DNA from: a virus
Virus record (IMG/VR): IMGVR_UViG_3300032282_001302
Coordinates: 1-31,115 of that record
Direction: 5' to 3' (one strand)
Length of the DNA stretch: 31,115 bases
Shown here: positions 1-31,115 of the stretch, piece by piece
Numbering within the stretch: the first letter of the stretch is position 1
How the letters are laid out: each line of letters begins with the position of its first letter
Program-made: the position numbers and the translations under genes
The notes under the pieces: generated by a model
The model's database searches: none
The model's input: the letters and a program-made list of their open reading frames with translations, nothing else
Told to the model about the DNA's origin: nothing

Positions 1-2961
1 GGCATTCGGTAGAGTTATTGTTACTGTACTTGTAGTTGCACCAGTAATACTAGTAGGAAGTAAAACAACACCACCAGCAGAAGTATCTGAATAAACAACA
101 ACATAATTTTCTGTAACAGCAGAAGAAGCAAAAGTGCCTGCAGCTGTTACTATAGTTAAAGTACAATATCCAGTACCGCCAGAATCTGGAACACCAGTAG
201 TTCCATTAAATTTCTGGACTGCAGTATAAATGATATTTGATACTGCTCTAATAGCATAATTAGGGAATGAGAAAAATAAACCAGCATTTTGTGGTTCGAT
301 AATATCTGTAGAAAGTCTATCGATAGTTACACCAGTAACTGTTACCTGTGTATCAATTGTGATTGATTGTTGACTATTAATAGAAGCAATACGAACACGA
401 GTAGATGAAGAACCAAGATAGAGATAATCACCAACTTTTAAATCTGTTTGGAATGAAGTACCAGAACCACTAATATTACTAGATTGTGTAGTATATGTTA
501 ATCCAATTAAAGTACCAGCTGTAGTAACAATAGCAGAACCACCAGTAGTCGTTAAAGTAAAACCAGTAACGCTTGGTGATGTGCCAGTAACAGCAGAAAC
601 TTTATATGTAGTACCAGTTGTGTAACCAGTTATAGTACCAGTACCAGCATTGGTACCAGTGATAGTAATTAAATCACCAACGGCTAGTGTAGACTGACCA
701 CATGTGAATTGTCCACCAGTTCCAGATGTAGCAACAGTAGGAATTAAAACTGGTACAGTTGCTGTACCAGCTAATCTAGTGGTAATTGGTTGTATATCAG
801 CAGTGAAGTTAGTTTTAACATTAGAGCGATCATAAAATATACTTTTTAGGTCACGCTGTAAGCTAAAGCCAGGATTTAATTTAACATCAAATAATGATAG
901 TTTATATTGAGCAGTTTGAGATCCAACAGTACCATTGTTCCACTCAAAACCTCTAACTCTTGCAGTTCCAATTAAACCATTGGTAGTAACTGTCAATCCT
1001 GTTGGAGTTCCTGTAGTTGTAACTAAAGCAGTTCCAGTAGTATCATTTTGAACTAAAGTAAAACCTGTTGCGGATAATCCACTAGTGCTAATTCTGTATG
1101 TAGTACCAGCTGGATTAATTGTCGCTATAACAGTAGCAGTTGCTGTAGTTGTAGAAGCGATTGATAGTACAGTACCACCTGGAGTTGCTGATATAGTTAT
1201 TGAACCAGATGTTGGAATTGATAGTACATAATATGTTGTATTTGCTGCGACAGATCCAACAGCAGCATTAAACTGAAGTGGCATACCAACAGTAAGACTA
1301 GTTGTAGTTAAACCAGAAATAACATTGGTACCAGTAGTAGCAGTAACTGAAGCAGCATTAGCTAAAGTTAATGTATAACCAGTAATAGTTCCAACTGTAG
1401 CAACAGTACCAGCACCCCAAACACCAGAAATAGTAATAAGCTGTCCACCATAAAGACTTGAAGGGCTAACTGATGTAAAAGTAAACTGACCAGCAGTACC
1501 AGCTATCACAAGGTTACTAATTGATACAGGAGTAGGCACTGCTCCAACTGCAGCATTGGCAATATTGTATAAGTTTACAGTACTAAAGTTTTCAATCGGT
1601 GGAGCACCATTAATATTGGTAACTGTAATATAATTACCCATAGTTGCAGAAATAACAGAATTATCTACACTGGTATAGTCACGTGCTTTCTTTACTGGAA
1701 CATATGTGGTTGAAACTTTTTCAATTTCATAACCCTCAACATATGCTTTTCCAGGTTCAAGTCCAATAGCAAGTTTAGTCTCATCTCCACCATTTTCTGG
1801 AGTATAAACTCCACGATTATAAAATACTTGATCTACGTTAACTTGATATTCCCAGTTAACACCTGATGTAGAACCACCATCATATGATGTTCCAGTTGTG
1901 TGTGTTGGACCAACACCAGATTGTCCAACAGATGTTGCATTATTTTTAGCAACATATACATACCCAGCATTAGTAACAACATCATTAATTAGGTAAGCCT
2001 TACCAACTACCCATGCTCCACGATTATTATTTCTGTGTTCACGAACATCGATATTAAATGGACGAACAGTATAGTTACCAGATTCGTCAAATGTTCTACG
2101 AGCTAATGTTTTTTCTACTTCATTGTAATCTGTTTTTTCTACAATAGAAACAGTTTTTCCAGAATTAACTCTAACCAACTCAACAAAATCTGTATCACTA
2201 GTAGAAGATGTACTTAATTTTGTTAATGTTAAATCTATAGTATAACGATGTGCTCCTGGAGCAGCATAGTTATATGAATTTTGTGCATTGTCCAGTAATG
2301 AATCATCATCTTCTGGAATAGTAACACTCTCTGTTGCAAGAACACCAATACGATAAGTTGGTGTTGAGCTGTACTTATCAAGGATGATAGTTTGTGGTGT
2401 TACAAGAACGAAATGATTTTTAATGTAGTAAACACCCTGTTCAATCTGTGAAATAGAACCTGTTCCAGTAGGACTTGTTGCATAAACTTGAACTGATGCT
2501 AAAGTAGTTCCTACTGCAGTATCAGTAAGAACGTCGCCTGCAGTGAATACTTTTGTAGTATTGTTATTTGTTTGAGAATTTGTATATTTTACAAATAGAG
2601 TTGGAGGGTCAGTTCCATCTGATCTTGCATAGTAAATAACCTGCGCACGTAAATGATTTGAATTTTCAATAGTTTTACCAACATATGTGACTAACAACTC
2701 ATCAGTCAATACGTTATTATAAGTAGACTCTAATTTAATATATGATATACTGGTATCAACAGAAATTTGTCCTGGGATAACCATCGCACCATTTTTAAAG
2801 ACATGCGAACCAAATTTACTAATTTGGTTTTGCAGAATACTCTGCATCTGAGTGAGTTCACGTGCCTGAACTGCGTAAGATGGACGATATAGAATTCGAT
2901 AAAACTTTTTAGCTTCATCGAAATCGTCGTAATATGGCTCAGTATTAAAATTGATAGTCAT
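1..2961 (-). CDS. DUF4815-type virion structural protein (3' end outside window)
   Basis: An open frame runs from an ATG at 2961 to the window edge (987 codons, no stop), so the C-terminus is missing. An AGGAAA ribosome site lies just upstream. The N-terminus (FNTEPYYDDFDEAKKFYRIL, then YRPSYAVQARELTQMQSILQ) is the hallmark of the DUF4815 family of marine T4-like phages, where it is a baseplate/tail structural protein. From about residue 477 to 660 the family sequence is interrupted by Thr/Gly/Val-rich beta modules (LITISG, TITGY, TTYYVLS), before IGTARVRGFEW restores the family pattern. A second such module follows near residue 740. It is the last readable gene of the minus-strand baseplate operon and has its own late-promoter-like motif. 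Family assignment is from memory of conserved motifs; the exact baseplate position is unknown. Confidence 0.72.
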   Translation of the reverse strand, partial: MTINFNTEPYYDDFDEAKKFYRILYRPSYAVQARELTQMQSILQNQISKFGSHVFKNGAMVIPGQISVDTSISYIKLESTYNNVLTDELLVTYVGKTIENSNHLRAQVIYYARSDGTDPPTLFVKYTNSQTNNNTTKVFTAGDVLTDTAVGTTLASVQVYATSPTGTGSISQIEQGVYYIKNHFVLVTPQTIILDKYSSTPTYRIGVLATESVTIPEDDDSLLDNAQNSYNYAAPGAHRYTIDLTLTKLSTSSTSDTDFVELVRVNSGKTVSIVEKTDYNEVEKTLARRTFDESGNYTVRPFNIDVREHRNNNRGAWVVGKAYLINDVVTNAGYVYVAKNNATSVGQSGVGPTHTTGTSYDGGSTSGVNWEYQVNVDQVFYNRGVYTPENGGDETKLAIGLEPGKAYVEGYEIEKVSTTYVPVKKARDYTSVDNSVISATMGNYITVTNINGAPPIENFSTVNLYNIANAAVGAVPTPVSISNLVIAGTAGQFTFTSVSPSSLYGGQLITISGVWGAGTVATVGTITGYTLTLANAASVTATTGTNVISGLTTTSLTVGMPLQFNAAVGSVAANTTYYVLSIPTSGSITISATPGGTVLSIASTTTATATVIATINPAGTTYRISTSGLSATGFTLVQNDTTGTALVTTTGTPTGLTVTTNGLIGTARVRGFEWNNGTVGSQTAQYKLSLFDVKLNPGFSLQRDLKSIFYDRSNVKTNFTADIQPITTRLAGTATVPVLIPTVATSGTGGQFTCGQSTLAVGDLITITGTNAGTGTITGYTTGTTYKVSAVTGTSPSVTGFTLTTTGGSAIVTTAGTLIGLTYTTQSSNISGSGTSFQTDLKVGDYLYLGSSSTRVRIASINSQQSITIDTQVTVTGVTIDRLSTDIIEPQNAGLFFSFPNYAIRAVSNIIYTAVQKFNGTTGVPDSGGTGYCTLTIVTAAGTFASSAVTENYVVVYSDTSAGGVVLLPTSITGATTSTVTITLPNA

Positions 2962-2992
2962 TCTTAACTCTTTTTCCTAATGGATTCTTTGT

Positions 2993-3000
2993 TATTTATC
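2993..3000 (-). promoter_or_regulatory. Late-promoter-like motif before the DUF4815 gene
   Basis: The minus strand reads GATAAATA followed by AC, close to the T4 late consensus TATAAATA. It sits 31 bases before the ATG at 2961. The same 10-mer GATAAATAAC recurs at 25810-25801. The core is short and the genome AT-rich, so this is supported by placement and recurrence only. Confidence 0.45.
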
Positions 3001-6000
3001 TTAAAACTTAATGACTGTTCTAAAAGTAACAGTCTCATTGTCTGATGGGGTAAATCCTGCTTTGTTATCAATATACATTAACTGTCCAGAATATTTATCT
3101 ACAGTTGGATACCCTACAGCGATTGGTTTGAATGAATTGCTATTACTATTTAGTAATGTATCAGACACAGTTGGAGTATCATTATCAAGAGATTGTAATA
3201 ATACACTTGTTGAACTAACAACTACAATTCTATAATATCTTCTAGGTGTTCCTACATACAGTAGAACAGCTGTACCATTAGATACCGTTCCATATGTATG
3301 AGATGGACCAGTAGAGCTAGTCGTTCCACTTTGTGTAACTAGGTAAAGATTCTCACCATAGTATATTGAAGAACCAACTGTTATTGCAGTATTAGTAGTC
3401 CAACTAATACCTCTATTGATAAACACTAAAGAGTCTTTAGTGAATAAGGATGTATCAATATTAGATTGAATGACAAAACATCCAGAACCTAACAAAGAAG
3501 TAAATCTGTTAGTTGTTCCATAAGCATATGGATTCTTAACGATAGCTACTTGTCGGTAATCATTATTAACAGAAAGACCTTGATTCAAGTCAGAAGACAT
3601 ATTTGTATAGAACATTAGTGTTCTAGCAAATAATTCGTCTGGAGCATTTCTACCATGACCACCAAATGGACCCATGATTGCTCTAGCCTGTGCACCATTT
3701 CCATTACCATAGATAACAACATTTGCAAAAGTATATCCACTACCACGATTTGTAATAATTATTTTCTCAATAGAACCATCAATACCATTAATAACTGGAG
3801 TGGCAGCAGCGTCAGTGCCATCACCAATAATACTAACAGTTGCAGTTCCGTATCCATATCCACCACTAACGAGTTTGATGGCATCAATAGCACCTGCTAT
3901 TGAAAGAATCTCATTGTTTGCTTGAAGAGACTGAATATTACCAACAGAAAGATTTGCAGAAAGAGTTGCACCAGCCCCACTAGTAGAATTAACTGTGATA
4001 ACAGCATTACTATAACCAACACCAGCATCTACTACAGATACGCCAGATATTTGACCATTTTCAATAATAGGTATTAGCTTAGCATTAGATTTTGCTGTAT
4101 AAAGAGAGTAAGTAAATCCAGCACCGATCGAAACAGATATTGTAGGTGCTTTTGTATAACCAGCACCATATTTTCTAATAGCAGTGGCAGTAGCAGGAGT
4201 TCCAGCATATGTCAATGTCAAGTCTCCACTTACTACGCTTCCAGTTGTATGAATTGGAGCAGAAGAACCAAGAACTGATCTAAGTGGAACAATATACTCA
4301 TAAACTGTATCGTTTGTAGTACCAAGAACATACATTTTAGTATTATCTGCCTTTAACCATATAGCAGTTGATGTTCCTTCTTGTGTCCCGATGTATACTG
4401 ATGTAGTATATACTGCTGTTGAAATAGTCCATGCAGTTCCCAAAGTATACTGATATACGTAATCTGAAGTATTATCTACAACAACAATATATTTACCATC
4501 ACTACTAAAGTGAAAATCAGTTGCTGTTCCACTTTGTGATGATATAGAGAATGAAGAATTATATACTGCTGTTGATACATTCCATGCAGTACTTAAATTA
4601 TATTGATAGATTGCATCTGTGGAAGATCCCACAACATACATTTTAGTACCATCTGCAGAAAATTCTAAACCACCAGATGTAGTATCTTGAGCTAAGATTG
4701 AAAAACTTGTTGATAAAGTTTTTGTTGTTATATCCCATGGTGTTGAAAGTGTATATTGATAAACTGTATCATTAGTTGTACCAACAATATACATTTTTGT
4801 ACCATCAGATGAGAATGATAAACCTTGCGCATCCGTCTCTTGCGCTGAGATAGATGTAAATGTTACATATGTAGCACTTGATATATTCCATGCTGATGAA
4901 AGAGTATAGTAATTAACTCTATCATTTGTATTACCAATCATCCACATTTGTGTTCCATCTGAACTAAAATATAATCCAGCTGGAGTGCCATCTTGTGCAG
5001 TAACTGATTTTACGTTAGCCTGATAGTATGCCTGATCAATTCTTAATGGAGTTGATGCTGCAGATACTGTATACAAATTATTAGCATAATATAATTGATC
5101 ATACAAACTCGCATATGCACCAGATGCCCATGAAGTTCCAAATGTGATAGTAGGATCTGATGTATATCCTCTACCCTGATCAATTATTTCTGCATATAAA
5201 ACAGATGTTCCATTTAATTTACAATATGCACGAGCATTAGTACCACTACCACCTATGATATTAACTGATGGTGCAGATGTATAACCACTACCTGCATTAA
5301 CGATTGTTATATCTCTCAACGAACCAATTAAATTTATTGAACTAATTGCACTACCAGAAAGAGTTGCTGTAGCCTTAGCTGTTGAACCAAGATATTTTAA
5401 TACTGCAGTACCTTTTGGTGTTGGTTTAACATATATTAAAGATGCACTACCATCAGAAAATGCAGTACCACTTGTTGTTGTTGGTGGATTTCCACTTGTA
5501 GTACCAGATACTGTTACCTGATATAAATTGGCACCATAGTAATATTGTTCCCCAACTGTAACTGCGTAATTTGGTTTCCAAAGAGTTCCAATATATGCAT
5601 CACTTCTAACGTAACCAATTGTATGAGATGCTTCTACTCCACCAAGTGTTCCAGGACTAGCAACTTCGTAAAAATCTTTAGTTGAGTTATAAATCTTTTG
5701 TCCAAGTGAAACAGATGAACCTGCAACGAATGCTGAAGCATCTGTAAATGGATCAGATATTGTAACTACAGATGAACCTGTATATCCAGTACCACCTGTA
5801 TTTACTGCAATATTTTGAATATAAACAGGATCAATTTCTCTGTATCCATCACCATCAACAATAATATCTGCACTAACGTAGTTACTACCTCGTGTATTAA
5901 TTGTGATTGCGTCTAACTGACCATTACTATAGAATTGATTAGTCAATGCCGAAATAACTGGCATGTATTCATTTGTTAGAAATTTATTTCGTAGACCAAT

Positions 6001-6720
6001 TGGAATATTGTACATGTACTTCCAAATGTATCCATCAGAAGTTACAATAGGACTAGTCTGAGTACCAGATGGTTTAACAGTTGATATAGCATTGTTGTTA
6101 TTATCAAGACACTTGTATACGTTATAATCATCTGTTAGAACATAAAATTTAGCATCTTCTAATATGTGTGCACCAGAATTGGGTCCAATTTCTACAACTG
6201 GACGCATAATTCCACCAGTACCTCCACCGCCAGTAATAGTAACTGTTGGAAGTGCAGTATATCCGCTACCTCTAGCAAATTGTTGAACACCAACAATTTT
6301 ACCAGATCCAGTATCAACAATGGCACCATATGAAGCACCACTTCCATTACCGCCAGTAATAGTAACTGTAGGTAATGAAGTATAACCAGAACCCCCACTA
6401 ATTAGATTTAATCCAATAACCTCACCACTATAGCTGTCATCATACATATCATAAACTGCATTCGCTTGCCAATTTATTCTAGACACAACAAATGATACAT
6501 CAGATGCATTAATAGATTTATATGTTATTGCATCTGCACGTGTTGATCTATCATATTCATAACTATCAATTGGATATGGTGGTGCGTCATCCGTATTCCA
6601 TGGAATCGTTTTACCGAGCATGTAATAGTAATTAGATTTTCTAGTTACAATATCTCGGTAAACACCTTCGGCAAGCGACTTGTGTAGAATTGATTTAATT
6701 AAGTATGACGTAGTAGCCAT
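3001..6720 (-). CDS. 8: gp8-like baseplate wedge protein with large insertions
   Basis: Product of 1239 aa, against 334 aa for T4 gp8. Both ends match gp8: the N-terminus has IVTRKSNYYYMLGKTIPW and APPYPIDS (T4: FGRSEPW and FAPPYPTDS), residues 198-240 contain DYNVYKCLDNN and DGYIWKYMYNIP (T4: VYRCLD, DGYVWEYLFEIP), and the C-terminus has SGQLMYIDNK before a final FRTVIKF (T4: SGEMIYMENR, INILFTF). The middle is foreign to gp8. It holds about eight Gly-rich beta motifs of the type GSGYTSLPTVTITGG (near residues 110, 151, 308, 477, 517, 853, 900, 992) and five ~50-residue propeller-like repeats at 570-812. gp8 joins gp6, gp7, gp10, gp53 and gp25 in the wedge. The gp8 call is strong for the termini; the role of the inserts (surface display or receptor contact) is inference. 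Confidence 0.75.
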   Translation of the reverse strand: MATTSYLIKSILHKSLAEGVYRDIVTRKSNYYYMLGKTIPWNTDDAPPYPIDSYEYDRSTRADAITYKSINASDVSFVVSRINWQANAVYDMYDDSYSGEVIGLNLISGGSGYTSLPTVTITGGNGSGASYGAIVDTGSGKIVGVQQFARGSGYTALPTVTITGGGGTGGIMRPVVEIGPNSGAHILEDAKFYVLTDDYNVYKCLDNNNNAISTVKPSGTQTSPIVTSDGYIWKYMYNIPIGLRNKFLTNEYMPVISALTNQFYSNGQLDAITINTRGSNYVSADIIVDGDGYREIDPVYIQNIAVNTGGTGYTGSSVVTISDPFTDASAFVAGSSVSLGQKIYNSTKDFYEVASPGTLGGVEASHTIGYVRSDAYIGTLWKPNYAVTVGEQYYYGANLYQVTVSGTTSGNPPTTTSGTAFSDGSASLIYVKPTPKGTAVLKYLGSTAKATATLSGSAISSINLIGSLRDITIVNAGSGYTSAPSVNIIGGSGTNARAYCKLNGTSVLYAEIIDQGRGYTSDPTITFGTSWASGAYASLYDQLYYANNLYTVSAASTPLRIDQAYYQANVKSVTAQDGTPAGLYFSSDGTQMWMIGNTNDRVNYYTLSSAWNISSATYVTFTSISAQETDAQGLSFSSDGTKMYIVGTTNDTVYQYTLSTPWDITTKTLSTSFSILAQDTTSGGLEFSADGTKMYVVGSSTDAIYQYNLSTAWNVSTAVYNSSFSISSQSGTATDFHFSSDGKYIVVVDNTSDYVYQYTLGTAWTISTAVYTTSVYIGTQEGTSTAIWLKADNTKMYVLGTTNDTVYEYIVPLRSVLGSSAPIHTTGSVVSGDLTLTYAGTPATATAIRKYGAGYTKAPTISVSIGAGFTYSLYTAKSNAKLIPIIENGQISGVSVVDAGVGYSNAVITVNSTSGAGATLSANLSVGNIQSLQANNEILSIAGAIDAIKLVSGGYGYGTATVSIIGDGTDAAATPVINGIDGSIEKIIITNRGSGYTFANVVIYGNGNGAQARAIMGPFGGHGRNAPDELFARTLMFYTNMSSDLNQGLSVNNDYRQVAIVKNPYAYGTTNRFTSLLGSGCFVIQSNIDTSLFTKDSLVFINRGISWTTNTAITVGSSIYYGENLYLVTQSGTTSSTGPSHTYGTVSNGTAVLLYVGTPRRYYRIVVVSSTSVLLQSLDNDTPTVSDTLLNSNSNSFKPIAVGYPTVDKYSGQLMYIDNKAGFTPSDNETVTFRTVIKF
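4285..5013 (-). repeat. Five ~50-residue propeller-like repeats within the gp8-like gene
   Basis: Encodes residues 570-812 of the gp8-like protein. Each unit contains a variant of FSSDGTKMYIVGTTNDTVYQ followed by YTLSTAWNISTA(V/T)Y and a Ser-rich strand ending in SISAQ. Repeat starts fall near residues 575, 626, 676, 727 and 778, a spacing of about 51 residues. The SxDGxxMYVVG pattern is that of beta-propeller blades (SMP-30/YncE/TolB-like). Five blades are visible; a flanking strand could close a five- or six-bladed fold. Confidence 0.7.
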
Positions 6721-6739
6721 TAGATCAGCCTATGTTAAA

Positions 6740-7195
6740 TTAGCTTACTGTGATAACCCAAGTAATAGTGATTTGGTCGCCTGAACCTTTATTAACTGTT
6801 GGGAACACAGTACGGCAAAGCATTGTACCTGAAGTTGAAGCATTGAAAATACCAGCTTCAGTAATAGCACCATCACCAGTACCTGCTGGGAAAGTAGCAG
6901 TATAAGTGATTGTATTGTTTAAAACTGATGAAGATGAAAGAGTAACACGACCAGTTTGAGTCAATGTTGTATCACCAACTGCAGCAGATGCAGTTCCAGT
7001 ACCAATACCCATGTGAGTCATAGATGCTGGAGAGTTAGTTGTTGCAACGATTTTAGATGCAATATGGTATTTACCAGTGGTAACAACCAAGTTAGGAACA
7101 TCACGTTCCTCAACAACTTGTCCAATTTCGTTAGTTTTAACTAGGTGTACACGACCAGTTATTTTCAAGCCTTCGGCAATAGAATTAATATCCAT
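6740..7195 (-). CDS. Small phage structural protein (tail-fibre-like, conserved in T4-like marine phages)
   Basis: 151 aa, beginning after a strong AAGGAGA ribosome site 7 bases before the ATG at 7195. The protein opens with a short helix (MDINSIAEGLKITGRVHLVK), then VVTTGKYHIASKIV, MTHMGIGTGTASAAVGDTTL and DGAITEAGIFNAS..GTMLCRTVFP. The MGIGTG.....GDTTL and ITEAGIFNA...LLARTVF type motifs occur in small phage tail/fibre-associated proteins where Gly/Thr-rich strands form a beta sandwich. It sits between the gp7-like and gp8-like wedge genes, so a baseplate or wedge-peripheral role is likely. No catalytic residues or membrane segment are visible. The exact function is not known. Confidence 0.6.
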   Translation of the reverse strand: MDINSIAEGLKITGRVHLVKTNEIGQVVEERDVPNLVVTTGKYHIASKIVATTNSPASMTHMGIGTGTASAAVGDTTLTQTGRVTLSSSSVLNNTITYTATFPAGTGDGAITEAGIFNASTSGTMLCRTVFPTVNKGSGDQITITWVITVS

Positions 7196-7214
7196 AAAGA
7201 TCTCCTTTGTTTAA

Positions 7215-9164
7215 TTAGCTACTGAATGTAGCATCTCTGTTATTCACATAATGATCAGAGAAATAACTACCATCAGTATAAGAATTTAGTACGACGTAAC
7301 CACTTTCAGACTGAGTAGTGATTTGATTCGGTAACATAGTATATTTAGTATTCGTATTTAACTCAATTAATATTAATGTATCTTCTTGATCAGCAAGAGT
7401 ATCACTTCTAAATTTCTCTTGGTCAATCAATAATGTTTCAAGTGTAGTGAAAGAATCGGCTTTGGATAATCCTGGAGCCAATGTAAAGTTGTTATCATCT
7501 ATAATTTGAGTATCATTTATAGACCCCTGCACAAAATCTATAGTTAATAGATCAGGTGTAACAGTTAAAGTAAAGTCTTCAGAGACTCCTTTACCAAATA
7601 TGTTTGTAACAACACTAGTCAATGGTGTTGTTCCAACTTGGAAAGTATTAACAGTTTGTTCGTTTAAGAAGAATTGGTCGCCATCTGCAGCTTTAGTGAA
7701 CCCGATTCCATATGCATCTGCTATAACAACTCCAGGGCTATCTGTTAAACGAACAACCAGAGATTTAATCATAGACTCAACTTGTAGTCCTAGATCTACC
7801 ATAGTAGTTACATCAAATTCACCAAATAATTCTACACCTGACGGATGCAACATAGTCTTTACAGCTGATTTATAATCAGCTAGACGTTCATCTAATCTAA
7901 TGACATATGAAAATGCTTGGTAGTATTTACTGTCTTGAATAAAAATTGAATCCGATGGGAATCCATTATTAGTTGTAAAATAACCAGGATATCGAGCAAC
8001 TGCATCTAATTGAATCTGTAGTACTGCTGGATCTTCAGTAGCAGTAGCTGCGTTCGTAGAAGTTGTCTGAAACTCAGAAATTAAAGTACCAGCCCATGAT
8101 CCATCACACCAATCTGGAGATACGTATTCTGGATTAGAGATAAAACCCTTCTCATTAAATTTAATAGCTGGGTCTTCAATGTATGCATTAAAGGTATTTA
8201 ATCTAACTTCAGCATCATATTGCGATGTTCCAATTGGATAATTTATAGGTGTGGGATTTACTCCATTGTCAATAGTAGAAAGGGTAAAGACAGATTCTGT
8301 ACTGAATGGTCTATCTGAAGAGGCTAAAGCAGTATTCGGTAGTAAAGCTGACGTAAAATCTGTAAGATAGTTAACACCGAATTTAATAATTTCGGCATTC
8401 ATAATTCCACCATTAGAATCAATTCTAGTTATCTTAACTAGAGTACTGGTTCCAGTACTACTTTGAATCTTAAATAACTGCCCTACTTTAAATCCAGAAC
8501 CTTTGTGTAGAACATTTACATAAACTGGAACAGCTAGAATTTCTGCTTGAAACTCATCACTATACTTTATTCTATTTCCAGGAGAGATTTTACCGTAATA
8601 TTTTCTATCAATAAAGAACTCAAATACGTTACCACCAAGAGCAACGATTCTATCAATCTCACCTTCAATATCTTGTCTTCTATCGATAGGAACTTTAATG
8701 ATTGATGTTCCAGTTTCAATTTCAACAATTTTACCAACAACATTTTCTGCAGTACCAAAAATGACTCTGGCGAATAGCGACACGTCTTGATTCCAACGTC
8801 CATCTGAAGCACGAAGAAGTTGCTGCCCAGGATATGAAAGTTGGACTTCTTTATTGTAAAGAAGTTTGAATAGAAGTTTATATGATGCTTCACTACCTTT
8901 AGCTAGGTATAAGTCTTTGATACGTTCAATATAAAATCTATCATCTTGAATAATATTTGGTAGATTATACGCCAATTCTCTCTTAAAGTATTGGACAAAA
9001 TCATCAAGAGTATTATCTAAATCTCTAGCAGCAGGATAATCAACAAGCTGAGTTTGCAACCACTCATAGTATGCTTCAACAAAGGCAACGAATGTTGGGT
9101 AATCTTCTCTGACAAATTCTGGAATCTGTCGAGATACTAATGTTGATAATTTATTTCTAGACAT
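7215..9164 (-). CDS. 7: gp7-like baseplate wedge subunit (short form)
   Basis: 649 aa. The N-terminal 130 residues resemble a C-terminal segment of T4 gp7: DYPTFVAFVEAYYEWLQ (T4: SNFEAFCEAYIQYLS), then a run of helices, then YLAKGSEASYKLLFKLLYNK (T4: YSTKGIEASYKFLFKVLYNE) and VGKIVEIETG (T4: VGQTIYTATG). Near residue 440 MLHPSGVELFGEF parallels T4 VHPVGFGFIAI. T4 gp7 is 1032 aa; its long N-terminal half is absent here. gp7 is the central wedge protein clamping gp6 dimers. The gene lies directly after gp6 (1-nt overlap at 9164), which supports the call. The match is from remembered T4 sequence and needs a profile search. Confidence 0.6.
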   Translation of the reverse strand: MSRNKLSTLVSRQIPEFVREDYPTFVAFVEAYYEWLQTQLVDYPAARDLDNTLDDFVQYFKRELAYNLPNIIQDDRFYIERIKDLYLAKGSEASYKLLFKLLYNKEVQLSYPGQQLLRASDGRWNQDVSLFARVIFGTAENVVGKIVEIETGTSIIKVPIDRRQDIEGEIDRIVALGGNVFEFFIDRKYYGKISPGNRIKYSDEFQAEILAVPVYVNVLHKGSGFKVGQLFKIQSSTGTSTLVKITRIDSNGGIMNAEIIKFGVNYLTDFTSALLPNTALASSDRPFSTESVFTLSTIDNGVNPTPINYPIGTSQYDAEVRLNTFNAYIEDPAIKFNEKGFISNPEYVSPDWCDGSWAGTLISEFQTTSTNAATATEDPAVLQIQLDAVARYPGYFTTNNGFPSDSIFIQDSKYYQAFSYVIRLDERLADYKSAVKTMLHPSGVELFGEFDVTTMVDLGLQVESMIKSLVVRLTDSPGVVIADAYGIGFTKAADGDQFFLNEQTVNTFQVGTTPLTSVVTNIFGKGVSEDFTLTVTPDLLTIDFVQGSINDTQIIDDNNFTLAPGLSKADSFTTLETLLIDQEKFRSDTLADQEDTLILIELNTNTKYTMLPNQITTQSESGYVVLNSYTDGSYFSDHYVNNRDATFSS

Positions 9165-10996
9165 TATCTAATAGATGTAAAGACGTAATTTTGACCTGCT
9201 TCTAAGTTACCACTAGAAGACTTATCTGCAATAACAGTAATATTTAAATATGTTGGATCAATTTGAACGATCTGATTTAATGCAGAAACAACATCATAAG
9301 AAGCTGGCTTGACTGTAATCTCAAATGCGTCTTCTGCTATAGAAGCTATGTTTAGATTTTTTATATTAATCAATCCTGTTGCATACGATATCGTTCCAAT
9401 AGTACCATTAACCACAATCTTAGTGTAGTTGGTATCATAGTAGAATAGACGAACATTTCCATTTTCATCATCATCAAGATAATGCACGTTTGTACTATTT
9501 GGAATAAGGAAACCTGTAGACTTAAATACATCACCCAATCTATTTCCTTCTTGACTAATAGGATTAATTAAATTAATAATATATTCTGAGTTTAGATTAT
9601 ATTTTGGAGTGACACGTCTAGTGATAGTTAACTTAGTTATGTTATTTGTAATAGAAGTATCTGATGAATCAATAAGACTACTTAACTTAGAGAAACGAAG
9701 TAAACCATCAAATCTCTGAAGGTATTCAGTATTGTAATTTGTTATAGCATTCTTAACGATAGTAGTTAATTGTGATGGTGTCTTTGTAGTATTTCTATCG
9801 TTATAGTATAATGTACAATCTATATTAATGTTTAGATATTCTGGATCAACAATCTCTGGAGTTATTGAAACTACATTTCTTTTCAATAGATTAGATACAA
9901 GATACTCTTTTTGCATCGTTGTTAATCTAGTACTTGTAGTAGGTTTAACACAAATAAATGTTTTACCATAAATCTTAGGGATGTTATTTTCTCCACCCCA
10001 AACCTGAACTGTTTGCGCTTCTGGTAGAATGCTATGGACAAGAACTCTATAATCTTCTGGAGTTACTGCTCTGTTTTGAGCAGCATATGTTCTTGGTGCA
10101 TTAAATTTGATAGAAGAGATAGACTCAGAAGCTGCACCACCACTAGAACTAGAAATAGTGACAACAGACAAATTACTTCCAAGAAGAGTAACACCACCAT
10201 ATGTGAAGGTAGAAATTCCATTTGCAGCTTCTAAGCTAGAAACATAATAGTCTAAAGTGATAACATTACCTTCAGATAAAGCCATACCAACAATACCATT
10301 ACCAAAATTTAATTCATAAAGACCATTATCGATTTCTTTAATGAAATAGACATTTGTGTTTTCATTCGCAACAACTAGATCTTCGACCTTACTGAATACG
10401 GCATATTCATCTGTAGAAGCAGTTTCTTGTATACGAACCGCAAGAGTTGATAGGTCTACATTAGCATTAGGTATTAATATTCTTTGACCATTAGTATAAT
10501 TGTATTTGAATTTTAGTGGTATACCCTCTACTATCGTAACATCTGAGAATTGATATACTCCACTAGAATTTTTGGATACTGTTAGTGCTTCTCTATTATA
10601 AAATGTATAGGTTTTTCCATCTATAGAAGCAGTGAATGGCTGATATGCAGGAAGAGTAACAACGGCTGGATTAGAAGTTGGAGCAGAAATTGTAATGTTC
10701 ACAACAGCAGTAGCAGACTTGGCAGAAACTGGCGTATAACCTAACATCTTAGCTAAAGATACTACTGAAGATCTCTTACTTGCTGAGTCCAAAAACATTT
10801 CATTAATAGCAAGGTTAGTATAGATACTATTGTAATGCGTATTATATGCTAGTAAGTCTATAAGGACTGACATAGCAGAACCTTCAAAGTCATAGTCTGT
10901 AAATTCAGATTGACCTTTTAGGTAATTTTTAATATTCGTTTTAATAGCGTCAAAGTCTAATTCAGCTACGCTAATTCTTTTATTGTTAATAGCCAT
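9164..10996 (-). CDS. 6: gp6 baseplate wedge subunit
   Basis: 610 aa, against 660 aa in T4. The N-terminus (ELDFDAIKTNIKNYLKGQ, FTDYDFEGSAMSVLIDLLAY, NEMFLDSASKRSSVVSLAKM, LGYTP) is diagnostic of gp6 in T4-like phages. Later VTPEDYRVLVHSILPEAQTV and VQVWGGENN match the J-like baseplate core domain shared with other contractile tails. gp6 forms the continuous ring around the hub that holds the wedges together. It starts one base after the gp25 stop with no strong ribosome site (the context is CGATAAATG), so translation is probably coupled to gp25. Gene order gp25-gp6-gp7 is the expected wedge cluster. Confidence 0.88.
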   Translation of the reverse strand: MAINNKRISVAELDFDAIKTNIKNYLKGQSEFTDYDFEGSAMSVLIDLLAYNTHYNSIYTNLAINEMFLDSASKRSSVVSLAKMLGYTPVSAKSATAVVNITISAPTSNPAVVTLPAYQPFTASIDGKTYTFYNREALTVSKNSSGVYQFSDVTIVEGIPLKFKYNYTNGQRILIPNANVDLSTLAVRIQETASTDEYAVFSKVEDLVVANENTNVYFIKEIDNGLYELNFGNGIVGMALSEGNVITLDYYVSSLEAANGISTFTYGGVTLLGSNLSVVTISSSSGGAASESISSIKFNAPRTYAAQNRAVTPEDYRVLVHSILPEAQTVQVWGGENNIPKIYGKTFICVKPTTSTRLTTMQKEYLVSNLLKRNVVSITPEIVDPEYLNINIDCTLYYNDRNTTKTPSQLTTIVKNAITNYNTEYLQRFDGLLRFSKLSSLIDSSDTSITNNITKLTITRRVTPKYNLNSEYIINLINPISQEGNRLGDVFKSTGFLIPNSTNVHYLDDDENGNVRLFYYDTNYTKIVVNGTIGTISYATGLINIKNLNIASIAEDAFEITVKPASYDVVSALNQIVQIDPTYLNITVIADKSSSGNLEAGQNYVFTSIR

Positions 10997-11389
10997 TTAT
11001 CGAGTTCTCTCTAATACTAATTCTACAGAAAGTGGTTTTTCTGTGTTTACTATTTTGAATTCTACTGTTACATTTACTGTATTATCATCTCGTAAGTCAT
11101 AGACAAGTACATCTATAAGTTCAGCACGTGGTTCATAATTAGTGATAACATCTATAATTGCTCTTTTAAGTGAAAGAGCGAACATTGGAGTTGGCAATTC
11201 AAATAGAAGTTTTCTAATAGGAGACCCAATTTCACTATGGAATGGTCTCTCATAATTTGAGGTTAATACCAGATTCTTTATCGCAGATTTAACAGAGTTT
11301 TCATCAAAACGACGTGATATATCCTTAGTCACTGGGTGAGGAGTGAAGTTAAAGTCTAAATCCGAGAATGTTCTTGTAATTATTGCCAT
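10997..11389 (-). CDS. 25: gp25 baseplate wedge subunit (GPW/gp25 family)
   Basis: 130 aa, the usual length for gp25 (T4: 132). It contains the family features: an N-terminal beta segment DLDFNFTPHPVTKDISRR, the helix SVKSAIKNLVLTSNYERPFH followed by SEIGSPIRKLLFELPTP, and LKRAIIDVITNYEPRAELIDV. gp25 sits at the sheath-baseplate junction and initiates sheath assembly. No Shine-Dalgarno sequence is visible before the ATG at 11389. Instead CTAAATAACTAAT directly precedes the ATG, a context identical to that of the gp2-like gene on the other strand. The gene starts just after the PAAR gene. Confidence 0.9.
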   Translation of the reverse strand: MAIITRTFSDLDFNFTPHPVTKDISRRFDENSVKSAIKNLVLTSNYERPFHSEIGSPIRKLLFELPTPMFALSLKRAIIDVITNYEPRAELIDVLVYDLRDDNTVNVTVEFKIVNTEKPLSVELVLERTR

Positions 11390-11395
11390 ATTAGT

Positions 11396-11402
11396 TATTT
11401 AG
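11396..11402 (-). promoter_or_regulatory. Late-type CTAAATA motif abutting the gp25 start codon
   Basis: CTAAATA on the minus strand ends 6 bases before the gp25 ATG (11389). Read as a T4-like late promoter, transcription would begin at about the start codon. The same 18-base string (CTAAATAACTAATATGGC) occurs at 18158-18175 before the gp2-like gene. Promoter activity is inferred. Confidence 0.35.
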
Positions 11403-11403
11403 G

Positions 11404-11706
11404 TTATTCTATAAACGAATTTGCAGATCCTTCAGCAATCGCATCTCCATCCCCAACATCATCACCGATTCTTGCAGCAGCTTTACCTTCCAGATAAGTC
11501 TTCCCTGCTCCAGAACTAACAAATCTTTCAGACTGAGTATGAGTAACTGTACCACAGCTATGAGTTGCAAATTGGCATCCTGAATTAACAACACCAGCTT
11601 TAATTCCATTAAAAAATGTTTTAGATATTGGACTCTGAACCATAGATGTTGGAGGAAAACATCCATGTCCAGTAGACATATCACCGACTCTACTAACGGC
11701 TGGCAT
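11404..11706 (-). CDS. 5.4: PAAR-repeat spike tip protein (gp5.4-like)
   Basis: 100 aa with the PAAR signature: an N-terminal AVSRVGDMSTGHGCFPPT, a central KAGVVNSGCQFATHSCG, and C-terminal KTYLEGKAAARIGDDVGDGD. Histidines and cysteines (H14, C16 and the Cys/His cluster near residues 43-50) are placed to bind the metal at the tip of the cone. PAAR proteins cap the gp5 beta-helix and sharpen the spike. T4 gp5.4 is 97 aa. The gene follows gp5 by 51 bases, matching a spike-tip partnership. AAGG lies 8 bases before the ATG at 11706. Confidence 0.9.
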   Translation of the reverse strand: MPAVSRVGDMSTGHGCFPPTSMVQSPISKTFFNGIKAGVVNSGCQFATHSCGTVTHTQSERFVSSGAGKTYLEGKAAARIGDDVGDGDAIAEGSANSFIE

Positions 11707-11757
11707 GGGAGTACCTTACGTTAATTTTTAGAGTTATTAATGGAAGTATAAAATTCA

Positions 11758-14700
11758 TTACTGAGATTTCTTAGCTGGAATTGTATCTAACAAATAGAAT
11801 CCTACTGGGTTTCCTTTAGAGTCACGTTTATACGTTCTATCATTAACCATTGTGAATGCCATCTTTCTATTAGATCCATCTGGTTTATATCCAACGTGAA
11901 TCCAGCAAGAATCTTGGAAACGATATTCTAAAATCAATTGATCGTAAGGAATAACCTTTTCTGCTTTCTGAATCGTCTCATAAGTTTTCTGATACTTGTT
12001 GGGTAATAGAAGACCGATGTCTGCACAATGCCCCTTACAGTGATCTGATGTAGGTGATTCATTTGGAACAACACCTCTTAATCTATATCCAGAATTTATT
12101 CTCCACTGTGTTCTATAACCACCAATACCACCTGGAAGTATAGTAAGCATTGGCTCCATTACATTTTGCGCAAGATTAGCTAAGTTACATACAATTTCTT
12201 GAACAGTATATAGATGCTCTTTACCAGTAGCGGAATTCATCAACATCTGATCAACTAATCTATGATTTCCATTAACGCCACCATCAGCGATTAACATACC
12301 TAAAGTAAAGTTACTTGATAATCTATAATCATTAGTAAAGTTTTTACTGCTATAGATTATTTTGCAGTCAACTGATGTAGTCGTTGAAGAACCACCAGAC
12401 ATAACTTCTGAAGATTCTGTGGCAGACGCATCTGCTGCATTTGGATCACCTTGTTCTTTAGATTGTTTCGCAGCAGCTGCTCTTCCTTCTGGTGTATTAT
12501 AGTCATCAGGTGTTTCTGCAGCAGCATTCTCTTCGAATTGTCTTTCAGGTGGAATCAAGAATGGAACAACTGGATCTAATGGCACACCTTCATCTGGTGG
12601 TGTTAGATCGATCGTATCAACACTTGCAGAAGATGCTCCATTACCAAAATCACCACGAGCATAATCTGCTTTGAAGTTTCCACTAGTCAATAAATCCATA
12701 GAACCAGAAGATGTTAGTTTAGTCGCTCCAGCAACTAAAACATTCATATCTGCCAAAGAGTGCATATTGATATTCTGTGCTTGAACATTAAAGTTACCAA
12801 CAGCTTTAAGATTGATATCTTTACCAACAACAGCATCTAAAGTCTTAGCAATTCTAACTGTTCCATTACCACCAACATCTACATTAGCGTTACCAGTAAC
12901 CTCAACATTGGCTGTACTCTTAGCAAGTATATTGGCATTACCTTCAATTGTAATATTACACTCACCAGCTATACTGATACAACCATTACGTTCCATAATT
13001 AGGAAATTATCACCAGCAATGTAGTTAATCTGAGTACCGTTTGGATCTATCTCAGAGAATGTACCTGCACGATGGTATGTATGAATTCTTTCGTATCCTG
13101 GAGTATCATCAAATTCTTGGATGTGTCCAGCTTCAGTTTCAAGCACCTTGTTAAATGGATACTTTGCTCCATATGTTGACAGTGGTTGATCCCAGCTTCC
13201 TTCTCCAAGTGCTTTAGCTACAGTAAGTCTTCTGTTCTTATCTTTGTTTGATACAATAGTACCATCAATAATACCACGTGCTAAACGATTGGTATCTGGC
13301 TCTCCGATATATCCTGGTAGTGGATACTTATTATTTGGATCTCTAAATCCTGTATCAACAGATCCAGTCTTAATACTATTTGCAGATGGTTGTGGTGTAA
13401 CAACTCCATCTGCAGGTGCTTCTGGTATAGGTGATCCAGCATCTTTTTGTGCTGATGCACCAACTGATTTACCGTAAAAATATTCGTAATAGTTTAATTT
13501 TGCAGCAGAGATGTCTGGTGAATTAACACCAACACCTTTCTTAGCAGCATAAAAATATCCAGGATTATCAGTAGAAGAAACACCCTTTGATGTTCTGTCT
13601 TTAATATACAATGCAGCTATTAGTGCACTAGCATCTAAATCAGAATCTAATGAATCTGGATTATTGACAATATCGATAGTTAGTCCTAATTCACTAGCAA
13701 GTTTCTGATATCTTGTATAGTTTCCTCTACCAGTTAACTGAATGAAACCACGTCCATAGTATTTTCCACCATCAGCATCAGTAAGATTACCTAAGAATCC
13801 TTTACCACGCTGAGTTGGACCATATGCCCATGAGAAAAACTGCTCACGTGTTATACCTTTTTTAGACGCTTCTGAATATTTTGATATATCTGCATCAGTT
13901 GCGAATGAATAGATCTGTTTTAATCTAGATGGCGAGTAATCAAATCCTTCTTTTTGCGGTATCCATTTTGATTCACCACCTGCAATACCAAGTAACGCAC
14001 ACTTCTGTTCTTTAGTTGTTAGACCAACTTTATCGCATGCAGCAATAAGTGCTTTAATACCAGCAGTAGATTTACTTACGTTACTAGTAGATTTTGGTGG
14101 TGGTATTGTTGGTATTGATACATTGATTGGTGTAGATTTAATAGGTGTTGCAGTCTCTGCACCACCAGCAATCTCACTAGAAGATAAAGTATTTCCAGCT
14201 TTATCTGTAGAAATGTTTCTTAACTTATCTACATTACTTTGAATAACCGCATCTATATTGGTAGGTGGATCTTCAAACGTGATAATGTTTTCTTCATAAT
14301 TAGTAACTTGATTACTAATGGTAATCTTCGTTGAGCTATCAATACTAACAATGTATGTCTCTGATGGAATATTGAAACCAAATACTCTCATATTTGGTTT
14401 CAGATTACTTGTTATATTGGTATTATTTGTATTGTCTTTATCGTATAAAGTTAACTGTGCACCAGTGTATGGACCAGGGATTGTTCTATATTCTTTAGTG
14501 GTAGATACTGCACCTATAATTGGACCAGTATCGTCAGCTTCTGGTGTCTTCGGTGTACTTGGAATTCCTCCAAGAGTACCAATCATAATTGGTTGTTGTT
14601 GGTCTGGATCTGCAAAAATAATGATAACAGCTGTACCTTCAACTGGACCAATAGGCGCAGTTCCAATACCATTCATTGCTGCAGAAGTTACAGGCTGAAG

Positions 14701-14835
14701 TGGAGTAGACCATGGCAACTCAGAAGTTGGTAATGTATTTTTATCATGAGTGTGCAATCCAACAACTCGAACCTGACAACGTCCTAGTCTTAGTGGATCA
14801 TTTCTATTCTCTACTATACCATAGTAAAAGTTCAT
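11758..14835 (-). CDS. 5: gp5-like baseplate hub spike with GH19-like and M15-like hydrolase domains
   Basis: 1025 aa (T4 gp5: 575). Residues 1-95 are the OB-fold hub domain (GIVENRNDPLRLGRCQVRVV, GTAVIIIFADPDQQQPIMIG). Residues 255-460 look like a GH19 chitinase/muramidase-type lysin: GIAGGESKW with likely catalytic Glu288, WAYGPTQRGKG, then YYGRGFIQLTGRGNYTRY. This replaces the T4 lysozyme domain. Residues 585-725 carry the valine/glycine-rich needle beta-helix (NITIEGNANILAKS, VEVTGNANVDVGG). Residues 840-990 resemble an M15_3 peptidase: INSGYR, SDHCKGHCADIG with zinc ligands His932 and Asp939, and WIHVGY with His980. The spike would pierce the outer membrane and cut glycan and peptide bonds of the wall. 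Downstream of gp27, upstream of PAAR. Confidence 0.85.
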   Translation of the reverse strand: MNFYYGIVENRNDPLRLGRCQVRVVGLHTHDKNTLPTSELPWSTPLQPVTSAAMNGIGTAPIGPVEGTAVIIIFADPDQQQPIMIGTLGGIPSTPKTPEADDTGPIIGAVSTTKEYRTIPGPYTGAQLTLYDKDNTNNTNITSNLKPNMRVFGFNIPSETYIVSIDSSTKITISNQVTNYEENIITFEDPPTNIDAVIQSNVDKLRNISTDKAGNTLSSSEIAGGAETATPIKSTPINVSIPTIPPPKSTSNVSKSTAGIKALIAACDKVGLTTKEQKCALLGIAGGESKWIPQKEGFDYSPSRLKQIYSFATDADISKYSEASKKGITREQFFSWAYGPTQRGKGFLGNLTDADGGKYYGRGFIQLTGRGNYTRYQKLASELGLTIDIVNNPDSLDSDLDASALIAALYIKDRTSKGVSSTDNPGYFYAAKKGVGVNSPDISAAKLNYYEYFYGKSVGASAQKDAGSPIPEAPADGVVTPQPSANSIKTGSVDTGFRDPNNKYPLPGYIGEPDTNRLARGIIDGTIVSNKDKNRRLTVAKALGEGSWDQPLSTYGAKYPFNKVLETEAGHIQEFDDTPGYERIHTYHRAGTFSEIDPNGTQINYIAGDNFLIMERNGCISIAGECNITIEGNANILAKSTANVEVTGNANVDVGGNGTVRIAKTLDAVVGKDINLKAVGNFNVQAQNINMHSLADMNVLVAGATKLTSSGSMDLLTSGNFKADYARGDFGNGASSASVDTIDLTPPDEGVPLDPVVPFLIPPERQFEENAAAETPDDYNTPEGRAAAAKQSKEQGDPNAADASATESSEVMSGGSSTTTSVDCKIIYSSKNFTNDYRLSSNFTLGMLIADGGVNGNHRLVDQMLMNSATGKEHLYTVQEIVCNLANLAQNVMEPMLTILPGGIGGYRTQWRINSGYRLRGVVPNESPTSDHCKGHCADIGLLLPNKYQKTYETIQKAEKVIPYDQLILEYRFQDSCWIHVGYKPDGSNRKMAFTMVNDRTYKRDSKGNPVGFYLLDTIPAKKSQ

Positions 14836-14836
14836 C

Positions 14837-16105
14837 TTATTTCCTATTCAAATCCATCTGTAATGATTCTTTAATCAACTCTATGTTACACTCATGTTTA
14901 TCTCTATCAATGTAGTGATTGATAGCAGATATCAAATAATATCCCGAGAACATTTTGTCTGTAATATCAGTATCTTCTTTAGTTATGGGTTCAATTTTAT
15001 TAAGTGTGACTGATACTTTTTGTCCAACTGTATAATCCATTCTTCCCATAACAGTAATGTTTAAACGATTGGCTTGAGCCATTTTTATTAATGATAGACG
15101 TTCCTGAACAGTGCTATAGTTAGAAGTATCTCCGAAACCATTAAATTGACCATATACTCTTGGATAGTTAATTATCATAGAGTTATTTCTAAAGATAGAA
15201 CTGTTAGAATTAATAGGATACTGGTTCAAGTGTTTCTGTTGATCGAAACGCTGAAACATATTATAGTTCTTAACAGTGTAACTTTTCTTAGTGATGTCAT
15301 AAGAAATAGCTTTAGAAGATAGCATACCAGAACGAATACGATCCATATAATCATATCCAACTGGGATACTTATTTCCATAATACGTTTAAAATCTTCTGG
15401 GATATTTCTAGCATCTGTGCCATTCGATCCACTATCACGAGTGTACTTATCATATACAAATTCTTGAAACACTGCTGCATTGTATAAACTATCTAAGCTA
15501 ACGAAATAGAAACCATCTCTATTCTCAAAAAAGATATAACTCGGAGAATTATTTGCAGCATTAGTTGTAAGATATATTAGATTTTCTATGGGAGACCAAT
15601 AGTTAGAAATATACTTTAAATTATTTCCAGTTGGTTCAACATATAATTGTTTTTTAGATTCAAGACCATCAGAGTCTCCAGTGACAAACTGTGGAACCAT
15701 GTCTGAAATTTTACCAGTGAATACTTTACTAATCTTCTTATTCAGATCAACGATAGCTTCCTGAGATATAAAATGTAACTGATAGACAACAGAACGATCT
15801 CCAAGCAGTTCTCTATTAGTTAACTTGTAGATATAAAATCTAGACTTTACATTACCACGTTCTAATGATGGTGTTGTTAGCTCTAACTCAATAAACTCTT
15901 CACCAATAAAGGGAAATAAGTTGATCAAGTCCAATGATTCTTTGATGATTAAACTTCCAGTTAAAAAAGGAGCAAACAAATCCTCATATAACTGTAGAGT
16001 GATGATCTGCGCTGAGATATCCTGATAGAATCCCTTTGATGTGATAATCTGCGCTTTGTCAATGCTGACATCACCAGCAAACCTAATTGACGTACTGGGT
16101 TTCAT
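14837..16105 (-). CDS. 27: gp27-like baseplate hub subunit
   Basis: 422 aa (T4 gp27: 391). It begins with SIRFAGDVSIDKAQIITSKG and DISAQIITLQLYEDLFAPF, a pattern common to hub proteins of T4-like marine phages. It ends with the domain MDYTVGQKVSVTLNKIEPI and MFSGYYLISAINHYID..KHECNIELIKES, which resembles the tail-hub (gpD/gp27-type) barrel where VGxxV..F/L and YxVxxVxHxF occur. gp27 trimers carry gp5. The gene overlaps gp53 by one base and ends one base before gp5, so the three are translationally coupled. Assignment rests on context and fold-like pattern more than on direct T4 identity. Confidence 0.7.
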   Translation of the reverse strand: MKPSTSIRFAGDVSIDKAQIITSKGFYQDISAQIITLQLYEDLFAPFLTGSLIIKESLDLINLFPFIGEEFIELELTTPSLERGNVKSRFYIYKLTNRELLGDRSVVYQLHFISQEAIVDLNKKISKVFTGKISDMVPQFVTGDSDGLESKKQLYVEPTGNNLKYISNYWSPIENLIYLTTNAANNSPSYIFFENRDGFYFVSLDSLYNAAVFQEFVYDKYTRDSGSNGTDARNIPEDFKRIMEISIPVGYDYMDRIRSGMLSSKAISYDITKKSYTVKNYNMFQRFDQQKHLNQYPINSNSSIFRNNSMIINYPRVYGQFNGFGDTSNYSTVQERLSLIKMAQANRLNITVMGRMDYTVGQKVSVTLNKIEPITKEDTDITDKMFSGYYLISAINHYIDRDKHECNIELIKESLQMDLNRK

Positions 16106-16593
16106 TATAATAGATCTTTAAAGTTTTTCAATACAGTGTTTAACAATCGTGGTGAAACTATTTTTATTCTTCGTTTAGATTCATTTATTTTACGTTCATA
16201 TTCATCATTTGAAACTGGATATGCATTAACTTCATCTGAATTAACAACATAACCATCTGAATTTTCATAGTGATGAATACCGTATATGTTATCATATTTT
16301 TCTTGTATGACTTTAAGAAGACGACTTTCTTCTAAAGGAAAATCTGTAAGGTAATCAATGCTATCATTACATAACATAACAACCCAGTGATACTTAGCAT
16401 CACCATAAATCTTCTCGGCAATTAGTTCTGGAGTCTCTCCATCTTCAATGTCATACTCTTCATATAGAGTTATGTTGGCTAGAATCTCTTTACGTACTCT
16501 AATATTTCTAGTGATATCTGTAACGATAGCTGTCTTTAGTGTATCACCATATTTAAAATCATATAAAAAATTTGGAAAATCTTTGAAATACAT
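16105..16593 (-). CDS. 53: gp53 baseplate wedge subunit
   Basis: 162 aa (T4: 196). Shared features with T4 gp53: a start YFKDFPNFLYDF, VTDITRNIRVRKEI (T4: MTDIFRNYK), YDIEDGETPELIAEKIYGDA (T4: GSPRPEELANAIYGNP), KYHWVVMLCNDSIDYLTDFP (T4: QLYWVLLMCNDNYDPYYGW), and a C-terminal RIKIVSPRLLNTVLKNFKDLL. gp53 is the wedge protein that clamps neighbouring wedges around the hub. The middle has a LysM-like helix-turn (ELIAEKIYGDAKYHWVVM), as noted for the family. It shares one base with both flanking genes. Confidence 0.85.
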   Translation of the reverse strand: MYFKDFPNFLYDFKYGDTLKTAIVTDITRNIRVRKEILANITLYEEYDIEDGETPELIAEKIYGDAKYHWVVMLCNDSIDYLTDFPLEESRLLKVIQEKYDNIYGIHHYENSDGYVVNSDEVNAYPVSNDEYERKINESKRRIKIVSPRLLNTVLKNFKDLL

Positions 16594-17687
16594 TATAGAC
16601 CATCCTTAACTTTATCTTTGGTAAGCAGAGCAAGTTCACGGAATGAAAGTGTTATGTTAATTTGTGTCGGCATGCCATTCTCAAATGTACTAAAATTACC
16701 GTTTGGAGTATAGTTGACATTCATCTCTGTAAGTACGCAAGATGTATGACGATGAAGATTCATATTTTCTTGAGTACCTTGATAGTAGTAAATATCAAAC
16801 TCAGAAGGATAGATGTAAACGAAATTGTGAGTATCTTTAAACTCTGGGTGCATGTGATACTTAAATTCTTGAATAATCTGTAATATGTTACTAGCTTCAG
16901 AAGCATTTCTTGGAAAGAATTGATAGTCAAAAGAGAATGTTCTAAAATCAACACCTTTAAATACTTGTTCTTTCTTTGGATTCGCAGCAAGTCCAAGAGC
17001 AGCAGAATTAGCTCCAGCATTTGGTCCTTTTGATAAAGCGATGTTAGCAATAATAGCAGAGCCAACATCCTTCACATTGCTGTTCTTAGCTTTAGAATCG
17101 ACAGCTTTCATAATTTCATCAATACCAACAGAAGCAGCCTGTAGCATCGCAGTATCATCATCAGACCATTGCATGCCGTAGCGAATACTTAATTGATTTG
17201 GTATATGTAAAGCAATAGCTGTTTTTAATCTCTTCTGAGAACGACTAGCATCTGGAGCTAATTGTGCAGCAATACCAAGACCAACTGTAGGAATATTAGC
17301 TCCAGCAGCTGCAGCAAGAGTGCCTTTAACATCACCTTTAATGATAGCACCACCAACAAGACCAGCAACAGTATTAACAGCAGCGTTAGCACCGATTAAT
17401 TGATTTGTTGATAGTCCAGAAGCGATTAAATCACCACGATCTCTTCCTTCAGTCTGATCTAACTCAACTGTAGCTGCAGCATTATCACCCTTAAGAAGTT
17501 TAGAATCACTGGCAACATTAATATAGAATACAACATAGTTTGCACCATATTTCGAAGACATTAAATCAATAGGATATGTATAATTTTTTATATCATATTT
17601 GCCGTCGGCGAATCGTGTTGCTGCACCACGTGGTGTATATATTGGTGGCTTTGGAGCAGGTGCTGGTTGTTCTTTTTCTGTTGCCAT
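16593..17687 (-). CDS. 48: gp48-like baseplate tail-tube cap protein
   Basis: 364 aa, the same length as T4 gp48. The N-terminus is Pro/Lys-rich (KEQPAPAPKPPIYTPRG), followed by LMSSKYGANYVVFYINVAS, a Gly/Ala-rich hydrophobic stretch (residues ~100-150), LHIPNQLSIRYGMQWSDDD, then VDFRTFSFDYQFFPRNASEA, IIQEFKYHMHPEF, YIYPSEFDIYYY and a final INITLSFRELALLTKDKV. This tube-fold C-terminal half is typical of gp48/gp54. gp48 caps the hub and starts the tail tube. It is the first gene of the minus-strand baseplate operon, starting 46 bases from the divergent gp4 gene. Confidence 0.82.
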   Translation of the reverse strand: MATEKEQPAPAPKPPIYTPRGAATRFADGKYDIKNYTYPIDLMSSKYGANYVVFYINVASDSKLLKGDNAAATVELDQTEGRDRGDLIASGLSTNQLIGANAAVNTVAGLVGGAIIKGDVKGTLAAAAGANIPTVGLGIAAQLAPDASRSQKRLKTAIALHIPNQLSIRYGMQWSDDDTAMLQAASVGIDEIMKAVDSKAKNSNVKDVGSAIIANIALSKGPNAGANSAALGLAANPKKEQVFKGVDFRTFSFDYQFFPRNASEASNILQIIQEFKYHMHPEFKDTHNFVYIYPSEFDIYYYQGTQENMNLHRHTSCVLTEMNVNYTPNGNFSTFENGMPTQINITLSFRELALLTKDKVKDGL

Positions 17688-17700
17688 TTTTACCTTTAAC

Positions 17701-17707
17701 CTAAATA
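17701..17707 (+). promoter_or_regulatory. Late-promoter-like motif for the plus-strand gp4 operon
   Basis: CTAAATA followed by AT lies 26 bases before the gp4 ATG at 17734, inside the 46-bp divergent gap. The core matches the TAAATA part of the T4 late consensus and the CTAAATAA context found before gp25 and the gp2-like gene. Inferred from motif and position. Confidence 0.45.
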
Positions 17708-17728
17708 ATTGATGGTTATTCTATCACA

Positions 17729-17736
17729 TATTTATG
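17729..17736 (-). promoter_or_regulatory. Late-promoter-like motif for the minus-strand baseplate operon
   Basis: The minus strand reads CATAAATA, one mismatch from the T4 late consensus TATAAATA, 41 bases upstream of the gp48 ATG at 17687. It overlaps the start codon of the divergent gp4 gene. No sigma70-like pair is visible in this gap, consistent with late-only expression in both directions. Confidence 0.5.
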
Positions 17737-18165
17737 TTCCATAAAAGACGATACATCCCAGTATTTCCAGAAAAATACACTGGAGACCCAACTAATATCA
17801 TAATGAGATCTAGTTGGGAGACTAAATTCGCTTCTTGGTGTGATAAAAACCCAAGTATCGTTAAATGGAGTTCAGAAGAAACTGTAATTCCATATCGTTG
17901 TCCAACAGATCAAAAGATCCATCGTTACTTTGTAGATTTTAAGATCACTACAACGAATGGTAAAACGTATCTGGTTGAAGTAAAGCCATCTAAACAGACT
18001 CAACCACCAGAGTATCCTGGTCGTAGGACACAGAGATATTTAGTTGAGTCTCTTACATTTATGAAAAACCAAGCAAAATGGCAAGCTGCAGATTCCTATG
18101 CAAAGGATCGTGGATGGGAATTTAAAATAATAACTGAATACGAGTTAGGATTGGCAACTAAATAA
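17734..18165 (+). CDS. 4: gp4 head completion protein (endonuclease-like fold)
   Basis: 143 aa (T4 gp4: 150). Contains RRYIPVFPEKYTGDPTNIIM, RSSWETKFASWCDKNPSIVK, WSSEETVIPYRCP, then HRYFVDFKITTTNGKTYLVE and VKPSKQT. The pattern E..F..WCD....V..W.SE and YFVDF......YLVEVKP is that of the TnsA/PD-(D/E)xK-like nuclease fold known for this head-completion family; E35, D62-region and E/VK residues are retained. It completes the packaged head for tail joining. No Shine-Dalgarno sequence precedes the ATG at 17734, although MFHKRRYIPVFPEKY is the expected N-terminus, so the start is kept. Confidence 0.85.
   Translation: MFHKRRYIPVFPEKYTGDPTNIIMRSSWETKFASWCDKNPSIVKWSSEETVIPYRCPTDQKIHRYFVDFKITTTNGKTYLVEVKPSKQTQPPEYPGRRTQRYLVESLTFMKNQAKWQAADSYAKDRGWEFKIITEYELGLATK
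18158..18164 (+). promoter_or_regulatory. Late-type CTAAATA motif abutting the gp2-like start codon
   Basis: CTAAATA overlaps the gp4 stop codon and ends 6 bases before the ATG at 18171. This is the same spacing and the same 18-base context as before gp25. No Shine-Dalgarno sequence is visible. It may be a promoter, a translation-start element, or both. Confidence 0.35.
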
Positions 18166-18170
18166 CTAAT

Positions 18171-18770
18171 ATGGCCACTTCAACTATCAAAGACGTTTTC
18201 GAAAAGAATCAATATGACTTAAAAGCTGCTGCTGTAAAGTCTAAGTCTTGGTTCGATCAACAAGTTTACCAATTGGGTAGACAGAACATCACACCACCTA
18301 AGGTATTGAATGGTAATCCAGATCAGACAGTTAGTACAATACTTCCTGGGCATCTGTATATGTACATGTATGACCCAAAGCTAAAGGCTGAATTACCATA
18401 TTACGATAGATTCCCTCTAGTCTTCCCTTTCAGTAAAACTGAAGATGGATTCATTGGATTGAATATGCACTATCTACCATATCAACTTAGAATGGTACTA
18501 TTAGATCGTCTAATGATATTTGCATCAAACAAACGAATGGATGAGACTACTAGACTAAGATATTCTTGGGCGACTATTGATGGGATGTCTAAATTTGCAG
18601 CAGTGCAACCATGCGTTAAACGATATTTAAATTCTCATATTAGAAGTAAATTTAGAAAGATTAACGCAGACGATTGGGCTACAGCTATGCTACTCCCTGT
18701 CGAAAGATTCGTTGGTGCTAGTAAAGAAGCTGTCTGGCAAGACTCAAAAAGAATAATTAGAAAGTCATAA
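18171..18770 (+). CDS. 2: gp2-like DNA end protector / head completion protein
   Basis: 199 aa (T4 gp2 is longer, about 274 aa). Conserved-looking blocks are ILPGHLYMYMYDPKLKAELP, YYDRFPLVFPF, DGFIGLNMHYLPYQLRMVLL, DETTRLRYSW, QPCVKRYLNSHIRSKF and DDWATAMLLPVERFVGAS. Marine T4-like phages carry proteins with GHMY.F.YDPK..LPYYDRFPL and GLNLHYLPP motifs annotated as DNA end protector (gp2). It stands next to gp4, its usual head-completion partner. The annotation of this family as gp2 is from memory; it could be a different head/neck protein. It starts six bases after the gp4 stop without a Shine-Dalgarno sequence. Confidence 0.6.
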   Translation: MATSTIKDVFEKNQYDLKAAAVKSKSWFDQQVYQLGRQNITPPKVLNGNPDQTVSTILPGHLYMYMYDPKLKAELPYYDRFPLVFPFSKTEDGFIGLNMHYLPYQLRMVLLDRLMIFASNKRMDETTRLRYSWATIDGMSKFAAVQPCVKRYLNSHIRSKFRKINADDWATAMLLPVERFVGASKEAVWQDSKRIIRKS

Positions 18771-18771
18771 A

Positions 18772-19446
18772 ATGATAGAAAAATTTATAGCTAATATTAA
18801 AAGTAAAGGTCTATCCAGATCTAATCGTTATGCTGTATTATTCTCTCCACCAGTAACACTTAAAAATACTAGTCTGTTTGACATTATGTTACTGTGTGAT
18901 CAAGCCACACTCCCAGGAGTTTCATTCTCAACTACACAGAATAGATCGTTCGGTGAATTTAGAGAAGTTCCATATGAAAAATTATATGACACTGCTACAT
19001 TTTCATTCTATGTCGATAAAGATCTACAAGTAAAGTACATGTTTGATCAATGGATAAATTCCATCCAAGATCCAGAAACAAGAAAGTTTAACTATTACGA
19101 TTCATACGTAACAGATTTAGCTATTGATGTGCAAGATTTAAATGATCAAACACGTTATACATTAAATATGTATGAGTGCTATCCTAAATCTATAAACTCT
19201 ACACAATTAGATTACTCTGCAAAAGACATTATGAAACTAAGTGTTACAATGCAATATAAGTATTGGACTTCTACTGCTAAAACTGTTCTAGAAACTGATA
19301 AGGTAGTAGACGCTCAAATGCTTAACAGATATTATGATGACTTCTACAAATTCCAGAGTAAAGATAATGTAACAAGTGGACTTCAATTTGATGGGTCATC
19401 ATTTGGTCCACAATTTAATAAATTTGCAACTGAATTCCCAACATAA
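18772..19446 (+). CDS. Tail tube-fold protein, gp54/gp19 type (probable tube initiator)
   Basis: 224 aa. Sequence pattern of the T4 gp19 tube family: SRSNRYAVLFSPPV near residue 16, then LLCDQATLPGVSFSTTQNRS, FREVPYEKLYDTATFSFYVD, YMFDQWINSIQDPETRKFNY, TLNMYECYPKSINSTQLDY and a final beta strand with MKLSVTMQYKYW. T4 gp19 is 163 aa and gp54, which shares the tube fold and starts the tube, is 320 aa. Position in a short cluster with baseplate-assembly genes (and close to gp48) favours gp54 over the major tube protein, which normally follows the sheath gene gp18. The stop of the preceding gene overlaps nothing but lies one base from this ATG. Confidence 0.65.
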   Translation: MIEKFIANIKSKGLSRSNRYAVLFSPPVTLKNTSLFDIMLLCDQATLPGVSFSTTQNRSFGEFREVPYEKLYDTATFSFYVDKDLQVKYMFDQWINSIQDPETRKFNYYDSYVTDLAIDVQDLNDQTRYTLNMYECYPKSINSTQLDYSAKDIMKLSVTMQYKYWTSTAKTVLETDKVVDAQMLNRYYDDFYKFQSKDNVTSGLQFDGSSFGPQFNKFATEFPT

Positions 19447-19458
19447 TGAAGGTTTGAT

Positions 19459-19875
19459 ATGAAGATTGATGATAGTTTGTCAGAGGTGTTCGATATAACA
19501 CCTGTACAAAAAAATGAAGTAGTTATTGCTGAACCTGAAGTTATCACTGTTAATGATAACAAGATCGAAGATGATTATGATGTAACGAGAGCGAATCTTC
19601 GTTCTCTTCTGACTACAGGACAAGATGCGTTAGTACAGGCTTTAGAAGTAGCCAAACAATCTGAACATCCACGTGCTTTTGAAGTTGTGGGTAATTTAAT
19701 GAAACAACTTGCTGATGTGAACCAACAACTTATGGATCTACATCAGCAAAAACAGAAATTGGACGCACCAAAAGAAGGTGGATCTAAGAAAGAAGTGACA
19801 AACAATAATGTTATCTTTACAGGTAGCACTGCTGAGTTGAATAAGTTAATTAAGAATATGTCTAAAGGAGAATAA
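19459..19875 (+). CDS. 16: gp16-like small terminase subunit
   Basis: 138 aa (T4 gp16: 164). After an acidic, variable N-terminus comes DYDVTRANLRSLLTTGQDAL, VQALEVAKQSEHPRAFEVVG, NLMKQLADVNQQLMDLHQQK and a C-terminal NNNVIFTGSTAELNKLIKNM. The helix pair D...R.NL..L...GQDAL and HPRA.EV...L....DVN..L..LH, with the final F.GSTAELN.LIK segment, is the pattern of small terminases of T4-like phages, which form a ring and regulate the large terminase. gp17 is not beside it in this window, unlike T4. AAGG near the ATG gives a ribosome site. Confidence 0.7.
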   Translation: MKIDDSLSEVFDITPVQKNEVVIAEPEVITVNDNKIEDDYDVTRANLRSLLTTGQDALVQALEVAKQSEHPRAFEVVGNLMKQLADVNQQLMDLHQQKQKLDAPKEGGSKKEVTNNNVIFTGSTAELNKLIKNMSKGE

Positions 19876-19877
19876 TA

Positions 19878-20600
19878 ATGGCTTTACCATTAAATAATGC
19901 GCCAGTTTATAGTCTGGTTGTTCCATCGCTAAAGAAAACTGTTAAGTACCGACCATTTTTGGTTAAAGACCAAAAAGCACTAATGATCGCACAACAAAGT
20001 GAAGATCAAAGAGTAATGGTTGATACACTGAAAACTGTTATCGCTTCTTGCGTAACAGATCCACTTGATATTGATAGTCTTGCAATGTTTGATCTAGAAT
20101 ACATTTTTACCCAGCTAAGAGCAAAATCAGTTGGTGAAACTGTAGAACTAATTATGTCCTGTGATGAAGATCATGGTGACCAGAACAAACTAGCCAAAGT
20201 AAAAGTTTCAGTTGACTTGAGTCAGATTCAAGTTGACACTAAAGATGATCATAGTAAAAAACTTAACCTATGGGGTGATGTTGGGGTTGTAATGAAATAT
20301 CCTTCTGTAGATATCATTAAGAAATTCCAAACTGTAAGTGAGTCTGATACAGACTCAGTGTTTAGTATCATATCTCAATCTATAGATTACATCTATGATA
20401 GCAATGAAGTTTATTATGCTAAGGATCAAACTAAAGATGAGCTAATGGAGTTTCTAAACAATCTAACTACTGACCAGTTCTCAAAGATTCAACAGTTCTT
20501 CGAGACTATGCCAAAGCTAACATACGATATCGACTACAGTTGTCCAGTATGCAGTAAGGCACACAAAGTTAGGTTGGAGGGCATGGACAGTTTTTTTTAA
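19878..20600 (+). CDS. 26: gp26-type baseplate/tail assembly chaperone, 0-frame product
   Basis: 240 aa, preceded by AAAGGAG and starting two bases after gp16. The protein resembles the T4 gp26 family (T4 baseplate protein domain): YSLVVPSLKKTVKYRPFLVK, DQKALMIAQQS near residue 32, DPLDIDSLAMFDLEYIFTQL, RAKSVGETVELIMSCDED, then LTTDQFSKIQQFFETMPKL and a CPVC pair (C222, C225) close to the end. In T4 gp26 is needed for hub assembly. The gene ends in a run of eight T (AGT TTT TTT TAA), the probable slippery site for a 300-aa -1 frameshift product. Its place directly before the tape-measure gene is the same as lambda G/GT. Confidence 0.8.
   Translation: MALPLNNAPVYSLVVPSLKKTVKYRPFLVKDQKALMIAQQSEDQRVMVDTLKTVIASCVTDPLDIDSLAMFDLEYIFTQLRAKSVGETVELIMSCDEDHGDQNKLAKVKVSVDLSQIQVDTKDDHSKKLNLWGDVGVVMKYPSVDIIKKFQTVSESDTDSVFSIISQSIDYIYDSNEVYYAKDQTKDELMEFLNNLTTDQFSKIQQFFETMPKLTYDIDYSCPVCSKAHKVRLEGMDSFF
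20576..20600 (+). promoter_or_regulatory. Predicted -1 ribosomal frameshift site (SD-like stimulator plus T8 slippery run)
   Basis: GGAGGG at 20576-20581 lies 9 bases before eight consecutive T (20591-20598), immediately before the zero-frame TAA. An internal Shine-Dalgarno about 10 bases upstream of a slippery heptamer is the arrangement that stimulates -1 slippage in dnaX. After slipping on T TTT TTT the ribosome reads TTA ATA AAC CTT and continues open for 60 codons. Confidence 0.75.
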
Positions 20601-20779
20601 TAAACCTTTGCCATGATAGTCTAACTAACTACTACAAAATGAATTTTGCTTTACTACAATATCATAAGTACTCGCTAGTTGACATTGAAGATATGATTCC
20701 TTTTGAACGAGAAATTTATGTCCATTTGTTAATCGAGCATTTAGAAGAAGAAAAACGAAGAATAGAGAGTAAACAATAA
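20597..20779 (+). CDS. 51: -1 frame extension (gp51-like C-terminal part of the gp26 frameshift fusion)
   Basis: Sixty codons in the -1 frame, open from the T8 run to TAA at 20777-20779. The sequence starts LINLCHDSLTNYYKMNFALL and continues LQYHKYSLVDIEDMIPFERE and IYVHLLIEHLEEEKRR. The block H..YSL.D.E.M.PFEREIY..LL...L.EE is typical of small tail-assembly chaperones that follow or are fused to gp26-type proteins. The only internal ATG (20639) lacks a ribosome site, so expression by frameshift as a 300-aa fusion is more likely than as a separate 46-aa protein. The stop overlaps the tape-measure ATG (TAATG), pointing to coupled translation. Confidence 0.72.
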   Translation, partial: LINLCHDSLTNYYKMNFALLQYHKYSLVDIEDMIPFEREIYVHLLIEHLEEEKRRIESKQ

Positions 20780-23112
20780 TGCAAGCAATACTAGAACAAC
20801 AAAGATCGAATGTTATTCAATTCCCCAGAACAGCTGCAGGTGGAGGAGATAACACAGGTGGATTAATACCTGTTATAAAAGACTTAATTGCTAGTATTGA
20901 TAAGTTGACAGGTGTGATGGTCGGACAGGCAAAGGGTAAAATTAGTTCAGCATCAACTAATGGATCTTTAAATTCTAGTTTAGAATCTGAAGTTGAGACT
21001 GGTAGATATCAAGAGACTCAGTTAGATCTATTGAAGAAAATTGAAGCAAATACCAGAGGTGGTCAAGTTCACGCTGATGGAAAACCAAAAACCAATGAAG
21101 ATGATAGTGGTGGAGGGTTAGGTCTTGGATTAAGTATTATTGCAGTTGCAGCTGGTACAATAGCAGGATTAGTAAGTGCATGGCTTAAAACTGTTAAATT
21201 TTTCGTTACTGGTATTGGTGTTGGTATCGAGAAGACAGTTGTCTTTCTATCTAAATGGTTTCCTTCTTTAAGAGAAGCACTATTCAATATTGAAACTACA
21301 TTTGTTTTATTGGTTGAGTCAATCAAAGGTATTTTTAATAGTGCAACTGCAAAAATAGCTGAAGTTTTTACTAATCTAGTTGGTAAAATGGTAAAGGTAT
21401 TTGATAGTGCTGTTGAATTCTTTAGAGGTATATTTGGTGAAGGTACTGGGATTGGTAAAGTTATTGCAGCAATTAAAACTTCTGTGACAAATTTCTTAGC
21501 ACCAATAGCAGAGTCATTTACTTCAATGATTGAATATAGTGGAAAAGTTATAACAGCAATTAGAACATCAGTAGGTGCTTTTATGTCCTCGATATCAGAG
21601 GGATTTGCTGTGATGGGTGAAGCTAGTGGTCCAATATCTAAAGCTATCTCATTCGTTAAAAGTAGCATAGCTGGAGTAATGGAATTCTTCGGAGGGTTTG
21701 GTACATTCTTCGCAGAAATTGGTGGCAAGATGGAACTATTCAGTAAATTATTTGGTGCTGTATCTAAAGTAGTATCAAAGATCGCATATCCACTAATGGT
21801 AGTAATGGCTGTATGGGATACAATCAAAGGTGCAATGGCTGGATGGGAAGAAGGTGGTCTAGTCGGTGCAATTGGTGGAGCAATCAAAGGATTGTTTAAC
21901 TCTCTAATTGGTGGTGTCCTTGATATGATTAAAGGTGCTATCTCTTGGATTGCTGGTGCGTTAGGATTCACCGCAGTAGAAGAATTCTTAGATTCATTCT
22001 CGTTCGAAGATCTATTCAGCGACTTCGTTGATGCTGTATTGTTTATCCCACAAACAATTCAGAATTTAATTATGAGTCCAATCGAGACGCTTAAAAAATT
22101 AGGCAGTTCTCTCGCAGATATGTTTGATCCAATTAAAAATATAATGAGTGCTCTCGTTGATGTATATTTGTTTATCCCTAAACAGTTGTTTGGATTAATC
22201 AATGACTATATTATCACTCCATTAACAGACGTGTTTAAGCCAGTAATAAATTTCTTTAAAAATATAGCTGAACAAATTATGAGTGTTTTTGAAGACTTTG
22301 GTATACCAGAAATGGGATTTTCTATTCTCGGTAAAAAGTTTTCTGTTGGTCCATGGTATCCATTTAGACCAGATGAAGGAACTACTCGTGTTGCTAGTGA
22401 TACGAAATTAGATGAAACATCTGGTGGTGATGCAGGCGATTCTACTACATTTAAAAAGAATATCGTAGCAAGTGGTAGTGGAGGAGTCGATGAAGATGCG
22501 ATGAGAGCCAATGGCATGAGTGAAGAAGACATTGCAAAAGCAAAGGAAAGAAATGTAGATAAAACTAGAGTATTGACTACATCTGAAAAAGTTGTTAATG
22601 GCCAAGCAGCATTTAAAGAAGACTTCGCTACATTTGATCCAAAAACTGGTAAGGCAATGTTGTCTGGAGACGCAGCTGCTACTGGAGTAACTACTGACGC
22701 AGAGGGTAATAAGTCTACTAATGGCACACGTGAAATTAGTACACGTGCCTTTAGTCAAATTAAAGCTAATGCAAAAGCTGGTGGTGATAATGAAAAGGTT
22801 GCAGAGATTGTAAAAGAAGATGATGCTTATCAGAAACTAAGTTGGTTCGATAAGCGCAAAGTTGATGTAGGATATGCTAAGGCATCTGAACTTTTAGCAG
22901 TAAGCCAACCTGAAACTGCTAATGCAGTCACTAAGAAATCAAGTGACTCTGCTTCTCTCAAAGAAAACCTTAGTAAAGCAAGTGGTGGTGATACTAGTGT
23001 GGTTAACTCTCCAATGACTACATACAATAATCAGAAAGTCACTAATGTTAAAGCACCAATTAGAAACCAAGAGTCTTCTGTCGGTGAGTGGTTAAAGAGT
23101 AAGTACATATAA
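20779..23112 (+). CDS. 29: Tail tape measure protein (gp29-like)
   Basis: 777 aa (T4 gp29: 590). N-terminal helices (MQAILEQQRSNVIQFPRTAA, LIPVIKDLIASIDKLTGVMV, ETQLDLLKKIEANTRGG) precede a long hydrophobic Gly/Ala-rich region: LGLGLSIIAVAAGTIAGLVS near residues 114-135 and many amphipathic repeats such as SVTNFLAPIAESFTSMIEY, SVGAFMSSISEGFAVM and VVMAVWDTIKGAMAGWEEGG to about residue 400. Residues 530-777 are hydrophilic and Gly/Lys/Asp-rich. This composition, the position after a frameshifting chaperone, and the length point to the protein that sets tail length and is released at injection. A 46-nt -1 frame product ends on its start codon. Confidence 0.78.
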   Translation: MQAILEQQRSNVIQFPRTAAGGGDNTGGLIPVIKDLIASIDKLTGVMVGQAKGKISSASTNGSLNSSLESEVETGRYQETQLDLLKKIEANTRGGQVHADGKPKTNEDDSGGGLGLGLSIIAVAAGTIAGLVSAWLKTVKFFVTGIGVGIEKTVVFLSKWFPSLREALFNIETTFVLLVESIKGIFNSATAKIAEVFTNLVGKMVKVFDSAVEFFRGIFGEGTGIGKVIAAIKTSVTNFLAPIAESFTSMIEYSGKVITAIRTSVGAFMSSISEGFAVMGEASGPISKAISFVKSSIAGVMEFFGGFGTFFAEIGGKMELFSKLFGAVSKVVSKIAYPLMVVMAVWDTIKGAMAGWEEGGLVGAIGGAIKGLFNSLIGGVLDMIKGAISWIAGALGFTAVEEFLDSFSFEDLFSDFVDAVLFIPQTIQNLIMSPIETLKKLGSSLADMFDPIKNIMSALVDVYLFIPKQLFGLINDYIITPLTDVFKPVINFFKNIAEQIMSVFEDFGIPEMGFSILGKKFSVGPWYPFRPDEGTTRVASDTKLDETSGGDAGDSTTFKKNIVASGSGGVDEDAMRANGMSEEDIAKAKERNVDKTRVLTTSEKVVNGQAAFKEDFATFDPKTGKAMLSGDAAATGVTTDAEGNKSTNGTREISTRAFSQIKANAKAGGDNEKVAEIVKEDDAYQKLSWFDKRKVDVGYAKASELLAVSQPETANAVTKKSSDSASLKENLSKASGGDTSVVNSPMTTYNNQKVTNVKAPIRNQESSVGEWLKSKYI

Positions 23113-23114
23113 TG

Positions 23115-23141
23115 AAAAAGGGCTACTCCGTAGAGTAGCCC
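23115..23141 (-). terminator. Intrinsic terminator of the gp32 operon, between convergent genes
   Basis: A perfect 9-bp stem GGGCTACTC / GAGTAGCCC with loop CGTA (23120-23141) is followed on the minus strand by five T. A second small hairpin, AAATAC-CTTA-GTATTT (23146-23161), sits between it and the gp32 stop at 23164. The plus strand has no T-run after the stem, so termination of the tape-measure transcript here would be weaker. Confidence 0.85.
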
Positions 23142-23163
23142 TAGTAAATACCTTAGTATTTGA

Positions 23164-24072
23164 TTAGTCTTCTTTGGCGATCTTCTCAAAGTAAGACATA
23201 ACATCGTCTTCATCATCGTTCATCTGTGCAATCTTTGGAGCAGGTTTACTTGCTACCGTAGGTGCAGCAGCAACAGGACGATCTTCCTGTTCAGCCATTT
23301 GTGCAGCAGACTTGCTAGCAAATGCGTCACCAGATAAAACCTCATTTAGTTTCTTCTTCAACTCATCATAAGACTTGAAGTTCTTACGATCAGTAAACTC
23401 AGACAACTTGTGTTGAGCATTAACGATTGCCAATAGCTTGTCTTCATCATCAGAGATTGCTGATGGTTCCATAAAGGCTGACTCATCATAGTTTGCGTAA
23501 CCATCTTTCTTACGCATACGCATCTTGAAGTTAGCACCTTCCCACAAATCAAATACATTGACTGGCTTTTCATCTTCGAAAGTAGGACGTGCTTTGTCCA
23601 TGATCTTATCAAAGATCTTCTTACCGAATTTGAAGAGGAATACTTTACCTTCATTCTCTGGATGCTTTGGATCAGAAACAATCAAGACATTGGCAGTGAA
23701 ACTTAGCTTACGCTTTTGTTTACGTGCAATCTCTTTGTTAGCTTCAGAGCCAGAGTTCCACAGAGTGGTGTTCAACTCACCAACAGGATCGTTTTCACCA
23801 AGAGTTGTTAGAGAGTTTTCGATGTACCACTTACCAGTTGGTCCTTGGAAGCCATGAGAAAAGATACGAACCCATGGGAGTTCATCACCTTCTACACGTG
23901 GTAAGAATCGAAGTGTTGCTGTGCCGTTACCTGCTTTGTCTCCCTCAAGACGCCAGAATCGGTCATCATTGTAGGACTTGGTTTCGGTTTGGGGATTTGC
24001 GATCTTCTCGAATTCTCCAGCGATTTTGCCGAAGTCTGAGTTGCGCATTTTGCGAAGTGCTTGAATATCCAT
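23164..24072 (-). CDS. 32: gp32 single-stranded DNA-binding protein, without zinc cysteines
   Basis: 302 aa (T4: 301). The basic N-terminus LRKMRNSDFGKIAGEFEKI precedes the ssDNA-binding core: FWRLEGDKAGNGTATLRFLP, WVRIFSHGFQG, KWYIEN at 81-86, LIVSDPKHPENEGKVFLFKF and GKKIFDKI, FDLWEGANFKMRMRKKDGY. The acidic tail DDEDDVMSYFEKIAKED is the protein-interaction region (with gp59 and polymerase). In T4 a zinc is held by one His and three Cys just after KWYIEN; here the segment reads SLTTLGENDPVGELNTTLWN and the protein has no cysteine. It is last in the operon with gp59 and ends at the convergent terminator. Confidence 0.92.
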   Translation of the reverse strand: MDIQALRKMRNSDFGKIAGEFEKIANPQTETKSYNDDRFWRLEGDKAGNGTATLRFLPRVEGDELPWVRIFSHGFQGPTGKWYIENSLTTLGENDPVGELNTTLWNSGSEANKEIARKQKRKLSFTANVLIVSDPKHPENEGKVFLFKFGKKIFDKIMDKARPTFEDEKPVNVFDLWEGANFKMRMRKKDGYANYDESAFMEPSAISDDEDKLLAIVNAQHKLSEFTDRKNFKSYDELKKKLNEVLSGDAFASKSAAQMAEQEDRPVAAAPTVASKPAPKIAQMNDDEDDVMSYFEKIAKED

Positions 24073-24093
24073 ATCGTATTTCCTTTGTATAAA

Positions 24094-24120
24094 AGTATGT
24101 TAAGTATTTTTAGTATGTTT
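24094..24120 (-). repeat. Three tandem 9-nt repeats just upstream of gp32
   Basis: The plus strand reads AGTATGTTA, AGTATTTTT, AGTATGTTT; the mRNA therefore reads AAACATACT, AAAAATACT, TAACATACT. The units span the end of the 68-aa gene (codons ...HTKNT stop) and the start of the 27-nt gp32 leader. Position and A/U-rich, unstructured character suit a binding site for gp32 itself, which represses its own translation in T4. That role is inference. Confidence 0.5.
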
Positions 24121-24306
24121 AATTGTAATCTCATCATTTATTTCAACATCATCATCAAATGGTGTGTCGTCAAAATCATAATCTTCTTCAACATAACTAT
24201 TTAGCGTTTTCATACCGCCAGTCTTTCGACCATTGGCATGTTTACTACCTTTTCCAGAACGCTCGCTAGAAAATTCTTCGTTGTATCTTTTGTATGTCTT
24301 GCCCAT
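24100..24306 (-). CDS. Small charged hypothetical protein between gp59 and gp32
   Basis: 68 aa from the ATG at 24306 (an in-frame TTG at 24321 would add five residues). The N-terminal half is basic and Gly-rich (MGKTYKRYNEEFSSERSGKG, KHANGRKTGG), the C-terminal half acidic (EEDYDFDDTPFDDDVEINDE). T4 has gp33 and dsbA at this place, but no hydrophobic clamp-binding tail typical of gp33 is seen, and a better coactivator candidate lies upstream. It starts 8 bases after the gp59 stop, so it is part of the operon. Basic/acidic halves suggest a nucleic-acid or protein adaptor; function unknown. Confidence 0.55.
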   Translation of the reverse strand: MGKTYKRYNEEFSSERSGKGSKHANGRKTGGMKTLNSYVEEDYDFDDTPFDDDVEINDEITIKHTKNT

Positions 24307-24313
24307 AATATCA

Positions 24314-24922
24314 CTATGCAATTTCTTCTTTGAAGTGATTAAAAATCTTTTCGATCTTAATCTTATCGTATTTAACGAACCCAGTCAACTTTTTTATTCG
24401 TCTAAGTTCATTATCCCATATGTATTTTACTGATACATTTTGCATCCACTTCTCAAGTAAAGGATAAAAATCGTCTATAATTCTTAGTGTTTCAATGGAT
24501 ATCTTTCCACCGATGAACATATTAAGAGCTATGGGGTATTCATTTTCAGTAAATTCAAATATTGCACTGTGTTTAAGTTTGTTAACTTCAACATACGTCA
24601 GCATTGCAGCTAAGTCATCAACAAATACCTTTGTGATACTCTGTTTACGCTTCATCCACTCAGTATAATTGTCTTCAGCTTCTTGTCCTGCATAAATTGC
24701 AGTCTCATTACCATAAGCAAAGTTTGAAGTAAAGTACTGGATGATGTCTTTATCATCTGGATGCTTCACTGCAAGTTTCTCAAATATGTATCTGTCATTC
24801 CTAGCATTAAATGCTTCACGAGTACCACGAACATTACCTCTGTTCTCAAAGACATTAAATTTATCTGTGGTAAAGTGAAGTTTGATCGCTAGGTAATAAC
24901 GATATGCTTTAAATCCGTCCAC
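24314..24922 (-). CDS. 59: gp59 replicative helicase loader
   Basis: 202 aa (T4: 217). Start is GTG at 24922, with AGGAAA upstream; no ATG fits. Similarity to T4 gp59: FKAYRYYLAIKLHFTTDKFN (T4: SVYKLYLMIKQHMNGKYDV), NDRYIFEKLAVKHPDDKDI (T4: RDKYFFQKLSEKY), YFTSNFAYGNETAIYAG (T4: FISNLVANQDAWIGD), YTEWMKRKQSITKVFVDDL, GGKISIETLRIIDDFYPLLE (T4: NIISFETFILLDSFLNII) and WDNELRRIKKLTGF. It loads gp41 helicase onto gp32-coated fork DNA, so its place in the same operon as gp32 is functional. It overlaps the small membrane-protein gene by 14 bases. Confidence 0.85.
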   Translation of the reverse strand: MDGFKAYRYYLAIKLHFTTDKFNVFENRGNVRGTREAFNARNDRYIFEKLAVKHPDDKDIIQYFTSNFAYGNETAIYAGQEAEDNYTEWMKRKQSITKVFVDDLAAMLTYVEVNKLKHSAIFEFTENEYPIALNMFIGGKISIETLRIIDDFYPLLEKWMQNVSVKYIWDNELRRIKKLTGFVKYDKIKIEKIFNHFKEEIA

Positions 24923-25082
24923 TTTTCAATTTCCTACATTCATTACGAACTTCAATAGGGAAGTCGGGTGATATCTCTGCCATTCTACAGTCATATACAA
25001 TTGTACCATGAAGAGGGATGAGTGACAAAGATATTCCCATTATAATAATACCAATAACCCCAGCAAACCAAAAATTATACAT
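24909..25082 (-). CDS. Small single-pass membrane protein
   Basis: 57 aa, too short for common gene-length cut-offs but well supported: ATG at 25082 overlaps the coactivator stop by 8 bases and its TAA at 24909 overlaps the gp59 start by 14 bases. The N-terminus is one hydrophobic helix (FWFAGVIGIIIMGISLSLIP). The rest, YDCRMAEISPDFPIEVRNEC followed by RKLKSGRI, has two cysteines and a motif (DC..AEISPDFP..VR..CRK) that I recognise in many small proteins of marine T4-like phages. Its function is unknown. Context, between the late coactivator and gp59, suggests early to middle expression. Confidence 0.75.
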   Translation of the reverse strand: MYNFWFAGVIGIIIMGISLSLIPLHGTIVYDCRMAEISPDFPIEVRNECRKLKSGRI

Positions 25083-25314
25083 CTAATTGTGCCTGTTTAG
25101 GTAAGTAATTCAAGTCACGAAAATTCATTTCGATCTTGTCCTTCAAAGACTTGTTGATCAATGATGAAACATCCTCTGGCTCTAGATAGTTGACTCTGCA
25201 ATATTCTAGAACCGCATCCATATAAGTCATTTTAGTCTCACGTACTTTCTGCTCTATATGTAGAGAGAAATCATTAGCATTTTTAAACATCACAACTTCA
25301 TTATCTAGTTTCAT
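25075..25314 (-). CDS. 33: Phage late-transcription coactivator (gp33-like)
   Basis: 79 aa. After a variable start, the sequence NANDFSLHIEQKVRETKMTY, MDAVLEYCRVNYLEPEDVSS, LINKSLKDKIEMNFRDLNYL ends in PKQAQLDV. This I.......T.YMDAV..YC....LE.E....LI.K.LK.KI......LNYLPK pattern is that of the phage late-transcription coactivator family of T4-like phages, which links gp55-RNA polymerase to the sliding clamp at late promoters. The start MKLDNEVVMF fits the -AAGCTTAATATG spacing after the upstream 149-aa gene stop (1-nt gap). TAAATA-type late motifs are present elsewhere in the window, consistent with such a system. Confidence 0.72.
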   Translation of the reverse strand: MKLDNEVVMFKNANDFSLHIEQKVRETKMTYMDAVLEYCRVNYLEPEDVSSLINKSLKDKIEMNFRDLNYLPKQAQLDV

Positions 25315-25315
25315 A

Positions 25316-25765
25316 TTAAGCTACAGGCTTGTCTTCTGGACGTGGGTTATGAATCTCATGGTATTCATTAGCATCCAATATTTCTTTGATGCGTGCTTCT
25401 TCTTCTGCCTTTAAACGTGCTTCTTTTGCAGGGATAGTTTCAAACGCACCAGCAGCAATAGCATCTTCTTTAGCTTTTTTTTCTGCTGCCACTGCTTCTG
25501 CTTCTGCTTTAGCAGCTGCAATTTTAGTGTTAGCAGCATCATTTAACTCTGCTTTCTTAAGCCAATATTCTTGTTCTTTAATTGAACGAGAAACAATATC
25601 ATATTCTTTTAATTTAGCCTTGTATAGTTTCCAAACAGGGGTATCAGTATTATCTGAATCCATCTGGTCTCCATATTGGTCTAAGAACATAGAGAAAAAC
25701 TTGTCGAGTCTCATCTTAACACCAAGTAATTCTTGGTATTTTGTAATTTCAGCAGTTGTGGTCAT
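25316..25765 (-). CDS. Alanine/glutamate-rich coiled-coil hypothetical protein
   Basis: 149 aa. The first 70 residues (ITKYQELLGVKMRLDKFFSM, DTPVWKLYKAKLKEYDIVSR) look helical; residues 65-130 are a long charged helix with Ala/Glu/Lys repeats (KIAAAKAEAEAVAAEKKAKE, EARLKAEEEARIKEI), a likely coiled coil. No signal peptide or cysteine. I do not recognise a named family. It is the first gene of the replication/transcription operon, 38 bases after a late-type motif and downstream of a sigma70-like promoter. GGAAATTAA is the probable ribosome site before the ATG at 25765. Confidence 0.6.
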   Translation of the reverse strand: MTTTAEITKYQELLGVKMRLDKFFSMFLDQYGDQMDSDNTDTPVWKLYKAKLKEYDIVSRSIKEQEYWLKKAELNDAANTKIAAAKAEAEAVAAEKKAKEDAIAAGAFETIPAKEARLKAEEEARIKEILDANEYHEIHNPRPEDKPVA

Positions 25766-25802
25766 TTAATTTCCTTATTGTTGTTGGAGTAATAGACACA
25801 GT

Positions 25803-25810
25803 TATTTATC
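25803..25810 (-). promoter_or_regulatory. Late-promoter-like motif before the gp33/gp59/gp32 operon
   Basis: The minus strand reads GATAAATA then AC, the same 10-mer as before the DUF4815 gene (3000-2991). It is 38 bases from the ATG at 25765. A second similar core, AATAAATA, lies at 25821-25828, inside the spacer of the sigma70-like promoter. Confidence 0.4.
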
Positions 25811-25811
25811 T

Positions 25812-25840
25812 ATTATACAGTATTTATTCTTGCAAGACAA
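25812..25840 (-). promoter_or_regulatory. Sigma70-like early promoter (P3)
   Basis: -35 TTGTCT (25835-25840), 17-bp spacer, -10 TATAAT (25812-25817) on the minus strand. The bases before the -35 are AGTGC, as in the promoter at 27973. It overlaps the 3' end of no gene and would drive the operon from the 149-aa gene to gp32 early in infection. Confidence 0.7.
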
Positions 25841-25843
25841 GCA

Positions 25844-26173
25844 CTATCCTCTACGCATTCTTGCAATATCCATGGCTTCTTCATCAGAAAAGATAGGAAC
25901 AGCATTGGACTTATGCATTGTACCAATACCCTTAACCTTAGTGCCAGTGTAAACTGGGCTAGGTTTCTTGCTACAGTCATGATGCCCTGAATTCAAACTA
26001 GGATATTTAACTGTCTCTCGCTGATATGTCTTAGCTTTAGGTAGAGTTACATTAGATGAAATTTCCTTTACTGGATACTTCTTTAACATAGCTTCCCATT
26101 CAGCTTTCAACTCTCGTTGTTTAGCGTTAGGTTTAGACTTCTTTTTACTGGAATTCTTCACGTAAATAAACAT
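25844..26173 (-). CDS. Conserved phage hypothetical protein
   Basis: 109 aa, strongly basic: KNSSKKKSKPNAKQRELKAE, WEAMLKKYPVKEISS, then YPSLNSGHHDCSKKPSPVYT and GTKVKGIGTMHKSNAVPIFS, ending in DEEAMDIARMRRG. Blocks like KPNAKQR.L..EWE.ML.K, VYTG.K..GIGT.HKSNAVP.FS.EEA are familiar from small proteins of many aquatic podo-, sipho- and myoviruses; no function is known to me. It begins after AGGTG overlapping the stop of the FlgT-like gene (3-nt gap) and ends just upstream of the P3 promoter. The intergenic placement suggests it is the last gene of the envelope-module transcript. Confidence 0.65.
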   Translation of the reverse strand: MFIYVKNSSKKKSKPNAKQRELKAEWEAMLKKYPVKEISSNVTLPKAKTYQRETVKYPSLNSGHHDCSKKPSPVYTGTKVKGIGTMHKSNAVPIFSDEEAMDIARMRRG

Positions 26174-26176
26174 ATA

Positions 26177-27172
26177 TCACCTAAGAAAAACATTAACACT
26201 TGATACATTTCGAATCACATCATTAGGAACTGTAAAGGTTACTGGAACTACCTGTTGCTTCTCGTCAATTAAAAGAGCAGGTTGGTTGTAACGAACATTG
26301 TAATTTCTAAATATCGAATTATTAATTGTCTCTCCAGCTGCAACATAACGATACATCTTCATGTCTAAGAATTGTTCGTACAGTACAACTTGTTCACCAT
26401 TAACATCAGCCACTAAAGTTAGTTTGGGGTTTATTGGGAAAGTCATATCAACATTGATACTTGAACATTCGTTGCCAGAAAAACACACCATCATATTTTG
26501 ATTTCGTGGTTGCTCAGGTTGCTTAGTTGCATTATATACACCAAGAGAAGCTAATGCACCTATTGGACCAAAGGCAGTCATCGAGTATGATATAGCTCCA
26601 CCAGTAATTGTTTCACGAATATTGTTATTCGTATTACCTTTCTGGTTTACTACACTGGCAAATGCCTTCATATCACTTATCCATTTAGGTTGCCATGATA
26701 AAACTATATTAGTAGATATAGTCGTTTCATATCTTCCAATTTTATGGAAAGGTTGCATTGAATCAGCACGAATTGCAGTAGAGATATCATCTAAACGACG
26801 AACAACTCGCTCTCGCTTATCATAGTCTTCAAAATCAATATCCAGTGAAGTAGTATTACCTCGCTTCATAGAATTATTCTTTGGAACTACATCTGCAACA
26901 ATCTCTACTTCATATCCCACAGGAGTGGAGTTTCTCGAAACAATTTTATATGTTTTGATCACTCCACCATTATACTGATCAATCTCTTCTGTGGCACGAC
27001 CATTCCTAACTCGATTCTCACCGATGAGAAATGTACTAGCACCTTTCTCTAATGCTAGAGTCTTTGCATTTTCCAATGCAGAGTTATATGTTGCACCATA
27101 ACCAGTCACACGTACTTCTTCAGCAGAAGCAATTGATGATATGATCAACAAAGACAGAAGAGTCTTTTTCAT
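26177..27172 (-). CDS. Secreted periplasmic protein with FlgT-N-like domain
   Basis: 331 aa. A Sec signal peptide (MKKTLLSLLIISSIASA) is followed by EEVRVTGYGATYNSALENAK, TLALEKGASTFLIGENRV, IKTYKIVSRNSTPVGYEVEI. The order V.G.G.....A...A...AL..G...........I..Y.I.......YEV.I is that of the FlgT N-terminal domain found in flagellar H-ring and related envelope proteins. The rest (residues 100-331) contains MTFPINPKLTLVADVNGEQV and beta-rich segments without a family I can name; it has a Cys pair near residue 230 (VCFSGNEC). It overlaps the lipoprotein stop by one base. A host-derived or host-acting envelope function is inferred. Confidence 0.6.
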   Translation of the reverse strand: MKKTLLSLLIISSIASAEEVRVTGYGATYNSALENAKTLALEKGASTFLIGENRVRNGRATEEIDQYNGGVIKTYKIVSRNSTPVGYEVEIVADVVPKNNSMKRGNTTSLDIDFEDYDKRERVVRRLDDISTAIRADSMQPFHKIGRYETTISTNIVLSWQPKWISDMKAFASVVNQKGNTNNNIRETITGGAISYSMTAFGPIGALASLGVYNATKQPEQPRNQNMMVCFSGNECSSINVDMTFPINPKLTLVADVNGEQVVLYEQFLDMKMYRYVAAGETINNSIFRNYNVRYNQPALLIDEKQQVVPVTFTVPNDVIRNVSSVNVFLR

Positions 27173-27846
27173 TAGAAACCATTCATTTGCGTACGAACCA
27201 AAGCTGCAGCATTGATGCTTTTCTTAGAGACCATCATAGTCACAGCAACCATATTTGAGTCACGATCAACAGTACGACTCGCAATGTAAGCACCACGTAG
27301 GATACCCTGCGAGTTATCGTTGATAGTCTCTGTCACTGATTGTGAGATTTTATTGGCACGATTACGTTCTTCTTGGCTGTACTGAGAGTGGTCTACTTCA
27401 GTATCGCTTCCGAACAATTCATCGGACTTGGTATCTTTATTTCGTTTACGATTCTCGCTACCATTAGATGACACGATGTCTTTCAATGCAGTCTTTGTAA
27501 CATTCTCGACTGCTTTACCAGACTTAACATCGTTGTTCAAAAATTCAACTAGATTGCGTTTGGCACGCATAGTGGCTAACAAGAATGCGTCTTCACGTCC
27601 TTGGGCATGGTTGAAATTGATAGGTGCAGTACCAGATGTCTTGATTAACAACCACTCACCCTCATCTGAGAATTGTAGCTGTACTGTTCCAGCTGTTTCA
27701 AGAAATTCTGCTTCAGCTTTCTTGATATCTGGCTTCGACTCTAGTTTGTTTTCAATCTTAGTTACAGGGGCAGGTGCTTCTCTGGTAGAAGCACATCCAG
27801 TCACGAACAGTGCAAGCACCGCCATTGATATAATACCTTGTTTCAT
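27172..27846 (-). CDS. Outer-membrane lipoprotein, LPP20-like (envelope module)
   Basis: 224 aa with a lipoprotein signal: MKQGIISMAVLALFVTGC, lipobox V-T-G-C18, then a Pro/Lys-rich linker. The folded part contains AGTVQLQFSDEGEWLLIKTS, GREDAFLLATMRAKRNLVEF, LNNDVKSG, a charged low-complexity region (NGSENRKRNKDTKSDELFG), then NKISQSVTETINDNSQGILR and GAYIASRTVDRDSNMVAVTM. The A...A..RA..NL.EF helix and the 'G.......D.....V.V..' ending are like LPP20/FlgP-type lipoproteins that sit beside FlgT-type proteins. Ser-after-Cys (+2 Ala) favours outer-membrane sorting. ATG overlaps the stop of the upstream 41-aa gene (ATGA); AAGGA upstream. Similarity is by pattern only. Confidence 0.62.
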   Translation of the reverse strand: MKQGIISMAVLALFVTGCASTREAPAPVTKIENKLESKPDIKKAEAEFLETAGTVQLQFSDEGEWLLIKTSGTAPINFNHAQGREDAFLLATMRAKRNLVEFLNNDVKSGKAVENVTKTALKDIVSSNGSENRKRNKDTKSDELFGSDTEVDHSQYSQEERNRANKISQSVTETINDNSQGILRGAYIASRTVDRDSNMVAVTMMVSKKSINAAALVRTQMNGF

Positions 27847-27968
27847 TTCACATTTTCCTTAATTACAATTTTCGCATTGTCTACTTGTCGATCTGCAAAA
27901 TTAGCAAACTTGCTAAATCCCACAGTTGCGATAACTAGACCCAAAATAAACCCAATCACTAATTGCAT
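27843..27968 (-). CDS. Small single-pass membrane protein (41 aa)
   Basis: MQLVIGFILGLVIATVGFSK followed by FANFADRQVDNAKIVIKENV and K. One N-terminal transmembrane helix with GxxxG-like spacing, then a short amphipathic helix. Similar tiny proteins (..GFI.G.VIATVGFS....) are common in phages and have no known role. The start at 27968 is only about six bases after the -10 box of promoter P1, so transcripts from P1 would be nearly leaderless for this gene; GGAG at 27980-27983 could serve only longer transcripts. Its stop overlaps the lipoprotein start (ATGA), which makes it the first gene of the envelope operon. Confidence 0.65.
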   Translation of the reverse strand: MQLVIGFILGLVIATVGFSKFANFADRQVDNAKIVIKENVK

Positions 27969-27972
27969 AATA

Positions 27973-28001
27973 ATTATACTCCATTCACGTTTAAAAGTCA
28001 A
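27973..28001 (-). promoter_or_regulatory. Sigma70-like early promoter (P1) for the envelope operon
   Basis: -35 TTGACT (27996-28001), 17-bp spacer, perfect -10 TATAAT (27973-27978) on the minus strand, starting right behind the stop codon of the Gp88-like gene. The -35 is preceded by AGTGC, and the spacer ends AATGGAG, both shared with other promoters in the window. Confidence 0.78.
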
Positions 28002-28005
28002 GCAC

Positions 28006-28701
28006 TCAAACAACGAATCCAGTGGTATCTTTTTTAGCTTTACCCTTAGCCTTAAGACCAACAATAACACCCTTTGGATCCAAGAAACGCAAGTCAGTCT
28101 CATCACCATTGATGACTGGACGACCAAGGTAAGTCTCTGGAACATTGTGGAAAACCACTGCCACATTCATTCCATTAGAGATTGCAATACGAACATCCAT
28201 GTCATTACCATCAGCTGCACTGAAAGTCAGATGATAGTTAGGGATGTGTGATACCTTGCGGTTATTGATTTTGGTGTAGTCGTAGAATTGCACTTGTGGA
28301 AACATCTGGAAAATATTGCGTCCTTCCAGAATCTCATACTTCTCCCATGACAAGTCACTGGTGCCATTAAGGCGAAACACTGGGATGAGATTTTGCTTCT
28401 CTGCTTTTTTGATGGTCTTGACGATATCGTTGAGTAATTCTGAAAAGAATGATGAACGATTCTCAAAAAAGTATTTGGTCTTACGGATACGTGCTTGCTG
28501 AATCACGTTAGTGGTCTCACCCTTCTTGAACATACCACCACGACCAGCAAGGTTCAAGCAGGCATCGGTACAACCCTTTGTGCGCTTTGGGCACACTTCT
28601 TTGCCAGACAAGTCTGCAGGTGCGAAGTGAAGTACAGAAGAAAGATATCCCAGCTTCTCACCTTTAAGTAACTTTGGATTGCCGACTGTTAGTAGACTCA
28701 T
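28006..28701 (-). CDS. Gp88-like conserved phage protein
   Basis: 231 aa from ATG 28701, preceded by AAAGGG; an in-frame GTG at 28722 is less likely. MSLLTVGNPKLLKGEKLGYL, then FAPADLSG and a cysteine group C37-X6-C44-X3-C48 (EVCPKRTKGCTDACLN), GRGGMFK, NVIQQARIRKTKYFFENR, VFRLNGTSDLSWEK and FYDYTKINNRK. The plan (an N-terminal N.K....LGY.....PA..SG..VCP....C...C, then A...R....F....F...L, then R.N..SDL.W) is that of the phage Gp88 family, with an iron- or zinc-like Cys cluster. Molecular function unknown. It lies under its own promoter with an overlapping inverted repeat. Confidence 0.68.
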   Translation of the reverse strand: MSLLTVGNPKLLKGEKLGYLSSVLHFAPADLSGKEVCPKRTKGCTDACLNLAGRGGMFKKGETTNVIQQARIRKTKYFFENRSSFFSELLNDIVKTIKKAEKQNLIPVFRLNGTSDLSWEKYEILEGRNIFQMFPQVQFYDYTKINNRKVSHIPNYHLTFSAADGNDMDVRIAISNGMNVAVVFHNVPETYLGRPVINGDETDLRFLDPKGVIVGLKAKGKAKKDTTGFVV

Positions 28702-28732
28702 TTCAAACCCTTTCTTAATCACGATAAGGTAT

Positions 28733-28761
28733 ATTATGCTCCATTAGTCAATTAAAGACAA
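28733..28761 (-). promoter_or_regulatory. Sigma70-like early promoter (P2) for the Gp88-like gene
   Basis: -35 TTGTCT (28756-28761), 17-bp spacer, -10 CATAAT (28733-28738) on the minus strand. The bases before the -35 are AGTTG and the spacer ends in AATGGAG, like P1. Confidence 0.65.
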
Positions 28762-28789
28762 CAACTTTCTGGACACTCGTAAGTTGTTG
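28759..28789. repeat. 9-bp inverted repeat overlapping the P2 -35 box
   Basis: CAACAACTT and AAGTTGTTG are separated by 13 bases on the plus strand (28759-28767 and 28781-28789). One arm covers the P2 -35 hexamer. It could be an operator or a hairpin; no T-run follows, so a terminator is less likely. Confidence 0.5.
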
Positions 28790-28800
28790 ATTTTACAAGG

Positions 28801-28831
28801 AAAAATAACCCCTAGACTAGAGGGGTTATTT
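28801..28831 (-). terminator. Intrinsic terminator behind the 75-aa membrane-protein gene
   Basis: An 11-bp stem AAATAACCCCT (28803-28813) / AGGGGTTATTT (28821-28831) with a 7-base loop begins three bases after the stop at 28834 on the minus strand and ends in five T. It insulates the Gp88-like gene from the lysis/protease operon. Confidence 0.82.
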
Positions 28832-28833
28832 CC

Positions 28834-29061
28834 TTACTTTGGGCGAGAGGCACTTCCATAGGCGATACAGATTGTATCCGTAGACCTAGAATACGCACAT
28901 CTAACTGCGACTGGGTCAATACCCTTTACAATTGCAGACTCGATATTGCGTTCTAGTGATTTCAATTCATTGTAATTATAAAATGTGATAGATCCAACTA
29001 CTGCAATTATAAGTGTTGTGATTGATACGATAACAGTTGTAGCTAAAGTAGTCTGACTCAT
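28834..29061 (-). CDS. Small membrane protein, conserved in phages
   Basis: 75 aa with an N-terminal transmembrane helix (TTVIVSITTLIIAVVGSITF) and a C-terminal segment IVKGIDPVAVRCAYS then DTICIAYGSAS with two cysteines. The I..GI.PVAVRCAYS....ICIAY motif is familiar from small phage membrane proteins of unknown role. A clear AAAAGGAAC ribosome site precedes the ATG at 29061. It is the last gene of the SleB-ClpP operon and precedes the terminator at 28801-28831. Confidence 0.68.
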   Translation of the reverse strand: MSQTTLATTVIVSITTLIIAVVGSITFYNYNELKSLERNIESAIVKGIDPVAVRCAYSRSTDTICIAYGSASRPK

Positions 29062-29072
29062 TAGTGTTCCTT

Positions 29073-29630
29073 TTAGTTGAGGTCTTTAACTTCATCGCAT
29101 AATCCTAGACTTTTTGCTTCTGATGCACTAAGCCACATATCTTGCGGTGGTAGTAATAACTCTTTAATTTTTGCTTCAGATAAACCACTACATTTTTTAT
29201 AGTGAGCAATCATCTTCTTTGTAGTAAGATCAAATTGTTTAACTGTGGCAAACAACTCATGCTCTTTTCCAAACGCACCCCATGAATATTGATGCGATAG
29301 GATTGATGTATTTGGTGTAAGAAGTCGTGTTCCTTTAGTACCAGCAATAAAAATCATTAAACCAGCAGAAGCGATCTCGCCAAGACCAATCGTTCTAATT
29401 GGAATAGCAGAACCACGCATGGCATCAATGATAGCAAATGCTGCACTTAACTCACCTCCAGGAGATGTGATAACCAGATTTAACATATCTGGTCTTTCTT
29501 CCTGAAAGTTACATTCAAAAATCCATTCAACTGTTTGTTTTGCAGTTTGAAGGTTAATCTCTTCCATCAGCAAGAAGAATGAATGTTGGGCGTCCTCTGT
29601 TTCGTTCAACTGTAGATTTAGTTTCTTCAT
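29073..29630 (-). CDS. clpP: ClpP-like serine protease (family S14)
   Basis: 185 aa from ATG 29630, chosen because AGAGGA lies 6 bases upstream; a longer in-frame start exists at 29669. The complete catalytic triad is visible: Ser88 in LGEIASAGLMIF, His113 in SILSHQYSWG and Asp164 in PPQDMWLSASEA, with oxyanion-loop sequence ITSPGGELSAAFAIIDAM. E. coli ClpP (193 aa mature) has the same spacing. No Clp ATPase gene is present in the window, so the enzyme may use a host ATPase or work alone. Phage ClpP-like proteins can be head-maturation proteases, but this one sits with a lysis gene away from the head genes. The first 77 bases overlap the SleB gene. Confidence 0.88.
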   Translation of the reverse strand: MKKLNLQLNETEDAQHSFFLLMEEINLQTAKQTVEWIFECNFQEERPDMLNLVITSPGGELSAAFAIIDAMRGSAIPIRTIGLGEIASAGLMIFIAGTKGTRLLTPNTSILSHQYSWGAFGKEHELFATVKQFDLTTKKMIAHYKKCSGLSEAKIKELLLPPQDMWLSASEAKSLGLCDEVKDLN

Positions 29631-30165
29631 TAGATATTCCTCTTTCTGTATAAAATATATGTCTTCCAATTGTCACAGTTTTTTGTAGTTTCCATTTAGG
29701 ATTAACATAATCTGCATGATAATATAGAGCACCCTTAGTAATGTCTTTTAACTTTTCATAGTTAGCGTAAACATACAACGCTGCTTCACGTGATAGCTCA
29801 TACTGTTGTTTCTGCCTATCCGTAACTTTGTGTTCACATATCCATGTAAACTGACAGGTATAGTTAGTCTTTTGTTTAACTACACCGCAAATATTTTTAG
29901 GGAATCTCGGGTCTTGTACTCTATTTAGAGTGACAAAGGCTACTGCCATTCTACCCTGTTGTGTTTCATAACCAGCTTCATGATAAACATTGTCTGCTAG
30001 ACAATCAATTTCTTTCTGCGTTTCTTTAGTTAGTTGGCTATAACTTATTTCAAGTATTCTGTTTGTCGTTGGTTTGTTGTTTGTGTTTACTACATTTATA
30101 CAACTTACAACTGTCAGTATTATTAATAGTATTAACGAAAGTAATATTAGTATGCGGTTGTGCAT
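29554..30165 (-). CDS. SleB-type cell-wall hydrolase (endolysin candidate)
   Basis: 203 aa. A hydrophobic N-terminus (NRILILLSLILLIILTVVSC) works as signal or anchor, with a possible lipobox (V-V-S-C22). The catalytic domain is Hydrolase_2 (SleB): DCLADNVYHEAGYETQQGRM with Glu of YHEA as likely catalytic acid, AVAFVTLNRVQDPRFPKNIC, QFTWICE, and ALYYHADYVNPKW with GRHIFY. SleB enzymes are lytic transglycosylase-like and occur as endolysins in marine phages. The hydrophobic start would allow export without a holin; no holin is obvious. Strong AAGGAGA precedes the ATG at 30165. The C-terminal tail overlaps ClpP. Confidence 0.85.
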   Translation of the reverse strand: MHNRILILLSLILLIILTVVSCINVVNTNNKPTTNRILEISYSQLTKETQKEIDCLADNVYHEAGYETQQGRMAVAFVTLNRVQDPRFPKNICGVVKQKTNYTCQFTWICEHKVTDRQKQQYELSREAALYVYANYEKLKDITKGALYYHADYVNPKWKLQKTVTIGRHIFYTERGISNEETKSTVERNRGRPTFILLADGRD

Positions 30166-30187
30166 ATAATCTCCTTAATTAGTTAAA

Positions 30188-30210
30188 GAGAAGTGCAAAA
30201 TGCACTTCTC
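30188..30210 (-). terminator. Strong hairpin between the 91-aa gene and SleB gene
   Basis: A 10-bp perfect inverted repeat GAGAAGTGCA / TGCACTTCTC with a 3-base loop (AAA on plus, TTT on minus), followed on the minus strand by TTTAAC. It lies in the 55-bp gap after the stop at 30221. The T-run is short, so it may be a weak terminator or an attenuator regulating the lysis operon. Confidence 0.55.
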
Positions 30211-30220
30211 CAATCCCGTA

Positions 30221-30496
30221 TCAGGTTGACTTTTTGCTTATAGTCTTTGTATCTTGGGGGATGTTTGAAACGAAACCATTCAAGACCTGAGCCTTTGCAA
30301 TGATATCATTTTCAGATGGGATAGCAGGGAATCCTGGGTGATCAGGAATCGTGCCTCCATTGAGTTTAGCAGATTCGACTTTCATATGCCAGTCGTTGCT
30401 AATTTGTTCACGCTTACCGTAGTATTCATCGTTAAGCATGTCTTTCGCCATTTTTAGTAGTTCAAGGCGAATCTCGAACGGTGTCAAATTACTCAT
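30221..30496 (-). CDS. Conserved phage hypothetical protein
   Basis: 91 aa. MSNLTPFEIRLELLKMAKDM, LNDEYYGKREQISNDWHMKV, then PDHPGFPAIPSENDIIAKAQ and VLNGFVSN. The pattern LTPFEIRL.LL.MAK.ML...Y, DW......A...G......P.FP..PSE.DI..KA..L..FVS is one I recognise in many aquatic T4-like phages; its function is not known. AAAGGAGT precedes the ATG at 30496. It is followed by the hairpin at 30188-30210. A CTAAATA motif at 30565-30571 lies 70 bases upstream and could be a late promoter, at low confidence. Confidence 0.7.
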   Translation of the reverse strand: MSNLTPFEIRLELLKMAKDMLNDEYYGKREQISNDWHMKVESAKLNGGTIPDHPGFPAIPSENDIIAKAQVLNGFVSNIPQDTKTISKKST

Positions 30497-30563
30497 GTGT
30501 TACTCCTTTTGTGTGTATGAGTTGTGTGTATGGTGATTTTGTAGGGTTCACCAACCCTCTGTA

Positions 30564-30749
30564 TTATTTAGGTGATTCAGCTTTTTTCTTTGGTTTTGGC
30601 TTAGTGCCTTTTGGTGGTGGAGGACAATTACCTTTCTTGTCTTTCTTCACACAGTTTTGGTTTTCAGATGCTGGTTCTTTCTTGACATCAGCAGCATAAC
30701 CAGCTGACATCAATGATAACGATACAATCAGTGCAGTCAATAACTTCAT
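30564..30749 (-). CDS. Small secreted Lys/Pro-rich protein
   Basis: 61 aa. A Sec signal peptide (MKLLTALIVSLSLMSAGYAA, cleavage after A-Y-A) is followed by about 41 mostly hydrophilic residues: ENQNCVKKDKKGNCPPPPKG then KPKPKKKAESPK, with two cysteines 8 residues apart and many Lys and Pro. A strong AGGAGA site precedes the ATG at 30749. It directly follows the tmRNA terminator on the same strand. I do not recognise a family; small secreted cationic proteins of this type could act in the periplasm, but that is speculation. Confidence 0.6.
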   Translation of the reverse strand: MKLLTALIVSLSLMSAGYAADVKKEPASENQNCVKKDKKGNCPPPPKGTKPKPKKKAESPK

Positions 30750-30762
30750 ACGATCTCCTGTT

Positions 30763-30801
30763 AATAAAATGGTAGCTTATTCTGTTACGAGGAAAGCTAC
30801 C
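30763..30801 (-). terminator. Intrinsic terminator of the tmRNA gene
   Basis: Stem GGTAGCTT (minus strand 30801-30794) with AAGCTACC (30778-30771), 15-base loop, followed on the minus strand by ATTTTATT. It directly follows the tmRNA coding piece and could alternatively be the last stem of the RNA itself. Confidence 0.6.
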
Positions 30802-30818
30802 GAAACCCTAAGCAGCGT

Positions 30819-30851
30819 TTAGGCTGCTAATGCGAACAGTTCGTCGTTTGC
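30819..30851 (-). other. tmRNA tag reading frame (ANDELFALAA)
   Basis: Eleven codons including TAA, preceded by CGTAAAC as upstream resume signal. Eight of ten residues equal the E. coli tag ANDENYALAA; the C-terminal ALAA is the classic ClpXP degron. Confidence 0.93.
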
Positions 30852-30937
30852 GTTTACGTTGTTTTAGTTTTAACACCTACTCTGGTGAGTTGTCCACTTC
30901 TGTACTATTTGCCCTGTCGAATACTGAGTACACCCCC

Positions 30938-31037
30938 ATCAAAAGCACAGAAGTTCGTAGAACTTCGTCAAAGGAACCTGTCTCGAATATGCTCGCTAGT
31001 TGCGATCTGAAGCCAGCATATCGTCTATCTGCACTTT
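30938..31037 (-). other. tmRNA intervening segment (removed in processing)
   Basis: 100 bases between the CCA end (31038) and the 5' end of the coding piece (30937). Its ends pair with each other: AAAGTGCAGA near the CCA with TCTGTGCTTT near GGGGG (10 pairs, two of them G-U), extending the acceptor stem as expected for a permuted precursor. Inside are two further hairpins: ATATGCT/AGCATAT and GAAGTTC-TAC-GAACTTC. Confidence 0.8.
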
Positions 31038-31107
31038 TGGTGGAGGTGAGGGGATTTGCACCCCTGTCCAGAACACATTTCTAGTTGCTTCAAACAAGCA
31101 TATCACA

Positions 31108-31113
31108 ATTATA
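31108..31113 (-). promoter_or_regulatory. -10 box of the tmRNA promoter
   Basis: Perfect TATAAT on the minus strand, predicting a start near 31101 at the beginning of the acceptor piece. The -35 would lie beyond the window edge. Confidence 0.55.
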
Positions 31114-31115
31114 CA

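Follow-up and report, generated by a model that had tools for sequence, protein, structure and literature searches.

A two-piece tmRNA gene of the betaproteobacterial type in a T4-like phage genome

A permuted (two-piece) tmRNA gene was found on the minus strand at positions 30765-31113, at the right end of a 31.1 kb virus record (the window, that is, the whole stretch of 31,115 nucleotides that was analysed). Judged from its sequence and from its conservation in related phages, this gene of a T4-like phage probably (probability of about 0.82) gives a functional two-piece tmRNA, which would be processed by the host and would rescue ribosomes via host SmpB.

The tmRNA gene and its place in the window

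Analysis of the window with cmscan revealed a match to the Rfam model RF04321 (tmRNA_permuted) at positions 30819-31099 (−), with 107.3 bits (cut-off, 47 bits), an E value of 2.8e-20 and coverage of the whole model. In addition, RF01850 (beta_tmRNA) matched positions 30765-31115 (−) with 107.1 bits (cut-off, 84 bits), and the levels reached by the alpha and cyano models, 32.2 and 29.6 bits respectively, were both below cut-off. With RF01850 above its cut-off and outscoring the alpha and cyano models, the window tmRNA is of the beta type. ARAGORN independently identified a permuted tmRNA (tmRNA*) with the tag ANDELFALAA. A circularly permuted tmRNA on this strand had been proposed in an earlier, sequence-only reading of the DNA, along with an Infernal search with the permuted Rfam models as a check; RF04321, RF01850 and ARAGORN all agree with that proposal. 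The acceptor/T-arm part is located upstream of the 5′ acceptor strand, as in the permuted form, and the two-piece gene is complete except for the −35, because the contig ends there.

The elements listed in that reading, namely a seven-position acceptor stem with G3-U70, the T arm, the UUCGACAGGG block and the tag, can all be read in the sequence, and the ends it gave for the two pieces are correct (Table 1). The acceptor stem has 7 bp, with G3-U70 and a CCA end, its 3′ strand being CACCUCC-A-CCA (ending at 31038) and its 5′ strand GGGGGUG (starting at 30937). The T arm was read by eye as GGAC-AGGGG-UGCAAAU-CCCCU. In the 5′ piece, UUCGACAGGG is followed by the resume codon GCA, the tag and the UAA stop, and relatives bear identical or similar tags. 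The intervening segment differs in the alignment of relatives; it contains a hairpin, GAAGTTCTACGAACTTC, at positions 30950-30966 (−), a possible processing signal.

Table 1. Features of the tmRNA gene and of its neighbourhood in the window
Feature	Position	Strand	Basis and remarks
−10 element TATAAT, sigma-70 type promoter	31108..31113	−	Sequence; 44 nt before T arm
3′ piece (acceptor 3′ strand, T arm, encoded CCA)	31038..31099	−	RF04321 alignment, sequence; 3′ end 31038, 5′ end approximate
Intervening segment, removal by processing expected	30938..31037	−	Sits between CCA end and 5′ acceptor strand
5′ piece (acceptor 5′ strand, D loop, tag frame, last hairpin)	30765..30937	−	RF01850 to 30765; ARAGORN
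Tag reading frame GCA AAC GAC GAA CUG UUC GCA UUA GCA GCC UAA = ANDELFALAA*	30819..30851	−	Sequence, models, ARAGORN
Hairpin GGUAGCUU...AAGCUACC, part of tmRNA body (beta model)	30768..30801	−	RF01850; terminator scan
First small ORF after tmRNA	30564..30749	−	Neighbour by synteny in relatives
91-aa protein, second syntenic neighbour	30221-30496	−	Strongly kept beside tmRNA in many viral contigs
Cell wall hydrolase	29554..30165	−	PF07486; syntenic in relatives, on the strand of the tmRNA
ClpP-like protease	29073..29630	−	PF00574 4e-29
gp33-like late transcription coactivator	25075..25314	−	PF16805 1.4e-19
Strong intrinsic terminator-like site after gp32	23119..23142	−	10-bp stem and T run

The gene's own −10, claimed in the sequence-only reading, is present as TATAAT at 31113-31108, and its spacing to the T arm is the commonest distance among relatives; the −35 of this promoter would fall past the contig end. 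Of 33 distinct upstream regions from relatives, 22 contained TTGNNN-16..18-TATAAT (shuffled regions, 0.005 each), in nearly all of these at 44-46 nt before the T arm. The same reading had assigned the gene a terminator of its own. A terminator right behind the tmRNA was rejected: the GGUAGCUU...AAGCUACC hairpin lies inside the beta tmRNA model, was not picked by the terminator scan and belongs to the tmRNA body, of which it forms the final hairpin. The hairpin at 23142-23119 is the likely end of the tmRNA-led block.

The window contains the T4-type families gp6, gp25, gp5, gp4, tail tube, gp32, gp59 and gp33. With these T4-type baseplate, neck and replication genes it belongs to a T4-like phage, and the phage-encoded, T4-like setting described earlier is borne out. 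The tmRNA heads a one-strand block, in which it is followed by small ORFs, the cell wall hydrolase, the ClpP-like gene, a GP88-like gene, two secreted-type proteins, gp33, gp59 and gp32. Searches of PHROGs, Pfam and deposited phages gave no match to the 91-aa protein. Two proteins at 26177-27172 and 27172-27846 (−), one with a signal peptide and the other lipoprotein-like, have no Pfam match; this pair occupies the region of the curli-pore genes of phage Melnitz and was present in only one (L061) of the first 121 relatives.

Conservation in relatives

Relatives were gathered in four ways: by the T-arm pattern, by the T-arm pattern requiring a UGC loop, by the ClpP-like neighbour and by gp32. 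Each of the two T-arm pattern scans gave at least 120 viral contigs, so such tmRNA genes are common in viral contigs. Helix 2, formed between the two pieces, was 99.2% paired in the 63 distinct phage rows sharing one register, whereas pairing dropped to 27-56% in a control in which the helix was slid by 1-3 columns. Compensatory pair types were observed in this helix (C-G/U-A, 36/26; also G-C/A-U). In loci chosen by ClpP, and not by tmRNA, G3-U70 was present in 43/43 tmRNAs and the tags all ended in LAA. Altogether, the conserved pairing, G3-U70, the LAA end and the fixed promoter, TTGNNN-17-TATAAT, form what is most likely the pattern of a working tmRNA driven by a host promoter. In the gp32-chosen set a tmRNA was found within 10 kb in only 9 of 19 records, and the tmRNA is thus dispensable in the wider phage group. 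ARAGORN also revealed unannotated permuted tmRNAs in the deposited phage genomes L433 (phiCbK), L434 (S-CAM1) and L288 (BUCT-ZZ01).

The best bacterial matches to the window tmRNA were blocks of 34-50 nt, with no near bacterial copy, and identification of the host via the tmRNA was rejected on these grounds. Exact matches to the T-arm pattern were mostly from Rhodocyclaceae. The fit to the beta-type model suggests a host among the Betaproteobacteria.

Elbow positions 18 and 55

The canonical elbow G18, G19, U55, C56 is usual, though not strictly defining, for tmRNA. The window tmRNA, whose elbow is read from 31069-31038 and 30937-30910 (−), has the T loop UGCAAAU, where UUC is usual, and AG in the D loop in place of the usual GG, so that its elbow reads A18-G19 and U54-G55-C56 and departs from the canonical set. 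In tRNA numbering, G18-U55 is swapped for A18-G55, A18 being read with one inserted base in a linker one base longer than usual. This noncanonical elbow does not exclude membership in the tmRNAs, since it is shared by many phages and by 12/12 alphaproteobacterial-type copies. The partner of G18 in tRNA is the conserved pseudouridine at position 55 (PMC4810234).

In a comparison of 266 distinct permuted tmRNAs, G18/U55 was found in 77 bacterial copies of beta or other non-alpha type (77/77) and in 69 phage copies, and A18/G55 in 12 alphaproteobacterial-type and 101 phage copies, the G55 rows having been enriched by the UGC-loop scan and the D loop having been no selection criterion. Seven further copies, all from phages, had G55 with an ambiguous register (TAGG, longer linker), and U55 with A18 was found in none of the 266. 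In a gp59 tree, positions 18 and 55 switched jointly in all 8 supported independent pairs (p about 0.008), and the same was observed for 11 supported independent pairs in a tmRNA tree built without the two loops (p about 0.001); both are quick trees, with long branches in that of the tmRNA, and intragenic recombination could carry the two loops along together. The two trees led us to reject a single inherited event as the origin of the elbow change.

A scan of 398 genomes of the same phylum gave the UGC pattern together with an acceptor resembling that of tmRNA in 13. Twelve of these hits were tmRNA genes, each with AG in the D loop, and we take them to be alphaproteobacterial from their acceptor and gene form. 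Since these 12 show A18/G55 too, the change is not a purely phage trait. A U-to-G change (G55) was reported for Caulobacter tmRNA in 2005 (PMC1168896). Our literature search found no earlier report of the joint 18/55 change, which does not prove that none exists; the joint A18-G55 replacement in many phages is perhaps new, G55 alone being already known in Caulobacter. It is a tentative proposal, to which we give well under even odds, that the near-universal contact G18-U55 has been exchanged for A18-G55 as a unit many times, in phage and in some alphaproteobacterial tmRNAs, with loss of the pseudouridine site at 55 and with rescue kept.

Proposed function, alternatives and known phage tmRNAs

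In the proposed mechanism, a host-type promoter, of which the −10 is seen in the window and the full form in relatives, would drive a single precursor, from which host tRNA-processing enzymes would excise the intervening segment, as in known permuted tmRNAs. What would hold the two RNAs together is the acceptor stem plus helix 2, as the covariation shows. Host AlaRS would use G3-U70 to charge the tmRNA, and its delivery to stalled ribosomes would fall to SmpB and EF-Tu of the host; no SmpB gene was found above cut-off in 13 related phage records (records possibly incomplete). Addition of (A)ANDELFALAA would free ribosomes on mRNAs broken in infection and mark the unfinished proteins for host proteases, and translation would most likely be sustained in this way during host RNA degradation. 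The sequence-only reading had suggested that the phage supplies or re-targets ribosome rescue. Supply is likely, given the beta-type tmRNA and the host-type promoter, but there is no sign of re-targeting: the tag is betaproteobacterium-like, retaining the AND... start and the ...ALAA end of betaproteobacterial tags.

The ClpP-like gene brings in a different account, in which phage tmRNA and phage ClpP, encoded in one gene block, would form a tag-and-destroy module: through the tag, proteins of the host or unfinished ones would reach a Clp protease modified by the phage, and amino acids would be recycled. Alignment of the ClpP-like protein with solved ClpP structures (E 3e-17) matched the Ser/His/Asp triad, and by this alignment and the PF00574 match the neighbour at 29073-29630 is assigned to the ClpP family with a full triad. 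Besides the full triad, the strong conservation of the protein argues for such a module (77-92% identity in relatives from the best 80 among 255 viral contigs). So does its linkage to the tmRNA: 45 loci had a ClpP relative and 5 kb or more of DNA upstream of it, and in 43 of them a permuted tmRNA was located 0.9-3.4 kb upstream of ClpP and on its strand, most of these loci having been chosen by ClpP and a minority from the tmRNA pattern. This linkage may reflect common descent, the ClpP relatives being close. In the gp32-chosen set, 19 records extended 7 kb or more upstream; of these, 8 contained the tmRNA only, 2 ClpP only, 1 both and 8 neither. On these counts an obligatory pairing of the tmRNA with ClpP was rejected, and the linkage belongs to one phage sub-clade; because of them, a tag-and-protease module is possible in one sub-clade and is not general. 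Two tyrosines that we take to belong to the ATPase-docking pocket of ClpP are N and V in the alignment of the window protein, and no Clp ATPase was found above cut-off in 11 related records (records possibly incomplete); both observations weigh against the module. Degradation of host proteins via phage tmRNA has been proposed earlier (PMC9004378), which speaks for it, and altogether we consider this account rather unlikely.

Less probable still is a decoy role, in which the phage RNA would bind host SmpB or ribosomes and lower host trans-translation, as with the tRNA-domain-only RNA of mycobacteriophage DS6A. A TLD-only phage tmRNA inhibits host tmRNA, according to work cited in PMC4131195, and the window elbow is unlike that of beta hosts; the relatives, however, keep the tag frame, the resume codon, the stop and the LAA end, all superfluous for a decoy. 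That the gene is a passenger, a decaying copy of host ssrA picked up by chance, is hardly credible: host ssrA genes do serve as phage integration sites (PMC9004378), but the fixed place and promoter in many phages, the compensatory helix changes, the joint 18/55 change and the lack of a near copy in bacteria all speak against it.

Ribosome rescue by a host-processed tmRNA is the reading that we prefer. For phage tmRNAs, a role either in maintaining translation or in the tagging of proteins of the host has been proposed (PMC9004378). Buchholz et al. 2022 (PMC9004378) described a two-piece ssrA beside a gp33-like gene of the T4-like methylophage Melnitz, as well as 53 two-piece forms (50 of them from marine/aquatic phages) in a count of 133 unique phage tmRNA structures; the tmRNA database holds 79 unique phage tmRNA sequences (PMC11915505). 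The novelty implied by the first reading thus falls, two-piece tmRNAs of phages, T4-like ones included, being already published (PMC9004378); the window tmRNA is a further example, of the beta type. Melnitz (a Methylophilales phage) and related pelagimyophages are alike in the permuted tmRNA, the T4-like aquatic phage, the gp33-like region and the sigma-70 type promoter (PMC9004378). On the other hand, the ssrA of Melnitz is of the alphaproteobacterial type with a glutamine riboswitch, whereas the window tmRNA fits the beta model best and cmscan found no riboswitch above Rfam cut-offs in the window. Unlike Melnitz, the window has a ClpP-like gene between the tmRNA and gp33, and the ClpP synteny downstream of the tmRNA in one sub-clade may be new.

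Betaproteobacterial tmRNAs (RF01850) share with the window copy the gene order, −10 position, acceptor, tag and conserved core. They differ in having G18/U55 in place of A18/G55 and the bacterial 3′ terminator helix of the RF01850 model, absent from the window tmRNA; the model gave 244-300 bits on three bacterial genomes vs 107 for the window copy, so the phage tmRNA is strongly diverged. The alphaproteobacterial tmRNA (RF01849) has G55 in Caulobacter (PMC1168896) and A18 in the 12 bacterial copies, but its acceptor sequence is another and the window reaches only 32 bits with the alpha model. The one-piece tmRNAs of Bacillus phage G, mycobacteriophages Bxz1 and others (PMC4131195) are likewise phage-encoded, but not permuted.

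A ribosome-rescue RNA borne by a phage bears on how translation persists while host RNA is destroyed, and the syntenic ClpP-like gene offers a concrete way to ask whether phages couple tagging to degradation. The joint change at 18 and 55 is strong evidence that the phage RNAs are folded and selected. It also amounts to an experiment by nature on the amount of change that a tRNA elbow tolerates, accessible to ordinary tmRNA assays. If the swap as a unit is real, phages might gain from it, for example by no longer depending on host TruB or by evading nucleases directed at the elbow.
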